Source of the DNA: Planococcus halotolerans
GTDB lineage: Bacteria; Bacillota; Bacilli; Bacillales_A; Planococcaceae
DNA: 64,000 nucleotides
Assembly: GCF_003289955.1 (NCBI RefSeq)
Contig: NZ_QLZR01000001.1
Span: 682,001-746,000, forward strand
Direction: 5' to 3'
Shown here: positions 1 through 64,000 of the stretch, piece after piece
Layout: each line of letters starts with the position of its first letter
Position numbering within the stretch: position 1 is the stretch's first letter
Program-made: the position numbers and the translations under genes
The notes under the pieces: generated by a model
Databases searched by the model: none
What the model saw: only the letters and a program-made list of their open reading frames with translations
What the model was told of the DNA's origin: nothing

Positions 1-671
1 GAAGGCCAGCCACGATTGAAGTTCGTTTTATGCATCGGGAGGGCCATTACATCTGGATGGAAGTTTCGCCTACTCCCGTTTTGGAAAAGGGAGAAGTGAA
101 ACAGGTATTTACAATATCCAGAAATATCACGGAGCGAAGAAGGCTTCAGGAGAAAGTGGAAAGAATGGCATTTTACGACCATCTAACCGGCATACCAAAC
201 CGCCGGACTTTTGATGACAAGCTGAAAAAAGCATTCAACCGGGCAAAATCGTCGGGCAAAAAAGCAGCTGTCTTAATGCTCGATGGCCATAAATTCAAGC
301 AAATAAACGATCAATACGGCCATGATGCTGGAGATGCTGTCATTAGGGAAATGGCACTTCGTTTACAATCCTGCGTTCATCCGATGGGAACAGCCGCCCG
401 TTTAGGCGGAGATGAAATGGGCGTTGTCCTGCCCGCCATCGACTCATTGGAAGCAGCCGAAGACATAGCAAAAAAAATACTGGATTCGTATGAAACACCA
501 TTACGTTTCAATGGATTCGACATCAAGATAGGAGCCGGCATCGGCATCTCGCTCTACCCCGACCATTCCACAGATGAAAGACAGCTGATTAAGTTCGCGG
601 ATCTGGCTTTGTATGAAGCGAAGAAGATGGGCCGGAATACGTATAAGGTTTATGAGCCGGATTGTATGTAG
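1..671 (+). CDS. PAS-GGDEF diguanylate cyclase-like protein, 5' end missing
   Basis: The open frame enters from the left edge, so the N-terminus lies outside. The first ~40 residues look like the end of a PAS/PAC module (HREGHYIWMEVSPTP, then ISRNITERRRLQ). A GGDEF domain of about 165 residues fills the rest, with the usual DHLTGIPNRR entry. Such domains make cyclic di-GMP from two GTP. Two signature residues differ: the metal-loop motif reads LDGHKFKQIND where DLDxFKxIND is usual, keeping the first Asp but not the second, and the active loop reads GGDEM instead of GGDEF. The metal-binding Asp and Glu remain, so activity is possible but not assured. A terminator follows 40 bp downstream. Confidence 0.9.
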   Translation, partial: RPATIEVRFMHREGHYIWMEVSPTPVLEKGEVKQVFTISRNITERRRLQEKVERMAFYDHLTGIPNRRTFDDKLKKAFNRAKSSGKKAAVLMLDGHKFKQINDQYGHDAGDAVIREMALRLQSCVHPMGTAARLGGDEMGVVLPAIDSLEAAEDIAKKILDSYETPLRFNGFDIKIGAGIGISLYPDHSTDERQLIKFADLALYEAKKMGRNTYKVYEPDCM

Positions 672-710
672 TTTCGCGGATGAAAAAGTTTCAAAGACAG
701 TATCAAGATG

Positions 711-759
711 AAAAGAGCCTGGAAGAAAGCCGTTTAGCGGTCTTCTTTCAGGCTCTTTT
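711..759 (+). terminator. Intrinsic terminator after the GGDEF gene
   Basis: Long inverted repeat AAAAGAGCCTG ... CAGGCTCTTTT with an additional paired inner segment. It sits 40 bp after the GGDEF stop and can also serve the convergent small gene. Confidence 0.8.
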
Positions 760-789
760 GATGGTTTATTGCTTCCCAAAGTCTTTCTT

Positions 790-987
790 TCACCTTATAA
801 AGTTCGCTAATACAGGCATTAGTATTAGGATAAGTACACTTTGGATAAACGTTAAAATAATATCCTTCTTCCAGCTATTGTTCTTGGGATAGCGATTGGC
901 CAGCCTTTGCAGCACAAAAAATAGAATCCACCAAGATAGCAGCGTATAAATGACCGAACTGAAACTTCCATACATTTCATTATACAT
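790..987 (-). CDS. Small two-helix membrane protein
   Basis: I do not recognise this protein of about 65 residues. It has two hydrophobic stretches (TLLSWWILFFVLQRL and ILTFIQSVLILILMPVLANFI) separated by a basic loop, so it is probably a two-pass membrane protein. A GGAGG lies 12 bases before the ATG at 987. A GTG at 999 is in frame but overlaps that GGAGG, so the ATG is preferred. It converges on the GGDEF gene. Confidence 0.6.
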   Translation of the reverse strand: MYNEMYGSFSSVIYTLLSWWILFFVLQRLANRYPKNNSWKKDIILTFIQSVLILILMPVLANFIR

Positions 988-1024
988 TTTATAGCTCACC
1001 CTCCATTATATGCCCCTCTTTGAT

Positions 1025-2575
1025 TCATTGGACTTCTGCACTCGCATTTGCCCGAACCTGCTTCCTGTCCAGCTTTCCAACGTCTGTATACATGAGTTCC
1101 CTAACAAAAACGATTTCCCGCGGTATCTGGAATCCCGCCAACTGTGTTTGCAGCCAACTCGAAAGCTCCCCTTTCGTCAGGGTTTTATCAGAATGAAGCT
1201 GTACGAATGCTTTCAGAATCTGGCCGCTGCAGATATCTTCTACTCCAATTACCGCCGCATCTTCTACACATGGATGATTGGTTATGGCACACTCGATTTC
1301 CAGTGGATAGATATTATTGCCCGCTGAAATGATTAAATCGTCTGTCCGCCCGCACAGGAAATAATAGCTATTCCGATCCCGATAGCCGATATCGCCTGTC
1401 TTAATCCAACGGCTCGCACTGTTTCTCATCGACCACTTATTACGAATACAGAACTCACCGATATTGCCCGGCTTCACTTTCTTTCCTTCTGCTACTACCT
1501 GAAATCGCCCTCCGGCAATCACTTTTCCGAGCGTGTTGGAATGATGTTTCAAATCTTCAGGTGCAGCGATGATATTCAATCCTGCTTCCGAAGTTCCATA
1601 TAAATTGTATAAAACATCCCCCAGATGGTGGTTCACTTCCTCTACCAGAGCCGGATTCAGTTTCGCACCACCTGACGCAATGCAGGCAAGAGACTGGAGT
1701 TCTTCACTATTGTGTTTCAGCATTTTATGAATCATCAGAGGAACGACTGTGACTACTTCGACTTGATGAAGCCGAATCAGATTGCATGCGCTTCTCACAT
1801 CAAAACTGTCCTGAATGACCACTTTCTTGCCCAGTGCAAAAAACGCCAGCAGTACTGCAATGCCGTAACCATGGTAGATCGGCGTCGCAATATAAGCGGT
1901 GCTGTATTTCGGTAAATGCAGACGGTTCAGTAAAGCCGCGAACGGATGAAGAAAATTGAACAGGGACGGCCGGTGAACCACTTGTTTTGGTTTTCCAGTG
2001 GTACCGCCGGTCAACAACACGATTTTGCCGATGGAAGACGGCGGCAGTTTTTGATTTCCGCCCGGAACCATTCCAGCCAACATACTTATTGATGCTTTAT
2101 TGTCCTGGTAACTGACGATTTTTGGATTCCGGTAAAGAGATCCTTCAATCACATCGCTGAATTCCTCGTCATAAATCAGGAAGTCGAAATTTTGCTCTTC
2201 CACCAGCCGGTTGAATTGCAGCCGGCTCATGGAACTGTTCAGCAGGTATAAATCCGCTCCCAAACGTGAAGCAGCAAAAATCCCCTGCACTAAAGAAGCA
2301 TGATTTCTACAGAAAAAAGCCACTTTCCGGCCTTTTCCAATTTCATAACGTTCTGCCAGATGATGGACAAGATTTTCGCACCGTTCCTGCAGCTGCTGAT
2401 AACTGAGATTTTCCCGGCTATCCACCAAAGCTGTTTGCGTGCCTCCCGCTCTTTCAGTCAATGTAAATAAAAGCATCAGGTTGACACCGTTTTGCCGGAT
2501 GGCCGATCCCAGACGAGCAATCTTCGAAGGTGACAGAAAATCGAGCTGGGACAATATTTTCAGTAAGTTAAACAT
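1025..2575 (-). CDS. AMP-forming acyl-CoA ligase
   Basis: ANL-superfamily adenylating enzyme of about 516 residues. It would activate a carboxylic acid, probably a fatty acid, to the acyl-AMP and then the CoA thioester. Visible motifs are the phosphate-binding loop LTGGTTGKPK, the YGTSEAG motif, the TGD motif, the hinge region GRTDDLIISAGNNIYP and the C-terminal catalytic lysine in GKLDRKQ. The gene overlaps the upstream SDR gene by a few bases, so the two are translated together. Starts at 2587 (GTG) and 2575 (ATG) are both possible; the GTG sits only 2 bases from the AAGGAG, so 2575 is chosen. The substrate cannot be read from sequence. Confidence 0.9.
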   Translation of the reverse strand: MFNLLKILSQLDFLSPSKIARLGSAIRQNGVNLMLLFTLTERAGGTQTALVDSRENLSYQQLQERCENLVHHLAERYEIGKGRKVAFFCRNHASLVQGIFAASRLGADLYLLNSSMSRLQFNRLVEEQNFDFLIYDEEFSDVIEGSLYRNPKIVSYQDNKASISMLAGMVPGGNQKLPPSSIGKIVLLTGGTTGKPKQVVHRPSLFNFLHPFAALLNRLHLPKYSTAYIATPIYHGYGIAVLLAFFALGKKVVIQDSFDVRSACNLIRLHQVEVVTVVPLMIHKMLKHNSEELQSLACIASGGAKLNPALVEEVNHHLGDVLYNLYGTSEAGLNIIAAPEDLKHHSNTLGKVIAGGRFQVVAEGKKVKPGNIGEFCIRNKWSMRNSASRWIKTGDIGYRDRNSYYFLCGRTDDLIISAGNNIYPLEIECAITNHPCVEDAAVIGVEDICSGQILKAFVQLHSDKTLTKGELSSWLQTQLAGFQIPREIVFVRELMYTDVGKLDRKQVRANASAEVQ

Positions 2576-3428
2576 TGCCTCTCTCACGCTCCTTCACCCT
2601 TAACAAGCGCGGGATCACAAACGACAGCGGTGCTCTAAAGGCAACAGAAGCCCATTGTCCGAAAATCAGCCACCACGGCTTATAAACTTTCCGTTTCGAA
2701 TAAAGTGCGCCGCCTATAATTTCAGCCACGTGAACCGGCGACATGGCCGGAGCTTTCCGGTAGGCCACGGTCGGTTCGATCATGGGCGTCCTCACCAGCG
2801 GCAGATAAATCGAGGTGGTGGAAATGTTATTGATTTTCAATTCCGGCTCTGCTGAACGGAACCATGTATCAAAAGCCGTTTTCGATGCCTGATAGGCAGC
2901 CCAATAGGGAACAGGCAGAAGCAAGGCATTGATGGTGGAAATATTGACGATATGCCCGTTCTTTTTCGCAAGCAACGGAATGAGCGACAGCAATAATTGA
3001 ACTGGAGCAAAATAGTTGATCGCCATAGTACGCGTAAAATCATGGTAACGGTCCAATGACTCGGCAATCGGACGGTTAATGGAAATTCCCGCGTTGCTGA
3101 TGAAGACATCCAGTCCTTCCGGTAACTCATGGAGAAACGCCAGCAAGTCACTTACCTCTTTTTCACTTCGCAAGTCTGCCGAAAACACGGTGACCTGGGC
3201 TGAACTCTTTTCAATCTCTTCTTTTATAAGGTTCAGATTTTCTTCACGGCGCGCCACTAAAATCATATGTACAGTTGTATTGGCCAATAGATACGCGACC
3301 TCTTTGCCGATGCCCGAACTTGCACCGGTTATTAAAATGGTCTTTCCATCTAATTCGTCTTTCATCCTTGAGAAATTGAATGATGGAGAATGGAAAAGTG
3401 TTCGCTCCAATAAAGTGTAATTATGCAT
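2568..3428 (-). CDS. Short-chain dehydrogenase/reductase paired with the acyl-CoA ligase
   Basis: Classical SDR of 286 residues with the Rossmann motif TGASSGIG, the NAG motif, a serine in NISTINA and the catalytic YQASK. The tail (KPWWLIFGQWASVAFRAPLSFVIPRLL) is hydrophobic and basic, as in membrane-associated lipid reductases, so a lipid substrate is plausible. The ATG at 3428 has AAGGTG eight bases upstream. The internal Met before the Rossmann strand has no usable binding site. The pair with the acyl-CoA ligase suggests activation plus oxidation or reduction of a fatty acyl or isoprenoid compound; this is inference. Confidence 0.88.
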   Translation of the reverse strand: MHNYTLLERTLFHSPSFNFSRMKDELDGKTILITGASSGIGKEVAYLLANTTVHMILVARREENLNLIKEEIEKSSAQVTVFSADLRSEKEVSDLLAFLHELPEGLDVFISNAGISINRPIAESLDRYHDFTRTMAINYFAPVQLLLSLIPLLAKKNGHIVNISTINALLLPVPYWAAYQASKTAFDTWFRSAEPELKINNISTTSIYLPLVRTPMIEPTVAYRKAPAMSPVHVAEIIGGALYSKRKVYKPWWLIFGQWASVAFRAPLSFVIPRLLRVKERERGNV

Positions 3429-3568
3429 CCAGTCAGCACCTTCTTATGAAATGGCAAATCTATATCAAGAATTTTCCGACTCTTCTTTTTATAAATTTTA
3501 ACATTTAACCACATTATTGGAATAGGGTTTATGAGAAGTGGAGAGAAAAATTTCAATTAAAACGATTA

Positions 3569-4330
3569 CTAAAGTGGCAGTTCTGTCAGCCGGTAGTCCA
3601 ATTGCATCTCAGCGTACCATTCGTTCAAACCGGTCCACAGCTCTTCACAAAAACGGTAAAGCTTTTCCGCGTCCGGCAACTCGCCTTCCTGCATGAAATC
3701 CAGAAGTTCTTTGTAGCCGGAAGGGATCGATTTCATTTCCAGCGACTCTTCAAGCGTCTTTGCTCTCGTGCTGTAATACGTTTTATTGGCGAGCCCAATC
3801 AGCTTGGCTGTTTGCCAGAGCAAGTCGCGCGCGCCTGTGGAAAGATAATTTAAATTGCCGCCGCTGTAATTATTCCGTATTTTCCCGACGGTTTCGTACG
3901 GCTCCCAGATCATAAATTCTTTCATGATATGGCGCCTTGCATCGTCTGAGATTTCCAGCGGAAGATTTTTGACCTGCTCAAACAATTCAGTCGGATCGTG
4001 AATCGGAAGCACATGAATGAAAGCCCCCGCCTTAATGGCCCAGGAATCATCCACTTCTTCTGCCTCTTTAAGGAAGGTACTCTTGTCGTTTGCGGTTAAT
4101 TCGATTTTGAATTTATCATAGACGAATTCAAGGGTCTCCACCTTGCTGCCATCTTTCGTAATGACATGCATCTCGATGTCCGAATACGGTCCGTCCGTCT
4201 CGAGCGCGATGGAACCATAGACACCGATGGCAAGAATATCGTCGCCGTGGGCAGCGAGCAACCGGTCTTTTAGAGTGTTAATCATTTCAAACCTTTCTTT
4301 TCTGGTAGTGGGAGCTGGGTACGTGAGCAT
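3569..4330 (-). CDS. Aminoglycoside nucleotidyltransferase ANT(4')-like
   Basis: Protein of 253 residues whose length and motifs follow staphylococcal kanamycin nucleotidyltransferase (AadD/ANT(4')). The nucleotide-binding block GVYGSIALETDGPYSDIEM at residues 36-54 is almost the family signature, and the C-terminal half keeps the family pattern (PSGYKELLDFMQEGELPDAEKL). Known members transfer AMP to the 4'-hydroxyl of kanamycin, neomycin or tobramycin. GGAGG lies seven bases before the ATG. No mobile element is near, so this is a chromosomal homologue whose resistance activity is unproven. Confidence 0.82.
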   Translation of the reverse strand: MLTYPAPTTRKERFEMINTLKDRLLAAHGDDILAIGVYGSIALETDGPYSDIEMHVITKDGSKVETLEFVYDKFKIELTANDKSTFLKEAEEVDDSWAIKAGAFIHVLPIHDPTELFEQVKNLPLEISDDARRHIMKEFMIWEPYETVGKIRNNYSGGNLNYLSTGARDLLWQTAKLIGLANKTYYSTRAKTLEESLEMKSIPSGYKELLDFMQEGELPDAEKLYRFCEELWTGLNEWYAEMQLDYRLTELPL

Positions 4331-4392
4331 GGTGGGACCTCCGATTTTCTATGTATAGACAAAATAATTTCAGTATCTTGACCTGTTTCAAG

Positions 4393-5226
4393 TTAAAGCG
4401 TCTCTTCCACAAACTCCTTGAACTTACTTTCTTCTTCCGAAAAAGGATTATGATTGCTTTCTTCGAAAACCGTGAATCTGGCACCTGGAATTAAATCAGC
4501 AATTTCCTCTCCAAACTTTAGTGGGCATTGCGCATCATATTTTCCGGAGTAAATGTAACTTGGAATGCGAATTTCTTTCAGTTCTTCTCTGATATCGTAT
4601 GTAGGGTATTCATTTTTAATGAAATAATTCAAACGCGGACCGACTGTTTTACCGCTGTTCGGCTTCTTCATCGATTCTTTTAATTTCTCTTCTGATCGAT
4701 AAGACATCAATGCCCATTCATAACCAATCTCTTTACGCACTTCAATAGGAGTTGTCGGATCATTTAACAAATCCATTATTTCAACGATCCGATTAAAATG
4801 GGGGTTCTTCCTGCAATAGATGCTGTTTTCGTCTTTTCCGTATTCATAGCTGGCTGCAGCTCCCCCTGCAATTATTTTCGTTAAGGATGACTGATTATTG
4901 ACTGCGTATTTTAATGCCAGCATGCCCCCTGTAGAATGTCCCGCGAAAGCCCATTTTTCGTATTTCAGCGCTTTTCTGATAGCCTCGAGATCTTTCACTG
5001 TTTCATTCATGCTGTATTCTTCCGGAATGGCAGCTTTAACAGACCGACCTGCTCCGCGAAGGTTAATCAGATAGACACGATAATCATCTGTAAAAGAGGC
5101 AGCCATCGAATTTCCCTTCTGATTAAATTCACTGTACAAATGCGTAACAGCTAATGGTTCCCCTTCACCTTTTTCGAAGATTTCAAAGTTCCCTCTTTCT
5201 GTTTCGAGCAATTTTTCATTCCACAT
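4393..5226 (-). CDS. Alpha/beta hydrolase
   Basis: Alpha/beta-fold hydrolase of 277 residues without signal peptide. The nucleophile elbow is GHSTGG (serine), the acid is the Asp in SGKYDAQCP and the base is the His in ESNHNP, so the triad is complete. The oxyanion region INLRGAGRS resembles proline iminopeptidase or haloperoxidase-like enzymes. The substrate is unknown. It starts 80 bp beyond the end of the next membrane protein gene and may be co-transcribed with it. Confidence 0.88.
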   Translation of the reverse strand: MWNEKLLETERGNFEIFEKGEGEPLAVTHLYSEFNQKGNSMAASFTDDYRVYLINLRGAGRSVKAAIPEEYSMNETVKDLEAIRKALKYEKWAFAGHSTGGMLALKYAVNNQSSLTKIIAGGAAASYEYGKDENSIYCRKNPHFNRIVEIMDLLNDPTTPIEVRKEIGYEWALMSYRSEEKLKESMKKPNSGKTVGPRLNYFIKNEYPTYDIREELKEIRIPSYIYSGKYDAQCPLKFGEEIADLIPGARFTVFEESNHNPFSEEESKFKEFVEETL

Positions 5227-5306
5227 ACTCAGCGCCTGCTTTCTGATTTTTTACAGCTGCATAATCCTCCTGCTGTTGGACATTGTCCTCGGATGTTTTT
5301 ATATCT

Positions 5307-6074
5307 TCACTTATCATAAGGCGGCATATCGCCTTCTTCCTCCCGAAGGATTGAACTATTACGATCGACTTCATACGACATCATCCACGAATCGTCCACT
5401 CTGCCTTTTTGCCATTCTTCCGTAAAAATTACCATATAAGTCTCTTCATCCATTTTTTCGACCGCTGTTATTCTTTTAACCTGATAACCCTCAATCTCGC
5501 CTTGCCATGTGCCCACTTCTTCCGGGAACCGGTCGATTGAAGTCCCGCTGTCGCTGGTGGCAAATTCGACTGCCTGCTCAGCTGTATGGGCCGGCAAGGA
5601 TGGTGAAGCGAAGTGGTAATAACCCCAGAGCAATGCGAAAGCCACAAACGGCGTGATGAAAAGTGCTTTATTTCCTTTATCAAGCTGCCACCTTTTCAGC
5701 AGCCATTTATCGATGATTCCAAAAAGCATCGCCACGAGAATCCCTGCGATGATAAAGTTCCAAACAGGGAAAACCAGCCCGATTGCCGACCCAAAAGCAC
5801 CGAGTATCAATACATATAACCAATCTGCCCGTTCAAACCATTTTCGCTGTAATATCTCGGCGACGAAAGATACGATATTTCCATAGACCAGCACAAAGAA
5901 CCCGATATAGAAAAAGTATATCAATGTCATGGCGTAGAATTCAGTTCCCTGATAGTAGACAGTTTTATCAGCCATAGTGATATTCCAACTGCACCATGCC
6001 ATGGAAAATATAAACGGGGCAAGGAATGTGGCCGCCAGTTTTCGTGCAACTCGTCTCCCTCTGCTCTCCCTCAT
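5307..6074 (-). CDS. Membrane protein with soluble C-terminal domain
   Basis: Unrecognised protein of about 255 residues with four hydrophobic segments in the first 165 residues and a C-terminal soluble domain of about 90 residues rich in acidic and aromatic residues. An AGGAG lies three bases before the first of two adjacent ATGs and six before the second, so the second (6074) is chosen. No catalytic motif is visible. Confidence 0.75.
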   Translation of the reverse strand: MRESRGRRVARKLAATFLAPFIFSMAWCSWNITMADKTVYYQGTEFYAMTLIYFFYIGFFVLVYGNIVSFVAEILQRKWFERADWLYVLILGAFGSAIGLVFPVWNFIIAGILVAMLFGIIDKWLLKRWQLDKGNKALFITPFVAFALLWGYYHFASPSLPAHTAEQAVEFATSDSGTSIDRFPEEVGTWQGEIEGYQVKRITAVEKMDEETYMVIFTEEWQKGRVDDSWMMSYEVDRNSSILREEEGDMPPYDK

Positions 6075-6255
6075 CATCGACTCCTACTTTCTGCAAGCAA
6101 GCTCGTCTCATATCTTTTTCTCCTTAATATAGATACGTTTGAAAAATCTGAAAGTTCCTTTTCTATAAGTTTAGCTTTCTTTGACCGCTTACATGATAAA
6201 TTCTTTCATTTTCTGTCCCCTGTTTTTGATTTACAGCAGCCCTATATCAAATAAA

Positions 6256-6284
6256 GAGAAGAGGCTTTTTATCAGCCTCTTCTC
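6256..6284 (-). terminator. Terminator of the membrane-anchored MBL gene
   Basis: Ten-base-pair stem GAGAAGAGGC / GCCTCTTCTC with a nine-base loop and T/A-rich flanks, 30 bp beyond the stop of the minus-strand gene. Confidence 0.8.
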
Positions 6285-6313
6285 TCCCGTTATATTTATT
6301 GAAATTATTCCAT

Positions 6314-7468
6314 TCACTTCCACCATTCCGAAACCGGATCAGACGACTCGCCGTCCATCGGAACCGTTTCACCGATTTGCGGAGCGATGAGGTCGACTTC
6401 CTGTTTCTCTGCGGCTTGTATTGCCCGCTCTATCGGTTCCGACCAACTGTGACGTGCAAGCGTAAAGCCTCCCCAATGCGTCAGCATCATCTGCTCGGCC
6501 TGCAAATCGATGCTCGCCTGTACGGATTCTTCCGGGATCATATGGGAATCGGGCCAGCGTTCGTCATATTGTCCGCCTTCTATCAAAGCGATGTCGAACG
6601 GGCCGTATTGGTCGGCGATTTCCTTGAAATGCGTGTCGTATCCTCCGTCTCCACTGATGTAGAAGCGTGTTTGTTCCCCCAGAATGACCCACCCGCCCCA
6701 CAGCGTCGAGCCATGGTTCAGGATGCCTCTGCCGGAGAAATGTTTGGCGGGCGTCAATGCGACGTCCAACCCCTCGAATTCAGTTTCGTCCCACCAGTTC
6801 ATTTCCGTAATGTCCTCTTCCGGAATGCCCCAGCCGACCAAGTGATTGCCGACACCGTACGGCACAATAAAGTGAGCGACTTTGCTCTTAAGCCTTTTTA
6901 TGGACTCATAATCCAGATGATCGTAATGGTCATGCGTGATGAAAACCGCATCGATTGGCGGCATTTCTTCTATAAGATACAGTAAATCTTCACTGTAGCG
7001 TTTCGGCCCGATGAATGAAACCGGCGAAGCCGTAGGACCGAGCATCGGATCCACAAGAATTTTCTTATTGTCTATGCTGAGAATAAATGCTGAATGGCCT
7101 AGCCAGGTCAGACTGTCTTCATTACTGTTGATTCTATCCCAATCAATTGCAGCAACAGGCAACTCGTCTGGCGGTCTTCTTTCTTCATCCGTTGATTCTG
7201 AATACGGAATTCCGGAAATTCGATCAATGCCGGCATCCACCTCTTCTGATGGCTGAAAGAAGAATTTGCCGTCTGCATAATTATCGAATGTCTCATATAT
7301 TTCTTTTTGCTCCTTGCTCGGATTGCTGCCAAAAGTCGGCGACAGATTGATAAACACGATGATTCCCGCTGCCAATACAACAATCAGGATCAATAAATAT
7401 TTCAGGATTTTCTTGATTATTCTCCATTTCCCCTTAGGTGTGTCTTGGTGCTTTTTGAAATTCGACAT
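6314..7468 (-). CDS. Membrane-anchored metallo-beta-lactamase-fold hydrolase
   Basis: Protein of 384 residues with an N-terminal transmembrane anchor (about residues 20-42) followed by an MBL-fold domain of the UlaG/NAPE-PLD-like type. The metal site motif HDHYDH lies at about residues 179-184, followed by HFSGRG, a central SGDGGYD and a late THWGGF histidine. Related proteins hydrolyse phosphodiester or lactone bonds; the substrate here is unknown. The frame is open further upstream, but GAGGG five bases before the ATG at 7468 and the typical basic-then-hydrophobic N-terminus fix the start. Confidence 0.87.
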   Translation of the reverse strand: MSNFKKHQDTPKGKWRIIKKILKYLLILIVVLAAGIIVFINLSPTFGSNPSKEQKEIYETFDNYADGKFFFQPSEEVDAGIDRISGIPYSESTDEERRPPDELPVAAIDWDRINSNEDSLTWLGHSAFILSIDNKKILVDPMLGPTASPVSFIGPKRYSEDLLYLIEEMPPIDAVFITHDHYDHLDYESIKRLKSKVAHFIVPYGVGNHLVGWGIPEEDITEMNWWDETEFEGLDVALTPAKHFSGRGILNHGSTLWGGWVILGEQTRFYISGDGGYDTHFKEIADQYGPFDIALIEGGQYDERWPDSHMIPEESVQASIDLQAEQMMLTHWGGFTLARHSWSEPIERAIQAAEKQEVDLIAPQIGETVPMDGESSDPVSEWWK

Positions 7469-7691
7469 TTGATCCCTCGCCTTAATGCTGTATTTACATT
7501 TCTTGAATGGTTTCTTTAAACTTACTTTCAGTATAACGATATTTTTGGCTGGATAGGACTTCTTTGTTCCAGTCATGTCCCGGCGCCTCAATCTTTGATG
7601 GAATTCAAACGATTTTGCGTTCCTGACTCCTATAATGAACTCCGATATATTCTTCCACTTTCTAACTTCCTCACAAGGGCAATATATGAAC

Positions 7692-7751
7692 AAGGCTTCG
7701 CGGACGCGAAGCCTTCCTTAAGGGATTGGAGTTTTTCGCACGGCGAAAAAC
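7692..7751 (+). repeat. Two-hairpin intergenic element, copy H1
   Basis: Two adjacent hairpins: AAGGCTTCGC-GGAC-GCGAAGCCTT (7692-7715) and GTTTTTCGC-ACG-GCGAAAAAC (7731-7751), the second followed by ATCCGCT and a G/T-rich stretch. The same two-hairpin layout with changed but still paired bases occurs at 38920-38979. Array A1 follows 158 bp downstream. The copy lies between divergent genes, so it is not simply the terminator of a neighbour. Confidence 0.75.
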
Positions 7752-7909
7752 ATCCGCTGTTGCTCTTGAACTTCGGGTGTGGGGAATATATTGGGTGGAA
7801 ATAGTGATTGCGGCACGGAATACAGCGATAAATTTCCATGAAATAGTGTTTTCGGCGAAGAATAACTGAAATGCGGGCTGAAGCAGGGGGCGAAAATAAG
7901 CATCCGGGA

Positions 7910-8029
7910 TTCTATGAGCGGTTATTGACGTTCTATGATCACTTATTGGATTCTATGATCACTTATTCGATTCTATGATCACTTATTCGATTCTATGATC
8001 ACTCAACGGATTCTATGATCACTCGGCTG
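7910..8029 (+). repeat. Helically phased array A1, six units, 20-21 bp period
   Basis: The word TTCTATGATCACTTATT recurs with starts at 7910, 7931, 7951, 7971, 7991 and 8011, so the period is 21 bp once and then exactly 20 bp. The first unit has diverged (TTCTATGAGCGG). It lies between divergent genes and about 120 bp upstream of the MBL-fold gene at 8152. Apart from this array and H1 I see no further gene in 7469-8151. Confidence 0.9.
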
Positions 8030-8151
8030 GTCAGGGCAGAAAAAAGATTTCAGAATTTCACTTAATTTGAAATCGTATGTATTTTTGTGATTCAGTAAGT
8101 TACGCTTAAGTCACTTATTCATTATTAATTTGAATATAAGGAGGAAAGTTT

Positions 8152-8964
8152 GTGATTTTCAAGAAGCAAGCGGAATTAGGCGATCGAAATGGGGTTTCCT
8201 ATTTGAACGGCAAAGTGCAGTTTCAGGGCGTATCTTTGAATGTGTACAGCTATTTGGTTGATGGCGTCCTGATCGATAGCGGCGCGCAGTCGCTGCATAA
8301 GTTTTTCGAGGCTTTTATTGATCAAGCTGATTTTGATCAGGTTATGCTTACCCATTATCACGAAGACCATACGGGGTGTGCCGCGTATATTGAAAAGAAT
8401 AAAGATGTTCCAATCTATTTAAATCAAAAAACGATTGCCTCTTGTGCGCAGCCTGCAGATTACCCGCTGTACCGGAAACTTTTTTGGGGGAAAAGGAAGC
8501 CGTTTCACGCAGAGGCCATGCCTGAAACGTTCCAATCCCGGACTGCCACATGGGACGTAATCGATACGCCGGGACACGCATATGACCATAAAGCTTTTTT
8601 AAATCGGGATACCGGCCAACTGTTCACGGGTGATTTATTCGTGAGCGAACGCACTAAAGTCGTGCTGGCAGAAGAACATGTTCCGGACATCATCAAATCA
8701 CTGGAACGGGTATTGAAATACGATTTCCAGGATGTATTTTGCAGCCACGCGGGATTTGTAGGGAACGGGCGCAGCGCACTGGAACGGAAAAGGGATAATC
8801 TGCTGTCGCTGCAGCAGCAGGTTCAGGAATTACAAAAAGAAGGCGATAGCGCCGAAGCTATTCGTAATAAGCTGTTTCCTCAAAAATACCCGATCATCAA
8901 ATTTTCAGGCGGAGAATGGGATTCCCTGCACATCGTGACCTCAATCATGCGTGAAGCGCAGTAA
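8152..8964 (+). CDS. MBL-fold metallo-hydrolase
   Basis: Cytosolic MBL-fold protein of 270 residues, GTG start with AAGGAGG about eight bases upstream. The metal motif HYHEDH is at residues 68-73, then DTPGHAYDH with the third metal histidine, FTGDLF with the bridging aspartate and CSHAGF with the last histidine, so a dinuclear zinc site is complete. The C-terminal part is helical (LLSLQQQVQELQKEG). This is the glyoxalase II/hydrolase-like group; substrate unknown. Confidence 0.87.
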   Translation: MIFKKQAELGDRNGVSYLNGKVQFQGVSLNVYSYLVDGVLIDSGAQSLHKFFEAFIDQADFDQVMLTHYHEDHTGCAAYIEKNKDVPIYLNQKTIASCAQPADYPLYRKLFWGKRKPFHAEAMPETFQSRTATWDVIDTPGHAYDHKAFLNRDTGQLFTGDLFVSERTKVVLAEEHVPDIIKSLERVLKYDFQDVFCSHAGFVGNGRSALERKRDNLLSLQQQVQELQKEGDSAEAIRNKLFPQKYPIIKFSGGEWDSLHIVTSIMREAQ

Positions 8965-8994
8965 AATACACTAAAAACATATTTCCAAAGCAAA

Positions 8995-9026
8995 AGGGAA
9001 GGATTCCATCGATGGAATCCTTCCCT
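8995..9026. terminator. Bidirectional terminator between convergent genes
   Basis: Perfect 32-bp palindrome made of AGGGAAGGATTCCATC and its reverse complement. It sits between the stop of the plus-strand MBL gene and the stop of the minus-strand VOC gene. Confidence 0.75.
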
Positions 9027-9070
9027 GTTACTTCATACATTGATGTTCTATTTAACAGTAATCATTAAAT

Positions 9071-9493
9071 TCACCCTTCAATATCCCACTGCGGATTCCA
9101 CACTATTTCCCACAGGTGCCCGTCCGGGTCCTGAAAGTGACCTGAATAGCCTCCCCAAAATGTATCATGGGCTGGGTCAGTGATAACAGCACCGGCTTGT
9201 TTCGCCTGGTCCATCAATTCGTCGACTTCTTCTTTGCTGCCTACATTGTGGCCCAAAGTAAATTCGGAAGGACTGGCGGCCGTTTGAGGCACCTTTGCTT
9301 CTTTAGCCAAATCATGGCGGTTCCAGATGGCCAGTTTCAAGCCTGCCTGCAAGTCAAAAAACGCAACGGCACCGTGCTCAAATTCTTTGCCTATGATGCC
9401 TTCTGTCGGAAACCCAAGTCCCTCTTTATAGAATTCCAGCGATTTTTCTAAATCATCTACACCCAACGTAATAACAGTTATGCGCGGTTTCAT
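9071..9493 (-). CDS. VOC (glyoxalase/bleomycin-resistance fold) protein
   Basis: VOC-superfamily protein of 140 residues: ITLGVDDLEKSLEFYKEGLGFP at the start and the terminal signature GHFQDPDGHLWEIVWNP. Both beta-alpha-beta modules are present and the closing Glu of the metal site is in WEI. Substrate unknown. A GAGGAGG about 12 bases upstream supports the ATG at 9493. Confidence 0.88.
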   Translation of the reverse strand: MKPRITVITLGVDDLEKSLEFYKEGLGFPTEGIIGKEFEHGAVAFFDLQAGLKLAIWNRHDLAKEAKVPQTAASPSEFTLGHNVGSKEEVDELMDQAKQAGAVITDPAHDTFWGGYSGHFQDPDGHLWEIVWNPQWDIEG

Positions 9494-9594
9494 GAATTGA
9501 CGATTCCTCCTCTTTGATTCAACTGTAAATTTTTCCGTTTCATATCAACAACATTTTCCAAGTGCTATAGATTAAACCATCCGTACATAATTTA

Positions 9595-9999
9595 CTAAAT
9601 AAAATTTACGTTTTTTTTAATAGCGAAAGGTCTCTTGTCGAATGTTATTTTATATTTATTGGCAAATTTCATAGCGAAAAACTGGGGAATCAAGTTCAAC
9701 AAACTGACTGTGATCAATAATTGAATAGGGCTCAGCGGCTTGAAATACCAGCCCCACCCCTCACTGCCTGCCATGTTGTTTATAAAATAAAACGACACAA
9801 TTATAGACAGCATGTTGCCGATAATCACCGGGAGTGAATTACTGAAGAGTTTGCTGAAGAAAGCAAGAAGTGAAGTAGCTGCAATCATAAGTAAATAGCC
9901 CAGCATTAAACCATCAGCGAAATCTTGGTACATCGAAAAATAAACGAAAGGAAAACAATACAAACAAATTATTATAAAGCCAATTATAGTTTTCTTCAT
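9595..9999 (-). CDS. Four-helix membrane protein
   Basis: Unrecognised membrane protein of 134 residues with four hydrophobic segments and a basic C-terminus (KITFDKRPFAIKKN). Its ATG directly follows the stop codon of the upstream VOC gene without a gap, so the two are translationally linked. Confidence 0.72.
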   Translation of the reverse strand: MKKTIIGFIIICLYCFPFVYFSMYQDFADGLMLGYLLMIAATSLLAFFSKLFSNSLPVIIGNMLSIIVSFYFINNMAGSEGWGWYFKPLSPIQLLITVSLLNLIPQFFAMKFANKYKITFDKRPFAIKKNVNFI

Positions 10000-10448
10000 T
10001 TACTTGTCACCGAGTTCTTCCGCCAAACCAATCAGCAAACCTTCAGCCCCCCGAATATAGCAGAGCCGGTACGAATCCTCGTACTGAACCACTTCGCCAA
10101 CGAGCTGAGCACCGTGATTCGTGAGCCTGGATACCATTTCATCAATGTCTTCAACCGTAAACATGGCACGCAGGTATCCCAGCGCATTTACAGGGGCATT
10201 CCGGTGATCCGATAGCACAGGAGGATTGAGAAAACGTGAAAGTTCAATGCGGCTGTGGCCATCCGGCGTAACCATCATCGCAATCTCCACCTGCTGAGAA
10301 CCCAAACCGGTTACTCGTCCAGCCCATTCGCCTTCAACGGTCATACGCCCTTCGAGATGCAAGCCGATTTCCTCGAAAAAAGCGATGGCGTTATCCAGTC
10401 CACTACGATGCCGACATTATCCATTCTCAGTAATTTGTTGTTTTCCAT
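10000..10448 (-). pseudogene. VOC-family gene with an N-terminal frameshift
   Basis: A strong GGAGG seven bases before the ATG at 10448 starts a typical VOC N-terminus (MENNKLLRMDNVGIVV). That frame then runs into a stop, while the expected continuation (LDNAIAFFEEIGLHLEGRM and onward to LIGLAEELGDK) is read in another frame beginning at 10398. The reads join after GTG at 10401, where two bases stand in place of a multiple of three. Thus the gene is broken by a small deletion near codon 17, or the assembly has an indel there. An internal ATG at 10362 could give a truncated product lacking the first beta strand. Confidence 0.8.
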
Positions 10449-10540
10449 GGTGTTGCCTCCTTTTGAGTAAAAGCACAAAAACATGTTCTCTAATAATTCT
10501 ATGTAAAAGTTTTAATTACCTTCCTGAGAAAAATGCACAT

Positions 10541-10576
10541 TAAAAGAGCTTGGACATGTACCTCCAAGCTCTTTTA
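10541..10576 (-). terminator. Terminator of the small membrane protein gene
   Basis: Thirteen-base-pair stem AAAAGAGCTTGGA / TCCAAGCTCTTTT, 40 bp beyond the stop of the gene at 10617. Confidence 0.8.
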
Positions 10577-10616
10577 ATGATATTTTGAAACTCAATACCC
10601 GTTTCCATTCAGTCTT

Positions 10617-10805
10617 CTAGAACATTCCGCTTTCATGATTACTTCGTCCAGCATCTCGACGCGCTTCTGCTTCAGCCATATTCTGGTTCAACGTATTATC
10701 TTTTTTATTCATGCTGTATTTACGCTTAGTCAAAACATCCACGACATAACTGATTATAAATATAGCTGCCAGAGTTCCCCAAAATACCCACATCATCCAA
10801 TGCAT
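10617..10805 (-). CDS. Small single-pass membrane protein
   Basis: Unrecognised protein of 62 residues: an N-terminal transmembrane helix (MWVFWGTLAAIFIISYVVDVL) and a charged cytosolic tail with KRKYSMNKK and an Ala/Glu-rich helix. GGGG eight bases before the ATG at 10805 supports that start over a GTG three codons upstream. Confidence 0.65.
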   Translation of the reverse strand: MHWMMWVFWGTLAAIFIISYVVDVLTKRKYSMNKKDNTLNQNMAEAEARRDAGRSNHESGMF

Positions 10806-10980
10806 AGAGTACACCCCTTTTCATTTTAGGCATCTCTTCCCATCCCCGCCTATAAACTCTATACCCTTTAATACGTTCGCAACTACAATTAGTTTCAATA
10901 ATTTTTAAATTCTGAATTTATTTCCATTTGTGCTGAGTGTGGACAGGCCTACCGATTTTTAAGCAATCAAATCAACGATT

Positions 10981-11595
10981 CTAATCCCACCACAAAAAGA
11001 TTTTCTTTGTTTCTTCCAAACTTTTCACCGTTTCTTCTATACTTTCCTCGTCCTCATCGAATTCAACTGCATCTGGACAAAACACAGTTACTTCTTTTGC
11101 CAAAGCCGCAAGTTCGGCTCTAGTCGGCAGTTTCTCAAAAGCTATCTCAACCCAGTCAAAATTGGCACCGGTAACCGTAAAGGGATTGCGCTGATGCCAT
11201 TCTTTCAATTTTGCAATCACATCTTCATTGCTGATATCGTAATTATCTCCGTTGGTGTCCAGAATTTTTAATAATTCAAACGGACTGTCCGTCTTAACGA
11301 TTCCAATAATGCTGTTACTTCGCCGCCCGACATCCGTCTCAGCAATGAATGGCAGATAGCCCAAAGGCTGTATCTCTGCTCGCAACTGATCCACGAGCTG
11401 TTCGGCTTCTTCTTGACTGCATTTGAAAGAAATACCGATTGTCACTTCATGATAATTTTCGAGTGGATAAAACTCCATACCGGCGACCTCTTTTATCAGC
11501 ACCTGAACTTCCTCTTTGAATCCCAGTTCCTGAAGTATTTCACTGTTAATACGTTCTCGCTCTTTTTTATTAAATAAATTCCCGAATAAGTTCAT
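10981..11595 (-). CDS. DUF4253-like protein
   Basis: Protein of 204 residues without signal or membrane segment. The C-terminal half matches what I remember of the DUF4253 pattern: LKEWHQRNPFTVTG, an acidic stretch around FCPDAVEFDEDEES and a terminal LWWD. The function of that domain is unknown. AAGGGTG upstream supports the ATG at 11595. It has its own promoter region and no operon partner. Confidence 0.7.
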   Translation of the reverse strand: MNLFGNLFNKKERERINSEILQELGFKEEVQVLIKEVAGMEFYPLENYHEVTIGISFKCSQEEAEQLVDQLRAEIQPLGYLPFIAETDVGRRSNSIIGIVKTDSPFELLKILDTNGDNYDISNEDVIAKLKEWHQRNPFTVTGANFDWVEIAFEKLPTRAELAALAKEVTVFCPDAVEFDEDEESIEETVKSLEETKKIFLWWD

Positions 11596-11698
11596 GTTTT
11601 CACCCTTTCATACGACTGAACGGACTTTTTTCTAAATATACTAATCAGCCGGAGGAAAAGCTAGACGGTTTCAACATCAAAAAAATAAAAGAAATTAA

Positions 11699-11722
11699 AA
11701 AAGAAGCTGTGTGAACAGCTTC
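11699..11722 (-). terminator. Terminator of the PLD-like gene
   Basis: Stem GAAGCTGT / ACAGCTTC with a four-base loop followed on the minus strand by a T run, 35 bp after the stop at 11758. Confidence 0.85.
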
Positions 11723-11757
11723 TCCGCTTATTTTATTGAAACTCATTTTTCAGCTCT

Positions 11758-13713
11758 TTAATTTACCACTCCGCCAGCTTGTGTATATCTGACGTTGAAC
11801 TCCTGTAAAAACTGATTCGTAACGGCTGCGTCATGGATAAACAGCATATTCTCATCATTGATGTTATTGCCGTTATTGCTCCAGTTAGTGGAACCTACAA
11901 TGACAGTCGGATCACTGTTTGTATCAGCATCTATCAACATAGTTTTGCTGTGAAGCTTGCGTGACTCGTTATCCTGGTAAACAGGTGCCGGGTTCGCCCA
12001 GCGGGTATTTGGATTATCCGTACTCACCTGCGAAGCGGTGCGTCCAGTCATATCGACACTTGCAGACCACCATTGGTTCCAGAAGCTCTGATCGAATACA
12101 CCTTTGATATCAAAGCCCGTCAACGTGCCTTCCATATCATTATAAGAACCTTCCCAAAGCTTCTTCAACTCATCGACCAACCCTTGATCGCTCCAGGCAA
12201 AGATGGTGAAGTATGTGTTTACATCAGCTGATGTTCTAACAACTTCCCGCATTTTCCCTACAGCATCATCACCTGCCGAAAAGTAAATTTCAACGATTTT
12301 ACCATTGACGTTTACTTCGTGCGTCGTGTTATCTATTTTCCGCGTATTGAAATTAGCAGCGGCTGTATCAGGAGATAATGCAGAGCTCCCCCACATCTCA
12401 TTGAATTCAACTTCAAAAATATCAGCCATCGCAGGCCAGTTGATTTCGACCACATGCTGCTGGTTGCCGTCTAAAATTCCTTGTTCCATATTGGTTTCCG
12501 TACCGTATAAGCCCGTTACTGTGAAGTTCCAGCTTCCTGTAAATACCCAGCGGTCATCAATTACAGCAAACTTATTATGCATTTGCGTACCAGGGCTGTA
12601 ATATGCATCTGCACTCTTTTCCTCTGCGTCAACGAACAAATAGCCCGATACGTCACTATTCCCCACAGCAACAGTTACCAGCGGGAAACCTTCCGGTGTG
12701 GAAGGCAACCCGAAATCCGTTCTTGCTGCACTGTCCTCCACAGCGAACATCGGAGAATCGGAAAATACATAAATATCATCCGCTGTCCCCACTTCTCCAT
12801 CCTGTCCCCTTACCAGTTTTTCCACCTGCAGCCTCATCGTTTTGAAGCGTTCCGCGTAATGAGGATCAGATGCGTCCTTAGCGTCCGCGATTACACGCAC
12901 ATCGATGCCTTCCGCCGCTTTGGCAATCAAGGTATCCACAATGCCCGGCAAATTAATTTCATATGTTGCAAAATCGATGCTTGTCGTCGCTTCATTTAAA
13001 CGGTTAATCAACCTGGTTTCAAGATTCACATTGTAATTTGCTTCATTCCCGGAACTCGCATAAGAAGTATCAGCGCATTTATTAAAGTAAACATTGATGG
13101 CCCCTTCTGCGTCAGAAACATTATTCAACTGTTCCGTTCTATCAGTACAGCCTTTCGCTTTAGAATTGACTGCCCGAGGAGTTCCGTTTCCTCCATCATA
13201 TGTTTTTGCAGAATCAATCCAGTTGGTGGCTTGAGAACCATCCATAAGCGGATCTACCCTCTCCATTGTTGCCTTCGTGGAATTGTCACCTGCATACCAA
13301 GCATTTGCGCTGTCTATCAAAGCACCGGAAGCATCCCTCAGTTCAAGGATCTCACCGCCATTTTCCATAGACCCTGTATAGATCAAATCAGCAGCAACAC
13401 CGGGAACTGAACCATCACTGGTTCTTTCCATCAGATAGTAGCCACCCGCTGCAATGGTGCCGGAGAGACTGATGCTCGGGCTGCCATCAGCCGCATTTAG
13501 AGTCCATCCGTTCACATCGATTGCTGAGTTCGTTGTGTTATGCAATTCTATCCACTCGTTGTTATAGCTGTAGCTCGTCCCCATCCAAGCTATTTCATTG
13601 ATGGCTACAGCGTTTTCAGTTGCTGCATGTGCTTCTTGTCCTGTTTCAATAACAGGCGCAATAAAAGAAATTATAAGTGCAAAGATTAATGACAGATGTA
13701 ACGTGTTCTTCAT
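11758..13713 (-). CDS. Secreted lamin-tail-domain / phospholipase D-fold protein
   Basis: Secreted protein of 651 residues. A signal peptide ends near AHA at residue 30. A lamin-tail-like beta domain follows (NEIAWMGT...NEWIELHNTT...DVNGWTL...GYYLMER), then a phospholipase D superfamily region with two HxK motifs: HNKFAVIDD near residue 377 and HSKTMLIDAD near residue 586, followed by the GSTNWS signature. PLD-fold enzymes cleave phosphodiesters in lipids or nucleic acids. The lamin-tail domain is common in extracellular nucleases, so an exported nuclease or lipase is likely. The gene is monocistronic with a terminator and an AT-rich promoter region. Confidence 0.9.
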   Translation of the reverse strand: MKNTLHLSLIFALIISFIAPVIETGQEAHAATENAVAINEIAWMGTSYSYNNEWIELHNTTNSAIDVNGWTLNAADGSPSISLSGTIAAGGYYLMERTSDGSVPGVAADLIYTGSMENGGEILELRDASGALIDSANAWYAGDNSTKATMERVDPLMDGSQATNWIDSAKTYDGGNGTPRAVNSKAKGCTDRTEQLNNVSDAEGAINVYFNKCADTSYASSGNEANYNVNLETRLINRLNEATTSIDFATYEINLPGIVDTLIAKAAEGIDVRVIADAKDASDPHYAERFKTMRLQVEKLVRGQDGEVGTADDIYVFSDSPMFAVEDSAARTDFGLPSTPEGFPLVTVAVGNSDVSGYLFVDAEEKSADAYYSPGTQMHNKFAVIDDRWVFTGSWNFTVTGLYGTETNMEQGILDGNQQHVVEINWPAMADIFEVEFNEMWGSSALSPDTAAANFNTRKIDNTTHEVNVNGKIVEIYFSAGDDAVGKMREVVRTSADVNTYFTIFAWSDQGLVDELKKLWEGSYNDMEGTLTGFDIKGVFDQSFWNQWWSASVDMTGRTASQVSTDNPNTRWANPAPVYQDNESRKLHSKTMLIDADTNSDPTVIVGSTNWSNNGNNINDENMLFIHDAAVTNQFLQEFNVRYTQAGGVVN

Positions 13714-13988
13714 TTTCCCATCCCCTTTTCCCTTAATGTTTCAAAGGCTTTCAAGCCCTTTTTCATTGTATAACTATTTCGTCAATTAAGTGAGATAAAA
13801 TTAACAAAAGTTACATTATAATATTTACTTTTTACTATTTTTTACATATAACAGATGATTTCTATGCAGGATTTATTAGCTTAACATGAGATTTATGAAG
13901 GAGCTGGAAGTTGTAAGATCATCGTAACTTGGCTATAGTTACTCAAAAGATACTTTCAGGATTATTGGAGTAAAGGAGGCAAAAGACA

Positions 13989-14024
13989 GTGGTTAAATTG
14001 CGTAAATACTCTTCAAACTACTAA
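13989..14024 (+). CDS. Possible 11-codon leader ORF before the GNAT gene
   Basis: AAAGGAGG nine bases upstream of a GTG opens an 11-codon frame that stops 18 bp before the GNAT start. The spacing would permit coupled translation with the GGAGG of the next gene. Evidence is only the paired ribosome binding sites. The rest of 13714-14042 is AT-rich promoter DNA in which I see nothing else. Confidence 0.25.
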   Translation: MVKLRKYSSNY

Positions 14025-14042
14025 TTTGAGGAGGTAGAAGAG

Positions 14043-14453
14043 ATGGGATTCGTATTCAAAGAAGAGAAGCTGATTGAGAAAGATGCGTTAAAGTCGCTTT
14101 ACGAAGATGTCGAATGGTTCGCTTATACAAAAGACTTGGATCAATTAGCTGAAGCGTTAACTCATTCGCTATACGTTCTGTCGGCTTGGGACAACGATGA
14201 ATTGATTGGCTTGGTCCGTGTGGTCGGCGATGGCCTTACCATCATTTATATCCAGGACCTGCTCGTGCTGAACAGCCGGCAGAATCAGGGAATCGCCAGC
14301 GAATTAATTCGCCGCGTGCTCGACAGGTACCGTGATGTCCGGCAGAAAGTCCTGCTCACGGAAGAATCTTCAGACGTCCGTCATTTCTATGAAAAGAATG
14401 GCTTCCAGTCCTGCGACCAGGGGAATCTGGTGGCGTTTGCCAAGCTGGGGTGA
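14043..14453 (+). CDS. GNAT-family N-acetyltransferase
   Basis: GNAT protein of 136 residues of the short YjdJ/ElaA-like type. The acetyl-CoA binding turn is modified (QNQGIASELIRRVL), preceded by the beta strand YIQDLLVL and followed by HFYEKNGF, the usual motif B. GAGGAGG seven bases upstream fixes the ATG. The acceptor substrate is unknown. Confidence 0.85.
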   Translation: MGFVFKEEKLIEKDALKSLYEDVEWFAYTKDLDQLAEALTHSLYVLSAWDNDELIGLVRVVGDGLTIIYIQDLLVLNSRQNQGIASELIRRVLDRYRDVRQKVLLTEESSDVRHFYEKNGFQSCDQGNLVAFAKLG

Positions 14454-14476
14454 GCAGATAACGCCTTCATAAACCA

Positions 14477-14515
14477 AAAAGCCCGTGCAGATAAAAAATC
14501 ATCTGCCCGGGCTTT
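14477..14515 (+). terminator. Terminator of the GNAT gene
   Basis: Stem AAAAGCCCGTGCAGAT / ATCTGCCCGGGCTTTT with an eight-base loop and a following T-rich run, 24 bp after the stop. Confidence 0.88.
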
Positions 14516-14534
14516 TGTTTTGGATTGGTTTTTC

Positions 14535-14554
14535 GCTTTTCGCCTGCGAAAAGC
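14535..14554 (+). repeat. Intergenic hairpin element, copy H2
   Basis: Stem GCTTTTCGC-CT-GCGAAAAGC, preceded by TTGGTTTTTC and followed by ATCCATTTTTCTG and a G/T-rich stretch. It lies directly after the GNAT terminator and 118 bp before array A2. The same stem and CT loop occur at 63041 (plus) and 55180 (minus). Confidence 0.8.
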
Positions 14555-14671
14555 ATCCATTTTTCTGTTGATCTTTGGTTTTTGGGTGAGATTTAGCTAT
14601 GAGTGTGGAGATTGATAAGGAAATCCGCTCTTTTAGCATCACTTTTTCCATCTGTAAGACGGTGGAATCCG

Positions 14672-14776
14672 TTTACCCGCGGCTGCGGCTTATTTATCCG
14701 CGCCTGCGAGGGTTTTATCCACGCCTAGGCGATGTTTATCCGCGCCTAAAGACTATTTATCCGCGGCTAGCGATTT
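14672..14776 (+). repeat. Helically phased array A2, five units, 21 bp period
   Basis: Five units starting at 14672, 14693, 14714, 14735 and 14756, exactly 21 bp apart. The 14-base core TTTAYCCRCGSCTR is conserved; the seven bases between cores are different each time (CGGCTTA, CGAGGGT, GGCGATG, AAGACTA, GCGATTT). It lies between convergent genes. The open frame running through it as a YPRL heptad is a by-product of the 21-bp period. Confidence 0.93.
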
Positions 14777-14793
14777 TTCACAAAAAAAGAAGG

Positions 14794-15456
14794 TCATTCT
14801 TTCTCTCCGCCAAATTCAAACTCCATCTTCTCCACAAACTGCTTGTCGCCAACCGACTTAATGACAATATTAAAATTCTCGCTGTAAGGATGCATGAAAA
14901 CCTCATACTGGACCCGCCGTTCGTTATGCGAAAACCTCAGGTAATCCAAATCCGTCCCTCTTTCCGCAACATCACGCGAAGATCTCCTCATTAATTCCGT
15001 CTCGCCATCTGTATAGAAGTAAATCTTCAGATCGAACAGCTCCGGATCAATAAAAGCCGCGCTCATCCCCTCGACAATCGTCAATTGATTTTCCGAAGAA
15101 ATCAATGTCCGCTCCATATAATGAACATCAATCGTGTAGAAATCCAATCCCTCCCGCGCCATCCGCACATCCCGCTCTAAAGCTCCCAAATGATGCGCCG
15201 CAGGATGGCAGGCGGTCATTTTAAATCGGTGATCCTCGTTTTCATATGTATAGTCGATTGCAGCAAGCTTCCGAATATCCGAACTGACTATATAAGGATC
15301 CGTGTTGAGGCAGTTTACGTTTTTATTGCCAAGCCTTCCCAGCAATTCCTGCGTGAAGTACGACTTTCCCGACGCTCCGTGCCCGGATATGCCGATTATG
15401 AGCCTGTCGTTTTTTGAAGCGATCCAGTTCACGATTGCGTCCATTAACTTTTCCAT
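14794..15456 (-). CDS. Uridine kinase-like P-loop NTPase
   Basis: P-loop protein of about 220 residues with Walker A GISGHGASGKS and the uridine kinase/panthothenate kinase layout (NTDPYI after strand 2, TIVEGMSAAF for the Walker B-like region, and a lid with RRSSRDVAERG). It probably phosphorylates a nucleoside or other small molecule. The ATG at 15456 has GGAGG four bases upstream; the frame extends further but without a better start. Confidence 0.82.
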   Translation of the reverse strand: MEKLMDAIVNWIASKNDRLIIGISGHGASGKSYFTQELLGRLGNKNVNCLNTDPYIVSSDIRKLAAIDYTYENEDHRFKMTACHPAAHHLGALERDVRMAREGLDFYTIDVHYMERTLISSENQLTIVEGMSAAFIDPELFDLKIYFYTDGETELMRRSSRDVAERGTDLDYLRFSHNERRVQYEVFMHPYSENFNIVIKSVGDKQFVEKMEFEFGGEKE

Positions 15457-15537
15457 ATGCCCTCCCTGATAATCAGCCGTTGACTTCATTTTGCTTAACC
15501 AACACTTGTTATTTACCTGCTGCATTCTTTACTCCCA

Positions 15538-15723
15538 TTAAAATAAAGCAAGATTTATCCATTCATAAGAAATACCAACCACCATTGAAAAAATTGCCGC
15601 TAATATTGCATCGTGTTTTACACTATTATTTAATGTCGGCATCCACTTAATCTTACCGCTCAAACTTACAAGCCTTGCAATAATAAAAAAGACAATGAAA
15701 TAACTAAAAAACATTCCTATCAA
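15538..15723 (-). CDS. Small two-helix membrane protein
   Basis: Unrecognised protein of 61 residues with two hydrophobic segments (MFFSYFIVFFIIARLV and ILAAIFSMVVGISYEWINLALF). The TTG start has GAGGTG six bases upstream and lies 15 bp after the stop of the upstream GNAT gene, which suggests one operon. Confidence 0.55.
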   Translation of the reverse strand: MIGMFFSYFIVFFIIARLVSLSGKIKWMPTLNNSVKHDAILAAIFSMVVGISYEWINLALF

Positions 15724-15737
15724 ATAATCACCTCAAA

Positions 15738-16250
15738 TCAGTTTTTCATTAGATTGATATCTTCCCAACCGTAAGCTATTTCAGTTAACTTTTTACCTGA
15801 GATGCTTAAAGTTTTGCGGTCGACTTCCTTGCCATCCATCTTCTCATAGAAAGCGCGCGAAGGATTTTCTTCCAGCACCCAGACGAGCAAAGAGTATCGT
15901 CCACTTTCTTTCAAATGCTCGATTACTCTTTTCATCAGCGATCTGTCTATTCCTTTACCTTGATATTCCGGCAAGATGTAAATGGAATACAGCTCACCCT
16001 GCAACGCCGCGTATTTCCCCGTTCTCTCTTTGCCGCCATCCGCAAACCCGATAATTTCACCGTTGTCATTTTCTGCTAAGAAGTTATTATTCGCTTTAAG
16101 ATTTTCTTTCCACAATTGTTCCCGTGCCTCGTAGCTTAATTGGTCCAAATATGTATCTGTGACAATGTTTCGGTAAGTGGCGATCCAGCTGTCGACATGT
16201 ACGTGGGCGATTCCCTTTGCATCTGCTAAAGTTGCTTTTCTTATTTTCAT
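15738..16250 (-). CDS. GNAT-family N-acetyltransferase
   Basis: GNAT protein of 170 residues: MKIRKATLADAKGIAHVHVDSW at the start is typical, the acetyl-CoA loop is QGKGID, the preceding strand ELYSIYILPEY and the following motif B ENPSRAFYEKMDG are complete. Similar proteins acetylate small amines or ribosomal proteins; the substrate is unknown. It is followed at 15 bp by the small membrane protein. Confidence 0.9.
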   Translation of the reverse strand: MKIRKATLADAKGIAHVHVDSWIATYRNIVTDTYLDQLSYEAREQLWKENLKANNNFLAENDNGEIIGFADGGKERTGKYAALQGELYSIYILPEYQGKGIDRSLMKRVIEHLKESGRYSLLVWVLEENPSRAFYEKMDGKEVDRKTLSISGKKLTEIAYGWEDINLMKN

Positions 16251-16309
16251 TATTCGCTCCTTTTGTTTATTGGATTCATGTAGATCAGTCCTATTTCCTC
16301 CCTCTTCGA

Positions 16310-16324
16310 TTTATGCTCAACTTT
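16310..16324 (+). repeat. Solitary unit of the TTTATGCCCAACTT word
   Basis: TTTATGCTCAACTTTGG occurs once between the GNAT and the PepSY-like gene. It matches the A3/A8 word with one change. Only a weak T-rich echo follows 21 bp later, so this may be a decayed array or chance. Confidence 0.4.
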
Positions 16325-16341
16325 GGCCTGTTTTCCCCTTA

Positions 16342-16686
16342 TCAGTTCAACGGACCCCTTATATCCAAAACCTCACCAGTAACAGCATCCATTACCACAG
16401 TGGGAATAACGTCTTCATAGCTTATTGTCACTTCCCATTGCTGATCATTAAACAGTTCATTGAGGAATCCCTCCTGCTGACGCAAGGCTAATGTAATATT
16501 TTCTGTGGGTACCGCATCTAATTCGACTTGAATCGCTTGAACACTGACACCAGTTCCGGAAGGTGGATTCTTCAGATATCCGTATGCCTGGACAATTGCT
16601 TGTTCCGTGCTGAGCATAGGTTTTTGGTAGTTATAGAAAGCGAAAAGTACTATGGCAATCAATACAGCAGATACTACTTTCTTCAA
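16342..16686 (-). CDS. Exported PepSY-like protein
   Basis: Protein of 114 residues with an N-terminal signal or anchor (KKVVSAVLIAIVLFAFYNY) and an outer domain ending in VVMDAVTGEVLDIRG, the closing hairpin typical of PepSY/YpmB-like domains. There is no lipobox. The role is unknown; such domains often modulate peptidases or sense the wall. Confidence 0.7.
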   Translation of the reverse strand: MKKVVSAVLIAIVLFAFYNYQKPMLSTEQAIVQAYGYLKNPPSGTGVSVQAIQVELDAVPTENITLALRQQEGFLNELFNDQQWEVTISYEDVIPTVVMDAVTGEVLDIRGPLN

Positions 16687-16855
16687 CTGAACCCCTCCCT
16701 TTCAACGGCGAATAAATAATTTTAAATCATTCGCATTATTCCCGTACTTAATTTTATTGAAAGTTCAATCTATTATACTTTACTCTTCTAAAATTTGGTA
16801 TATTTGAAATTGGACAGCTGGCTGAAGCTTGAAAGATAATAAAATATGGTTAGTC

Positions 16856-16881
16856 GCGCCGTCCGCTTTGCCGGGCGGCGC
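16856..16881 (+). repeat. GC-rich hairpin in front of arrays A3/A4
   Basis: Stem GCGCCGTCCG / CGGGCGGCGC with a six-base loop, followed by TTCTTTTGGGTTTG and then G/T-rich sequence. The stem differs from the H elements, but the sequence after it resembles what follows H6, and it lies 75 bp before array A3, so it may be a replacement hairpin in the same kind of element. Confidence 0.5.
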
Positions 16882-16955
16882 TTCTTTTGGGTTTGTGCGA
16901 CTGGGGGTTGGGTTTGATCTAGTTGGGGGTGGCTACTTTTTCCGGTCATTTTTGA

Positions 16956-17060
16956 TTTATGCCCAACTTTGCATGAAATACGCCCAACTTCGGTCGATTT
17001 ATGCCCAACTTTATGCGAAATACGCCCAACTTCGCCTGACTTATGCCCAACTAACTAATC
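16956..17060 (+). repeat. Helically phased array A3, five units, 21 bp period
   Basis: GCCCAACTT recurs with GCCC at 16961, 16982, 17003, 17024 and 17045, exactly 21 bp apart. The five bases before it alternate between TTTAT (units 1, 3, 5) and AATAC (units 2, 4), so the true unit is a 42-bp pair. The same word and the same alternation occur in A8. The frame reading YAQL repeats across it is not a gene. Confidence 0.93.
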
Positions 17061-17150
17061 TGCAGCTAGCGAGTCGATATTTATTATCACTATCAGTCTC
17101 CTGACAAGTGAAATCGATCTCTCTCATCTTCATTTTTCGAGCGATTTATA

Positions 17151-17234
17151 TTTACTCCCAACTTCGACCTGTTTACTCCTAACTTTCATCGATTTACTCC
17201 CAACTTCAATGTTTTTATTCCCAAGTAGCCATTT
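17151..17234 (+). repeat. Helically phased array A4, four units, 21 bp period
   Basis: TTTACTCCCAACTT starts at 17151, 17172, 17193 and 17214. Unit 2 has CCTAAC and unit 4 TTTATTCCCAAG. It stands 90 bp after A3 and shares its word with A7. Confidence 0.92.
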
Positions 17235-17325
17235 CACGGATTTGCTACCACGAATTCTTTTCATCAATACAATAAAAACACTGCACAAAATCTAACGAAT
17301 CACCATTTTTCATTCAACGTAAAAA

Positions 17326-17351
17326 AAGGGACGGCTCAACAGCCGTCCCTT
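17326..17351 (-). terminator. Terminator of the S51 peptidase gene
   Basis: Eleven-base-pair stem AAGGGACGGCT / AGCCGTCCCTT with a four-base loop and a seven-base T run on the minus strand, directly at the stop of the gene. Confidence 0.9.
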
Positions 17352-17357
17352 CAGCAT

Positions 17358-18251
17358 TTATTGCAAAACCCATCCCACTACAACAATTGAAACAAACAAG
17401 ATTGCCATAAGCCCAACGAATAGATAACCACCAACCTGAAGCGCTTTCGGCATAGTCTCCAGATTTTTGTAATTTCCTGCGGCAGGGTAACCTTCGATGC
17501 TCAGCATATGGCCAACCGCGTCATTGAATGGCTGCTGTTTTCCTAAAATGGCCTGCGCATCGTGTTCGTCAGATCCACTGAAGTTGAATTCTGCCCCCGG
17601 CTGCAGCTCAACTTTGTCCTCTCCAATAAACAGATAAACAGACTTCGTGCCTGTGACTTTAATGTGCCCATCCTGAAAATATGCGCCGCTTTCTTCAGGC
17701 AAAGCGATGACCGGCGTGTCAAAATCTATGATATAACTCCTAATCGTTTCATCGTCTCCACTTTCATAATGGCACCATACTGCCAGGCCGTCGAGCACAT
17801 CCAACCCGCTGAAATCCTGTACGCCAACTCTATTTTCATCCAAATGCGCACTGGTCATAATATTTGAGCCCAGTATGATGGCGCCCGCGCTCCCTCCATA
17901 AACGACGCCATTACCATTTATGTATTCTTCCAACACCTTATCGAAACCGGAATTCCGCATTTCATTCAATAAATGAAACGTATTTCCCCCGCCGATATAG
18001 ACGGCTGAGAATTGCTGCGGATCATCAACCGATTTCCGATGAAAATCGGTCCGCATGACGATTTCGTGAATGCCAAGCGGATTGAATACATCGCGTATCC
18101 ACTGAAGGCAGTCGGCGTAGGGAATTATGCCGTCCATCGCAATCGGAATATATAAGAGCGGCTTTGCCTGACCGATTTGCCGCTGAAATTCCTCATCAAA
18201 CTTTTCGGTGTTCTTTCTATCTCCACCGCCTGATAAAAATAAGGTTCCCAT
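17358..18251 (-). CDS. Peptidase S51-family protein with C-terminal membrane anchor
   Basis: Protein of about 297 residues related to dipeptidase E/cyanophycinase. The nucleophile serine is in GGSAGAI, preceded by YIGGGNTFHL, and the C-terminal half of the domain keeps ALPEESGAYF. These enzymes cleave Asp-X dipeptides or similar small peptides. Unlike the usual cytosolic members this one ends in a transmembrane segment (VGGYLFVGLMAILFVSIVVVGWVL). AAAGGGG seven bases before the ATG at 18251 fixes the start; the preceding NUDIX gene ends 20 bp upstream, so they share an operon. Confidence 0.85.
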   Translation of the reverse strand: MGTLFLSGGGDRKNTEKFDEEFQRQIGQAKPLLYIPIAMDGIIPYADCLQWIRDVFNPLGIHEIVMRTDFHRKSVDDPQQFSAVYIGGGNTFHLLNEMRNSGFDKVLEEYINGNGVVYGGSAGAIILGSNIMTSAHLDENRVGVQDFSGLDVLDGLAVWCHYESGDDETIRSYIIDFDTPVIALPEESGAYFQDGHIKVTGTKSVYLFIGEDKVELQPGAEFNFSGSDEHDAQAILGKQQPFNDAVGHMLSIEGYPAAGNYKNLETMPKALQVGGYLFVGLMAILFVSIVVVGWVLQ

Positions 18252-18271
18252 TTCTCCGCCCCTTTCATTCA

Positions 18272-18718
18272 TCAAACATAATCAAGAATCTTCAAATCCA
18301 TTTCATCGATGACGCCCAGTTCCCCGCTCCGGTCCCACAACTTCATCTCTGACGTTTCGTCATTCTTTAAGAATGGCTGCAATTTCGCCGCGCTGCCGGC
18401 AAAAACAGGATTGTATTTGACGCTGCCATCAGAAGTGTTCTCTAACTTCAGCAACCCCTTAAACTCCAGTTCAGTTATGTATTTGCCGGTCTCCTCATAA
18501 AGCTCCCGGATGGCGCATTCTTGCTCAGTCTCATCGCCCTCGCGCCGGCCCGCCGGCAATTCCCATTGCTCCCGCCATACGTTGTAAACCATCAGGACCT
18601 TCCCATCACAGCTGATTACCGCAAAAGATCCGGCTATCGGCGCGTAATCCTTTATTTCTTCTTCCTTTATGACAATAAAATCTAGAAACCCAAAGCCGTT
18701 ATTCTTGGTGGTGTTCAA
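18272..18718 (-). CDS. NUDIX hydrolase
   Basis: NUDIX protein of 148 residues with a complete box (GRREGDETEQECAIRELYEE followed by TGK). Substrates are nucleoside diphosphates linked to another moiety; which one is unknown. A TTG start overlaps the TGA of the upstream lipoprotein gene (TTGA) and has GGGAG in range, so translation is coupled. Confidence 0.88.
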   Translation of the reverse strand: MNTTKNNGFGFLDFIVIKEEEIKDYAPIAGSFAVISCDGKVLMVYNVWREQWELPAGRREGDETEQECAIRELYEETGKYITELEFKGLLKLENTSDGSVKYNPVFAGSAAKLQPFLKNDETSEMKLWDRSGELGVIDEMDLKILDYV

Positions 18719-19047
18719 TTGGAGACTCTCCCTTCGATTACGTCGATTACTTCTCCTGTATCTTTGCTTATATAGTAAGTCAGCGCTGGAGCATTGAGTT
18801 CCTCGGGATTGTCAGCCGTATCAAGGCTTACGCTCCATGATTCCACGTCTTTCTCATAAGTTTTGGAGTACTGATACACCAATTGCGTTTTTGAATCGAA
18901 TTTCCTCCAAAGTACCGGTGATTTATAGTTGTCAGCCTCCGCTGTATCAAGAGCGATTTCTTCTGCTTCTTCCCTGGAAATTTCAGATGAACAACCCAAA
19001 AGTAAAAAGATACTTAATAAAGCCATCAGAATGTTTATTCTTCTCAA
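18715..19047 (-). CDS. Lipoprotein with PepSY-like domain
   Basis: Lipoprotein of about 110 residues: basic start, hydrophobic core and lipobox LLGC. The mature part has EEIALDTAE and ends in YYISKDTGEVIDVIEGR, the closing hairpin of PepSY-like domains. A TTG at 19047 with GGGGGAG upstream fits a lipoprotein signal best; an ATG nine codons earlier is possible. First gene of the lipoprotein-NUDIX-S51 operon. Confidence 0.75.
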   Translation of the reverse strand: MRRINILMALLSIFLLLGCSSEISREEAEEIALDTAEADNYKSPVLWRKFDSKTQLVYQYSKTYEKDVESWSVSLDTADNPEELNAPALTYYISKDTGEVIDVIEGRVSN

Positions 19048-19135
19048 ACCTTCAACTCCCCCTTTAACCCCCATTTTTACATAGATTACTTGAAAATAAT
19101 CCCGATCTTATACGAGGCGGAAACCTTTTTCAAAT

Positions 19136-19684
19136 TCACCTTTTATCCAAAACTGCCTTCGCCATGTAATAGGCGCTGGCAGTGAAAAGTTGAGTTTGAA
19201 TTTCCTGGTTTCTTATCAAATGGCCAAATTTCTCAAAACCGATTAGTTTTACTTCAATCTCTTCTGTTTCATCGAGATGCTGCTCAACAGATTTATAAGC
19301 ATTCGTAAGAAGAAAAGTTTTTATCTTATTGTTCTGTGTAGCAGGATTCACCATGAATTCACCGAGCAATATCGGCTTTTCCATAGAAGTGTATCCTGTC
19401 TCTTCCTGGATTTCCCGGAGTATACCTTCTTCATCGGTTTCTCCTTCTTCTTTTTTGCCCGCAGGAATTTCAAGATAGAATCCTTGGCCTCCATGCCTGT
19501 ATTGCTCTACCAGCACGATTTGATTGTCCTTTGTCAGAACGACTGCGTTTACCCAATCGACATATTCGTTTACGTAATAGTCCTCGATGGTGATGCCATT
19601 CGGTAATTTACATTTGTCTTTCCTCAAGTTTCCGAATGGCGTTTTGTAGAGATATTCGGAATTTGTTGTATACCAAGCTTTCAT
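19136..19684 (-). CDS. NUDIX hydrolase, ADP-ribose pyrophosphatase-like
   Basis: Protein of 182 residues with the NUDIX box GKKEEGETDEEGILREIQEE and, ahead of it, VVLTKDNQIVLVEQYRHGGQGFYLEIPAG, the pattern of ADP-ribose/sugar-nucleotide pyrophosphatases. An AAGGGTG lies before the ATG. It is a second NUDIX protein close to the one at 18272 but clearly of another subfamily. Confidence 0.88.
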   Translation of the reverse strand: MKAWYTTNSEYLYKTPFGNLRKDKCKLPNGITIEDYYVNEYVDWVNAVVLTKDNQIVLVEQYRHGGQGFYLEIPAGKKEEGETDEEGILREIQEETGYTSMEKPILLGEFMVNPATQNNKIKTFLLTNAYKSVEQHLDETEEIEVKLIGFEKFGHLIRNQEIQTQLFTASAYYMAKAVLDKR

Positions 19685-19696
19685 AATAATTCACCC

Positions 19697-20668
19697 TTAT
19701 ATCGATTGAGTTCTAGTCTTTTCAACATCTTTTGCATAAAAATCATATACTGTCCTCAAGTTGCGCTTGATACCCTGCATTCCCTTCCACTCTTTAAATT
19801 CTTCAGGAATAACAAAGGAAGAAACAAAGTCTTCCGACTCAACTTCTGCTGCAATCGCTCCTCTCGCTGCCTCTTTCAGCATTGTCACATAATCAATCAT
19901 GGTTTTAACTTTTTCATTCGATCCAATATCTCCATGGCCTGGCAGGAGTACATCAATCTCCTTCGTCTTGGTTGATTGTAAGGTAGTCAGAAACTCCTCG
20001 GGATGAAAAATCGGAAGATGCAGGTTGTCGGTGACGATGTCTCCCATAAATGCAGCCTTCTCTTTTGGAACATATAAAAAAGTATCACTTGGTGAATGTC
20101 CGCCGCCAAAGCAATATAGTTCAACATGCCGCTCAGTCCCCGAAATGACCAATTTGTTTTCAAAAGTAATCGATGGCAAGGTCAGTTTCATGGATGGAAT
20201 CTGCTTTAACAGCACTTGCATCTCCAAGTATTGATTAGACAGACTCTGCTTTATGATTTCATCCTGTTCTGATTCAATTTGAAGTATCAAGTTATCCAGG
20301 TATTTCTGAGTCTCTTCGAACTCGACATCAACATCACCTATGACATTCTTGTCTTTGATCCACTCCCTGGTCAGTTCGGTAGAGATAATCGGCAGATCCT
20401 CAAACACCTGATTGCCAAATACATGATCGCCGTGATAATGGCTGTTCACCAGGTACTTCACTTTTTTGCCAGTCAGTTTTTCAGCCTGCTTTCTCAACTC
20501 TTCAGCCGCCACTGGCGTATTAAAGGCATCGAATACCAGCAGTTCCGTTCCCAAATCGACGAAACCGGCGTTGCTCCATGCGCCTGTTCCTGGTTTTGCA
20601 ATGGCGGCAAATACGCCAGGAGCCATTCTTTTCACTATGAAATAGTCGTTCTGTGTGATGATTTCCAT
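19697..20668 (-). CDS. MBL-fold metallo-hydrolase with inserted helical segment
   Basis: MBL-fold protein of 323 residues without signal. The motif SHYHGDHVFGN lies at about residues 76-86, the GGGHSPSDT histidine, the FMGDIV aspartate and the LPGHGD histidine follow, so a two-metal site is complete. A helical insertion of about 60 residues (TQKYLDNLILQIESEQDEII) separates the first and second metal motifs. The gene ends 12 bp before the NUDIX start and the two are probably co-transcribed. Confidence 0.87.
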   Translation of the reverse strand: MEIITQNDYFIVKRMAPGVFAAIAKPGTGAWSNAGFVDLGTELLVFDAFNTPVAAEELRKQAEKLTGKKVKYLVNSHYHGDHVFGNQVFEDLPIISTELTREWIKDKNVIGDVDVEFEETQKYLDNLILQIESEQDEIIKQSLSNQYLEMQVLLKQIPSMKLTLPSITFENKLVISGTERHVELYCFGGGHSPSDTFLYVPKEKAAFMGDIVTDNLHLPIFHPEEFLTTLQSTKTKEIDVLLPGHGDIGSNEKVKTMIDYVTMLKEAARGAIAAEVESEDFVSSFVIPEEFKEWKGMQGIKRNLRTVYDFYAKDVEKTRTQSI

Positions 20669-20713
20669 TTTCCAGTCTCCCTTTAGGCTAATGTACCGGA
20701 ACAGCCAATAAAA

Positions 20714-22528
20714 TCAATTGCCTTTATTCACATAACTCTCCGTCAACGTCAAATACTCCTCAATGGCATCTTTCAACGCTTGCTGCGAAGCATTCCAAAA
20801 CTCCGGCTTTGTTACATCCGCATCCAGATAAGTATGTGCCAGCTGCTCGACAGTCATTCTGCCTGAATTACGCAGTAATTCGTCGTATTTCTCCTGAAAA
20901 TCGCCTGTCGCTTCTTTTGCCAAACTGTAAATGCCGTTGCTAAACAAATACCCTATCGTATAGGGTATGTTGAAGAAAGGTTTATCAGCGCTATAAAAGT
21001 GGCTGATGTACATCCATTTATAAGGGGCTGATCCTTCAATGATGCCGCCGTAGAAATCACTCTCCACTTCTTTGATCAGGTTATTGATCTCTTCCGCAGT
21101 AAGCTGGCCATTCTTTCTTCTTGCATAAAACTCCTGTTCGAATCGGAACATGTTGGGCACGCTTACTACATATTTAAGGCCGTCTTTAATCTTAACTTCC
21201 AATAAAGCCAGCTTCTCCTTTTCATCTTCTGTATGTTCGATTGCCGCATCCAATACGAGATTCTCCAGGAAAGTAGAGGCCGATTCCGCGACAGATGTGC
21301 CTTTTTGCTGAGCGAAAGCAGGTTCTTCCTGCAAAATGTAATTATGATACGCATGACCGAATTCGTGTGCCAAGGTCACGACATCCTGATAGTTCTCCCG
21401 GTACGTCATAAAAATCCGGCTTTCGTTGCTCAATGGCATCGAAGCGCAGAATCCTCCACCTGCTTTATCGGGCCGGTTTTCAGTTTCAATCCAACCTTCT
21501 TCAAAAGCACGTTCTGCAAATTGACCCAATTTTTCACTGAACTGATGAAACTGCTTGATGATAATATCTTTAGCTGCTGCGTAGTCTATCTTCTTCTCAG
21601 ATGCAAAAGTCGGCGTTTCCAGATCGAACCAGCTGACTTCATCCAGTCTCGTCAATGCGACTTTGCGCTGGAAATAGGCTCTATACAGATTCTTATTGTC
21701 ATCGATTGACTTCATCAATGCCTGAATCGATTCTTCCTGGATCCGATTCTGTTCGACAGCTTCCTTTAAGACGTTGTGCCAACCTCGCTGCTCGTAGACA
21801 TCCAAGCGAAAACCTGAAATGCGGTTTAATGCGACGGCAAAATCTTCCGCATGATCTGCACAAGTTTCGGCAATTGCTCTTGCCGCCTTTTGGCGATGTG
21901 AACGATCTTCTGCGTACATCGCTTCATTCATTGCCTGACCAATTGATACTCCCTGCTCCTCCCCATCGGACCCGATCGGAATTTTCAATTTCGCCAGGAG
22001 TTGCTGCTGTTGCTGTTCCCAGGCTTTGATGCCGTTGACCGACAGCACATTGATCAGCCGCTCCATTTCAACCGGCAGCCGGTCCTTTACCGTTTTCCTT
22101 CTTTCTGCCAAATAAAAAGAATACGGCTCCACTTCTTCTAGTTCCATAAATCCATTCCAGTGGGCTTCCGAAAAGTTTGCCAACGCTTCATCCAAGTCGA
22201 TCTGCACCGAATCCAGCTTCGCTTTGATCACGGCACTTTCATCCAGCAGCACAACCGCGTCGCTGTCTGTAACGTCCTGTGAATAAACGCAAATCACAAA
22301 ATCGTCAAGTTCATCCCAGCCGCTTCTCGCAAATTGAAACTGATTGATGATTTTGAGGAAAGCGTGTGTATCCACTTCTTCTTTATTCTTTTGGAAGGCA
22401 CTCAAATCGTTGCTGATTTTTTCAAGCAATGCCTTTAGCTCCGCGATTAAATTCTTCAATTTGGTTGACTGGCTTCCTCCAGCGTATAACGATTCCAGAT
22501 CCCAGTTCTGCATAGTTGTCTTTTCCAA
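20714..22528 (-). CDS. M3-family oligoendopeptidase (PepF-like)
   Basis: Zinc metallopeptidase of 604 residues. The M3 motif HEFGHAYHN is near residue 388, with the downstream glutamate in SVAESASTF. N-terminal helices (NWDLESLYAGGS) match the oligoendopeptidase F architecture. It cleaves peptides of about 7-20 residues in the cytosol. A TTG start with AGAGGAG seven bases upstream is the best choice. A second, diverged M3 gene of the same length lies at 47616. Confidence 0.92.
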   Translation of the reverse strand: MEKTTMQNWDLESLYAGGSQSTKLKNLIAELKALLEKISNDLSAFQKNKEEVDTHAFLKIINQFQFARSGWDELDDFVICVYSQDVTDSDAVVLLDESAVIKAKLDSVQIDLDEALANFSEAHWNGFMELEEVEPYSFYLAERRKTVKDRLPVEMERLINVLSVNGIKAWEQQQQQLLAKLKIPIGSDGEEQGVSIGQAMNEAMYAEDRSHRQKAARAIAETCADHAEDFAVALNRISGFRLDVYEQRGWHNVLKEAVEQNRIQEESIQALMKSIDDNKNLYRAYFQRKVALTRLDEVSWFDLETPTFASEKKIDYAAAKDIIIKQFHQFSEKLGQFAERAFEEGWIETENRPDKAGGGFCASMPLSNESRIFMTYRENYQDVVTLAHEFGHAYHNYILQEEPAFAQQKGTSVAESASTFLENLVLDAAIEHTEDEKEKLALLEVKIKDGLKYVVSVPNMFRFEQEFYARRKNGQLTAEEINNLIKEVESDFYGGIIEGSAPYKWMYISHFYSADKPFFNIPYTIGYLFSNGIYSLAKEATGDFQEKYDELLRNSGRMTVEQLAHTYLDADVTKPEFWNASQQALKDAIEEYLTLTESYVNKGN

Positions 22529-22715
22529 TCTAATTCTCCTCTTCTATTCGTTTTTCAATAGAGCTTGCTTATTAATCTTTCCACTATATTAAATTCTGTT
22601 TTTTCCTGAAAATCCCTTTTAAAACAATAAAGGAACTTTATAACTTAAAAAATAAATAAGAGAGAAACGCTTCTCTTCCCAGAAGCATTTCCCTCTTATA
22701 CTCAGTACTTTGAAT

Positions 22716-23510
22716 TCATTTCACATAATACCCCAATACTTCCGCTTGGATTTCATCGACTTTAATAATAAGCTGGTGACTCCTGAACCAGTCATCGCCC
22801 ATCACATAAACTTCATCCTCACCCAACTTAAAGGATTCAATTGACTGAGACAGAATTTCTTTCATTGCATCGATATTTTGTGGTTGATTCATCTCTATCA
22901 TAGCCTCGTTGTATTCCTCGATTGTACTGTAACCCCTGCGGTGCGCCTGCCCATAAAATGTATCCAGCTTCCGGTCATTGATATAAATTTGGCCTTTCAC
23001 GATTTCTACTGTTTCCCCCGGCAAAGCGACTATCCTGCCCACTGTTCGACTTTCGCCATCAAAAAATTCTGCTTCATGGATGACTACGTCTCCCCTGTCT
23101 GGTTCTTTTTCCTGATAAGCTTCAGAGTCGATTAATAATGGGTGTTCATAATATTCATAGTTGCCGCGGTCCATCCCGTCATAACCAAAATCGAAAATTT
23201 CCTGAGAATCTGTAAATTCCGTAAAAATCTCAATCTCCTCCACCGTATCCGGATCCGTCAGCACCGGCAATTCATCGGTCGTGCCTGCTGGACCGGATGG
23301 ATTCGTATTGTTCCCGTCCATATTCAATACCAGAAAAGTAGTGGCGACCGTCAAAAGCAACATCAGCACAGCGGCATATTTAAAATCAGCAAACCGGTTC
23401 GCCGGGCGCTGCTCCTTTTTCATATCACTCAGGATTTTCCGCTTCAGCGGTTCTTTGAAGCGAGGCGATTCGCCGACAAACTCATCCAGGTCGCGTTTGA
23501 ATTTATTCAT
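22716..23510 (-). CDS. Anti-sigma factor with a degenerate signal-peptidase-I outer domain
   Basis: Protein of 264 residues: a charged cytosolic N-terminus (about 1-43), one transmembrane helix (about 45-64), then a linker and a domain that follows signal peptidase I motif by motif. DRGDVVI, RIVALPGETVEI with GQIYINDRKLD, and VYVMGDD match boxes C, D and E. Both catalytic residues appear lost: the serine of DSM reads DGM (Gly112) and the lysine of VKRI reads VGRI (Gly158). It starts inside the end of the sigma gene (8-base overlap), which marks it as the cognate anti-sigma. The peptidase fold may act as a binding or sensing domain rather than a protease; this is inference. Confidence 0.78.
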   Translation of the reverse strand: MNKFKRDLDEFVGESPRFKEPLKRKILSDMKKEQRPANRFADFKYAAVLMLLLTVATTFLVLNMDGNNTNPSGPAGTTDELPVLTDPDTVEEIEIFTEFTDSQEIFDFGYDGMDRGNYEYYEHPLLIDSEAYQEKEPDRGDVVIHEAEFFDGESRTVGRIVALPGETVEIVKGQIYINDRKLDTFYGQAHRRGYSTIEEYNEAMIEMNQPQNIDAMKEILSQSIESFKLGEDEVYVMGDDWFRSHQLIIKVDEIQAEVLGYYVK

Positions 23511-24048
23511 CCTGCATCCCCTCCCATTCTTTCAAGTCCGCTTTCTCACGCAATAAATCCTTTGCCCGCCGCAGTCTCGTTTTGACGGTGTTTTCCGAGC
23601 AGTTCAGCAGCTCGCTGATTTCCTTCGATGTGAATTCCTGATAATAGAACAGCAGAATCACTTCCCTATATTTGATCGGAAGTTCAAGGATTTTATTCGT
23701 GAGATTGCTCTGGTTAGTGTGCTGTTCCAACGTCTCCTCAGGAGATTTCCCTGAAGAAATCAAACCGCTGATTGAATTCGAGAATAACGAACGTTTATTT
23801 TTCCAGCTGCGTAAATGATCACGGCATTTATTGACGGTAATTTTCGACAGATAGGTTTTCAGGGAAGCGCGATTTTCGAACTGGGCGGATTTGCGGTAAT
23901 AGCTGATGAACACTTCCTGCATGATGTCTTCGGCCGTCGCCCAGTCCTTCACGTAGAAATAAGCCAGCCGGATCAGGTATTCACCGTGGCTGTCCATGAT
24001 CTTTTTCATTTCTTCATCACTCAGTTTCGTGTATTCATGCACCGGCAT
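23503..24048 (-). CDS. ECF RNA polymerase sigma factor
   Basis: Sigma-70 family ECF factor of about 181 residues with region 2 (YFYVKDWATAEDIMQEVFI, FENRASLKTYLSKI) and region 4 (LPIKYREVILLFYYQEF, SENTVKTRLRRAK). An ECF-type promoter at 24079-24104 places the likely RNA start near 24072, so the ATG at 24048 with GGAGG is the start. It overlaps the anti-sigma gene downstream. Confidence 0.92.
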   Translation of the reverse strand: MPVHEYTKLSDEEMKKIMDSHGEYLIRLAYFYVKDWATAEDIMQEVFISYYRKSAQFENRASLKTYLSKITVNKCRDHLRSWKNKRSLFSNSISGLISSGKSPEETLEQHTNQSNLTNKILELPIKYREVILLFYYQEFTSKEISELLNCSENTVKTRLRRAKDLLREKADLKEWEGMQDE

Positions 24049-24078
24049 ACGCCTCCATCCCTTCCTGAACACCCAATA

Positions 24079-24104
24079 GACGCAAGTTTTCTGATAATAG
24101 TTTC
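24079..24104 (-). promoter_or_regulatory. ECF-type autoregulatory promoter
   Basis: On the minus strand, GAAAC (24104-24100) and CGTC (24082-24079) are 17 bases apart, as in promoters of SigW/SigX-type ECF factors. It lies directly in front of the sigma gene. The same pair with the same spacing precedes the sigma gene at 52871. Confidence 0.75.
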
Positions 24105-24246
24105 GTTTTTATAAGTATAGGTGAAAAAGGTGGGATGCGGTTTGGAAACTTAGCCGGTATTGAAACTTATGGTTGGTTCCAAGAGATGATTTTTGTTCAA
24201 TTCAAACTTGCGATATCCGAAGCTCAGACTGGATGAAGAATTTATA

Positions 24247-24274
24247 AAAGGCTGAATGCGAGCGCATTCAGCCT
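24247..24274 (-). terminator. Terminator of the Nik-like/MATE operon
   Basis: Stem AGGCTGAATGCG / CGCATTCAGCCT with an A/T-rich tail on both strands, 33 bp after the MATE stop. Confidence 0.85.
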
Positions 24275-24306
24275 TTTTTATTTTTCTTCTATCATAATCA
24301 ATTTCA

Positions 24307-25611
24307 TCACAAAGCCTGAAATTGCCGGCTCAGTTTTGGAACATACAGGGACAGGAATACCGAACGGCCGATGCTGAAGGCGATAAAGGACAGCCAAATG
24401 CCATGGTTTCCGAGGTGTGGGACAGATAAGTAGAACATCAGGAAATAGAAAAGCAGGGAAACGATCATGGAATTTCTGACAGGAGCTGTTTCAGTGGCAC
24501 CTGTAAAGGTCCCATAGAAAATGATGCCGATACTGGTGGCTATCGGGAATAACAGAAGCCAGTCGCTGTAAATCATCGCCATTTCCACAACTTCTTCTAT
24601 CGTAGTAAAAAGCCGAATGACCGTTTCACTGAACATCCAGTACATGAGTGTCAAGAATGCCGAGGTGAGGATTGCCCATTGAGCGGAAATCGACAGCGTC
24701 CTTTTATACAGATTATAGTCTTTCGCTCCCATCGCTTTCCCGGTCAATATACTAGTGGCATTTGAGAAACCATCAAAGAAATAAGCCATGAGGTAATGGA
24801 TTTGAAGCAGCACGGCATTTGCTGCCAAAGTTTCTGTGCCAAATGAGGCGCTTTTATAAGTAAAGAGATTGAATACGAGCAACAGGCAAATTGTCCGGAT
24901 GAATAAATCCTTATTGACCATAAACATTTTCTTCATTGCCGGTAAATCCAAAATCTGCTTCAAAGGAAGAAAGTTCAACGAAATTGCGCCTGCTTTCACG
25001 ACGACCCACAGTCCGACTGCAAATGCTGTAAATTCGGCAATCAAAGTGGCTGCAGCGACTCCAGAAATTCCCCATGAAAGTCCCATCACAAAGACCAGAT
25101 CCAGTACGATATTCAGAACGTTCATCATGATTTGGATGAATACCGCCCATTTGATCTTGGCCATGCCCATCAGCCAGCCGAGGATTACATAGTTCAACAG
25201 TGTAAGTGGCACTCCCCAGATCCGGATGCCGTAGTATTCAGAGGCAAAGGTTTGAACGTCTGCCGCAGGATTCAACAATGCCATTGCACTGTATTCAATC
25301 GGTTTTTGCAGCAGGAAAAAGAATAGGCCCACCGCCAACGCGATGAGGAATGGCCGGATAAAAGACAGTTTTCCTTGTAATTCGTCATTAGCGCCAAAGG
25401 CCTGCGCAGCAAAACCCGAAGTGCTGATACGCAGAAATCCGAAAAGCCAATACATCGTATTGAAAATGATGGTACCGATGGCGACTCCCCCGATGTAGGC
25501 AGGGTTCGGCAATTGGCCCATGACGGCCGTATCAACGGCTCCCAATAGAGGAGTAGTCACTGTAGAAAGTGTCAGTGGGAGTGCAAGCGCAAGATAAGTT
25601 CTATGGTTCAT
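24307..25611 (-). CDS. MATE-family multidrug/metabolite exporter
   Basis: Twelve-helix MATE transporter of 434 residues, DinF/NorM-like, with LALPLTLSTVTTPLLGAVDTAV in helix 1 and internally repeated halves. MATE proteins export cationic or aromatic compounds by Na+ or H+ antiport. The gene begins 20 bp after the second ATPase gene of the ABC operon and shares its terminator, so it is probably the last gene of that operon. Export of a metal-carrying compound imported by the ABC system is an attractive but unproven reading. Confidence 0.9.
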   Translation of the reverse strand: MNHRTYLALALPLTLSTVTTPLLGAVDTAVMGQLPNPAYIGGVAIGTIIFNTMYWLFGFLRISTSGFAAQAFGANDELQGKLSFIRPFLIALAVGLFFFLLQKPIEYSAMALLNPAADVQTFASEYYGIRIWGVPLTLLNYVILGWLMGMAKIKWAVFIQIMMNVLNIVLDLVFVMGLSWGISGVAAATLIAEFTAFAVGLWVVVKAGAISLNFLPLKQILDLPAMKKMFMVNKDLFIRTICLLLVFNLFTYKSASFGTETLAANAVLLQIHYLMAYFFDGFSNATSILTGKAMGAKDYNLYKRTLSISAQWAILTSAFLTLMYWMFSETVIRLFTTIEEVVEMAMIYSDWLLLFPIATSIGIIFYGTFTGATETAPVRNSMIVSLLFYFLMFYLSVPHLGNHGIWLSFIAFSIGRSVFLSLYVPKLSRQFQAL

Positions 25612-25631
25612 GTAGAAATGCTCCTATTCTT

Positions 25632-26396
25632 TCATTCAAACAGTGAAATCAATTCTTTTGTATAATCATTGCGCTGTTCCGAGAATATATTCTCCTGACT
25701 GAAATGGTCGACGATGCTTCCATCTCTCATCACCATTATCTGCTGGCTCATGGTATTGACCGCTGACAGGTCATGGGAAATGAACAGATAGGAAAGGTCG
25801 AGCTCTTCACGGAGTCCAGTCAACAGTTTCAAAATGGAAGCCTGTGAAAGAACATCGAGGCTCGAAGTCGGTTCATCCAAGACGATCAGCGAGGGTTCGA
25901 GGCTGATGGCGCGGGCAATTGTCACCCGCTGCTTCTGGCCGCCGCTCAGTTCATGGGGATAGCGGTCTGCCAATGCGTCAGGAAGCTCCACCGCTTCCAT
26001 CAATTGAGTGACAAACGCTTCCTCATTAGTATAATGAAAATGTTTCAAGCACGCTTGATTGCCGAATTGCAAATAAGGATCAATCAAAGATTCACGGATT
26101 TTCAATTTGGGATTCAAAGATGAAGACGGATTCTGGAGAACTGCTTGCAGGTTTTTCCGATGGGGCTTCAATTCACGCTCGTTCAAGTCTTGCAAAGAAA
26201 CCCCATTGAATTGGATTTCTCCTCCATCAATGTTATCCAATTGGAGAACACAGCGTGCCAAAGTGCTTTTGCCGCAGCCGCTTTCACCGACAAGACCCAA
26301 ACATTGTTTCTTCTCCAAGGAAAAATTGATGTCTTTCAATACGTTAACACCATTCGAATAGCTTTTAATTACATTCTTTAATTTGAGTAAAGTCAT
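25632..26396 (-). CDS. ABC transporter ATPase, OppF/NikE-like
   Basis: ATPase of 254 residues with Walker A GESGCGKS, signature LSGGQKQR, Walker B LIVLDEPTSSLD and the switch histidine in ISHDL. It belongs to the peptide/nickel uptake family and pairs with the ATPase encoded upstream (4-base overlap). Confidence 0.92.
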   Translation of the reverse strand: MTLLKLKNVIKSYSNGVNVLKDINFSLEKKQCLGLVGESGCGKSTLARCVLQLDNIDGGEIQFNGVSLQDLNERELKPHRKNLQAVLQNPSSSLNPKLKIRESLIDPYLQFGNQACLKHFHYTNEEAFVTQLMEAVELPDALADRYPHELSGGQKQRVTIARAISLEPSLIVLDEPTSSLDVLSQASILKLLTGLREELDLSYLFISHDLSAVNTMSQQIMVMRDGSIVDHFSQENIFSEQRNDYTKELISLFE

Positions 26397-27193
26397 TTGG
26401 CCACCTCAAGGATTTTTTCAGTCGCAGGCTTGCGTAGAGGAGAAGAAGCTTCGATCAGAAGTTTTGTGTACGGATGCACCGGGTTGTCGAGAACTTGCCG
26501 TTTCTCCCCTTGCTCGACAATCTCCCCTTCTTTCATCACCAGGATACGGTCTGCATGATTTTTTACATGGCGCAGGTCATGCGTGATAAAAAGAATGGCG
26601 CAGCCTTTTTCCTGCTGAAGCTTTTCCAGCAATTGCAGCACTTTAAATGAGGTGATGCTGTCAAGTGCAGTGGTTGGTTCGTCCGCAATCAGGATATCCG
26701 GCTCGAGCAGGAGCGCGAGTGCGATGGAAACACGCTGAAGCTGGCCGCCACTGAGTTGGAATGGGTAGCGGCTGTAAATTTCCGGCTGAAGTCCGACATC
26801 TTTCAATGCTTCCTCCGCTTTTTTCTTTCTGACGTCTTTCGATAACTTCAAATGGGTTTTCAAAAATTCCTGGAAATGGCGGCCGATGGTGTGGAAAGGG
26901 GTGAAGGAACCCTGATAATCCTGAAATATATAAGAAATTCGGGTTCCTCGCAATGCACGCATTTTCTTTGGCGGCAATTCCAGCAGATTCATACCCTCAT
27001 AAGAAACATTTCCGGCAGCCCGCAAATTCGGACCAAGCAATTGACCGATTGCTGACGAAGTCAGGCTTTTACCGCTGCCGCTTTGCCCGACGATTGCGAG
27101 CCATTCCCCTTTTAGAATTTGAAATGAAATATCCTTCACGATATCTTTTTGTTTATTCGAGATTGAGAGGCCATTGACGGATACAAGACTCAT
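26393..27193 (-). CDS. ABC transporter ATPase, OppD/NikD-like
   Basis: ATPase of 266 residues with Walker A GQSGSGKS, signature LSGGQLQR, Walker B LIADEPTTALD and ITHDLRHV. The C-terminal segment with HPYTKLLIEASSPLRK is typical of OppD/NikD members. It touches both neighbours: its ATG overlaps the permease stop, and its end overlaps the second ATPase gene. Confidence 0.92.
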   Translation of the reverse strand: MSLVSVNGLSISNKQKDIVKDISFQILKGEWLAIVGQSGSGKSLTSSAIGQLLGPNLRAAGNVSYEGMNLLELPPKKMRALRGTRISYIFQDYQGSFTPFHTIGRHFQEFLKTHLKLSKDVRKKKAEEALKDVGLQPEIYSRYPFQLSGGQLQRVSIALALLLEPDILIADEPTTALDSITSFKVLQLLEKLQQEKGCAILFITHDLRHVKNHADRILVMKEGEIVEQGEKRQVLDNPVHPYTKLLIEASSPLRKPATEKILEVAK

Positions 27194-28029
27194 TATGCCA
27201 CTTCCTTTTTCACATCAAATTTATCCCGCAGAAAGTCACCCAGCAAATTTGAGAAGAGGACCACTGTCACAATCGCAAGCCCTGGAAAAACCATCAATTC
27301 AGGAACCGATTGGAAATAGGGCCGCGCTTCATTGAGCATCGCACCCCATTCAGGTGCCGGCGGCTGTGCTCCCAGTCCGATATAGGACAAAGAAGAAATC
27401 AACAGAATGATTTTTCCCAAATCCAGACTTGCAAGCACAAGGACGTGGCCAATCAAATGCGGGAATAAATGCTTCACCATTATTCTGCGTTCACTCAATC
27501 CATTAATTTTAGCCATCGTTATGTAATCTTTCTGCCGTTCTACGACAACCGTACTGCGGACCAAACGTGCATAGTTCACCCATTTCACAATGACAATGGC
27601 AATCAGCAGATTTTCAATGCCGGCCCCAAGCAGACCGCTTAGAACGATGGCGACGATCGTATCCGGAAAAGAAAGAAAAGCATCTGCAATACGCATGAGG
27701 ATGCGGTCTACAATGCCTCCTTTAAAACCAGCAAAAATTCCGAATGGAACTCCGATTGCGACCGCCAGCAGCAATGCCAGAAAGCCATAGCCGACGGTCA
27801 ATTGAGAGCCCAGCAAAATCCGCGTCAGGACATCCCTTCCTAAATGGTCCGTTCCAAGCGGATGCTCGAGACTTGCCGGAAGAAGCCGCTCCTCCAAATT
27901 GACAAAAGAGGGGTCATATTTCAGAACCAGAAATGTATAAACTGCAATGCCAGCTATCACCACTAATGCACCGATCAATAAAATCTTTTTAAAGCGCATT
28001 CTGTATGAGTTGGATTCACTGGTTTCCAT
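27193..28029 (-). CDS. ABC transporter permease, OppC/NikC-like
   Basis: Six-helix permease of 278 residues with the DppC-type motif HPLGTDHLGRDVLTRIL near residue 55 and the EAA loop (RLVRSTVVVERQKDYITMAKINGLSE). It forms the membrane channel with the permease encoded immediately upstream (1-base overlap). Confidence 0.92.
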   Translation of the reverse strand: METSESNSYRMRFKKILLIGALVVIAGIAVYTFLVLKYDPSFVNLEERLLPASLEHPLGTDHLGRDVLTRILLGSQLTVGYGFLALLLAVAIGVPFGIFAGFKGGIVDRILMRIADAFLSFPDTIVAIVLSGLLGAGIENLLIAIVIVKWVNYARLVRSTVVVERQKDYITMAKINGLSERRIMVKHLFPHLIGHVLVLASLDLGKIILLISSLSYIGLGAQPPAPEWGAMLNEARPYFQSVPELMVFPGLAIVTVVLFSNLLGDFLRDKFDVKKEVA

Positions 28030-28973
28030 TAACTTCCCCTCTTTTCCTTCAAGCGCAGTTCAGGATTCAAATAGCGATAAGACAAATCAACTGCACTGTT
28101 TACGATGAATATCAGTATGGCCATAATCAGGATATAACCTTGTATGACTGGATAATCACGGCTCCTGATTGCATCCACAACCATTTTGCCGATGCCGGGA
28201 TACGCAAAAATCACTTCGATTACCACAACTCCTCCAATCAGGCTCCCCAGGCTTACACCGAAAACCGTAATGACAGGGGGAAGGCTGGAACGGAAGGCAT
28301 GAGAAAAGAAAATCCGAGATTTCGAAAGCCCTCTAGCCTGCGCTGCCCGGATATACTCATGGCCCAGTGAATCGATCAGGCTGGAGCGCAGCAGGCGGAC
28401 GTATACACTTGTTATGGCAAGCCCTAATGTAATAGAGGGAAGCACGGCAGAAATAATGCCGTCTCTCCCCATTGTCGGCAGGATGCCGAATCTAACGCCA
28501 AAGAGATCGATCATTATCAGGCCCAGCCAAAAGCTTGGAACTGCTGCCCCCAATAACGACACCCAACGGCTTACATGGTCAATCCAGCTGTCTCTGTAAA
28601 GTGCAGCAAGCGAGCCGAGTGGAACTGCGATCAAAAGCATTACCAAAAGCGCTCCTGCCGTCAACTCCAATGTCGCCGGCAACCCGCTCCAAAGCATTTC
28701 CATAACCGGCTGATTGGTGATATAGGAATTACCAAAATCCATTTTCACAAAATCCGTCAGCCATTGGCCATATTGCACCAAAAGCGGTTCGTTAAAGCCC
28801 ATTTCCTCGCGCAGCTGTTCCACCTGCTCGTTGGTTACAGAGACATCATCGACTCTTAAGATTGAAAGAACCGGATCTCCTGGTGCCAGCCTTGCAAACA
28901 GGAAACTGACGAACGTGATAATCAGCAGAAACACTGCCACTTCTATCAGCCGGCGGCTTAATATCCGAAACAC
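28029..28973 (-). CDS. ABC transporter permease, OppB/NikB-like
   Basis: Permease of 314 residues with RLAPGDPV near the N-terminus, a periplasmic-type loop and the EAA loop (LIDSLGHEYIRAAQARGLSK). Second gene of the operon, directly after the binding-protein stop. Confidence 0.92.
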   Translation of the reverse strand: MFRILSRRLIEVAVFLLIITFVSFLFARLAPGDPVLSILRVDDVSVTNEQVEQLREEMGFNEPLLVQYGQWLTDFVKMDFGNSYITNQPVMEMLWSGLPATLELTAGALLVMLLIAVPLGSLAALYRDSWIDHVSRWVSLLGAAVPSFWLGLIMIDLFGVRFGILPTMGRDGIISAVLPSITLGLAITSVYVRLLRSSLIDSLGHEYIRAAQARGLSKSRIFFSHAFRSSLPPVITVFGVSLGSLIGGVVVIEVIFAYPGIGKMVVDAIRSRDYPVIQGYILIMAILIFIVNSAVDLSYRYLNPELRLKEKRGS

Positions 28974-30500
28974 TTACTTCACATCCAATTCATTGGTCAG
29001 CATATAGTATTCGCTGCGGGAAGTTACCCAATTCTCCACTTTGTCTGAGTTGTACGCAACCAGCGTATTCGGGTGAAGGATAAAGGAATTGTAAACTTGC
29101 TCATCCACATAACGCGCAATTTCTTCTGCTATATCAGAGCGCTCCTGCTGGCCGACGGTCATGTTCAGTTCATCGATCAATGCCGTCACCTTATCGTCGT
29201 CAGCTCCACTGAAGTTTAACGCGCCATCCGGATGATAAGTAGCATTCAAATAATAGCCTGCGTCTCCGCGTGGTGCAGTCAGATTACTGTATGTAGTCAA
29301 ATCCCAATCCCGGTTTGCTGCCATATATTCTTCCGGAATCTCGATTTGCTGAAGAGTCACTTCAATCCCAAGTTGACCCGCATCCGACTGGAAAACTTGT
29401 GCGATCAATGGTAAATCGGCGCGGGCACTGTAAGTCAGCATCGTAAGAGCCAGGGGCTCACCGTCTTTCTCCATGACGCCGTCTACTACTTCATAGCCTG
29501 CCGCTTCAAGATATTTCCGGGCACTCTCAAGCCCTGTCTCTTTTTCAGGATAGTCCGGTGCAAATGTAAACGTTGACGGGAAAGGGCCGTTAGCCACTTC
29601 CGCATGGCCTTTAAGTATTGTGTCAACGATCGATTCCCGGTCAATCAATGCATCAATCGCTTTTCGGACATTCAAATCCTGCAGCACTTCCCTTTCCAGG
29701 TTCATCGTCATCTGATGGACACGGAAAGTTGAAGTCGATTCCACTGTTACACCTTCAATCGCCTCCAATTGCTCCAAACTTTCCACTTCCGGTCTGAAAA
29801 CGATATCTGCTCCCCCCGATTCAAGTGCAAGTGACCGGGCATTTGCATCTTCATTAAATGAAAACTTTGCCGCTTCCAATTTTGCGGCACCATTCCAGTA
29901 TTCATCGTAGCGCGTCAAGTCAACAGCCGTTCCCGGTGTAAATGATGAAACTGCAAAAGGCCCGGTTCCTATCGGCTTATTGACGAAATCCGTTTGAGTC
30001 ACATCAATGATCGAAGTGTTCGGATGAACCAATTCCGAAGGAAATTCGGGGAAAGGCATGGTTGTTTTGACTGTTAATGTATAACCATCTGCCTCGATTG
30101 ACTCGATGCGCAGGGCATTCTTAATAGCGGCACTGTCTTCCATTGCACGTTCCAGCGAAGCCTTGACTGCTGCTCCGTCCATCGGATTGCCGTTCTGGAA
30201 AGTCACATCTTCCCTTAACTTGATCGTCCAGGTTTGACCGTCTTCACTGGTCCAGCTTTCAGCCAGCCATGGTTCGATTTCCAGCGTTTCATCATTCAAA
30301 TGGATCAAAGTTTCCGTTATTCCCGCTCTTAATGAAACGTAACTCGTGTCTACATTCGGATCCAGTGAACTGGTGGCAAAGTTAAAAAGAAGATTCACTT
30401 CTTTCTTTTCCTCTTGCTGGCCGGCTGAATTCGTGTTGCACGCCGATAAAATCAATGCAGCAATTACAGTCAATATCATTAATTTACTCAGTTTGATCAT
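28974..30500 (-). CDS. Substrate-binding lipoprotein of a nickel/metallophore-type ABC importer
   Basis: SBP_bac_5 family lipoprotein of about 508 residues with lipobox LSAC. The body has IGTGPF, YWNG and the late YNSFILHPN motifs; the basic FRVHQMTMN and TAPRGDAGYYL stretches resemble NikA/CntA proteins, which bind nickel or metal-opine complexes rather than plain peptides. The ATG at 30500 has GAGGG six bases upstream. Two Zur-like boxes lie upstream, so zinc in complex with a small ligand is a candidate substrate. The specific ligand cannot be read from sequence. Confidence 0.85.
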   Translation of the reverse strand: MIKLSKLMILTVIAALILSACNTNSAGQQEEKKEVNLLFNFATSSLDPNVDTSYVSLRAGITETLIHLNDETLEIEPWLAESWTSEDGQTWTIKLREDVTFQNGNPMDGAAVKASLERAMEDSAAIKNALRIESIEADGYTLTVKTTMPFPEFPSELVHPNTSIIDVTQTDFVNKPIGTGPFAVSSFTPGTAVDLTRYDEYWNGAAKLEAAKFSFNEDANARSLALESGGADIVFRPEVESLEQLEAIEGVTVESTSTFRVHQMTMNLEREVLQDLNVRKAIDALIDRESIVDTILKGHAEVANGPFPSTFTFAPDYPEKETGLESARKYLEAAGYEVVDGVMEKDGEPLALTMLTYSARADLPLIAQVFQSDAGQLGIEVTLQQIEIPEEYMAANRDWDLTTYSNLTAPRGDAGYYLNATYHPDGALNFSGADDDKVTALIDELNMTVGQQERSDIAEEIARYVDEQVYNSFILHPNTLVAYNSDKVENWVTSRSEYYMLTNELDVK

Positions 30501-30564
30501 GGAAATCCCTCTTCTCTTTTTGTTTTCAACTTGGATGAAAATAATTTTTAAAAGTAGCAGTGTG

Positions 30565-30587
30565 CAAAAAGTAACCATTACGATTTA
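30565..30587 (-). promoter_or_regulatory. Zur-like operator, proximal
   Basis: The right half ATTACGATTTA is identical to the Bacillus Zur consensus half site (AAATCGTAATnATTACGATTT); the left half is CAAAAAGTAAC. By my alignment 18 of 22 non-central positions agree. It lies about 65-87 bp before the start of the binding-protein gene. Confidence 0.6.
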
Positions 30588-30699
30588 TAAAAGTGTAAAA
30601 ATTTTTGCAACGAGCCGGCATTACCTTAGATTGCGGCAGTTCGCAGACTAGTCGAGCCGTTATGTATAAGACAATGTTTAAAACTTTTAATTCAAAATG

Positions 30700-30722
30700 C
30701 AAATAGTAAAAGTTACGATTTA
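30700..30722 (-). promoter_or_regulatory. Zur-like operator, distal
   Basis: Halves AAATAGTAA and GTTACGATTTA around a central base, close to the Zur consensus. It is 135 bp (start to start) from the proximal box. Apart from the two boxes and the TerC terminator I see no gene in 30501-30886. Confidence 0.55.
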
Positions 30723-30811
30723 CATCATATAATGCTTTTCAGTTTTATGCAATTCTATTTATGCAAAAAAGCGGTTTTTCTCCAAACCAAGCTCCTCTTC
30801 CCTAAAAAAGC

Positions 30812-30853
30812 AAAAAAGGATGAGGCTCTGTTATGATGAGCCTCATCCTTTTT
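30812..30853 (-). terminator. Terminator of the TerC-family gene
   Basis: Stem AAAAGGATGAGGCTC / GAGCCTCATCCTTTT with T runs on both strands, 34 bp after the stop. Confidence 0.88.
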
Positions 30854-30886
30854 AATCTGTTCCTTAGCTGACTCTACCTTTCAAAC

Positions 30887-31651
30887 TTAAGCCAAACTCT
30901 CTGACTCTTTCTTTTTCTTAATACTGATAACAGCTCCGACTGCGACAATAGCAAGCAATACTCCCCAGAAGATGAGTTTCCATTCTGCCGAGTGGACGAA
31001 ATCGTATGGCAGGATGCCGAGATTTTTATGTCCCAAAGTCAGGACAGTCAATTTCACGCCGACCCAGCCGACAATGACGAACGCAGTTGTTTCAAGCTGC
31101 GGATAGTTCGCCAGCAATTTAACGAATTTATGAGCCGCAAAACGCATGATGACGAGACCGACCAAACCACCGGCAAGCATTACGCCGAACTGGCCGCCGT
31201 TGATGCCGCCGATTTCCATTTTGCCCAAGTGAGGCAATGTCATCGCCAATGCTACTGCAGCAAGCATGGAGTCGATAGCGAAAGCGATGTCCGCCAGTTC
31301 AACTTTGAAAACGGTCATCCAGAAACCTGAACCTTTTGTAGCTTCAGGCTCATGCGAATGTTCCTTGTGTTTTCGCTGGTCGTAAATGTGCTTGAAGGCG
31401 ATGAACAACAGGTAAGCCGCTCCAAGTGCCTGAATCTGCCAAACATCGACCAATAAGGTGATCAGGAACAACGCTGCGAAACGGAACACGAACGCCCCCA
31501 GTAATCCGTAGAACAACGCTTTTTTCTGCTGCTCTTTCGGCAAGTGCTTAACCATGACCGCCATAACCACCGCATTGTCTGCGGCAAGTAACCCTTCAAG
31601 TGCTACAAGAACCAGCAGCACCCATACATATTCCAATAAAATTGCTTCCAT
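30887..31651 (-). CDS. TerC-family membrane protein (manganese exporter type)
   Basis: Integral membrane protein of 254 residues with seven or more helices and the TerC signature (EGLLAADNAVVMAVM near the N-terminus, VELADIAFAIDSMLAAVAL in the middle). Conserved Asp/Asn residues in these helices are thought to pass metal ions. Members next to yybP-ykoY riboswitches (YkoY, MeeF/MeeY) act in manganese export or metalation of exported proteins. The leader in front is such a riboswitch, so control by Mn2+ is expected. Confidence 0.9.
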   Translation of the reverse strand: MEAILLEYVWVLLVLVALEGLLAADNAVVMAVMVKHLPKEQQKKALFYGLLGAFVFRFAALFLITLLVDVWQIQALGAAYLLFIAFKHIYDQRKHKEHSHEPEATKGSGFWMTVFKVELADIAFAIDSMLAAVALAMTLPHLGKMEIGGINGGQFGVMLAGGLVGLVIMRFAAHKFVKLLANYPQLETTAFVIVGWVGVKLTVLTLGHKNLGILPYDFVHSAEWKLIFWGVLLAIVAVGAVISIKKKKESESLA

Positions 31652-31680
31652 CTTCCAAACCCCCAGCTAATTTTTGCAAC

Positions 31681-31716
31681 AAAAAAGACCCAGCCTAATT
31701 AAAGGCAAAGGTCTTG
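31681..31716 (-). terminator. Expression-platform terminator of the yybP-ykoY leader
   Basis: AAGACC and GCC pair with GGC and GGTCTT, followed by a T run on the minus strand. Its left arm overlaps the 3' end of the aptamer, as expected for a transcriptional switch. Confidence 0.75.
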
Positions 31717-31822
31717 CTAAGCAAAATTAACTGCTATCACAACCGGTGGCTCTTAACCACGTAATGACGACTGTGAAATAGGTTTCCCTATAGCTACTCC
31801 CCTTTGACGAATGTCAAAAGTC
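31700..31822 (-). ncRNA. yybP-ykoY manganese riboswitch
   Basis: On the minus strand the conserved blocks appear in order: AAAGGGGAGTAGC, then CAGTCGTC, CCGGTTGTGATAGC and TTTTGCTTAGCAAGACCTTTGCC. This is the yybP-ykoY aptamer, which binds Mn2+ and turns on exporters. It lies in front of a TerC gene, the classic partner. Confidence 0.92.
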
Positions 31823-31924
31823 TATTGAGTTGTAACGTCAGTATAGCATCTTTCAATAAAAAACAATACATTATTTTTGTCTGAGTTGTGGCAAATTTAA
31901 AATAAACCGATTTTTTATTACCAT

Positions 31925-31983
31925 AAACCATTACGTTCTACTGTATGGTTTGACTCCCGATGTGATAGGATATTCTTAATTTA
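31925..31983 (+). promoter_or_regulatory. Candidate MerR promoter and inverted repeat
   Basis: Inverted repeat AAACCAT-N13-ATGGTTT (31925-31951) overlaps a TTGACT (31950-31955). A CTTAAT follows 19 bases later, the long spacer seen at MerR-controlled promoters. This suggests autoregulation but is a weak call; other -10 choices exist. Confidence 0.35.
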
Positions 31984-31987
31984 AATT

Positions 31988-32014
31988 GGAGGTGCGTCCA
32001 TTGGGAAGGACTTA
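31988..32014 (+). promoter_or_regulatory. Shine-Dalgarno with short hairpin before the MerR start
   Basis: GGAGGTGC is followed by GTCC-ATTGGGAA-GGAC and TTA before the ATG at 32015. The motif GGAGGTGnnTCC...GGA is the same as before the two genes downstream, though this stem has only four pairs. The GGAAGGA within it could itself serve as ribosome binding site. Confidence 0.4.
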
Positions 32015-32404
32015 ATGAAAATCGGTGAAATAGCAAAACTGAGTGGTGTGTCTGTAAGAACCATTGATTATTATACAACTGCTGGTTTATTGGCATTCGA
32101 ACGCTCTGAAGCCAATTACCGGCTTTACCCGACCAATGTTCTGCACACGCTCGAACGGATTCAGGTATTGAAGAAACAGCGCATGTCGATCGCGGAGATC
32201 CGTGAAATTATTTGTGCAGGCGATACTCCGGAAACGGATGAACTGATTGATGAAGTGATCAATGAGTTCGATCAGCTGCAGCAAAAAATCGTCCGGCTGG
32301 AAAAACAGCTGAAGGATGCACCGTATTATGCGAAGACACAAACGGGCAAAGCACTTGAGAGAAAGATGGCTGCCATCACGGCTCTTTTGGTTTTGCTCCA
32401 ATAA
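32015..32404 (+). CDS. MerR-family transcriptional regulator
   Basis: Regulator of 129 residues: MerR-type winged helix (MKIGEIAKLSGVSVRTIDYYTTAGLL, NYRLYP) and a long dimerisation helix (LIDEVINEFDQLQQKIVRLEKQL). The C-terminus lacks the paired cysteines of metal sensors such as CueR. It is followed at 34 bp by two CorC-type genes. A MerR gene next to CorC genes also occurs in the B. subtilis yhdP-yhdQ-yhdT region, so conserved context supports a link with cation export. Confidence 0.9.
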   Translation: MKIGEIAKLSGVSVRTIDYYTTAGLLAFERSEANYRLYPTNVLHTLERIQVLKKQRMSIAEIREIICAGDTPETDELIDEVINEFDQLQQKIVRLEKQLKDAPYYAKTQTGKALERKMAAITALLVLLQ

Positions 32405-32409
32405 ACCCC

Positions 32410-32438
32410 GGAGGTGAATCCCTTTTACAGGGACATAA
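32410..32438 (+). promoter_or_regulatory. Shine-Dalgarno/hairpin/start arrangement, first CorC gene
   Basis: GGAGG (32410-32414) and the GTG start (32439) are 24 bases apart, too far for normal initiation. The gap holds the hairpin TCCCT-TTTAC-AGGGA (32419-32433). If this stem forms, the effective spacing falls to nine bases, the optimum. Confidence 0.65.
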
Positions 32439-33746
32439 GTGGATATAATTACGATAGTGAATTTAGGATTATTGGTACTATTGCTCGGCCTGACAGCTTT
32501 CTTTGTCGGATCAGAGTTTGCGGTGGTCAAAATCAGGATGTCGCGTCTTGATCAGTTGATCGCCGAAGGAAACAAGAAAGCCGTTACGGCGAAAAAAGTC
32601 GCCGGCGACCTGGACTATTACCTGTCTGCCTGCCAGCTCGGCATCACGGTGACGGCCCTTGGTCTTGGTGCACTTGGTAAACCGACCGTCGAACGTTTGA
32701 TGTATCCGGTTTTCGAATTCTTCGATGCATCGGATGCGGTGGCGGCAACGGCTTCCTACGCAATCGCGTTCCTTCTTGTTACGTATCTTCACGTCGTTGT
32801 GGGTGAAATGGCCCCAAAAACACTGGCAATTGAATTTGCCGAAAAGATGTCATTATTGCTTGCCCCGCCTCTTTATTGGTTCGGTAAAGTAATGAAACCT
32901 TTCATCTGGACATTGAATGGCGCCGCGCGGCTGTTGCTCCGTACATTTGGTGTGCAGCCGGGCCACGAGCAGGCCTATTCGGAAGATGAATTGAGAATTG
33001 TCATGGCGCAAAGTTTTGAAGGCGGCGCTATCAATGAAACAGAGCTTTCCTATATGGAAAATGTCTTTACTTTCGACGAGCGAGCTGCAAAAGAAATTAT
33101 GGTTCCGCGGACGGAGCTTGTGACGCTCGATAAAGATATGCCTTTGAAAGAGATTGTTGAGATTCTCGATGAAAATAATTACACGCGCTACCCGGTCACG
33201 GAAGACGGCGACAAAGACCGCATCATCGGTTTTGTCAGCGCTAAAAAGATGCTGCCGCATATTGTTGCGGGACGTCCTTGGGAGCTGCAGAACTTCGTGC
33301 GGGAAATGCCCACCACTTTTGAAATGACCGGTTTGCAGGATGCTTTGCTGAAAATGCAGCAGTCCCGCGTCCATATCGCTTTGGTGGCCGATGAATACGG
33401 CGGTACTGCCGGTATGCTTACGATGGAAGATATTCTGGAAGAAATCGTTGGTGAAATCCGCGATGAGTTTGATGATGATGAAGTGCCGGATATCAGCCTC
33501 GTAAACGATAACGATTACCTGATCAACGGACGTGTGCTGCTGAAAGACCTCGAAGACCGTTTCGGCTTAAGCTTTGAAGAAAGCGAAGATATCGATACAA
33601 TCGGCGGCTGGGTTCATTATAAACGTGCTGGCGAAGTCCTTACCGGCGATACTGTAACGCAAGGTAAGACTTCGTGGACAGTCATGGAAATGGATCATCA
33701 GCAGATCAAACAGGTCTTGTTCCATCAGGAAGCTGCAGAAGAATAA
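32439..33746 (+). CDS. CNNM/CorC-family cation exporter (YhdP/MpfA-like)
   Basis: Membrane protein of 435 residues: an N-terminal CNNM (DUF21) domain with four hydrophobic segments (FFVGSEFAVVKIRMSRLDQLI, YLSACQLGITVTALGLGALGKP), a pair of CBS domains (IMVPRTELVTLD ... DALLKMQQSRVHIALVADEYGGTAGM) and a C-terminal CorC_HlyC domain (DYLINGRVLLKDLEDRFGL ... IDTIGGWV). The B. subtilis relative MpfA/YhdP exports magnesium. GTG start with the unusual SD hairpin. Confidence 0.93.
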   Translation: MDIITIVNLGLLVLLLGLTAFFVGSEFAVVKIRMSRLDQLIAEGNKKAVTAKKVAGDLDYYLSACQLGITVTALGLGALGKPTVERLMYPVFEFFDASDAVAATASYAIAFLLVTYLHVVVGEMAPKTLAIEFAEKMSLLLAPPLYWFGKVMKPFIWTLNGAARLLLRTFGVQPGHEQAYSEDELRIVMAQSFEGGAINETELSYMENVFTFDERAAKEIMVPRTELVTLDKDMPLKEIVEILDENNYTRYPVTEDGDKDRIIGFVSAKKMLPHIVAGRPWELQNFVREMPTTFEMTGLQDALLKMQQSRVHIALVADEYGGTAGMLTMEDILEEIVGEIRDEFDDDEVPDISLVNDNDYLINGRVLLKDLEDRFGLSFEESEDIDTIGGWVHYKRAGEVLTGDTVTQGKTSWTVMEMDHQQIKQVLFHQEAAEE

Positions 33747-33766
33747 AAGCTTATTCATTATTACTC

Positions 33767-33798
33767 GGAGGTGAATCCCTCTTTAAGAGGGAACCATA
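33767..33798 (+). promoter_or_regulatory. Shine-Dalgarno/hairpin/start arrangement, second CorC gene
   Basis: GGAGG (33767-33771) and the TTG start (33799) are 27 bases apart. Between them lies TCCCTCT-TTA-AGAGGGA (33776-33792). Looping out this seven-pair stem leaves ten bases. The surrounding GGAGGTGAATCCC is identical to that of the preceding gene while the stem is longer and still fully paired. Confidence 0.68.
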
Positions 33799-34857
33799 TT
33801 GGACGTACAGATAACCATTAATTTATTGCTCGTCGCGCTGATGATCATCGCGACCGCATTCTTTGTCGGAGCTGAATTTGCCATTTTGAAAGTGCGCATG
33901 TCCAGAATCGACCAATTGATTTCAGAAGGAAATAAAAAGGCATTGCGCGCCAAAGAAGTCGCTAATAACCTCGATTATTACCTGTCAGCCTGTCAGCTCG
34001 GCATCACCGTAACCGCCTTGATCCTCGGGGCGTTAGGGGAGCCGACCGTTGAACGGCTGCTGCATCCTGTATTCGAATATTTTGCACTGTCTGAAGCAGT
34101 TGCCACTGCTCTTTCCTATGCAATTGCACTCGGAATTGTGACATTCCTTCATGTTGTCATCGGGGAATTGGCACCGAAAACATTGGCGATCCAATATGCA
34201 GAGCGCATGACGTTACTGCTTGCACCGCCGCTTTATTGGTTCGGTAAAATCATGAACCCGTTCATCTGGGTGATGAACGGATCGGCCCGCCTATTGTTGA
34301 AAATGTTTAAAGTGGAACCGGCCGGGCATGAGGAAGCCCATTCGGAAGAAGAGTTGAAGCTGATCATGGCTGAAAGTTTCCAAAGTGGAGAAATCAACCA
34401 GACAGAATTGACGTATCTTAAAAACATTTTCGCGTTCGATGACCGTATGGTGAAAAACATTATGATTCCGCGCGAACAAATTGTGGCTGTCGATAAAAGC
34501 ATTTCCGGTGAAGATTTCTTCTCCATCATGGAGGAAGTCGAATTCACGCGCTATCCAGTCATGGAAGGCGGCAATATCGACCGTTTATACGGCTATGTCA
34601 ACACGAAGGAATTGCTGACAAGCATGGCGGCCGGACGCCAGCCGGAACCGGAGACCTTTGTACACAAAATGCCAAGTTTCACAGAAACCACGCCTATCCA
34701 GAAAGTGCTGACGAAAATGCAGCAAAACCGGACGCATATGGCGATTGTGACCGGAGCTGACGGCAAAACCACTGCCGGATTAGTGACGATGGAAGACATT
34801 CTGGAGGAAATCGTTGGAGAGATCAGCGATGAGTCCATTGATCCCGAACTGGCTTAA
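33799..34857 (+). CDS. CNNM/CorC-family protein lacking the C-terminal domain
   Basis: Paralogue of the preceding gene, closely similar over the CNNM and CBS regions (FFVGAEFAILKVRMSRIDQLIS, MTLLLAPPLYWFGKIMNPFIW, LVTMEDILEEIVGEI). It stops at residue 352 right after the CBS pair, so the CorC_HlyC domain of about 80 residues present in its neighbour is absent. No remnant follows before the terminator. It may be a natural short form that works with the longer partner. TTG start with an SD hairpin. Confidence 0.9.
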   Translation: MDVQITINLLLVALMIIATAFFVGAEFAILKVRMSRIDQLISEGNKKALRAKEVANNLDYYLSACQLGITVTALILGALGEPTVERLLHPVFEYFALSEAVATALSYAIALGIVTFLHVVIGELAPKTLAIQYAERMTLLLAPPLYWFGKIMNPFIWVMNGSARLLLKMFKVEPAGHEEAHSEEELKLIMAESFQSGEINQTELTYLKNIFAFDDRMVKNIMIPREQIVAVDKSISGEDFFSIMEEVEFTRYPVMEGGNIDRLYGYVNTKELLTSMAAGRQPEPETFVHKMPSFTETTPIQKVLTKMQQNRTHMAIVTGADGKTTAGLVTMEDILEEIVGEISDESIDPELA

Positions 34858-34898
34858 GGATTTTTGAAGTTGGTTTTTAAATAAAAGATAGAATGCTT

Positions 34899-34937
34899 GC
34901 AGGGCGAACCAGGAATTTGGTTCGTCCTGCTTTTTTT
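34899..34937 (+). terminator. Terminator of the MerR-CorC cluster
   Basis: Stem GCAGGGCGAACC / GGTTCGTCCTGC followed by seven T, 42 bp after the stop. Confidence 0.92.
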
Positions 34938-34958
34938 GTGTTGATATTTGGTTTTTTC

Positions 34959-34979
34959 GTTTTTCGCAGAGCGAAAAAC
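34959..34979 (+). repeat. Intergenic hairpin element, copy H3, without array
   Basis: Stem GTTTTTCGC-AGA-GCGAAAAAC preceded by TTGGTTTTTTC and followed by ATCCGATTCAGC. It stands right after a terminator like H2. No repeat array follows in the remaining 218 bp before the convergent SRPBCC gene; I see nothing else in that stretch. Confidence 0.75.
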
Positions 34980-35197
34980 ATCCGATTCAGCTCTTTTGAA
35001 TTTGGATGAGGCGGAGACGGCTGGTTCACTTCCAAGGGTGTGTTTCGGGGTGATGGAAAAATAGCAGAAAAGACAAGAAAGTATTTTCTTGTGCACAAAT
35101 CTTCGTTTCCGCGCATAAGCTGCGAGGCGACCAGTAATTTTACTTTATTCACCCGGATAATTTGGTTAAAATCCAAAAAACGGTAGTAAAGAGCATC

Positions 35198-35650
35198 TCA
35201 ATCTCTTTCCGCTATCCTCTTCAATTCAATCGCCCGCTCCGTAATAAACCTTGTCATGTACTTCTCAAGGAACAGCTTATCCGCAATTTTCCCTAGAACC
35301 CCTAGAGGTGACCGGTAAACAAATCGATCTTTCATTACCGTGCCGCTCCCTTTTCCAATAAATTCGTGCATATGCGTGAACGAATGAAAAGCTCCTTTCA
35401 CCATGGCATCTGTAAACGAATGCGGCTTTTCCATTTCGATTATTTTGCCCGTCAGTTTTTGCTTTACTCCAAGGTGTATAGCTTCCCATGTAACCGAATC
35501 CCCTTTTTCCATCAAGCCGCTCGTCACTCCCGCCACAGCCCGCTCTTTTGTCTTGCCGGTTGTTTCTGTATGCACATCAACGTTTCTTGCAAGATCGAAG
35601 CAAACTTCAACTGGTGCTTCGATGTAGATTTCGTGGTTTATTGTTGGCAT
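35198..35650 (-). CDS. SRPBCC (START-like) family protein
   Basis: Protein of 150 residues with the polyketide cyclase/START-like pattern: INHEIYIEAPVEVCFDLARN at the start, a central beta sheet (DSVTWEAIHLG, MEKPHSFTDAM) and a long C-terminal helix. Such proteins bind small hydrophobic ligands. GGAG ten bases before the ATG at 35650 supports that start. Confidence 0.83.
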   Translation of the reverse strand: MPTINHEIYIEAPVEVCFDLARNVDVHTETTGKTKERAVAGVTSGLMEKGDSVTWEAIHLGVKQKLTGKIIEMEKPHSFTDAMVKGAFHSFTHMHEFIGKGSGTVMKDRFVYRSPLGVLGKIADKLFLEKYMTRFITERAIELKRIAERD

Positions 35651-35684
35651 ATTATGTAAGCTCCTTCCAAATGTAAGTATTCCC

Positions 35685-36227
35685 TCACCCAATCCTCCCC
35701 ATCAAAACCGTATTATAATACTTCCCATCCCTTAAAAACTTGTCTTCCTTAAGGATCCCTTCCACCTCAAAACCACATTTTTCATACAGGAGAATTGCTT
35801 TTTTATTGGTTTCAAGAACCTTCAATGTCATTTTTCTAACGTGATTAGCTTCTGCCCAATCGATGGATTCCTTCAATAGATTCTTTCCTATGCCGTAACC
35901 CCAAAAGGCTTTCAATACGCCGACTCCGAACTCCGCTTGATGAGCGGTTCGTTTGAGTGAATTGCCCTCGCATCTTGAAAACCCGACAATCCGGCCATCC
36001 GCTTCAGCCACCAGAAATAAGTTCCTGCTGCTTGCGGCATCTTCTTCGATGATCCGTTTAAAACCCGCTTCATCTATGTATGCCTCACCCGGCTCTCTAT
36101 CCAGATTTTCGGTTTCCCCGTCCACCTGCAACCTGACTTCGGACAAGCCCATCGCATCCGCTGCTGCCACTGACCTTATGCAGTACTGCAGCTCGTTGAC
36201 AATAAATTCTTTCTCTTCGACTCTCAT
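35685..36227 (-). CDS. GNAT-family N-acetyltransferase
   Basis: GNAT protein of about 180 residues with strand FGVGVLKAFWGYGIGKNLLKE (acetyl-CoA loop WGYGIG) and LETNKKAILLYEKCGFEVEG, the RimI/SpeG-like motif B. GGAGG seven bases before the ATG at 36227. The lipoprotein gene ends 23 bp upstream, so they may form an operon. Confidence 0.88.
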   Translation of the reverse strand: MRVEEKEFIVNELQYCIRSVAAADAMGLSEVRLQVDGETENLDREPGEAYIDEAGFKRIIEEDAASSRNLFLVAEADGRIVGFSRCEGNSLKRTAHQAEFGVGVLKAFWGYGIGKNLLKESIDWAEANHVRKMTLKVLETNKKAILLYEKCGFEVEGILKEDKFLRDGKYYNTVLMGRIG

Positions 36228-36250
36228 TTCATATCCTCCAATTGTTGATT

Positions 36251-36814
36251 TCATTTCGATTTCTGGCCTTGAATTACAGTTGAAATCACCCAATAGGCTT
36301 CGTCTTCCGTCAATTCATCCGTCAGCGCAAACTCGAATGAATACGAACCCTGTTCTCCATTAAAAAAAGCAGTCAAATACTCGTTGTCACCGCTGGTGGT
36401 CTCGTGGTAAAGAACAGATTCCCCGCTTACCGTCCTAAGTTCATGGCTGCCATCACCGCTGATTATTTCATTTTTATCGAAAGTAATTTTGAATAAGATC
36501 GGATCTCCCTCGTAAATACCGTAGATGACTTCCGATCCTACCGTTTCCTCGTGATTTGAAATGAGTTCATCGCTCTTCAATGAACCCTTTTCACGCGAGT
36601 ACGTTACCATGAGACTTTTCGAGCTGGCCATCGGAACAGAGAAGATTTCCGCTGACACCATCGGATACTCTTCAAATTCAGGAATATAAATTTCCGCATC
36701 AAGCTCCTGCTCTGCCTGCTCTTCGATATTTTCAACTGATTGGGATGCTTCTGACGAACAGGCAGCGAGAATCAGGAATGGCAATAAAAATAATAAGTAT
36801 GTTTGTTTTTTCAA
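36251..36814 (-). CDS. Lipoprotein of unknown function
   Basis: Lipoprotein of 187 residues with lipobox LAAC, an acidic linker (ENIEEQAEQELDAEI) and an outer beta-rich domain. I do not recognise the domain. It precedes a GNAT gene on the same strand. Confidence 0.78.
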   Translation of the reverse strand: MKKQTYLLFLLPFLILAACSSEASQSVENIEEQAEQELDAEIYIPEFEEYPMVSAEIFSVPMASSKSLMVTYSREKGSLKSDELISNHEETVGSEVIYGIYEGDPILFKITFDKNEIISGDGSHELRTVSGESVLYHETTSGDNEYLTAFFNGEQGSYSFEFALTDELTEDEAYWVISTVIQGQKSK

Positions 36815-36897
36815 TGGATCGACCTCCAGTTTTATTATGAAATCTAACTTAGTGTAAAAAGCTATTTTTAAAATTGAAATCTTGCTGCGAGAATTAA

Positions 36898-37332
36898 TTA
36901 CATTTTAAATTCAAGCTCGAACTCAGGCTTATCTTCATCATAAGTTAACCGCTCGCTGCCAATCTTCTCATAGAATTCAATAGACTGTTTGCTCGCGTTC
37001 CATTGAAGCCAGGTCGCACCGACTGATTTGCACCATTCGGCAGTTACATCCATTAGCTTGCGGGCAATTCCGGTTCGTCTATACTCAGGTAAAACATAGA
37101 GATCATGAAGCCGGCAAATCTTTTTACCAAGCCGCAGGTGGACACCATAATCTTGAGCCAGCCCATAACCTATCACTCGCTCTTTATGGATGGCTCCGAT
37201 GAATAAGTAATCAGTGTTCTGAACAATATCAACAAAACGCCGGTAAAAATCCTCTTCCTCGACTTTCCCCATTCCCCTTAATAAAATTGCAGCATTTTGA
37301 AATTCATCTTTTTGGATTCTGCGTATTTCCAT
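36898..37332 (-). CDS. GNAT-family N-acetyltransferase
   Basis: GNAT protein of 144 residues with strand CRLHDLYVLPEYRRTGIARKLMD (acetyl-CoA loop RRTGIA) and WNASKQSIEFYEKIGSE. Related to the small diamine/aminoglycoside acetyltransferase-like GNATs. Substrate unknown. Confidence 0.88.
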   Translation of the reverse strand: MEIRRIQKDEFQNAAILLRGMGKVEEEDFYRRFVDIVQNTDYLFIGAIHKERVIGYGLAQDYGVHLRLGKKICRLHDLYVLPEYRRTGIARKLMDVTAEWCKSVGATWLQWNASKQSIEFYEKIGSERLTYDEDKPEFELEFKM

Positions 37333-37490
37333 TCTTTGTCCCCCCTTTTCATCAGCATGCAGCTGCTGGTATTGTTCTAGAAAATGCTACCTTTTTTGCA
37401 TTTCTATCCGCTCAAGAACCCATTTATTTTATCTCTATTTAATTAATTCTATAACCTGCTATAAATACCCTTTGAAACATGCAGACAAGA

Positions 37491-37532
37491 AAAACACAGC
37501 ACCGAGAAAGATATTACCTCTCCGGTGCTGTG
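37491..37532 (-). terminator. Terminator of the thiol-disulfide oxidoreductase gene
   Basis: Stem CACAGCACCG / CGGTGCTGTG followed by a T run on the minus strand, 28 bp after the stop at 37561. Confidence 0.82.
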
Positions 37533-37560
37533 CTGAATTGGTTTGCTTCTAATTTTTTCT

Positions 37561-38082
37561 TTAATTAATCCATCCCTCAAGCATCTCTTCCGACAGCTCA
37601 CCTTCGTGAACTTCTTCAATCACACCGTTTTCATCGACCAGGAACGAAGCTGGCAAATTGCCGACGCTGTAGGCTTCTTTGATTGACCCGTCTTGATCGA
37701 TCATCACGGGAAATGTCAGCTGGTATTGGTCGATGAATTGGCCGGCTATGAAATCGGACTGGCCCAAGTTGATGGAAATCACTTTGAATCCATTATCTTT
37801 ATATTTTGAGTGCGCGCTTTCCAGTGCCGGCATCTCCCGTTTGCACGGTTCACACCAGGAACCCCAGAAATTGATGAGCGTTTTTCCTTCCAGCTCGTTG
37901 GATAAAACGAGCATATCGTCCGCCACAGTCTCACCGGCAAAATTTGGTGCTAGTTCCCCCTTCGAAGTCATGGCCGTTTCCGCTTCTTCCTTCATACTTT
38001 CGTAAGCTGCGTAAAAGACCATCGCCGCAAGCAGTCCTAACACCGAGACTCTGTAGATCATGCGTTTCTTTTTCTTATTCAT
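37561..38082 (-). CDS. ResA/TlpA-like membrane-anchored thiol-disulfide oxidoreductase
   Basis: Thioredoxin-fold protein of 173 residues with a single N-terminal anchor and the active site WCEPC (cysteines near residues 77 and 80), cis-proline in LPASFLVDENG. ResA-type proteins reduce apocytochrome c cysteines outside the membrane. The divergent neighbour is ccdA, which supplies electrons to ResA, so the two probably act together and share the 98-bp intergenic promoter region. Confidence 0.9.
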   Translation of the reverse strand: MNKKKKRMIYRVSVLGLLAAMVFYAAYESMKEEAETAMTSKGELAPNFAGETVADDMLVLSNELEGKTLINFWGSWCEPCKREMPALESAHSKYKDNGFKVISINLGQSDFIAGQFIDQYQLTFPVMIDQDGSIKEAYSVGNLPASFLVDENGVIEEVHEGELSEEMLEGWIN

Positions 38083-38180
38083 CCGCTGTCCGCCTCTGTT
38101 CATCTATTTGTAAAATTCTATGGAAATTATGGGAATATTCGTTAACTCTCTCGTGCTAGAATAGCATAGAGGTGTTGACT

Positions 38181-38900
38181 TTGGAAAATATCACTATTTG
38201 GGTCGCGCTGGCCGGCGGATTTCTAGCCTTCATATCCCCTTGCTGCCTTCCTTTATACCCTTCTTTTGTTTCTTATATAACCGGTGTTTCCGTAAATGAA
38301 TTAAAGGAAAATAAACAAGCTTCCTTCAGAAAAAAGGTTTTAATCCACTCAATTTTCTTTTCTCTCGGATTTTCTGTCATTTATTACGTACTCGGCTTTT
38401 CTTTGAGCACAATCGGCGGCTTGTTCACCAAAAATGAAACGCTTATCCAGATGCTTGGCGGAATCTTCCTGGTGTTCATGGGTTTATTTTTAATGGGCAT
38501 CATCAAGCCTGAGTTCATGTTTAAGGAAAAGCGCATAAAACATGAAAAAAAACCGGCCAGCTATTTGAATTCCTTTGTGGTCGGCTTCGTCTTCTCGGCC
38601 GGCTGGACGCCGTGCATCGGACCGATTTTCGGCGCGATCCTCACATACGGCAGTCTGGTTAATCCCGCACACACGCTTGCGGTCGTCACTGCCTATTCGC
38701 TTGGCTTCTGCGTCCCTTTTATCATCATGGCATTTTTCATCGGCAAGACGCGTTTCATCCTGAAATATTCGTCTGCTCTGATGAAATTCGGCGGTGCGAT
38801 CATCGTTGTGATGGGCGTCATGATTTACTTCGACAAAATGCTTTATTTGAACATCTGGACAGCAGAACTGCAGTATTTCCTCGAGTCATTGCTGACTTGA
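38181..38900 (+). CDS. ccdA: CcdA-type cytochrome c biogenesis protein
   Basis: Six-helix membrane protein of 239 residues. The redox cysteines lie in FISPCCLPLYPSF (helix 1) and GWTPCIGPIF (helix 4). It carries reducing power from cytosolic thioredoxin to extracytoplasmic thiol enzymes. GAGG eight bases before the TTG at 38181 gives the best start; GTG and TTG codons just upstream are too close to the binding site. Confidence 0.92.
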   Translation: MENITIWVALAGGFLAFISPCCLPLYPSFVSYITGVSVNELKENKQASFRKKVLIHSIFFSLGFSVIYYVLGFSLSTIGGLFTKNETLIQMLGGIFLVFMGLFLMGIIKPEFMFKEKRIKHEKKPASYLNSFVVGFVFSAGWTPCIGPIFGAILTYGSLVNPAHTLAVVTAYSLGFCVPFIIMAFFIGKTRFILKYSSALMKFGGAIIVVMGVMIYFDKMLYLNIWTAELQYFLESLLT

Positions 38901-38919
38901 TGGAATGATGGATGGATAA

Positions 38920-38979
38920 AACCTTTGCGAACGCAAAGGTTCCTTTAAAAGACTGGAGTTTTTCGCGGCTGCGAAAAAC
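38920..38979 (+). repeat. Two-hairpin intergenic element, copy H4
   Basis: AACCTTTGC-GAAC-GCAAAGGTT (38920-38941) followed by GTTTTTCGC-GGCT-GCGAAAAAC (38958-38979) and ATCCGCTC. Linker bases TTCCTTTAAAAGACTGGAG nearly match those of H1. It begins 20 bp after the ccdA stop; array A5 follows 218 bp later. Confidence 0.78.
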
Positions 38980-39197
38980 ATCCGCTCTTGCTTTTTCTCG
39001 TTTCGGCGGCTTGATGAGGTTTTGAGGCGTTTTACCCGTTGTTTTGGTCGTTGCTGTGGGAGTTTTTTATTTTGAAGAGACTTGTGATGTAAATAAGAGC
39101 CCTTTTCCAGTTAAAAGAGTTGGAGTAGAAGGCGATTCAGCTTGAATCACTGTCAATAAGATGTGAATTTAAATTCTGCATTTCCATATTTTGGACT

Positions 39198-39302
39198 TAC
39201 TTTCCAAATTTACTCAAATACTTTCCAATTCACCCGAAATACTTTCCAGTTTGGCATAAATACTTTCTAATTAGACTAAAATACTTTCCAGTTCGTTATG
39301 AC
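39198..39302 (+). repeat. Helically phased array A5, five units, 21 bp period
   Basis: TACTTTCCARTT starts at 39198, 39219, 39240, 39261 and 39282. AAA usually precedes the word, giving AAATACTTTCCA, similar in layout to AAATACGCCCAA in A3/A8. The six bases between words vary. It lies between convergent genes. Confidence 0.92.
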
Positions 39303-39321
39303 TCACTCTTTTCATAAAAAC

Positions 39322-39354
39322 AGCCCGCCAAGAACCTAAAGTTCCCGGCGGGCT
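39322..39354 (-). terminator. Terminator of the M1 peptidase gene
   Basis: Stem AGCCCGCC / GGCGGGCT with an additional inner GGGAACTTTAGGTTC pairing, then T run on the minus strand. Confidence 0.88.
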
Positions 39355-39367
39355 TTCATTTCCATTA

Positions 39368-40762
39368 CTATGCATCTGCCGGCTCTATCCAGCTGTCCAA
39401 AAACTCGCTCTGGTCCCCGTCAAAATAATCTTCGAAGAACGTTCTGAAGTCTTCGCTGTCCACCGTTTTAAATTGGAATGCCGCGTAATAATCCGATAAA
39501 AATTCCAATGCTTTTTCGCGACCGCCATTGGCATCGAAAAACTCCTTCAGCATCAAGGGTCCTTTACCGTAGACCGTCGAGTAATAAGCGGACTCTTCAA
39601 ATTCATCCAGCGGAAGGTTGACGTATTTCTCAGGCGGATGGCTGGCCTGGCTCAACGATGCATCCCCAAAACCGCTGTCCGTATCGCCGTTGCGTTCGCT
39701 GATGAACAGTGCCGTGACGAATTCCGCCACACTCTCATCCAGCCAGGCATCTTCGAACGGATCGTTGGTCACCAGGAAATAAAACCATTGATGCGCAATC
39801 TCATGGACAAGTATGGGTTCCATCGCTTCCCGTTCCGTCGCCACTTCGATGACGTTGGGGTATTCCATATAACCGTCGTTCGCAATGATATCCAGTTCAC
39901 CGAATGGATTATCGGCGATTTCCTTTTCGAAATAGCTGTATGTTTCTTCCGCCAATGCAATCGTTTCTTCCAGCAAGTCAACATCTGCCGGCATAAACAC
40001 CCGCAAGTCTGTGTCACCCGCTTGCGCCGTTCCGGTTTTCCATTCTTCCGGATCCATAAAGGCGATGTAAAAATCTTTAAAATTGACGCCTTCCAGTTCG
40101 CCCGATGCAGAAGCCTCGATCGCTCCGTCGTCCGCCGAACTGGCCACCAGATATTCATCAGGCAATTGGTAGCTGACGGTGTAATTTCCGTAGCCGGTGT
40201 CATAGGATTCACCTTTCGGGTCGTAATCTTCAATGTCCCAGCCGTTATCGTAAACGGCGAGCATCGGGTACCAATGCGCGAGATAGAAATTGTTATCTAC
40301 CTGAGCAAGGCGCATGCCGTCTTCCGGTACTTTGAGGCTGTAGTCGATTACCACTTCCACAGCGTCGCCCGTTTCCAGCTCTGTATCCAATTGAAGCATC
40401 AATTCATTATTGTCCAATGTGAAATCGGCCGGCTCCCCGTTGATCAATACATTAATAAGCTCGACTTCTGCCTGGTGATCCCGATAAGAATAGGTTTCCA
40501 CTGCATTCATCGCGTTCGGTACGAGATAGAAGCCAATTTCCTCCCAGGCATCATCGGAATCATTCGTCACTTCGATCACAGACGAAACCTTGAACAGCCC
40601 CTCCTCGTCCATTTCAAGATCCAAATCGTAATTGGCATTCGTGCCCTCGGGTTTGCCGTCCGAAACCTGCATTTCGGGTTCGTCCGAAAAGAAAGCAATC
40701 ATTAAAACCACTGTGCTGATCAATGCAATGACGCCAGCTGCCACCCATCCTTTTTTCTTCAT
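39368..40762 (-). CDS. Membrane-anchored M1-family zinc aminopeptidase
   Basis: Protein of 464 residues with an N-terminal anchor (VAAGVIALISTVVLMIAFF), a beta-rich N-domain and a gluzincin catalytic domain with HEIAHQWF near residue 318 and the third ligand in WLDESVAEF 18 residues on. M1 enzymes remove N-terminal residues from peptides; the anchor places this one outside the membrane. Confidence 0.9.
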   Translation of the reverse strand: MKKKGWVAAGVIALISTVVLMIAFFSDEPEMQVSDGKPEGTNANYDLDLEMDEEGLFKVSSVIEVTNDSDDAWEEIGFYLVPNAMNAVETYSYRDHQAEVELINVLINGEPADFTLDNNELMLQLDTELETGDAVEVVIDYSLKVPEDGMRLAQVDNNFYLAHWYPMLAVYDNGWDIEDYDPKGESYDTGYGNYTVSYQLPDEYLVASSADDGAIEASASGELEGVNFKDFYIAFMDPEEWKTGTAQAGDTDLRVFMPADVDLLEETIALAEETYSYFEKEIADNPFGELDIIANDGYMEYPNVIEVATEREAMEPILVHEIAHQWFYFLVTNDPFEDAWLDESVAEFVTALFISERNGDTDSGFGDASLSQASHPPEKYVNLPLDEFEESAYYSTVYGKGPLMLKEFFDANGGREKALEFLSDYYAAFQFKTVDSEDFRTFFEDYFDGDQSEFLDSWIEPADA

Positions 40763-40965
40763 AAGCCATCCCCCGTTGTATATTCTTCATTTATTCCAAT
40801 AAATCCAGCTGCATGCCGGAAATAAAATCTCCTTTTTTATCCATTTACAAGTCTATCATCTACGGGGTATCCAGGTCATTCGCCGTCCCGTAAACATGCA
40901 ATAAAAATAGATGTTGACAAAGTATGGAAACGGGCGTATTTTTGAGCTTATCACATACCTTTTAT

Positions 40966-41123
40966 TCGCTGAATCAGTAATGAGCGGGGGAACCAATTCG
41001 GATAGCAGCCGCTATCCTGGGGTGAATCTTACATTTGTAAGAAGGGATACTCTTAGTCCCTAATCCGACAGCTAACCTCGTAAGCGTTGACTCCATTAAG
41101 AGAAAGGCCGTAGGTTCACCCCT
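40966..41123 (+). ncRNA. ydaO-yuaA c-di-AMP riboswitch
   Basis: Conserved blocks in order: GAGCGGGGGAACC, CTGGGGTGAATC, GGGATACTCTTAGTCCCTAA, CCGACAGCTAACCTCG and GTAAGCGTTG, closing with GGTTCACCCC. This aptamer binds two c-di-AMP and shuts off K+ uptake genes. The gene downstream is a KtrB-type K+ channel, the expected target. The stretch 40763-40960 before it holds nothing I can identify except promoter-like AT-rich DNA. Confidence 0.95.
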
Positions 41124-41153
41124 AAGACCATTCTATTTAAGATGGTCTTTTTT
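41124..41153 (+). terminator. Expression-platform terminator of the c-di-AMP riboswitch
   Basis: Stem AAGACCAT / ATGGTCTT with a ten-base loop and T run, directly after the aptamer and ahead of the gene. Confidence 0.88.
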
Positions 41154-41238
41154 GTTTGGCTTAAAAAGCCTAACGCAACAAGAAGGTTCACGAATAACAG
41201 TTACTGATGTGAAAATCACAGATGAGGAAGTGCACGGC

Positions 41239-42567
41239 ATGAGCAGTGGCAGTAAAAAGAGGATTAAGATCTCACCTCCTCTTTTGATTTCAGGGAGCTT
41301 TTTCGTATTAATTGTAATTGGCACGATTTTATTGAAATTACCCCTTGCGACCACTGCCCCGATTTCCTGGACAGACGCATTGTTTGTGGCGACTTCTGCA
41401 ACGACGGTAACAGGGTTGAGCGTGTTCGACCCCGGCACCGTTTTGACCGGTTTTGGAGAAGGAGTTTTGCTGGTGCTGATCCAGTTTGGTGGCATCGGCC
41501 TCATGACGTTTGCCGTTGCCATCCTGATGATGTTCAAAAAGAAAATCGGCATTCAAAACCGGCTGTATCTGCAGGAGGCATTTTCCCAAAACACCTTTGG
41601 GGGCATTATCCGCCTGGTCAAGTACATCCTGTTGTTCGTTTTTTCAGTTGAAGCGATCGGCATCGTCTTGTTGACGGCTTACTGGATTCCCGATTACGGC
41701 GTAAAAGAATCCCTGCATTTAAGCATATTCCATGTCATATCCGCTTTTAATAACGCCGGTTTCTCGCTGTTTCCTGATAACCTGATGAGTCACCAAACAG
41801 ATCCGCTGGTGCTGTTTCTCTTGTCTGCATTGTTCATCATTGGCGGCATCGGCTTTACCGTTGTGGTCGATCTGTTTCAGAAGAAAACATTCCGGCAATG
41901 GTCGCTTCATACCAAATTGATGGTGATCGGGACACTGGTGCTCAATCTATTTGCGACAATCATCGTTTTTTTCCTGGAACATGACAACCCCGAGACAATC
42001 GGCGGCATGTCGTTGTTCGAACAGCTTTTTGCGTCTTATTTTACCGGAGTGACTCCGCGGACAGCCGGTTTCAATGTAGTGGATTACAGTGTAATGGAAG
42101 ATCCGACGCTCCTGTTCACCATGATTCTGATGTTTATCGGAGGCGGCAGCGCTTCTACGGCATCCGGCATCAAGCTGACGACGTTCATCGTTGTCGTGCT
42201 TGCAACGGTTTCCTTTCTTCGGTCTGAGCGGGAACCGGAGATTTTCGGCCGCTCGATCCGGCTTGAAATCACATTGCGTTCACTGGCCATCACCACCATC
42301 AGCGTGCTGACGGTCTGGCTGTTCATCTTTCTGCTGACGATTTCCGAAACCATTCCTTTCCTGCCGCTCGCATTTGAAGTGGTGTCGGCTTTCGGGACAG
42401 TCGGCTTATCGATGGGAGTAACGGGTCAGCTGAGTGATCTCGGCGAAGTCATGCTTTGTATCCTGATGTTCATCGGCCGGGTCGGTCCGCTCACCTTGTT
42501 CTTTTTATTGCTTAAGAAGAAGAAACAGCATTTCAGATATCCGTATGACCAAGTTTTTACAGGATGA
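41239..42567 (+). CDS. ktrB: KtrB/TrkH-type potassium channel subunit
   Basis: Membrane protein of 442 residues made of four M1-P-M2 repeats. The four filter loops are TSATTVTGLSV, SAFNNAGFSLF, TGVTPRTAGFNVV and SAFGTVGLSMGV, each with the conserved glycine. It takes up K+ with a cytosolic KtrA/KtrC gating ring, whose gene is not in the window. A longer frame begins inside the riboswitch terminator; GGAAG eight bases before the ATG at 41239 gives the real start and the family length. Confidence 0.93.
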   Translation: MSSGSKKRIKISPPLLISGSFFVLIVIGTILLKLPLATTAPISWTDALFVATSATTVTGLSVFDPGTVLTGFGEGVLLVLIQFGGIGLMTFAVAILMMFKKKIGIQNRLYLQEAFSQNTFGGIIRLVKYILLFVFSVEAIGIVLLTAYWIPDYGVKESLHLSIFHVISAFNNAGFSLFPDNLMSHQTDPLVLFLLSALFIIGGIGFTVVVDLFQKKTFRQWSLHTKLMVIGTLVLNLFATIIVFFLEHDNPETIGGMSLFEQLFASYFTGVTPRTAGFNVVDYSVMEDPTLLFTMILMFIGGGSASTASGIKLTTFIVVVLATVSFLRSEREPEIFGRSIRLEITLRSLAITTISVLTVWLFIFLLTISETIPFLPLAFEVVSAFGTVGLSMGVTGQLSDLGEVMLCILMFIGRVGPLTLFFLLLKKKKQHFRYPYDQVFTG

Positions 42568-42589
42568 CAATAAAACCTGGGGCGATGAA

Positions 42590-42618
42590 TTGACAAAGCG
42601 GGACCGCTTGCATAGAAT
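42590..42618 (+). promoter_or_regulatory. Sigma-A promoter of the trpEG T-box leader
   Basis: TTGACA (42590-42595) and TAGAAT (42613-42618) separated by exactly 17 bases, just upstream of the T-box leader. Confidence 0.88.
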
Positions 42619-42624
42619 AAGGAC

Positions 42625-42945
42625 AAGCTTTTGTATGATCATGGGAGAAGGCGCCGGGAGCGGCGTCGCCTGAGTACAGCCGAGCTGAGCATAGCAGAGT
42701 AAATCGTCGAACAGGAAAAGTAGCGCACAGCAGCCTCTCAAAGAGAGCCGGTGGCAGGTGGAAACCGGTGGGACTAATGCGTGAATGGGCCTGTGAGAGA
42801 TGTCCTGAAAATTGAGTAGGGACATCCGTTTCCCCCGCGTTACTGGGGGCCAAGTGAAAGCTGCAATAGCTTTAACATGAGGTGGCACCGCGGTCAATCC
42901 GTCCTCTGTAAGGAACAGTCCTGTTCTTTGCAGAGGGCTTTTTTT
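42625..42945 (+). ncRNA. T-box leader, tryptophan-specific
   Basis: The antiterminator signature GAGGTGGCACCGCGG is at about 42879-42893 and is followed by a terminator (CCTCTG ... CAGAGG, then T run, 42903-42945). In stem I the specifier loop reads GTGAATGGGCCTG, with TGG, the tryptophan codon, in the usual place. Uncharged tRNA(Trp) would thus allow read-through into trpE. Confidence 0.93.
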
Positions 42946-42989
42946 ATTGGCCGGCGTTGCCGAACCGAGACCAGAGGAGATGAGCAGAG

Positions 42990-44330
42990 ATGGAGATCAG
43001 AAAAATTGAAGGAGATTTACTGACGCCGATTGCCGTATTTAACCGGCTGAAGGGCCCGAGAAAGTTTTTACTGGAAAGTTCGCTTAAAACGTCGCTTACC
43101 GGCCGCTATTCGTTTATCGGCGCCGATCCGGTTAAGTCTTTTATCGGCGAGAAAGAGCAGTTGATGGAAATCAACCACAGAACCGGCGAAGAAACGTTCC
43201 ACCAGGGAAAGCCGCTGGAAATATTGAAGAATCTGGTGCCGACCGATCGTGAGTCGATTGAAGGATTGCCGTTTACCGGCGGCGCGCTTGGATATATCGG
43301 CTACGATGCCATTGCAGCATACGAGCCTGTTGAGGCAGCACGCGTGAACAGCCTGCAAATGCCGGATATCCATTTGCACGATTACCAGACCATTGTAATA
43401 TTCGACCACGTAAAGCATGACGTAACAATAGTGTCTACTGAAGGCAAAACCGAAGAAGTCGCAGCACAACTACATGATACGGAACAGCCGGCTGGCTCCG
43501 AATCGCAGTCGCCACTTGCTTTCCGGTCAACAACGGATGCCGACAGTTTCAAACAGAAAGTGAAGTTGGCCAAAAAACATATCGAAAACGGCGATGTGTT
43601 TCAAATTGTATTATCGCAGCGACTGTCCGCTGACTACAAAGGAGACTCTTTCAACCTCTACCGAAAATTGCGCAAGCAAAACCCGTCTCCATATCAGTTT
43701 TACATCGATTTCACGGATTATGCTGTGGTCGGGGCGTCGCCTGAGAGTTTATTGACCCTGCGGGGTGGCCATATGGTGACCAATCCGATTGCCGGCACAC
43801 GAAAACGCGGACGGACCGAAGAGGAAGACGAGCATCTGGCCGCAGATCTGGAGCAGGATGAAAAAGAACGTGCAGAACATCAGATGCTGGTCGATCTCAG
43901 CCGCAATGACGTCGGCCGTGTAGCTGCCATCGGTTCGGTGAAAATACCGAAATATATGAAAATCGAACGTTACCAGCATGTCATGCATCTGGTATCGGAA
44001 GTCACCGGCGAACTCGGTGGTGATATGCATCCACTCGATGCACTTGTTTCCTGTCTGCCGGCGGGAACGGTGTCCGGAGCACCCAAAGTCCGCGCCATGC
44101 AGTTGATCCAGCAATTCGAAGAAGAACGAAGAGGCGTCTACGGCGGAGCCATCGGTTACCTTGGCAACAACGGGAACCTCGACATGGCGCTCGCCATCCG
44201 AACGTTCGTCGTCAAAGACGGCCAAGTCCATGTCCAGGCAGGTGCCGGCATCGTTTACGACTCAATTCCCCAGGCGGAATTCGAAGAGACGTTGCACAAA
44301 GCCCGTTCGCTGACGGAGGTGTTCGGATGA
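42990..44330 (+). CDS. trpE: Anthranilate synthase component I
   Basis: Chorismate-binding enzyme of 446 residues. It keeps the tryptophan feedback motif LLESS...GRYSFIG at residues 27-44 and the catalytic blocks PIAGTRKRG, DLSRNDVGRV, AGTVSGAPKVRAMQLI and YGGAIGYLG. With TrpG it makes anthranilate from chorismate and glutamine. The T-box and feedback motif favour TrpE over PabB. It is somewhat shorter than B. subtilis TrpE. ATGA overlap with trpG. Confidence 0.93.
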   Translation: MEIRKIEGDLLTPIAVFNRLKGPRKFLLESSLKTSLTGRYSFIGADPVKSFIGEKEQLMEINHRTGEETFHQGKPLEILKNLVPTDRESIEGLPFTGGALGYIGYDAIAAYEPVEAARVNSLQMPDIHLHDYQTIVIFDHVKHDVTIVSTEGKTEEVAAQLHDTEQPAGSESQSPLAFRSTTDADSFKQKVKLAKKHIENGDVFQIVLSQRLSADYKGDSFNLYRKLRKQNPSPYQFYIDFTDYAVVGASPESLLTLRGGHMVTNPIAGTRKRGRTEEEDEHLAADLEQDEKERAEHQMLVDLSRNDVGRVAAIGSVKIPKYMKIERYQHVMHLVSEVTGELGGDMHPLDALVSCLPAGTVSGAPKVRAMQLIQQFEEERRGVYGGAIGYLGNNGNLDMALAIRTFVVKDGQVHVQAGAGIVYDSIPQAEFEETLHKARSLTEVFG

Positions 44331-44896
44331 TTCTCCTGATCGATCATTTCGATTCATTTACTTATAATATTTATCAGGCCGTTTCTCTATTGGGACGCGA
44401 AGTTGAAGTTGTGCGCTACGGCGTGCTGACGGCTGAGGAAATTCTTGAGCGGGAACCCGAAGCCATCATTCTGTCCCCTGGACCGGGGCATCCCGATGCA
44501 GCCCCGGAATCGATCCGGCTGATCCAGCTTGCCGGCGACAGGGTTCCCCTGCTTGGCATCTGCCTCGGCCACCAATTGATCGGTGCTGCTTTCGGCGGAA
44601 CAATTACGCATGCACCGGTCATCCGCCACGGAAAAGTATCTGCCATTTCGCACGACAATCAAGGTATGTTTTCGGAAATGGCAGCTCCGCTCCCTGCGAT
44701 GCGCTATCATTCGCTGGTGATCGAGGCGGGTTCGCTTCCTTCGTGTCTGGAAGTTCAAGCCGTTTCCGAAGATGATGGAATGATCATGGCCGTAAAACAT
44801 ACCAATTATCCGATTTACGGCATCCAGTTTCATCCGGAGTCGATTGGGACTCCGGACGGAGACAAATTGATGGAAGGATTTTTGAATAGGATATGA
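44327..44896 (+). CDS. trpG: Anthranilate/PABA synthase glutamine amidotransferase
   Basis: Class I glutamine amidotransferase of 189 residues with the nucleophile Cys79 in LLGICLGHQ and the His-Glu pair in GIQFHPESIG. It supplies ammonia to TrpE; in related bacilli one such protein also serves PabB. It overlaps trpE by ATGA. No further trp gene follows: a terminator ends the operon. Confidence 0.92.
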   Translation: MILLIDHFDSFTYNIYQAVSLLGREVEVVRYGVLTAEEILEREPEAIILSPGPGHPDAAPESIRLIQLAGDRVPLLGICLGHQLIGAAFGGTITHAPVIRHGKVSAISHDNQGMFSEMAAPLPAMRYHSLVIEAGSLPSCLEVQAVSEDDGMIMAVKHTNYPIYGIQFHPESIGTPDGDKLMEGFLNRI

Positions 44897-44900
44897 AAAT

Positions 44901-44950
44901 AAAAAGCGGAATTCCTGCACCATGTGAGTGGATGGGAATTCCGCTTTTTT
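44901..44950 (+). terminator. Terminator of trpEG
   Basis: Stem AAAAGCGGAATTCC / GGAATTCCGCTTTT with T run, directly after the trpG stop. Confidence 0.92.
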
Positions 44951-45027
44951 GTCTCTGCTTATATGCTGCACTATCATCTGCTAAATTTCATTGCCTTTGA
45001 CTCCCTCATCTTCTGTAAAAAAGTTAA

Positions 45028-45846
45028 CTATCCTTCGAACGGCAAAGGCTGCGTCCCATCTATATCCATAAAGTTATATTTTCTTGCCAGTTCAGCCACC
45101 ATCAATGCGTCGCCAGCGAAATTGGAGACCTCAGAGTCCGTCGCCAATGCCACAACTGCACGTCCTACATAAGCTGTGGTTTCCGTAGTTCCGTCCTTTG
45201 GCCCAAAACCAGCATCTCTAACCCGCTCCGTCCGCATCCATCCTGGACAAACAGCAACTGCAGAAATACCGAATTCCTTCAATTCCTGTGCCATGCCAAG
45301 AGTCATTCGATTGATGGCATTCATCGCTAAATCGTAATATAAATTGCCAGATATTTTGTTTTTGACAAAGAATGTGATGTTTACAATTAACCCTTTTTGA
45401 TGCTGCTCCATTAAAGGCACAGCATATCGAGTCGTAAGCAAATAAGCTTGCGGTCCAGCACCTATCATCGCATCCCAATGTTCTGATGGCCTTTCCCAAA
45501 AATGCCGGCCATCGCCAGCAGGCAGAGAATCTTCGGAGCCACCGAATACACTATTGACTAAGATGTCGATTCGGCCGTGTTCCAATTCAATTTGCTCAAA
45601 CAAGCTTTTCACATCGTGCTCCCTTGTATGATCACATTGAAAAGCGATGCCTTTACCTCCTCTTGAAGTAACACCTTCGGCAGTTTCCTCAATCGTTTCT
45701 GACCGATTATCGGTTGTAGACCCTTTTACACTTCGCCCTGTGACATATACCGTTGCTCCTGCACTGCCCAGTTCGAAGGCTATCCCTCTTCCCGCGCCTC
45801 GGGATGCACCAGTCACTACAGCGATCTTCCCTTGTAATGGTTTCAT
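45028..45846 (-). CDS. SDR-family protein with altered catalytic lysine
   Basis: Short-chain dehydrogenase of 272 residues, DHRS1-like, with TGASRGAGRGIA, CDHTREHDVKSLF and NSVFGG. At the active site the tyrosine is present (Tyr171) but the lysine of YxxxK reads methionine: YDLAMNAINRM. The usual serine position reads threonine in NITFF. Cofactor binding should remain; catalysis is doubtful. A single A-to-T change turns the lysine codon AAG into ATG. Confidence 0.88.
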   Translation of the reverse strand: MKPLQGKIAVVTGASRGAGRGIAFELGSAGATVYVTGRSVKGSTTDNRSETIEETAEGVTSRGGKGIAFQCDHTREHDVKSLFEQIELEHGRIDILVNSVFGGSEDSLPAGDGRHFWERPSEHWDAMIGAGPQAYLLTTRYAVPLMEQHQKGLIVNITFFVKNKISGNLYYDLAMNAINRMTLGMAQELKEFGISAVAVCPGWMRTERVRDAGFGPKDGTTETTAYVGRAVVALATDSEVSNFAGDALMVAELARKYNFMDIDGTQPLPFEG

Positions 45847-45964
45847 ATTCTTCCCCCTCCCTTACCCGCCGCAATTTTAAATTAAGGACATTTTTAAATG
45901 CAGTTGTTGTTAACAAGCCAATTTTCGAATTTGATTTTCATTGAATTTTATTCTGAAAGTGAAA

Positions 45965-46309
45965 TCACTTCATGCTCTTCTTAACATTTTCCGGAATCAT
46001 CACAACCGCAGTCGACAGATCAACCGGCGAAAATCCGGGGTCAATGCACTCCTGCCAGTAAGCCATATGCTTTTCGTCAATCCAGTGAGTCGACGTTTCC
46101 ACTTCCTGACCGCCCTCGCCCTGGATTGAATACCAATAGAGATACTCACTGCCGTCGAGCGTTTCACGGAAAATCGTCTCGACATACATTTTTTCGCCCT
46201 CTAAGGTAACCAAAACATCTTTCATATTGTCATTCAGAAAGGCCAGCCATTCATCTACAACAGCTGACTTTCCATCTTTTACACGAAATCTTGTTAATTC
46301 TATATTCAT
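45965..46309 (-). CDS. DUF6176-like protein
   Basis: Protein of 114 residues. MNIELTRFRVKDGKS, EGEKMYVETIFRE and EYLYWYSIQGEGG match what I remember of the DUF6176 family, whose function is unknown. Soluble, no signal. Confidence 0.7.
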   Translation of the reverse strand: MNIELTRFRVKDGKSAVVDEWLAFLNDNMKDVLVTLEGEKMYVETIFRETLDGSEYLYWYSIQGEGGQEVETSTHWIDEKHMAYWQECIDPGFSPVDLSTAVVMIPENVKKSMK

Positions 46310-46335
46310 TTATGATTCTCCAATCTCATTTATTC

Positions 46336-46367
46336 GAATAAATCGTTATTTGAATAAATCGTTATTT
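46336..46367. repeat. Perfect 16-bp direct repeat
   Basis: GAATAAATCGTTATTT occurs twice in tandem, followed by a partial third start (GAATATGG). The second copy overlaps the stop codon of the DUF3885-like gene, so the repeat probably arose by duplication of the gene's 3' end. Confidence 0.85.
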
Positions 46368-47012
46368 GAATATGGCATCAATCTTTTCTCTGTCGTAATC
46401 GAGGATCCAATCGTTATATTGTTCGTATAAAAAACGGATACCTTCTTTATCCGCAGCGATGATATCGCATCCCCGATCATCGTAGAGATGGTAAATCAGT
46501 TGCTGGGATACATTAATCAAATAAATCCGGGCGTCACTCCCCTGGTAGTTAGTAATCTTCGAAGGGTGACCAAAATCCTGGTAGCAGATAGCCTGCAATA
46601 ATTGCGGGTAGCGAATATCCTTTTTGCGGCAGGCATAGCTGAAGCGGTGAGTCGTGATGTCACCTTCATCGAATTCTGATAGTTCGATACCTTTCAACTG
46701 TAACTTATATAAGGCCTGTTGTTGCTTGATGTATTTCTTATAAACATTTAAAGGCTTTTTGCGAATAAAAGAAGTGTTTCGCCATGTAATCAGGTCTGTC
46801 ACGAACAGGATTTCATCGTCTTCATCGAAGGCCGCGCCGAACAAAGCTGTGGCCCGCTCGAAAGCCTGCGTTAAATAGCCAGGTTCAGTATAAGATAGTT
46901 TTGGATTGGAAATCTCGAAGCGAATCCCCGGTTCCCACACATAAAACAGAGCTGGCGCAAGTTCGATTCCATTAAAAGATTTGTCCAAAAATAATTGCAG
47001 TTTGTCAGCCAT
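46362..47012 (-). CDS. DUF3885-like protein
   Basis: Soluble protein of 216 residues; the C-terminal part with IYHLYDDRGCDIIAADKEGI and LYEQYNDWILDYDRE fits the DUF3885 pattern. Often found as immunity-like or orphan genes in bacilli; the function is unknown. Its 3' end is duplicated as a 16-bp tandem repeat. Confidence 0.72.
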   Translation of the reverse strand: MADKLQLFLDKSFNGIELAPALFYVWEPGIRFEISNPKLSYTEPGYLTQAFERATALFGAAFDEDDEILFVTDLITWRNTSFIRKKPLNVYKKYIKQQQALYKLQLKGIELSEFDEGDITTHRFSYACRKKDIRYPQLLQAICYQDFGHPSKITNYQGSDARIYLINVSQQLIYHLYDDRGCDIIAADKEGIRFLYEQYNDWILDYDREKIDAIFK

Positions 47013-47048
47013 TGGATTCCTCCGCTTTTCTATAGGTTACACTTAGTA

Positions 47049-47388
47049 TTACTCCACTTTTAAGATGCTCAAATGATCTGTTGTCGCAATCAGATCAATC
47101 TTCTTGTCGTCCTTTTGGTAAATTGGCGTGAGTTCTCCTTCTACCTGCTCCCAGCCATCCAGCTTCATTGCCAATTGATAACTCCAGGGAATTCCGTTGT
47201 CACCGGAAGCTTTCGGCCACTCGTAATTCTTTCCGAATTCGTTTTCTTCAACGAGTGTGGCGCTTTGAGGAACCGGAAAATCCAGTAACTTCGCGTCTGC
47301 TTTGTAACTTGTAGTAAGTACAATAGCTGAAATACCACCTATCATGAACAAAGCGCTTAAGGTGATTGGCCATATGAATTTTTTTTAT
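47049..47388 (-). pseudogene. Small exported protein with damaged start
   Basis: The frame from about 47380 reads like an exported protein (FIWPITLSALFMIGGISAIV, then a soluble part to SILKVE). AAGGAG seven bases upstream points at 47388, where an ATG should stand; the sequence there is ATA followed by a run of A, and the frame is shifted with an immediate TAA. Replacing the two A by G would give MKKFIWPITL. A start at the TTG (47351) or ATG (47345) lacks a binding site and loses most of the signal peptide. Confidence 0.65.
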
Positions 47389-47615
47389 GAAGATTCTCCT
47401 TGTGATTAAAGTTTTTCTCCACGGAAAAAATCTTTCCTATTATTTAAACTCTGCCCTTTCACCAAATGTTTCAATTTCTTCATACTTACAATATACAGAT
47501 TGTGGAAAAATAAAACCATCTACAATCTTATAAGCCATTCGACTTCCACCGTATCTTTGTGTACACTTAATAAGAACATATGTTTTCTTTTTGAACGCAT
47601 AAAGGGGGAATCCGG

Positions 47616-49427
47616 ATGAGTAAAAATGTTTTTTTAGAAACGTGGAAGTTGGATAGTCTATTCAAAGGTTTTGGCGATTCATTGGAGCTGCTTGAATTGA
47701 TGGCCCAGACAAAACTTGGCATTGAGGAATGCACGGAGAGGATTATTGCGCTGAATTTGTCTACTGGCCAATCCAACGAGAAATTAATCGCCATCGTACT
47801 CCGGGATATGGGCTGCATTCAAAACGCTGTATCACAAATTAGTTCGTTTATCGTTTGCCTGCTTGCTGAAAAACCGGCAAATCAAAAAGCGATCTCCCTG
47901 CAAGGTCAGATTTCCTCAATTAAAGCAGATCACAGTTCTTTGGTTCAACGTTTTCAAAAGAAGGTTGCAGAAATGGAACCGTCCCTTTGGAACACACTGA
48001 TAAATACAGAAAGCTTACAGGATTATCGTTTTATTTTAGAAGAGTGGCGGGAAAATGCGAATTCCGGTTTATCTGTCGAAGAAGAAAAGCTGATTTCCAA
48101 TCTGATGGTTGATGGTTACCATGCCTGGAATGATTTATACCGATCCATCATTAATAATTTGCGGGTAACGATTGATGTCGATGACAGAGAACAAGAATTT
48201 TCTATTGGTCAGGCAACTAATTTACGGTCACGTACTGATCAGACAATCCGAAAAAACGCTTTTATTGCTTTAGAAAACACTTGGACGAACCAGCAAGAGA
48301 CGATGGCCAGGATATTGAATCATATTACCGGCTTCCGTCTGCAGGTTGATCAAAAGCGAGGAAAATCGAACAGCCTGGAGCAGTCATTAAAAGATAATCG
48401 GATGAGTGAAGCGACTTTGCGAGCCATGTGGCAGGTTGTCGCCCGCCATAAACCAGCGTTTGTCGATTACCTGGACCATAAAGCACAGCTGGACGGACAC
48501 GACCAAATGCCTTCCTATGATTTTTGGGCACCTTACTCAGAAAAGAAAACATCCATCGATTATCAGAATGGTGCGGAGTTTCTTCTGGAGCAATTTCGTC
48601 AGTTCGGACCGGAATTGGAAGGCTTCGCTCGGACTGCGTTTAAAAAGGGCTGGGTCGAAGCGGAAAACAGACCAGGAAAATCAGCGCTTGCTTTTTGTGC
48701 AGGCTTTCCGCTGTCGGAGGAATCCCGCGTATTCCTGACATTTGACGGCTCAATGACCAGCCTCCTGACTTTGGCTCACGAATTAGGCCACGCCTTCCAT
48801 AACCATTCGTTGAAATCAGTCGCCCCCTTAAACCAGAAATATGGCATGAGCACTGCCGAAACAGCTTCCACTTTTGCTGAAATGATTGTCTTGGACGCGG
48901 CGATTGAGCAAGCGGAAGATCGAAATGAAAAGCTTCAGCTGCTCGATGAAAAAATAAAACGCAGCGTCATGAATTTCATGAATCTGCATTCCAGATTTCT
49001 TTTTGAAGAAAGACTGTATGAAGCGCGTAAACAAGGAATGGTATCAGCAGATCGCCTGAATCGGATGATGGAAGATGCCCTTAATGAAGCCTATGCCGGT
49101 TCCATGAGCCATTTACCTGTTCATTCCTGGATTTCAACGCCTCATTTCTATATCACTTCTTCTCCTTTCTACAATTTCCCTTATACATTCGGCTATCTCT
49201 TTGCCGTCAGTATTTATGCAAAAGCCAAGGAACAAGGCAAAGATTTTGAGAAGAATTATTTAGCGTTGCTGCGTGATTCGGGAAGCATGAATGTGGAAGA
49301 TTTGGCAATGAAACATCTTGGGGAAGATATTACGCAGGAAAGTTTTTGGGAAAAAGGGATGGCTCTTTGCCTGAAGGATGTAGAGGAGTTTATACGGCTT
49401 TCGTCGAAGAGTCTTGTGAGTCAATAA
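47616..49427 (+). CDS. M3-family oligoendopeptidase, second paralogue
   Basis: Zinc metallopeptidase of 603 residues with HELGHAFHN near residue 388 and TAETASTFAEM supplying the third ligand. The architecture equals the gene at 20714 (same length, KLDSLFKG versus DLESLYAG near the N-terminus), but the sequences have diverged widely. GGGGGA before the ATG. Monocistronic with its own terminator. Confidence 0.92.
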   Translation: MSKNVFLETWKLDSLFKGFGDSLELLELMAQTKLGIEECTERIIALNLSTGQSNEKLIAIVLRDMGCIQNAVSQISSFIVCLLAEKPANQKAISLQGQISSIKADHSSLVQRFQKKVAEMEPSLWNTLINTESLQDYRFILEEWRENANSGLSVEEEKLISNLMVDGYHAWNDLYRSIINNLRVTIDVDDREQEFSIGQATNLRSRTDQTIRKNAFIALENTWTNQQETMARILNHITGFRLQVDQKRGKSNSLEQSLKDNRMSEATLRAMWQVVARHKPAFVDYLDHKAQLDGHDQMPSYDFWAPYSEKKTSIDYQNGAEFLLEQFRQFGPELEGFARTAFKKGWVEAENRPGKSALAFCAGFPLSEESRVFLTFDGSMTSLLTLAHELGHAFHNHSLKSVAPLNQKYGMSTAETASTFAEMIVLDAAIEQAEDRNEKLQLLDEKIKRSVMNFMNLHSRFLFEERLYEARKQGMVSADRLNRMMEDALNEAYAGSMSHLPVHSWISTPHFYITSSPFYNFPYTFGYLFAVSIYAKAKEQGKDFEKNYLALLRDSGSMNVEDLAMKHLGEDITQESFWEKGMALCLKDVEEFIRLSSKSLVSQ

Positions 49428-49476
49428 CCACTGCCCTGACAGTTTTCAATGGGCACCTTGAAGATTGGAAAATAGA

Positions 49477-49507
49477 AAAATATGCCGTTTTCCAACGGCA
49501 TATTTTT
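49477..49507 (+). terminator. Terminator of the second M3 peptidase gene
   Basis: Stem AAATATGCCGTT / AACGGCATATTT with a four-base loop and T run. Confidence 0.9.
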
Positions 49508-49544
49508 TATGGATTCATTTAATTTTTCGTAGCAAAAACTCTTT

Positions 49545-49973
49545 TCATTCGTTGCTCACCAAAAGATTTCCGGTTTCGACATCAAAAATCTTATATTGAA
49601 TTTCAAATACGTGATCTTTCGATACTGTTACTTCACAATAATAAGGGATGTCCAGCCCATAGGCATCTAGACCGGGAACGTCTGGAAAAGAAAAATATTC
49701 ATCTGCATCCACCATATGTAAAGTCGCATCAGCAGAACGGCCGGATGTCGAAATTTCAATCCTGCATTCACCTTCGACCACATCGTATTGCTTCAAAACC
49801 ATATATTTAAGGCTGGGAAGAGTCATTGTTAAAAGAAGAATTCCTAACAAAAAAATTCCTATCAACTGAATCGACCTCAGAAACTTGAACTTCCTGGTCA
49901 TGTACATATAGATAAAACCACCCGGTGCTGCTATAGCAAACAGCAATCCAAACGCCAGCAGTAAATAATACAA
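49545..49973 (-). CDS. Two-helix membrane protein with small soluble tail
   Basis: Unrecognised protein of 142 residues: two N-terminal helices and an outer domain with a pair of cysteines (GECRIEIS and YYCEVTV) that could form a disulfide. No known domain is visible. Confidence 0.7.
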   Translation of the reverse strand: MYYLLLAFGLLFAIAAPGGFIYMYMTRKFKFLRSIQLIGIFLLGILLLTMTLPSLKYMVLKQYDVVEGECRIEISTSGRSADATLHMVDADEYFSFPDVPGLDAYGLDIPYYCEVTVSKDHVFEIQYKIFDVETGNLLVSNE

Positions 49974-50158
49974 TTTCTCACATCCCCCGTTATAAATAAA
50001 ACCCTTTGCTTATTACGGAAAAGCGACTGATTGGTTTCGTTTATATAAATCCAGGTGAACGTTTTAAGAAAAGGTGAAACTAATTTGATTTATAAAAAAG
50101 ACTTTACAGACTCCTATTATCTATAATTAAATCAAAAAAATATGAATCTCATACTCTT

Positions 50159-50746
50159 TCACTTCTTCTGCACAATCAATACATACAATGATTCTGAAGG
50201 AAATACTTTTTCGACTATACGGAAACCGGCGTCCTTCATTTCCTGTTCCATCCCTGCCAAGGAAATTCTCGGGGCTTTATGGGATGATTCCACTTTGGGC
50301 TCAAGCTCGATACAGATTAAATGGCCGCCATCTTTCAACACATTTTTTATTTGCGTTAACGTTTGGTCCAATGGCTTGATTTCGTGCAATACCAATGAGG
50401 CAATCACCAAATCGATTGATTCATCAGGCACCGGTATATCCGAACCATCTGTGTGAACAGGAATGATGTTTTGAACTTCCGCGTGCAGAGCTTTCGTTTT
50501 TATGACCTCCAGCATTTCAGCATCCATATCCAGCGCATATACGTTAGCCGCCACTGCTTTCGCCGCCGGAATGGTAAAATAACCGGTTCCCGCTCCAAAA
50601 TCCAATACAGTATCCGTTTCCTTAATCGGAATCAGGCTCAATAATTTTTCTGGAGACAAGTCATCTTTTCGTGCGGGATTCTCCAGATAAGTCATTTTCC
50701 CATGAGACCCGTGCTTACTATGTGATTTGCAATGTTTCTCGTGCAT
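50159..50746 (-). CDS. Class I SAM-dependent methyltransferase with His/Cys-rich N-terminus
   Basis: Methyltransferase of 195 residues, motif I VLDFGAGTGYFTIP, motif post-I ALDMDAEML and the UbiE-like IASLVLHEI. The first 16 residues are unusually rich in His and Cys (HEKHCKSHSKHGSH), which could bind metal. GAGGAGG upstream. Last gene of a three-gene unit with the flavoprotein and the Rrf2 regulator. Confidence 0.87.
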   Translation of the reverse strand: MHEKHCKSHSKHGSHGKMTYLENPARKDDLSPEKLLSLIPIKETDTVLDFGAGTGYFTIPAAKAVAANVYALDMDAEMLEVIKTKALHAEVQNIIPVHTDGSDIPVPDESIDLVIASLVLHEIKPLDQTLTQIKNVLKDGGHLICIELEPKVESSHKAPRISLAGMEQEMKDAGFRIVEKVFPSESLYVLIVQKK

Positions 50747-50772
50747 TTCGTTTCCTCCTCTTACTGATCTTT

Positions 50773-51681
50773 TCAGCTGAATTTCTCTTCGATCATCGCG
50801 GCATTGATGCTGATGGCGGCCATGCTTCCTTCCGCAGCCGCAAAAATTAACTGGGACGCGCCGGCCAATGAAACATCTCCGCAGGCATAAACGCCTTCAA
50901 TATTCGTCCGTTTCATCTCGTCGCTTTCCACTCCGCCACGGTCATTGAGTTTACAGCCCAGCGATGATGCGACATCCGAAGCCAGCGTCCATTCCGGTGT
51001 TATGAATCCGCCTTCCCGCGAAATCGCTCCTCCATCTTCGAAAAGAATTTCCGTCAATTTGCCGTTCTCACCGTTTAACGCGCGGATCTTTTCTTCGTAA
51101 ACCCGAATGCCCCTGCTTTCCAGCAGACTTTTCTCTTCTGAAAGCAACTGCCGCCCATTTGTGCAATAAATTAAATCATCTGTCCAGTTCGACGCCACCT
51201 TCACCATATGCGATGCCGCTTCGTTATCTGAAATGACAGCCAGTGCCTTGTCCCGCATTTCCCAGCCATCGCAGAACGGGCAGCTGAACAGGCTTTTTCC
51301 GTAAAACTCTTTCACTCGTTTCACATCTGGCAAAATTTCTTTAAAGCCTATTGCCAGAATGATACGTTTTGCTTGGAATAACGTTCCATCTTCTGCTTCA
51401 AGATTGAACAGCTCATCTTCCTTGTTAACACGCACGACTCGCTGTTTCTGAATTTCAACGTCCGGGTACTTCGCCAATTCTTCATGGCCGATCCGTTTGA
51501 ATTCCTGCGGATCGACGCCATCCCGTGTGATGAATCCATGCGATTCCGAAACTACCGCATTGCGTGGTTTATTGTCATCGAACAGGACGGTTTTCCGCCG
51601 CGATCTCCCCAGCACGAGCGAGGCATTCAGCCCCGCCGGCCCTCCGCCGATTACTGCACAATCGAGTATCATTCCACTCAC
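50773..51681 (-). CDS. Thioredoxin reductase-like FAD/NAD(P) oxidoreductase
   Basis: Flavoprotein of 302 residues with the FAD motif AVIGGGPAGLNA, the redox-active CPFC (Cys134, Cys137) and ACGDVSLAG at the C-terminus. The CPFC context FSCPFCDGW matches small TrxB-like oxidoreductases that act on low-molecular thiols or pair with Rrf2 regulators. It begins 16 bp after the Rrf2 gene. Confidence 0.9.
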   Translation of the reverse strand: MSGMILDCAVIGGGPAGLNASLVLGRSRRKTVLFDDNKPRNAVVSESHGFITRDGVDPQEFKRIGHEELAKYPDVEIQKQRVVRVNKEDELFNLEAEDGTLFQAKRIILAIGFKEILPDVKRVKEFYGKSLFSCPFCDGWEMRDKALAVISDNEAASHMVKVASNWTDDLIYCTNGRQLLSEEKSLLESRGIRVYEEKIRALNGENGKLTEILFEDGGAISREGGFITPEWTLASDVASSLGCKLNDRGGVESDEMKRTNIEGVYACGDVSLAGASQLIFAAAEGSMAAISINAAMIEEKFS

Positions 51682-51696
51682 TCCTTTTTATTGAAA

Positions 51697-52110
51697 TTAA
51701 TTCTGGACACCGGCCTGCTTGTCTTCCGCCATTTTCACAATATCAATCAGCAGCTTGCTCTCGAGCTCCTGCTTCATATTGTCTTCTGCCTGCCGCATCA
51801 CGTTTTCAATAAGGCAGCCTTCATGATGGATCGAGCACTCGAATAAATTCGTGTCTCCTTCAATCGATTTGATGATATCGAGGAATGAAATTTCCTTTTT
51901 GCCTCTTGAAATTTTATAACCGCCTTTAACACCGGGAGTCGATTCAATCAGCCCGGATTTCGTCAGCTTGGTCAAAATTTTCGATAGATATGTCGGTGAC
52001 AGCTTCTGCATCGCAGCCAATTCCTGAACCCCTATCGGTTCCCCGTCAGACTGGCGCATGATATGGACCATCGTGTGCAAAGCGTAGTTCGTCGCGTTTG
52101 AATATTTCAT
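51697..52110 (-). CDS. Rrf2-family transcriptional regulator
   Basis: Regulator of 137 residues with the Rrf2 winged helix (NATNYALHTMVHIMRQ, LSPTYLSKILTKLTKSGLIES, GVKGGYKIS) and two cysteines in FECSIHHEGCLIENV, where iron-sulfur or thiol-sensing members carry theirs. First gene of the operon, so it likely controls it in response to redox or electrophile stress. Confidence 0.9.
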   Translation of the reverse strand: MKYSNATNYALHTMVHIMRQSDGEPIGVQELAAMQKLSPTYLSKILTKLTKSGLIESTPGVKGGYKISRGKKEISFLDIIKSIEGDTNLFECSIHHEGCLIENVMRQAEDNMKQELESKLLIDIVKMAEDKQAGVQN

Positions 52111-52307
52111 GATAACCTCCTGTGAGATTTATTCGCAGATATTAAAGACTCTATTTGTCTTTAATTAAATTTATCATATGCTTCAGCAAATATCAATTGC
52201 TCTGCACCTAATGAGTTCCGTTTCCTATTACAAAACACTAGTTTGACTAGCAATTTACATCTCAAATTATTTAGTTAGTTGCTTCTGTATTTGTAATAAA
52301 AACAAAC

Positions 52308-52338
52308 TAGGTTCAATCATGAATCGACTGAACCTTTT
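52308..52338 (-). terminator. Terminator of the ECF/anti-sigma unit
   Basis: Stem AGGTTCA / TGAACCT with a longer loop, then T-rich DNA, 40 bp after the anti-sigma stop. The rest of 52111-52380 is Rrf2 promoter DNA with no visible gene. Confidence 0.6.
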
Positions 52339-52380
52339 AAAACACTTTAAATATCGGGATTATAACTACTGATATAAAAT

Positions 52381-52881
52381 TTAATCTAATAAGTCTCCTA
52401 CAATTTTTTGCATCTTCGCTTGTATTTCTTCTACTTTTTCAGATTCCTCATCAGTGAAGTTTATTTTGGTTTCATCTTCCATCCCTTTTAGTATTTCCGT
52501 CTGTTCTTCCAGCAGGCGTGAAAATTCCGCAAAATCTTCCTCGGAAAGATTCTGTTCCAGTATTTGTAGCTGCCCTTCTATTGCTGTCATTCCTTCGCTA
52601 GTCACTTCCTCTTCCGGATAAGCTTCTTTTAGCGTTTCTTCGGTAACAAAAACTTGGGTAAATAAAGACTCAGCTGCATCTGCCAAAGAAGAACCACCCA
52701 GTGACCATACCGCCGCGGCAATCATGGCGGAAGCGACTAATCCTATTATCCACTTTGGAGCTTTCCTTTTTTTATTCTTGTCCTTCAACTCTGCCTGATC
52801 CACCCCTAATTCAATTCTTTGGTGAAGTTTTTCTTTGGGCACTTTTATGTGATCGACTTCTTCTTTCACTTTATTGTTCAT
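52381..52881 (-). CDS. Anti-sigma-like single-pass membrane protein
   Basis: Protein of 166 residues: a charged cytosolic N-terminus of about 42 residues, one transmembrane helix (WIIGLVASAMIAAAVWSL) and an outer acidic helical tail (EEDFAEFSRLLEEQTEILKGM) likely to form a coiled coil. It overlaps the end of the ECF sigma gene by 11 bases, the usual sign of an anti-sigma partner. Confidence 0.72.
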   Translation of the reverse strand: MNNKVKEEVDHIKVPKEKLHQRIELGVDQAELKDKNKKRKAPKWIIGLVASAMIAAAVWSLGGSSLADAAESLFTQVFVTEETLKEAYPEEEVTSEGMTAIEGQLQILEQNLSEEDFAEFSRLLEEQTEILKGMEDETKINFTDEESEKVEEIQAKMQKIVGDLLD

Positions 52882-53392
52882 AAATATCTTCCTCCTTCAT
52901 CTGATATCTCATTTTATGTAAGGCACGATATAAGACGGATTTGATCGAACCTGCAGGCATCTCCATAATGGTTGAAATCTCAGTGAACGTATGACCGTGG
53001 TAATATTTCAAAAGAATAATGCCTTTTTCTCTTTCGGTTAAATCGTCCAGTAAGCTTCTCAGCGTTAAAGACAATGGAATGTTTTCGTCTTGCCTCTCAA
53101 TAGATTCATGATATTCGGGTTGCAACTGGACAATCTTCTTTTTGCTTCTCAGTAAGTCGATGGAGGCGTTTATCGTAATTTTGATGAGCCAGGTCTTAAA
53201 ATACTCCGGTTCTTTCAATGAACTAATTCGACTGAATGCTCTGGCAGCTGTTTCTTGAGCAACATCCAATGCATCATTTTCGTTTTTCACATAGACATAA
53301 GCCGTGCGGTATATAGCGTCTTCATATTCTTCAATAAGTGCCATAAAGGCCAATTTATCGCCCTTTCGTGCTTTTTTCACAAGTTTTTGCAC
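52871..53392 (-). CDS. ECF RNA polymerase sigma factor
   Basis: ECF factor of 173 residues with region 2 (YRTAYVYVKNENDALDVAQETAARAF, EPEYFKTWLIKITINASIDLLR) and region 4 (LTEREKGIILLKYYHGHTF, GSIKSVLYRALHKMR). A GTG start with GGGAG ten bases upstream. An ECF-type promoter stands at 53431-53456, so it likely drives its own gene. Confidence 0.92.
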   Translation of the reverse strand: MQKLVKKARKGDKLAFMALIEEYEDAIYRTAYVYVKNENDALDVAQETAARAFSRISSLKEPEYFKTWLIKITINASIDLLRSKKKIVQLQPEYHESIERQDENIPLSLTLRSLLDDLTEREKGIILLKYYHGHTFTEISTIMEMPAGSIKSVLYRALHKMRYQMKEEDIYEQ

Positions 53393-53430
53393 ATCATTTT
53401 CGCTCCCTTTTTATTGCTATACGTGTATTA

Positions 53431-53456
53431 GACGGTCAAGTAGAACATTCGGCTTC
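53431..53456 (-). promoter_or_regulatory. ECF-type autoregulatory promoter
   Basis: GAAGC (53456-53452) and CGTC (53434-53431) 17 bases apart on the minus strand, then TAATAC. The arrangement equals that before the sigma gene at 23503. Confidence 0.68.
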
Positions 53457-53477
53457 AACACTGTTCATAATTAAAAT

Positions 53478-53512
53478 AAAAAGAAGCAGCTCGTCGCCAA
53501 GCCGCTCCTTCC
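53478..53512 (-). terminator. Terminator of the AlkD-like gene
   Basis: Imperfect stem AAGGAGCGGCT / AGCTGCTTCTT with G-T pairs and T run on the minus strand, at the stop of the gene. Confidence 0.7.
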
Positions 53513-53515
53513 CAT

Positions 53516-54223
53516 TTAACATCTCACATATCTCCGCTTAAAGCCCAATCGATCTTTTTGCATCGCTTTCTCGATGGTTTCGGCAGAGTTCAAAAAACTG
53601 CTTTTTTTCCCTTCACGTTTCATTTCAACGGGACCGATCTGCTGTGCCGTTTTCAGCGCTTTTTCGGTCAATGGCTTATACGATACGCCAACGGTCCCGA
53701 CAAAATTATTCATTGCGGACTTTGTGCGTTCCGGAGCATCGTGAATCGTGTCTTTCACAAGATCCAGCATTTCAGACAGCTTGCTCTCCGAAAACTCTTC
53801 GTCTTTTCGGCTGCCGAGCAGCCAGCAATAGCAGCTCCATCCGGCTGACATCCGCAGCTCATCTCCGCTCGCAATCCATTTGTCTGCAACTTCCTGCGCA
53901 ATATCCGATTCTGCCAAAGTCACTGCCACCACGTAATCAGAAATCATATAGAAATACGCCGAATCCAGCCAGCGGTCGTAATCCTCTGCCGTCATCGCTT
54001 TTGGATCTGCAATGATGCCTGCGAAATACATCGCATCATAATTGCCCGTCGCGTATAACTCTTCCGCCAAGTCCTGATTGATTTTTATCTTTTTCGCCAT
54101 CGGTTTCATAGTACCTGTCGCCACGCCAAAAAGCGGTTCATGGGCACCGTTTGAAAGATACATTTTTTTCATGCGTTCCTTGCCAAGCATCTCGAGTTCC
54201 TGCATTACTGTTTGAGAGTCCAT
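53516..54223 (-). CDS. AlkD-like DNA alkylation repair protein
   Basis: Helical-repeat protein of about 235 residues of the AlkD/DNA glycosylase type: FGVATGTMKPMAKKI, then YDAMYFAGIIADPKAM, then SDYVVAVTLAESD and MSAGWSCYCWLLGSR. Family members excise alkylated bases, but activity needs residues I cannot confirm. The ATG at 54223 with GGGAG nine bases upstream is chosen; the open frame extends 40 codons further without a binding site. Confidence 0.82.
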   Translation of the reverse strand: MDSQTVMQELEMLGKERMKKMYLSNGAHEPLFGVATGTMKPMAKKIKINQDLAEELYATGNYDAMYFAGIIADPKAMTAEDYDRWLDSAYFYMISDYVVAVTLAESDIAQEVADKWIASGDELRMSAGWSCYCWLLGSRKDEEFSESKLSEMLDLVKDTIHDAPERTKSAMNNFVGTVGVSYKPLTEKALKTAQQIGPVEMKREGKKSSFLNSAETIEKAMQKDRLGFKRRYVRC

Positions 54224-54370
54224 TGCTGTGCGCTCCCTTTCCGATCTGCAGCGACTAATGCTAAAATTATGCCGCTTAACAGCATCAGATAATTGTTGCT
54301 CTTTATGTACGATACCATTTGAAGCATCCTCTTTCGACGGCACTCTTAGCCCTGGAGGGAAGCTAATTTT

Positions 54371-54787
54371 TTATTCCGCAAGTATGCGCTTTAATTCTTC
54401 TGTCTGATCCGCAGTCAAAATAAAAAAGTCCTGGTCTTCATTTTCATCACCGGCAAGGTTGTCATTCGAAAGAATAGTGCTGCCATCTTCCTGGTACCAA
54501 ACGTAGCGCCAAATTTCTGAAACACCTTCCTCCGGTATTTCCAAAGTGAAGAAAGTATCCGCTAAACCGGTTAAATCCGCGGGTTTCTCCACTTCTTTTT
54601 CTGTACTTATGATGCCTCTCAAATCCGTTATCGATTCTGCAGCCTTGATGTCAGTATGGAACTTTATCCCACTCGTTTCATCCTCTTGAAAAGGAGCCCC
54701 TACCCTGATCAGCTCTTCTTCTGACGAACAGCCTGCAAGTGTTATGGCAAGAATGGCCGTTGCAATTAACCACTTCAATTGCTTCAC
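54371..54787 (-). CDS. Lipoprotein of unknown function
   Basis: Lipoprotein of 138 residues, lipobox LAGC, with a mature part of mixed composition (IWRYVWYQEDGSTILS near the middle). No known domain is recognised. It has its own promoter region upstream. Confidence 0.78.
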   Translation of the reverse strand: MKQLKWLIATAILAITLAGCSSEEELIRVGAPFQEDETSGIKFHTDIKAAESITDLRGIISTEKEVEKPADLTGLADTFFTLEIPEEGVSEIWRYVWYQEDGSTILSNDNLAGDENEDQDFFILTADQTEELKRILAE

Positions 54788-54917
54788 ATGACCCGCTCCT
54801 TTCGAATTTCGCGAAATTTACTAACTATATTTTACCATATTTAGAAGTATTCCCTGAGAAGCGAATATAAAATTGCGGAAAACCGGCTAGGAAACCGGCT
54901 TAGTGCGATTCGTTTTA

Positions 54918-55077
54918 CTGAACGCCGATATAATTCGCTGAACGCCGATTTATTTCACTGAGCGCCGATATAATCTCCTGAACGCCGATTTATTTTCCTG
55001 AGCGTTGATATAATTTCCTGAACGCCGATTTATTTTCCTGAGCGTTGATATAATTTCCTGAACGCCGATTAACAAGC
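54918..55077 (-). repeat. Helically phased array A6, eight units, 20 bp period
   Basis: CTGARCGYYGAT recurs eight times at exactly 20 bp from 54918. Units alternate between a tail of ATATAAT and one of TTTATTT, so the repeat is a 40-bp pair. The strand is given as minus because the associated hairpin H5 (55180-55199) is read on the minus strand and precedes the array in that direction. It lies downstream of the gene at 55233. Confidence 0.93.
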
Positions 55078-55179
55078 AATTACACAAAATCAGCTCTTCG
55101 AAAAGCCTGTTTCAGACACTAAGCAGCCTTCATTTTCATCGACTCTCACTCAAAACCCCAATTCATCAGAAAAACGCAT

Positions 55180-55199
55180 GCTTTTCGCAGGCGAAAAGC
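55180..55199 (-). repeat. Intergenic hairpin element, copy H5 (minus strand)
   Basis: Minus-strand reading: stem GCTTTTCGC-CT-GCGAAAAGC, then ATGCGTTTTTCTGATGAA, which aligns with the sequence after H2. It follows directly after the terminator of the gene at 55233 and precedes array A6 by about 100 bp. Confidence 0.8.
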
Positions 55200-55231
55200 A
55201 AAAAAACCGAATGCCCTCATCAGCCTTCGGT
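55200..55231 (-). terminator. Terminator of the gene at 55233
   Basis: Minus strand ACCGAA / TTCGGT stem followed by seven T, immediately after the stop codon; H5 begins inside its T run. Confidence 0.75.
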
Positions 55232-55232
55232 T

Positions 55233-56075
55233 TCAAACCAAAAAATACTCTTCCTTATTATCGATACGGTAAAGTTTCACTTCTCCCCATGTGTCTGAGC
55301 GGCTGATGAAATTATATGATTCAGTCGGCGCGAGCCCTCTTGAAACGCCTTCGATCTTGCCGACAGGCTGCGCCAAGTCTTCCCCAATCCGGCAGGCATA
55401 GGCCCATTTCGTATCTTCCAGTACAAAATAGACGAAATCGCCGCGGATGCTGACAGAAAAGGTGCCTTTGTTCAGCAGGTCCGGTTCATTATAAATGGTT
55501 ATCGATTTCGATTCAGGAACGATTTCCACCAACGGCTTCAGCAACGGCACAAGCCAGATTGCAGAATTCTCACCTTTGACGAGCGCCAATATTTCCAGAA
55601 TATCAGGCTTATCCGGCAAATCGGTTTCGTATTTAAAAATCGGCAGACCGTTCCATCCGAATAAAACCAGCTTTTCACTCGACAGGCCCTTCCTGAATCC
55701 GCCGTAATAATAGCTGAGCCAGAATCCTTCGGGTCCCACCACAATATCTTCGATTGCATCGCCCGCATAAAACGAAGCAATAATTTCACCAGCGAGGTTC
55801 AGGACGAAGATGTTCCTTTCAAACCTGCCGCTTCTGCGCTGAACAAGAACAATCCGGTCCTGATCTATCCAACGGACGAAAGGATTGGGATCGGTAATTG
55901 GTGAAGGAATCCATTCACTGTTGATGATGAGCCAGTTTCTTCCCTTTATTGATAAATAGAGTACCAGTCCGTTTTGATCCTGCCAGTCTGCATCACGAAT
56001 CGAATATTCCTTGAAACGTGAGTCGTCGCTTGAAAAAACAACTTGTTCAATCAAATGAATCGGTGTTTTAAGCAT
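55233..56075 (-). CDS. Hypothetical beta-rich protein
   Basis: Unrecognised soluble protein of 280 residues with regularly spaced short beta strands (WLIINSEWIPSP, RIVLVQRRSGRF, IFVLNLAGEIIASF, DFVYFVLEDTKWAYACRI), suggesting a propeller-like fold. No catalytic motif or signal is visible. The ATG at 56075 has AGGA ten bases upstream. Confidence 0.65.
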   Translation of the reverse strand: MLKTPIHLIEQVVFSSDDSRFKEYSIRDADWQDQNGLVLYLSIKGRNWLIINSEWIPSPITDPNPFVRWIDQDRIVLVQRRSGRFERNIFVLNLAGEIIASFYAGDAIEDIVVGPEGFWLSYYYGGFRKGLSSEKLVLFGWNGLPIFKYETDLPDKPDILEILALVKGENSAIWLVPLLKPLVEIVPESKSITIYNEPDLLNKGTFSVSIRGDFVYFVLEDTKWAYACRIGEDLAQPVGKIEGVSRGLAPTESYNFISRSDTWGEVKLYRIDNKEEYFLV

Positions 56076-56110
56076 TTTCAGCACATCCTGACTTTTGCTT
56101 GGTGCTTATT

Positions 56111-56638
56111 TTATTCAATAAAAGTATTTGATAACCCTTGTATACCTTCACTTTTCAAGCACCGAATCACATATAAGCTTTGCTCCGCCTCGTATCTAAA
56201 AACTTTCCGCTCCAATTCCATTCCCACTTTCTCCAGCAGCCGGCACGAAGAAATATTGGCACTTTGCGTTTCCGCTACCACCGCCGGCAATTTTAAATTT
56301 TTCAACGCAAAATCGATAATCACTGATACCGTTTCAACCGCGTAGCCCTTACCCCAGCATTTCGGCAGCAATTGATAGGAAACTTCATAGTCGATTCCAT
56401 TGTGATGAAGATCCAAGGAAATCAGTCCAATAAATTCTTTTGTGCTTTTCCCCTTCACCACCCAGAAATAAGAATCTGAATGAGGATCAAGCATATCTTC
56501 CAGAGTTTCTTTGAGAGAATCCGCATCCCGAATGCCGCCGAGATATTTTCTTACTTGCCGGTTTGTGAATAGCTTGGAAACATCCTCGCAATCTGACTCC
56601 TGGAACGTTGATAATGAACATCTTTCTGTTTTGAACAA
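56111..56638 (-). CDS. GNAT-family N-acetyltransferase (RimJ/RimL type)
   Basis: GNAT protein of 175 residues, RimJ/RimL/Ard1-like: FTNRQVRKYLGG, YEVSYQLLPKCWGKGYAVETV (acetyl-CoA loop) and SANISSCRLLEKVGMELE. These acetylate N-termini of ribosomal proteins or small molecules. Substrate unknown. It ends 26 bp before the next minus-strand gene in the operon direction. Confidence 0.9.
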   Translation of the reverse strand: MFKTERCSLSTFQESDCEDVSKLFTNRQVRKYLGGIRDADSLKETLEDMLDPHSDSYFWVVKGKSTKEFIGLISLDLHHNGIDYEVSYQLLPKCWGKGYAVETVSVIIDFALKNLKLPAVVAETQSANISSCRLLEKVGMELERKVFRYEAEQSLYVIRCLKSEGIQGLSNTFIE

Positions 56639-56674
56639 ACAAGATTCAGCTCCTTGCGTTTCACCAGCGACAAC

Positions 56675-56921
56675 TCAGGCTGGCTGGTTTTTGATTTTAA
56701 AATAGTAAAAGATTTGAGCGGGCGGGAGAAAAAGCAGCGGCAGGAAGTAAACTCTCATCTCGATAAAAATGAGAATGAGGAATATGGGCAAAAACACAAA
56801 ATAACTGAAAAGAATTATTTGGTGCGAGTTCTTTGCCAGTCCAAGTCCGAAAAGCAAAATAGATGGGACGATTAAAAATAACGAGCCAAATCCTAATAAA
56901 AAAATCGGCGATTGCTGTCAT
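56675..56921 (-). pseudogene. Small membrane protein gene, frameshifted at a T7 run
   Basis: GGTGG six bases upstream fixes an ATG at 56921 (MTAIADF). Right after it a run of seven T (56898-56904 on the minus strand) shifts the frame. With one T fewer the reading continues as a coherent three-helix membrane protein (LLGFGSLFLIVPSILLFG through FLPIFLILIFIEMRVYFLPL) to 56675. In the frame as given only an internal TTG at 56857 would start the second part. Confidence 0.6.
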
Positions 56922-57014
56922 GCGGTTCCACCTTTCCTTTTAAGGAAACTTTATTTACTTTATTATATCTTTAAATAGACAGAAAAATCCAAATTTAGCG
57001 GAAGTGGGTTTCTG

Positions 57015-57818
57015 TCATCTCTGTTTCAACAGGATTTGTGCCTGACCATTTATATAATCCCTGATTTCCATCAATTGATTTTCACTAAATTCGTCTTCAA
57101 ACTCCTCTCCTTCGTAAACCCTCAATGCTTTCTCGGCTATCAATGCGAAATCCCCGTGAAAATTCAGCGCTCCCCATTCACCCGCTTCCTGCTTCGAAGA
57201 AATCTTCCCTTCTTTTAAATACCAATAGACCCGAGTCAAATTGAGAATGCTGTAAATTGGATCTTGAAATATTTTCTGCAGACAATCTTCGTAATCGTCG
57301 AGTATGGAAGCGAGATAATCACTTTCCGGAACAGCAGGAAAAACTTCATGAATCGGCCGGCCCTCCAAACAAATACCCCTATGGTTCAAAATCGTAAAAT
57401 GAGCAGCGAGGTCGATATCAGATTTTCCTTCTGTATCCAGACAGGCAGTCGTACCCCGCTCAGCATCCTGCTCAAACCGCTCCCGCCAATATTCGCTGAA
57501 ATGAAAATCGTAAGGCGTTGGGAACTTCCATTCTTCCAATTGCCCAAGATTAAAAACACCGACTTCAACAGGATAGGGATTGTTCGACTGTTCCAGAAAG
57601 AAAGCGGCTAATTTTTTCTTCGTCTCTATCCCGATCGGTGTTTCCGTCACAACCAATAGGTCGATATCGCTCCTGGCCGGGTTAAATCCGCCCATGGCAA
57701 GTGAACCATGCAGGTAGACGCCGATAATTGGGGATTCAATTAGTGGGTGGATATCAGCGATTAAGGTATCTAGAAATTCTTTTATTTCCTCTGTAAGAAC
57801 AATAGTTTCATTTCCCAT
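57015..57818 (-). CDS. AadA/ANT(9)-like nucleotidyltransferase
   Basis: Protein of 267 residues with an N-terminal nucleotidyltransferase core (LHGSLAMGGFNPARSDIDLLVV) and a C-terminal helical domain of the adenylyltransferase type (TRVYWYLKEGKISSKQEAGEWG). Known relatives adenylate streptomycin and spectinomycin. AAAGGGGA before the ATG at 57818. No mobile element nearby; intrinsic activity unproven. Confidence 0.82.
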   Translation of the reverse strand: MGNETIVLTEEIKEFLDTLIADIHPLIESPIIGVYLHGSLAMGGFNPARSDIDLLVVTETPIGIETKKKLAAFFLEQSNNPYPVEVGVFNLGQLEEWKFPTPYDFHFSEYWRERFEQDAERGTTACLDTEGKSDIDLAAHFTILNHRGICLEGRPIHEVFPAVPESDYLASILDDYEDCLQKIFQDPIYSILNLTRVYWYLKEGKISSKQEAGEWGALNFHGDFALIAEKALRVYEGEEFEDEFSENQLMEIRDYINGQAQILLKQR

Positions 57819-57928
57819 AAACAATCCCCTTTCTTTCTATTAATCACTTTTTTTCTTTTTAATAATCCCTCATACTGGTTATAAAGTGAGATGGCAACTA
57901 CGCTAATCCAGAAAGATAGGTGAGCTTG

Positions 57929-58228
57929 ATGCACTCTTCAGATGACGGCCGCGAACATGCGTTGGAAGATATTTTAAATAAAGCCGAGCTGGACAGCAGC
58001 CGGGAAATTAGGGATAAAATCATGGAGACCAATCTGTACTCCGTTTATGTCCTTTCATCGGCAAAATCCGAAAAAGCACCTCATGAAGCTGTACTAATTG
58101 AACACCCTCCGGCCAGTGAACCCAAAGCATTCTTACTCCCTGTAAAAATCACTGCCTTGACTACCAAGATGGAAAGAAACCAGAAAATCATGGAAGCTGT
58201 CCAGGAACATTTTGCAAAGCCTGATTAA
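57929..58228 (+). CDS. Hypothetical protein
   Basis: Unrecognised soluble protein of 99 residues: an acidic helical N-terminus (DILNKAELDSSREIRDKIMETN), a short beta region and a basic helix at the end (MERNQKIMEAVQEHF). AGGTGA upstream fits the ATG at 57929. It has no operon partner. Confidence 0.6.
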   Translation: MHSSDDGREHALEDILNKAELDSSREIRDKIMETNLYSVYVLSSAKSEKAPHEAVLIEHPPASEPKAFLLPVKITALTTKMERNQKIMEAVQEHFAKPD

Positions 58229-58546
58229 CTGAATCAAAAGTAGACACTCATCTCCTGAAACCGTTACTGATAAACTAACCGGTTGTTCTTACCAGCCACC
58301 CACCAAAATTTTCACAGGATTTATTTCTCTATTATCAAGTTTCATGAAGCACTCGATGATTTCTGTACTGTCTATTTCCAGCTCAAAGATTTCATTTTAA
58401 GCAGCCTAAAGCTTCTCCTTTTACTATATCCAATATTTTCTTCCACCACCATTTATTTTCAGAAAATTTAACGTATAATAAAAATAATCAAAACTCCTGA
58501 TAAATTACCCCAAGGATTTATCGGCTAACCGAAAGGAACATCGACC

Positions 58547-58567
58547 ATGACTATCAGTCCAATTTAA
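58547..58567 (+). CDS. Candidate six-residue leader peptide of the MFS gene
   Basis: AAAGGA followed by ATG opens the frame MTISPI and stop, 58 bases before the MFS start. Between them CCAAGA-N6-TCTTGG (58595-58612) pairs next to the ribosome binding site GGGGGA of the MFS gene. This layout resembles leaders of antibiotic-induced genes. In 58229-58546 I see nothing else. Confidence 0.45.
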   Translation: MTISPI

Positions 58568-58594
58568 CGCTCTCCCGGATTTAAAAATCTTATT

Positions 58595-58616
58595 CCAAGA
58601 TTAAATTCTTGGGGGA
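58595..58616 (+). promoter_or_regulatory. Hairpin at the MFS ribosome binding site
   Basis: CCAAGA / TCTTGG stem with a six-base loop; GGGGGA (58611-58616) overlaps its right arm. Folding would hide the binding site of the MFS gene at 58626. Confidence 0.5.
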
Positions 58617-58625
58617 ATTATTATT

Positions 58626-59831
58626 ATGAAACTGAATAGAAACTTCAATTTACTGCTGACAGGGCAGTCTCTGGCCAATATTGGAGATATCCTGTATATC
58701 GTCAGCGTTATTTATCTGATTTTTGAATTGACAGGTTCAGCGACCGCGGCCGCATTTGTGCCTTTTACCATTACCGGTTCAATGTTCATTTCGAATACGC
58801 TGACACCGCTGCTTATGGAACGGTGGAATCTGAAGTGGCTGCTGGCCGGTTCTCAGCTGGGCAAAACGGTGTTGCTGATTGCTTTGGCTTTCTTTATGCC
58901 ACAATTATCTTTAACCAATTTTGTCATCTTGTTTCTTGTAATCAGCCTGATCGCTCTGCTGGATGGCTGTGCAAATCCGGTTACTCAATCGCTGATTCCG
59001 CTTTATGTGAAGAATGAACAATTATTGAAAGCGAACGGCCTGACTGAAACTGTGACGCAATTTATCCAGACAGCCATGTGGTTTGTCGGCAGTTCACTGC
59101 TGATTTGGCTGACGGCGACTGAATTGCTGTGGATTACAGCTGGGCTCTTCTTGTTATCGAGCATCCTGTTAACACGTCTGGAAGCTGTCGCTTTTATTCC
59201 TTCCAAATCAAAAGGCAAATGGCATCAGATCAGCAAAGGCTGGAAGACCGTAACGAAAACGCCCGTGCTGATACGGATTGCATGGATGGATATTATGGAA
59301 ACGATTGCCGGCACCGTATGGATTGCCGCCATTCTTTTAGTGTTTGTCAATGATGCACTTCTTGAGGATGAAAAATGGTGGGGATTCATCAACGGTTCGT
59401 TCTTTCTCGGATTGATCGGTGGAAGCCTGTTTTGTTTAAGGTTTTCCGGATGGATTGATCAGCGGCTCAGTTCTTTCATTTTCTGGGGAGCCGCTCTCAG
59501 CAGTCTGGTTACCATCTTCTTTGGCCTAAATAGTCTGCCGGTGCTGGCGCTGCTCCTTTCATTTCTGGTGGGCGTGTTCAGCCAGATCAAGAATATTCCG
59601 CAGCAGACCGTAGTGCAGACCAGCGTCCCGTCGGATCAATTGCCCACCGTCTACACGACACTTGGAGCGATTGGAACCGGTACATTCGGAATCGCTTCGC
59701 TGTTGATGGGAATTCTGGCAGATGTGTTCGGTATCCGCAGTGTCTTTATGCTATCGGGTATTTTGCTGGCTTTGGTCAGTTTGGTCGCCTATCAGGGGCG
59801 GACTCTGTTATGGAGAACGGCGCAGCAATAA
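58626..59831 (+). CDS. MFS-family exporter
   Basis: Major facilitator protein of 401 residues with twelve predicted helices and the layout of macrolide/multidrug MFS exporters (LLTGQSLANIGDILYIVSVIYL at the start). The first cytosolic loop LLMERWNLKWLL is a weak version of motif A. GGGGGA lies nine bases before the ATG. The leader in front suggests drug-responsive translation; the substrate is unknown. Confidence 0.88.
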   Translation: MKLNRNFNLLLTGQSLANIGDILYIVSVIYLIFELTGSATAAAFVPFTITGSMFISNTLTPLLMERWNLKWLLAGSQLGKTVLLIALAFFMPQLSLTNFVILFLVISLIALLDGCANPVTQSLIPLYVKNEQLLKANGLTETVTQFIQTAMWFVGSSLLIWLTATELLWITAGLFLLSSILLTRLEAVAFIPSKSKGKWHQISKGWKTVTKTPVLIRIAWMDIMETIAGTVWIAAILLVFVNDALLEDEKWWGFINGSFFLGLIGGSLFCLRFSGWIDQRLSSFIFWGAALSSLVTIFFGLNSLPVLALLLSFLVGVFSQIKNIPQQTVVQTSVPSDQLPTVYTTLGAIGTGTFGIASLLMGILADVFGIRSVFMLSGILLALVSLVAYQGRTLLWRTAQQ

Positions 59832-59839
59832 TTCCATAG

Positions 59840-59877
59840 TAAAAGGCAGCCGGAATCGAAAATTCCGGTTGCCTTTT
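59840..59877. terminator. Bidirectional terminator between MFS and YetF-like genes
   Basis: Stem AAAAGGCAGCCGGAAT / ATTCCGGTTGCCTTTT with T run, between convergent genes. Confidence 0.9.
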
Positions 59878-59884
59878 CTTATTA

Positions 59885-60403
59885 TTATTTTTCCACTATG
59901 CCTTCAAGCGCATCCTTCGATTTTACCTCTTCCTTTTTAATGATGGACACCGAGCCGTCCCCTTCAAGGACGATTGCTTCCACATTTTCAAAAGAACTCA
60001 TGCCTTGTTGCCTCACCTTTTCTCTTAAATCCTGTTTCCGGAGCCGGTTCTTTTGCATCTGTTTTTCATTGAAATTGCCTCCGTAATATAAAAAAACCGG
60101 TGAAGCTTTTATGAAATCCGAAAACCTTTTGGATCCTGCAGCCGTTTTTGACACAAGGTATTGCAATAAAGTCAGCATTACCAGCACGGCTGCGCCATCG
60201 GCAAAAGAAACTTTATCGCTTGTGATGATGCTCGCCAAAGTCGCACCATACGTAACAGTTATGATGAAATCAAATATATTCACATTTGTAATGGACCGTT
60301 TTCCAGACATCCGCAGCAGGACAATGAGGAAGGGATAAGCTAACGCAGACATAATTACAATGCGCAGAACGCTGTTCCATCCATCAAATAATAACGTATC
60401 CAA
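59885..60403 (-). CDS. DUF421/YetF-family membrane protein
   Basis: Protein of 172 residues: three N-terminal helices (LRIVIMSALAYPFLIVLLRMSGKRS is the family signature) and a cytosolic YetF domain (FLYYGGNFNEKQMQKNRLRKQDLREKVRQQG). Members support germination or envelope functions in bacilli; the molecular role is unclear. Convergent with the MFS gene. Confidence 0.9.
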   Translation of the reverse strand: MDTLLFDGWNSVLRIVIMSALAYPFLIVLLRMSGKRSITNVNIFDFIITVTYGATLASIITSDKVSFADGAAVLVMLTLLQYLVSKTAAGSKRFSDFIKASPVFLYYGGNFNEKQMQKNRLRKQDLREKVRQQGMSSFENVEAIVLEGDGSVSIIKKEEVKSKDALEGIVEK

Positions 60404-60487
60404 TATTTGTCCACTCCCTCTCCGTTTGTTTCACAAGGCGGGGCTTTACTCAAAAGTTACCCTTCGGCGTGTGAAATGAAACGAAAA

Positions 60488-60515
60488 GAGAGGATGCGTG
60501 TGGCAGCATCCTCTC
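60488..60515 (-). terminator. Terminator of the lipoprotein gene
   Basis: Stem GAGAGGATGC / GCATCCTCTC with an eight-base loop, 40 bp after the stop; the T run on the minus strand is short. Confidence 0.82.
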
Positions 60516-60557
60516 TCCTTCCGCTTTTTCATTGTTCACTAATCCTTTATTGTAAAA

Positions 60558-61103
60558 TCACTTTCTCAGTTCATCTGAAAGACCGGAGTCTTTTCCGTAT
60601 TGGAACTTGCCGATTTTCTTTTCTGCGGTAGAAAAGAGGACCACCCCTTCCACATCTGCAACCTCCTCTTCTCCACCTTCTTTTTGATAGCCTACCTGTG
60701 CTGTGAATGTATATTTATTCGATGCATTTTCAGCTTCTTCGATCGTTGCATCTTTAAAGTCCAACGTATAATCATTCAAATGGGCAAAACTCTGATAAGA
60801 AGTGCCGCCTGTTCTTATAAAGGTGTCGAGTGCATTTTCCGTAAAATATTCACCATATTTTTCTTGTACATAAGCATCGAGTTCTTCATTTACTTCAACA
60901 CCGTCAATTACCTTTTTATTATCTGGGTTCCACATTAATTCCATCAGTTCCTCGTCCGGTCCATTAAATTCCAGTTCCAGCACTTTTTCAATCACTTCCT
61001 TATCGGAATCTCCTGCGTCTGTTTGTGAACAGCCTGCAAGAAAAATTCCAGCGAGCAGCGTAACAAAGCTTAATAGGATTAGGATCATTCTTTTATTCAG
61101 CAT
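60558..61103 (-). CDS. Lipoprotein of unknown function
   Basis: Lipoprotein of about 181 residues with lipobox LAGC and an acidic N-terminal part (EVIEKVLELEFNGPDEELMEL), then an NTF2-like outer domain pattern (VQEKYGEYFTENALDTFIRTG). GGAG eight bases before the ATG at 61103. Function unknown. Confidence 0.78.
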   Translation of the reverse strand: MLNKRMILILLSFVTLLAGIFLAGCSQTDAGDSDKEVIEKVLELEFNGPDEELMELMWNPDNKKVIDGVEVNEELDAYVQEKYGEYFTENALDTFIRTGGTSYQSFAHLNDYTLDFKDATIEEAENASNKYTFTAQVGYQKEGGEEEVADVEGVVLFSTAEKKIGKFQYGKDSGLSDELRK

Positions 61104-61316
61104 GGGGTTCACTCCCTTTGATTATTCTACGGCTTCCGCCTGAAATAGTTTCAATATTCCCACATTTTTCTATTTATTCGCATTAATTACCTTGACCTCA
61201 ACCGTTTAACGATGGAATAGAATACACTTAATAACATCGACTTTCGTAAAATGACTTAAAATCAAAACGCTACTTTTATCCATCTCAATCGTCTAGACCG
61301 GCAAGGAGGGGAAAAC

Positions 61317-61838
61317 ATGGATGAAGAAGTGGAAAGATTGTTTCTTGCACACAATAAAAAGGTGTACCGCTATATATACTGGCTGGTTAAAAACAAGGAG
61401 ACTGCAGAGGATCTGACGCAGGATACCTTCTATAAGGCATTCAGGAATCTCCATAAGTTTCAAGGGCAGTCTTCCGAGTCGACGTGGCTGCTGAAGATTG
61501 CGCGTAATGTGACTTATGACCATTTCCGCAGAAAAGGGTTGATCAGTTTTTTGAAATGGGACAGTAAAAACGACGTGGATAGGTCGTCTTTGAGCCCGGA
61601 ATCTTCAATTCTGCGCGATGAAGAGCTTGCCAAATTGTATGAGGCATTCGACCATTTGAAAAAAGATTACCGGGACGTACTGATTCTCCGCAAAGTAAAC
61701 GAATGCTCCATCAAAGAGACTGCCTATATACTAGGCTGGACGGAAGCGAAGGTAAAAGCCAAGGCCGCGCGGGCGTTCGAGGCTTTGAAGCAGGAATATA
61801 ACCGAAAGGACGGTTTTGTAAATGAGCCAACAAAATGA
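61317..61838 (+). CDS. ECF RNA polymerase sigma factor
   Basis: ECF factor of 173 residues: region 2 (YRYIYWLVKNKETAEDLTQDTFYKAF, SESTWLLKIARNVTYDHFRRK) and region 4 (LKKDYRDVLILRKVNECSI, WTEAKVKAKAARAFEALKQ). AAGGAGG six to ten bases before the ATG. Unlike the other two sigma genes I find no clear 17-bp ECF promoter upstream. Overlaps the anti-sigma gene by 17 bases. Confidence 0.92.
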   Translation: MDEEVERLFLAHNKKVYRYIYWLVKNKETAEDLTQDTFYKAFRNLHKFQGQSSESTWLLKIARNVTYDHFRRKGLISFLKWDSKNDVDRSSLSPESSILRDEELAKLYEAFDHLKKDYRDVLILRKVNECSIKETAYILGWTEAKVKAKAARAFEALKQEYNRKDGFVNEPTK

Positions 61839-62361
61839 ATTCGATCCCCTTTTCGAAGAAATGAAAAGCGTTGAACTTTCCGATTCCGCAAAACGCGACA
61901 GTCTTGCCGGAATACAAAAAAGACTCAACCGCAAACGGCCGCATTTCATTCCCAGCCTGGCATCTGGAATCGCCGCCGTGGCCGTCATCGTCTTTCTAGT
62001 ACTTTTCGCTTCTAATTCTGCGATGTTCGAAAATATTTCCAGCGGTGGTGCCGGTGAGGACCAATTGGTATTTACCGGTTCGGGAGAGAATTGGGAGATT
62101 GAGTATGTGGTCTTGTATCAAGAAGGGGAACGGGAAAAAGATGTTGCCACTTTGACTTATATCGGAGAAGGAAACCCACCTGAAACTATTGATTATGAAG
62201 TTGGATCTTCGAGCGGGACAAATAATAGTTTGAATGAAGATAATTCCCTTGTAATAACAAGCCAGGGTGCAGGATTGAAACTTCATGAAAGCCAGGAGAA
62301 TGAAGCTGTCATTAGGTGGGAAGGAAAATCAGAATCTTTTCTGCTGACTCGTGAAGAGTAA
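61822..62361 (+). CDS. Anti-sigma-like membrane protein
   Basis: Protein of 179 residues: cytosolic N-terminus (FDPLFEEMKSVELSDSAKRDSLAGIQKRL), one transmembrane helix (LASGIAAVAVIVFLVLFA) and an outer beta domain without known homology. The overlap with the ECF gene makes it the likely anti-sigma partner. Confidence 0.75.
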   Translation: MSQQNEFDPLFEEMKSVELSDSAKRDSLAGIQKRLNRKRPHFIPSLASGIAAVAVIVFLVLFASNSAMFENISSGGAGEDQLVFTGSGENWEIEYVVLYQEGEREKDVATLTYIGEGNPPETIDYEVGSSSGTNNSLNEDNSLVITSQGAGLKLHESQENEAVIRWEGKSESFLLTREE

Positions 62362-62402
62362 ATAGATATCCTTTTTATGAGTTATGAAAATGAATGTATT
62401 TC

Positions 62403-62436
62403 AAAAAGAGAGCTTTCACTTGGCAAGCTCTCTTTT
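62403..62436 (+). terminator. Terminator of the sigma/anti-sigma unit
   Basis: Stem AAAAGAGAGCTT / AAGCTCTCTTTT with a nine-base loop, 42 bp after the stop. Confidence 0.88.
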
Positions 62437-62535
62437 ATGTTTACACGAACCTTTGTATTACTCAGCCGTTAAGCTCCGCTACTCTAATAGCTATGCTCGC
62501 ACTCAACATTCCCAGCACAGACATTTATGTATTTC

Positions 62536-62712
62536 TCAACTCAATGCTCCTTTATTAATTATATCGATTACAACAATTCCCCAATACCAAAAGCTCGCCA
62601 CAAAAAAGATCGTTCCAAAAACCGTGACCATTTTCGGCAGTTTTCTGTTTGTGTATATGAGGAACAACCCGATAGAAATGTGAATAATAATAAACAAGAA
62701 AAGACTAATGAT
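62536..62712 (-). CDS. Small membrane protein with non-AUG start
   Basis: Open frame of 58-59 codons with two hydrophobic helices (SLFLFIIIHISIGLFLIY and VTVFGTIFFVASFWYWGIVVI) around a basic loop, ending KGALS. GGAGG (62719-62723) lies six bases before an ATC and nine before an ATT; neither ATG, GTG nor TTG is near. Composition and the strong binding site argue for a real protein that either uses a rare start or has lost its ATG. It follows the 62730 gene by 20 bp. Confidence 0.5.
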   Translation of the reverse strand: MISLFLFIIIHISIGLFLIYTNRKLPKMVTVFGTIFFVASFWYWGIVVIDIINKGALS

Positions 62713-62729
62713 CTTTCGCCTCCTGCCTT

Positions 62730-62924
62730 CTATTCCTGATTTTCGTATTTGCCCGCAACTTTTTTAATCCCAATAATTGCAGCGTAGGTAATGACCATTC
62801 CTGATGCGACACCAATTGTAGTTTGGATTGTCGATTCATCGTCTCCGAATATTAAACGGATTATAAAATACCCCAGAATTGCTCCCAATATTAGACCGGC
62901 TAAGGATTTTAAATCTTTTTTCAT
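62730..62924 (-). CDS. Small two-helix membrane protein
   Basis: Protein of 64 residues with two helices (LAGLILGAILGYFIIRLIFG and TTIGVASGMVITYAAIIGI) and charged ends. GGGG seven bases before the ATG at 62924. Family not recognised. Forms an operon with the frame at 62536. Confidence 0.65.
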   Translation of the reverse strand: MKKDLKSLAGLILGAILGYFIIRLIFGDDESTIQTTIGVASGMVITYAAIIGIKKVAGKYENQE

Positions 62925-63040
62925 AATCACACCCCTTCCATTTACTGTAACATATCGTGGAAACGGTGGCTAAACGACCTTTTGCTCCTATGACAACAGC
63001 CATATAGTCAATAAAGGAATATTAACGAGAGTGGTTTTTC

Positions 63041-63060
63041 GCTTTTCGCCTGCGAAAAGC
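63041..63060 (+). repeat. Intergenic hairpin element, copy H6
   Basis: Stem GCTTTTCGC-CT-GCGAAAAGC, preceded by GTGGTTTTTC and followed by ATCCATTTGTCTTTTGGG. Flanks and stem nearly equal H2. It is read opposite to both flanking genes, so it is not their terminator; array A7 starts 55 bp downstream. Confidence 0.82.
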
Positions 63061-63114
63061 ATCCATTTGTCTTTTGGGCTTGGGGTTGGTCTGCTGGATT
63101 TTAGTGTGGAAATT

Positions 63115-63198
63115 TTTACTCCCAACTTTGCCTCTTTTATTCCCAACTTCAGTCGATTTACTCCCAACTTTGCTGCTTTTATTCCCAACTCGCTTTTT
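63115..63198 (+). repeat. Helically phased array A7, four units, 21 bp period
   Basis: TTTAYTCCCAACTT starts at 63115, 63136, 63157 and 63178. Units alternate TTTACT, TTTATT, TTTACT, TTTATT. Same word as A4. Confidence 0.93.
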
Positions 63199-63288
63199 CC
63201 GCGATTTGGCACCTCTTATTTTTATCCAGAATGAATGAAAAATGCTATCTCACGCGTAATGTGGACGCCCGAATTTAAGCCGGATTTT

Positions 63289-63393
63289 TTTATGCCCAAC
63301 TTTGGTCGAAATATGCCCAACTTCGGCTGTTTTATGCCCAACTTCCACCGAAATACGCCCAACTTTGCCCCATTTATGCCCAACTCGCTTTTC
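63289..63393 (+). repeat. Helically phased array A8, five units, 21 bp period
   Basis: GCCCAACTT with GCCC at 63294, 63315, 63336, 63357 and 63378. The preceding bases alternate TTTAT and AATAT/AATAC. Same word and alternation as A3. It follows A7 by 90 bp, the same distance as between A3 and A4. No gene is visible in 62925-63508 apart from these elements. Confidence 0.93.
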
Positions 63394-63443
63394 CCACCCT
63401 CCCGGCACCCACTCCCCACAACCTTCACTCCCCAAATAACAAA

Positions 63444-63475
63444 AAGCGCCCGCCGTATCTACCCGGCAAGCGCTT
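63444..63475 (-). terminator. Terminator of the copper ATPase gene
   Basis: AAGCGC / GCGCTT stem with inner GCCG / CCGGC pairing and a T run on the minus strand. Confidence 0.78.
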
Positions 63476-63508
63476 GAAACTTCCATATTTTATTACTTTC
63501 GAAATAAT

Positions 63509-64000
63509 CTACTTCCCAAACTTCACTCTTTGCAGTCGCAAGGAGTTCAGGACAACCGACACGGAGCTGAAAGCCATCGCGGCTCCCGCTACCCATGGTG
63601 CCAGCAAACCGATTGCAGCAATTGGGATGCCCACTGTATTGTAGGCGAATGCCCAGAACAGATTCTGTTTGATATTGCGCATTGTTTTGCGGCTCATGAT
63701 GATGGCATCCGCGATGCTGTTTAAATCGCCGCGGATCAAGGTGATGTCCGCTGCTTCCATCGCCACGTCGGTGCCTGTACCGATGGCCATGCCGATATCA
63801 GCTGTCGCAAGTGCCGGCGCGTCATTGATGCCGTCGCCGACCATCGCCACTTTCTTGCCTTGCTGCTGCAGTTTCTTCACTTCGTCCGCTTTGCCTTCCG
63901 GCAGCACTTCCGCGATCACTGCGTCGACGCCGACTTCTTTGCCGATCGCCTGCGCGGTCCGCTCATTGTCGCCTGTCATCATGATTACATGGATCCCCAT
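63509..64000 (-). CDS. copA: CopA-type copper-exporting P-ATPase, C-terminal part
   Basis: The frame enters from the right edge on the minus strand; 163 residues are visible. [10 protein letters not shown] and [20 protein letters not shown] are the hinge and P-domain motifs of P1B ATPases. The last two helices carry FAYNTVGIP (Asn of the Cu site) and [15 protein letters not shown] (Met-x-x-Ser-Ser), the Cu+ signature. It exports Cu+ using ATP. The N-terminal metal-binding domains and CPC helix lie outside. Confidence 0.9.

Follow-up and report, generated by a model that had tools for sequence, protein, structure and literature searches.

A composite interspersed repeat is generally regarded as a single family built on one repeat unit. 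Iterons and ParR-type plasmid centromeres comprise several direct repeats, each about 20 bp in length, placed at a two-turn spacing and bound cooperatively by protein, and CRISPR arrays carry repeats of about 23-47 bp with unique spacers of similar length. The BOX elements of Streptococcus have the organisation boxA-(boxB)n-boxC, and the enrichment of BOX and RUP between convergent genes has been argued to reflect tolerated parasitic repeats (PMC3049150). Roles in DNA topology and at transcript ends have been proposed for BIME and REP (PMC3733652).

Hairpins and tandem arrays in the intergenic DNA of Planococcus were analysed starting from a 64-kb stretch of the Planococcus halotolerans genome (hereafter referred to as the window). 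The source genome comprises 3.62 Mb in 17 contigs, of which 1.18 Mb was analysed; this part contains 28 hairpins and some 85 arrays with a period of 20/21 bp. For comparison, 307 kb of the genomes G029 and G017, 80 kb of G039 and, for five further members of the genus, 80 kb per genome were used, and the gene context of the gaps was obtained with a codon-usage gene caller. A literature search among open-licence papers found no report on intergenic 20/21-bp arrays in Bacillaceae or Planococcus. There is roughly an even chance that the sequences described here are clade-specific, BOX- and BIME-like composite intergenic DNA elements, in which the arrays would be helically phased, predicted protein-binding platforms and which would have a boundary role.

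The likeness to BOX lies in multi-copy, clade-limited intergenic composites of end modules and a variable-number tandem array, with predicted stem-loops and over-representation between convergent genes (PMC3049150). The end modules and the tandem array are thus shared with BOX but a single array unit common to all copies is not: BOX has one boxB type, whereas the Planococcus arrays fall into about 13 core types with units of 20 or 21 bp, and show homogeneous cores, free spacers, twin arrays of sister types and several unrelated hairpin classes. BIME and REP are similar in their short conserved intergenic hairpins with variable loops, located mostly in unidirectional or convergent gaps (PMC3733652). 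However, instead of the GTAG or CGTC tag of REP, the Planococcus hairpins have GGA(G) or TTTTTC as 5' flank and (C)ATCC as 3' flank, are joined by a helically phased array module and do not require a Y1 transposase. This transposase family (PF01797) is absent from the hairpin-rich genomes G017, G026 and G039 and occurs in single copies in many hairpin-poor ones; an origin from REP and RAYT was rejected on account of its absence from these three genomes. Direct repeats at two-turn spacing (20/21 bp, with few exceptions) are shared with iterons and ParR sites, from which the Planococcus arrays differ in their many core types, in the lack of an adjacent initiator or ParR/ParM pair and in being dozens of chromosomal intergenic copies, the arrays of the 1.18 Mb of chromosome contigs lying at many separate loci rather than at one. 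In contrast to CRISPR, the entire unit measures only 20/21 bp, with spacers of 8-12 bp. The first stem of the class A hairpins, with its A-rich 5' side, resembles that of an intrinsic terminator, whereas the defining second stem is followed by ATCC without a U-run and is nearly invariant in sequence.

The six hairpins reported in the initial annotation of the window (H1 to H6) were all recovered exactly where it had placed them, and far exceed chance expectation. The pattern TTTTCGC-N(0-10)-GCGAAAA has eight matches at six sites of the window and none in each of 100 dinucleotide shuffles, and the whole genome contains 58 matches per strand as against two for a reversed control pattern. The hairpins, their arrays and the further arrays of the window are as follows.

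7692 to 7715, plus strand: first stem-loop of the class A double hairpin of the H1 element, AAGGCTTCGCG..CGCGAAGCCTT, supported by class A stem-1 compensation
7731 to 7751, plus strand: H1 hairpin, GTTTTTCGC-ACG-GCGAAAAAC, preceded by GGA and followed by ATCC, class A (98 bits with model R1)
7907 to 8023, minus strand: H1 array, 20-bp units, core GTGATCATAGAA in minus-strand reading, type T9 (TRF); kept in G029 with fewer units
14535 to 14554, plus strand: H2 hairpin, GCTTTTCGC-CT-GCGAAAAGC with ATCC, class B (pattern; kept in three relatives)
14693 to 14773, minus strand: H2 array, 21-bp units, core CGCGGATAAA, type T4 (TRF; orthologous arrays in G029, G017 and G039)
16953 to 17052, minus strand: array without a TTTTCGC-type hairpin, core GTTGGGCRTA, type T7c, twin of the next (TRF)
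17149 to 17224, minus strand: array without a TTTTCGC-type hairpin, core GTTGGGARTA, type T7a, twin of the preceding (TRF)
34959 to 34979, plus strand: H3 hairpin, GTTTTTCGC-AGA-GCGAAAAAC (pattern)
about 35091 to 35120, plus strand: H3 array remnant of two degenerate units, GTGCACAAAT..CCGCGCATAAG (alignment; three units in G029)
38920 to 38941, plus strand: first stem-loop of the H4 element, AACCTTTGCG..CGCAAAGGTT
38958 to 38979, plus strand: H4 hairpin, GTTTTTCGC-GGCT-GCGAAAAAC, class A (84.5 bits with model R1)
39198 to 39290, minus strand: H4 array, five units of 21 bp, core GGAAAGTATTT, type T8a (TRF; GGACAGTATTT cores instead in G029 and G039)
54914 to 55069, plus strand: H5 array, about eight 20-bp units, core TGAACGCC, type T1 (TRF, alignment)
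55180 to 55199, minus strand: H5 hairpin, GCTTTTCGC-CT-GCGAAAAGC, then ATGC, class B (pattern, alignment)
63041 to 63060, plus strand: H6 hairpin, GCTTTTCGC-CT-GCGAAAAGC with ATCC, class B (pattern)
63114 to 63190, minus strand: first H6 array, core GTTGGGARTA, type T7a (TRF)
63288 to 63385, minus strand: second (twin) H6 array, core GTTGGGCRTA, type T7c (TRF)

Arrays had been placed 55-220 bp past five of the hairpins on the same strand, which agrees with the TRF distances of 157, 140, 220, 111 and 55 bp; H3, described as array-free, proved to carry the remnant listed above, which matches in place the three units of the relative G029, a genome of 95% identity. The initial annotation had also noted a change of the outer pair from C-G to T-A on both arms. 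The change is present, but the state of the pair tracks the flank (GGAG- or GGTTTTTCG-), and since only two states occur in the sample, each with a different flank, it is mainly a marker of two hairpin subclasses and not the result of repeated independent compensation.

An array of 20/21-bp period lies within 300 bp downstream of 21 of the 27 testable hairpins in the 1.18 Mb, and upstream of six; random intergenic positions in the same gene context gave an expectation of 3.4 +/- 1.7 downstream arrays, and 0 of 2000 trials reached 21. Eighteen hairpins have an array downstream only and three upstream only (p 0.0015). Other loci in the Planococcaceae show the same asymmetry (downstream 30/45, upstream 16/51; Fisher p 0.001), in counts that are not fully independent because orthologous loci of different species were counted separately, and unrelated taxa with the same hairpin letters have no arrays (0/27 and 0/24). 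The proposal that hairpin and array form one bipartite element is thus borne out insofar as the two behave as a composite, but their order is not universally fixed and the hairpin is not an obligatory half. In a subclass found among relatives (for example ACTTTCGCTTTTCGC..GCGAAAAGCATCCGTTC) the array precedes the hairpin by 15-34 bp. Several copies of the GGAG class are also accompanied by arrays upstream or on both sides, and at 822, 827, 169.6 and 810 kb of contig C1 the array is upstream. Arrays outnumber these hairpins about 3:1. As a TTTTCGC-type hairpin lies on the 5' side of only 23 of the 85 arrays and some arrays are found with hairpins of another kind, the GCAGTCCGC double hairpin among them, the TTTTCGC-type hairpin is one of several modules that accompany arrays. 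The unrelated double hairpin, GCAGTCCGC..GCGGACTGC with GGGCGGC..GCCGCCC, adjoins T10/T11 arrays at all 16 of its 16 copies, in tandem clusters. A G-rich linker was considered as a signature of the hairpin side and found uninformative, the skew being equal on both flanks.

Higher-order tandem repeats of about 230 bp were observed at C1:28.0-29.3 kb (L017) and C1:52.5-69 kb (L018-L019), each repeat comprising a three-way-junction-like double hairpin (GCAGTCCGC.. with GGGCGGC..) and a 21-bp array; the cluster at 52.5 kb comes after a gene that, as judged by eye, resembles one for an SLH-domain protein. An array-free cluster of related hairpins whose stems are compensated (GCATTTCGC/GCGAAATGC twice and GCTTTTCAC/GTGAAAAGC) occurs at C1:408.6-409.5 kb (L036).

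The class of the hairpin predicts the type of the array (permutation p 5e-5; p 5e-4 without the cluster on contig C10): T1 arrays are the usual partners of class B hairpins and T2 arrays the sole partners of class C, while class A is paired with T8, T9 or T13. The array core is on the strand opposite the hairpin in 18 of 20 composites, both exceptions being T13, whereas in co-directional gaps 21 arrays have the same orientation as the flanking genes and 16 the opposite one. Within a composite the modules are therefore oriented relative to one another, irrespective of the genes, which favours a composite DNA element over a gene-bound RNA; a 3' UTR RNA bound to gene orientation was rejected on this ground. 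A reading of the arrays as Rho sites (C-rich, G-poor) was rejected on inspection, as the core types differ in strand composition.

Class A copies are double hairpins with the layout TGAAAA, stem 1, TTCCTTTAA, GGA(G), stem 2, (C)ATCC. Compensatory changes are found at six of the seven pairs of stem 1 among 23 sequences, this stem lying outside the search string by which the copies were collected, while stem 2 is invariant in the set because the copies were selected by its sequence. A covariance model, suggested in the initial annotation as a check, was built and searched; it gave high-score matches confined to a subset of the genus, the numbers at an E-value of at most 0.001 being 22, 24, 14, 21 and 25 in G000, G003, G021, G029 and G039, respectively, and identified diverged copies in which stem 2 is altered yet remains paired (for example GGACGTTTTCGC/GCGAAAACGTCC and GGATGGTTTTCGC/GCGAAAGCCATCC). 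Together with the position of the hairpins after gene terminators, these paired stems would suit transcribed RNA elements, with the hairpins as 3'-end structures and the arrays as putative sites for RNA-binding proteins or small RNAs in 3' UTRs. Such RNA elements are nevertheless improbable, given the nearly random orientation of the arrays relative to flanking genes and a locked 20/21-bp spacing that RNA would not need; no wobble-pair strand bias was noticed, and no Rfam covariance model matched hairpins H1-H4 above threshold, for which reason a known RNA family was rejected as well. A phage or plasmid origin was likewise discarded, with no match for the H1 element in phages or the H6 element in plasmids.

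The arrays typically consist of 4-6 direct repeats with cores of 9-13 bp, and most span 3-5 matched cores. The core-to-core distance is 20 bp in 137 cases, 21 bp in 232, 19 bp in three and never 22 bp. Core positions carry about 2 bits each, as against about 0.2 bits for spacer positions. The cores within an array are uniform even where two types differ by one base: at the discriminating base of T8 (GGAAAG or GGACAG) 40 neighbour pairs are the same and one is mixed, and at that of T7 (GTTGGGC or GTTGGGA) 65 are the same and one is mixed. Neighbouring arrays no more than 260 bp apart in the source genome are sister types on the same strand in 11 of 11 cases (0.56 expected, p 5e-5), a count from which the T10/T11 clusters, with one type repeated, were left out, in which the pairing of T5 with T6 as sisters is a judgement and in which a single mixed array may account for the T2 pairs at C1 643.6 kb. 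The GTTGGGC and GTTGGGA twins of the window, on the same strand and about 100 bp apart, have cores that differ by one letter. Neutral tandem duplication by minisatellite slippage, seeded by the hairpin and without function, might explain the whole-unit gains and losses between species and the recombination of neighbouring arrays in G029. Slippage would, however, copy spacers along with cores, whereas neighbouring units here have identical cores and unrelated spacers, array types recur at many loci, and neighbours outside the T10/T11 clusters never share a type but belong to sister types; functionless slippage is thus very improbable. One genome contains many parallel families with a strict common architecture and different, internally homogeneous core words, sister words being adjacent, as though each kind of array were intended for a protein of its own. 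This pattern is hard to produce by slippage and predicts sequence-specific binding factors in a genus that is culturable and seemingly harmless.

Among 83 arrays, 37 lie in convergent, 38 in co-directional and eight in divergent gaps (p 1e-7), these gap classes accounting for 20%, 57% and 22% of the gap length, respectively. Some composites are located upstream of genes, such as H1 and the decayed T7 array at about 16310, which weighs against the boundary reading.

For nearly all arrays, G029 and G017 have a counterpart at the orthologous position, in most cases belonging to the same type. Unit number shifts by whole units; the H5 array, for example, has about eight units here and five to six in the relatives. 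The H4 array has GGAAAG cores in the source genome and G017, and GGACAG throughout with unrelated spacers at the orthologous loci of G029 (L185) and G039 (L187), a replacement of the whole array with conserved flanks in genomes that are 95% identical around it. Some orthologous sites retain no more than one or two units, so the arrays are not essential there. A degenerate one-unit T7 remnant is present at about 16300-16350 of the window, just upstream of a minus-strand gene; the same locus has a full five-unit array in G017 and G039 and a hybrid of two sister arrays in G029 (L220), which indicates that arrays recombine.

The distribution of the elements centres on one Planococcus clade. Of the 46 genomes of the genus, 27 have T8 arrays, as against none of 215 others of the family, and in the sampled DNA array density per 100 kb is 7.6-16 in four hairpin-rich genomes and 0-1.2 in five poor ones. 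An exact-pattern scan of public genomes gave matches mainly in Planococcus and Planomicrobium species; those in Bacteroidetes and others outside the Planococcaceae are unrelated and without arrays. The Bacteroidetes bins (L076, L078, L080, L085 and others) contain a high-copy repeat, GGATTTTAGTTTTTCGCAAGCGAAAAACATCCGTTAAATCCGCTTAATCCGATGA, that holds the hairpin letters by coincidence.

The nearest alternative to a boundary role is a slowly spreading repeat with the arrays as putative protein-binding ends. Non-autonomous, slowly mobile BOX- or MITE-like parasites of this kind, in which the arrays would bind a transposition factor and the hairpin would be an end structure or a terminator-like passenger, are possible if somewhat unlikely. 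They would account for multi-copy families restricted to a clade, for the recurrence at two different loci of one subfamily (a GGCT loop plus a T8 array with an identical terminal sequence) and for the local tandem amplification of composites at 28-69 kb of C1 and 809-823 kb of C10; by analogy with BOX and RUP, the enrichment in convergent gaps would also be expected of tolerated parasitic repeats (PMC3049150), which weighs against the platform reading. On the other hand, comparison with a genome of 95% identity places almost all elements of the compared stretch at the same sites, so that recent movement is not seen. The 147 kb compared at this identity contained no clean filled/empty pair and no target duplication, and no terminal inverted repeat was noticed. 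The missing Y1 transposase of three hairpin-rich genomes is a further point against mobile repeats, and selfish spread alone does not explain conserved cores and free spacers at fixed positions.

The two-turn spacing, the constrained cores with free spacers, the switch of core word and the independence of gene orientation together suggest recognition at the DNA level by trans-acting factors. An element consists of a hairpin module, often with two stem-loops, a linker and an array module of about five cores at two-turn spacing; on the platform reading, the array would form a helically phased platform with all cores on one face of the duplex. For each core type there would be a sequence-specific putative DNA-binding factor, probably an oligomerising one, and the hairpin may be the boundary of the element or a cruciform or transcript-end structure beside the array. 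At least 13 core types would demand as many specificities, which is a lot and counts against the platform reading. The position after gene ends, the enrichment between convergent genes and the hairpins point to a BIME-like boundary between transcription units as the most likely role, which might provide topological relief, a roadblock or insulation. The arrays may even be a chromosomal address system, in which related putative proteins with their own core specificities would coat helically phased arrays of five sites where transcription units meet, with one-base sister specificities (GGAAAG/GGACAG, GTTGGGC/GTTGGGA) placed as twin arrays and hairpins marking the element end; this more specific proposal is unlikely.

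Two minor observations were also made. A 1.66-kb stretch at C1:763.2-764.9 kb of the source genome (L054) consists of a second T8 array with XRE-like and GNAT-like frames, as judged by eye, the corresponding position having one array in G029 and a decayed array in G017. The Rfam models matched elsewhere in the window only at a c-di-AMP riboswitch of the ydaO type (40957-41101) and a T-box leader (42698-42909), each of which exceeds the gathering score.

Follow-up and report, generated by a model that had tools for sequence, protein, structure and literature searches.

What is the repeating unit of the short intergenic arrays in this stretch of DNA? The window (the whole stretch analysed, 64,000 nt) is part of a 0.94-Mb chromosomal contig in a genome of 3.6 Mb, and it carries the arrays listed below. 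In several of them two kinds of units take turns, from which the initial annotation had concluded that the real unit is a pair of 40 or 42 bp. We compared the arrays with others of this genome and of relatives, mainly Planomicrobium sp. Y74 (hereafter Y74), which belongs to the same genus.

7907..8023 (+): array A1, about 6 units of 20 bp, TATGATCACT core; single-unit copies, unit 1 being the variant TCTATGAGCGG
14693..14773 (+): array A2, about 4-5 units of 20-21 bp, TTTATCCGCGCCTAG core
16953..17052 (+): array A3, 5 units of 21 bp, GCCCAACTT core; patches TTTAT, AATAC, TTTAT, AATAC, CTTAT
17149..17224 (+): array A4, 4 units, TCCCAACTT core; without alternation of the A/T patch
39198..39290 (+): array A5, 5 units of 21 bp, TACTTTCC core; the units of the Y74 orthologue carry TACTGTCC
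54906..55070 (+): array A6, 8 units of 20 bp, CTGAACGCCGA core; TTTATT and ATATAAT strictly alternating over seven units, with exact 40-bp copies
63114..63190 (+): array A7, 4 units of 21 bp, TCCCAACTT core; patches TTTACT, TTTATT, TTTACT, TTTATT
63288..63385 (+): array A8, 5 units of 21 bp, GCCCAACTT core; patches TTTAT, AATAT, TTTAT, AATAC, TTTAT, with a core every 21 bp from about position 63294

Intergenic arrays with a 20-21 bp pitch

The genes adjoining the arrays of the window are ordinary (metallo-beta-lactamase fold, HAD, GNAT, PRK, S51, M1 peptidase) and mutually unrelated, and a link of the arrays to one gene type was rejected on these grounds. Coding DNA was similarly rejected: 20-bp arrays cannot hold a reading frame, and A3 has an in-frame stop where the frame of A8 is open. 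An Rfam search of the window returned only a T-box leader (42698-42909) and a c-di-AMP riboswitch (40957-41101), both of them ordinary and neither located at an array.

The arrays belong to a larger class. We read 1.25 Mb of DNA, ~0.86 Mb from this genome and ~0.39 Mb from Y74, and the tandem repeats in its intergenic part gave 33 rows at a period of 20 and 85 at 21, plus doubles, with 0-3 rows at nearly every other period. The same peak is seen independently of the repeat finder. Exact intergenic 9-mer self-matches number 334 at lag 20 and 754 at lag 21, with a median of 5 per lag, so that self-matching at exactly 20-21 bp lies ~150-fold above other lags; the 9-mer lag counts of genes lack this peak. 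Of the 661 intergenic regions with a length of 80 bp or more, 87 contain self-matches of this kind. If these are binding sites, arrays would be present in roughly one of every eight intergenic regions studied and form a chromosome-wide system.

Nearly all arrays (86/88) are intergenic. Regions between convergent genes hold 33 of these 86, against 18% expected from intergenic length (p = 1.5e-5), while divergent regions are depleted (8 arrays, p = 0.003). An array generally has 4-8 units, in which a sequence-specific core returns in direct orientation every 20-21 bp. The motif families include CCCAACTT, TATGATCACT, CTGAACGCC, TTTATCCGCGCC, TACTTTCC, and TACTGTCC, as well as CCGCACCTCAAA, CCGCAACTAAA, AATCGCCCACAAA, CGATCACAAAT, and TATACGACACCAAAT. 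Special end units were found in two of these families. The first unit of TATGATCACT arrays is the conserved variant TCTATGAGCG (window 7907-8023; G000 C1:768747; L181), and CCGCAACTAAA arrays have a GCGC variant as the last unit.

A CCCAACTT array was found in 5 of the 121 family genomes sampled, all five within the genus and in only part of it, and a TATGATCACT array in 12 of 46 genus genomes. In stretches of Neobacillus niacini and Peribacillus alkalitolerans, in two Planococcus genomes without the CCCAACTT pair, and in two other genera of the family, the intergenic repeats are also mostly of 21 bp, with different motifs. No 21-bp intergenic arrays were detected in small, low-power samples (mostly 20 kb each) of other genomes of the class. 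We found no description of such arrays in the open-licence PMC literature searched, to which the class appears to be new.

Order of units within the arrays

Direct reading confirmed the alternation in A3, A6, A7, and A8 as first described. Most single arrays prove little, since permutation of the unit order within each array gave p = 0.053 for A3, 0.078 for A7, and 0.24 for A8; the value for A6 is 0.002. The larger sample comprised 66 intergenic arrays of this genome and Y74, whose units were aligned to a cyclic consensus. Here, the proposed excess of even lags was found: units two apart are more alike than neighbours, with a mean lag-2 minus lag-1 identity of +0.041 (46 arrays positive, 19 negative; z = 6.0). 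The excess persists when arrays holding recent exact two-unit copies are left out (z = 4.4), and it is present in each genome separately (p <= 0.001). It is strongest in the CTGAACGCC and CCCAACTT families and weaker in the others (z = 2.8). Pooled ungapped splitting of the arrays gave no significant lag-2 excess (p = 0.26) because many arrays mix 20- and 21-bp spacings, and unit alignment was used instead. Alignment-free counts point the same way. Intergenic 9-mer self-matches total 1088 for lags 20 and 21 together, 1101 for lags 40-42, and 414 for lags 60-63. If the 4-5 units of an array were all equally related, lag-2 counts of about 0.7 of those at lag 1 would be expected, and the observed counts fit a lag-2 excess.

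In the CCCAACTT family, the TTTA/AATA patch can be scored directly. The 13 arrays of this genome have 25 unlike neighbours versus 20.2 ± 2.4 in random order (p = 0.03), and alternation is also above chance among 48 arrays from several species (p = 0.0004), a sample inflated by the orthologues that it includes. The first unit is nearly always of the T type, and TATAT is the commonest pattern of five units (10/34); TAAAA and TTTTT arrays are also common, and TAATA arrays occur. For the TATGATCACT family, alternation is not significant (p = 0.08, or p = 0.35 without one array). The part of the initial claim that concerned alternation is upheld, and the part that made the pair the real unit is not.

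Gain and loss of units between relatives

A pair as the real unit finds no support, as a difference of exactly one unit is frequent among orthologous arrays. In A8, 5 units are present in this genome and in P. okeanokoites and 4 in Y74, MER TA 32b, and P. salinarum; the array at C1:388095 has 5 units here and 4 in Y74; and further one-unit differences include those at C1:418132 and 139890 (right-hand block). Between this genome and Y74, the mapped loci are about one unit apart at several sites, two at four (two-unit orthologue differences include A1, A6, and others), three at one, five at one, and none at several.

Growth by duplication of pairs, one of the two explanations offered in the initial annotation, is supported for a subset of arrays, some of which have exact two-unit copies: the runs measure 55 bp in A6, 59 bp at C1:591282, and 37 bp at C1:649458. 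Single-unit copies are equally common, with exact runs of at least 30 bp in four arrays at lag 1 and in four at lag 2. Since orthologues are often one unit apart and single-unit copies are as common, the 40/42-bp pair is not an obligatory unit. The spacers display both kinds of order: ABABABAB in Y74 (C11:184769-184938), AAAA at G123 C12:475355, and ABABCCC in this genome (C1:768755).

The cores have diverged less than the spacers. Between this genome and Y74, divergence amounts to 8.1% in the core (within-array consensus columns), 6.3% in genes, 11.9% in other intergenic DNA, and 27.7% in the variable (spacer) columns, a contrast between core and spacer that is partly built in, because the two classes were set by within-array agreement; unit-number changes also complicate the alignments. 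Two loci at which the whole array has switched motif account for half of the core differences, and without them core divergence is 4.6%. Spacers and flanks are recognisable unit by unit between species, so the similarity of the cores is not simply a product of whole-unit conversion, and purifying selection acting on them would be the simpler reading.

At the A5 site, nearly every unit carries TACTTTCC here and TACTGTCC in Y74 (L138, near G005:C32:244 kb), in identical surroundings. Judged from this alignment, A5 is a whole-array motif exchange at an orthologous site. Such exchanges make the co-evolution of sites and proteins testable by comparison.

Origin and possible role of the arrays

We consider it fairly probable that these are putative binding arrays which gain or lose one or two units at a time and then decay, and that the alternation is mainly a fossil of two-unit duplications. 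A DNA-binding protein would most likely sit side by side on the cores, in intergenic DNA and preferentially between converging genes. Each core would face the same side of the DNA, since a spacing of 20-21 bp corresponds to two helix turns. Tandem duplication or deletion would change the array by one or two units per event, and a two-unit event would copy an A-B pair, so that the array reads ABAB. Later point changes would blur the spacers first, and the constrained columns adjoining the core would keep the memory longest. The arrays may serve as a boundary or roadblock between converging genes. On this account, alternation would be a readable record of how an array grew, and it is no proof of a paired functional unit.

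Hairpins are found beside many arrays. Those in the window are the following:

7731..7751 (+): related hairpin GTTTTTCGC..GCGAAAAAC-ATCC, upstream of A1, with a second hairpin before it
14528..14554 (+): hairpin of the family found upstream of A7/A8, here upstream of A2
38958..38979 (+): related hairpin, upstream of A5, with a second hairpin before it
55180..55199 (-): hairpin of the A7/A8-upstream family, beside A6, in the same relative orientation to the CGTTCAG strand of the array
63034..63060 (+): conserved hairpin GCTTTTCGC..GCGAAAAGC followed by ATCC, upstream of A7/A8

The hairpin consensus is G[CT]TTTTCGC..GCGAAAA[GA]C, often with GGA/ATCC flanks, and it is often the second of a hairpin doublet. 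A hairpin lies within 400 bp of the array in 25 of 43 cases, versus 7.1 ± 2.4 expected under the null, and the family accompanies arrays with different motifs; where its orientation relative to the array was compared, it was the same. Arrays and hairpins could accordingly be remains or parts of a small mobile element whose motifs were spread by transposition, a view that would also accommodate the recurrence of one motif at many loci and the whole-array replacement at A5. We regard this origin as unlikely. The unit-by-unit conservation of spacers and flanks between species argues that most arrays have not moved recently, nor did we find a clean insertion paired with an empty site. Moreover, the Y1 transposases are associated with other palindromes. 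Two Y1 genes were found, and the one on C1 (G000 C1:36840-37660) lies between copies of the palindrome GGGTGACAGTCACCC; the stretch read at the C10 gene contains no GGGTGACAGTCACCC-type hairpin, and the array-associated hairpin is likewise absent from the Y1 flanks. A RAYT/REP origin of the hairpins was rejected because of this different palindrome at the C1 gene. A plasmid or phage origin of the arrays was also rejected, as searches with the arrays tried returned no match to either.

Selection might instead maintain the ABAB order itself, if a dimeric or head-to-head protein contacted T-patch and A-patch units in turn. One argument for such contacts, which also counts against the duplication account, is that the alternating columns of the CCCAACTT family adjoin the core: z is 5.0 in the patch and 3.9 in the first three bases of the spacer, against 1.0 in its distal part. 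This location leaves room for two contact types, whereas a simple duplication of pairs would be expected to show in every variable column that has not yet decayed. It is not decisive for function, because a duplication also remains visible for longer in columns with two states. A further point against the duplication account is that, within one array, the T/A and T/C alternations near the core are not always linked. The frequency of TATAT agrees with selected order as well, and the TATAT-type order at C1:437441 is kept in four species. Yet many arrays lack alternation, including the common TTTTT and TAAAA arrays of the same family, and the TATGATCACT family gave no significant result. The A8 orthologue of MER TA 32b reads T-A-T-T, an order that was broken by the loss of a unit and stayed broken, and the C/T alternation of A7 (TTTACT/TTTATT) is missing in okeanokoites and Y74. 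Taken together, a functional alternation seems quite improbable.

We also think it very unlikely that the arrays act as RNA and not as DNA-binding sites, for example through an unstructured C-rich strand that serves as a Rho loading site between convergent genes. In many array families one strand is indeed rich in C and poor in G (mean absolute skew 0.33), and convergent 3′ ends are favoured, but arrays beside co-directional genes show no preference for a strand (21 in the same orientation, 24 in the opposite one). The fold energies of A3, A6, and A8 do not differ from those of shuffled sequences (A1 differs, z = -2.5), no Rfam match lies at an array, and so sharp a 20/21-bp pitch would be unexpected for a Rho site. 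Finally, alternation as mere chance, seen in striking examples picked by eye without any general tendency, would suit A8 alone and the pooled ungapped split but can hardly be squared with the pooled unit-aligned z of 6, its significance in each genome, and the lag-count ratio.

The nearest known systems are plasmid iterons and partition sites made of tandem repeats, such as parC of pSK41, whose 20-bp repeats are bound by ParR. Like these, the arrays have direct core repeats at about two helical turns, few units, and degenerate end units, and the bound proteins would sit next to one another along one face of the helix. Unlike them, they are chromosomal, occupy dozens of loci, comprise many unrelated motifs, and have no rep or par neighbours; A1, A3, and A6 have no plasmid matches. 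With the REP/BIME elements of enterobacteria the arrays share an intergenic location, a preference for 3′ ends and convergent genes, and genome-wide repetition, often with the array hairpin nearby, but their units are direct repeats without dyad, strictly 20-21 bp apart, and unlike REP/REPIN sequences with RAYT, the array hairpin is not the palindrome that flanks the Y1 genes. Intergenic minisatellites (VNTR) also gain and lose one or more tandem units, have degenerate end units, and vary in unit number between close relatives, as seen here with differences of 1, 2, 3, or 5 units from Y74. They differ from the arrays in that the latter have one unit length (20-21 bp) at nearly all loci, a core kept more than the spacers, and motifs shared by many loci. 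CRISPR arrays similarly alternate short repeats and variable spacers and end in a degenerate unit, but their repeats measure ~24-40 bp, whereas here the whole unit takes 20-21 bp and the spacers are inherited, drift slowly, and are not foreign; no cas genes were present among the ten flanking genes scanned.

More tentatively, the arrays may represent a helix-phased (20-21 bp) type of putative chromosomal binding array in several Bacillales, acting between converging genes, in which pitch and architecture are conserved while the core varies between families and can be swapped throughout an array at an orthologous site. Either co-evolving proteins or one reader of the pitch and A/T patch could then be involved.

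Several observations concern the arrangement of whole arrays. Modules of ~185-265 bp, each with a small 21-bp array, are tandemly repeated at L084 (8214-9241) and L085 (12823-13838). In the double loci A3/A4 (16953-17224) and A7/A8 (63114-63385), the last core of one array and the first of the next lie 111 bp apart in each case. The distance is 69 bp in a further double locus (L072), and these distances all equal 6 modulo 21. In P. okeanokoites, the A7-A8 double array is present twice, 381 bp apart (L046 5827-6431).
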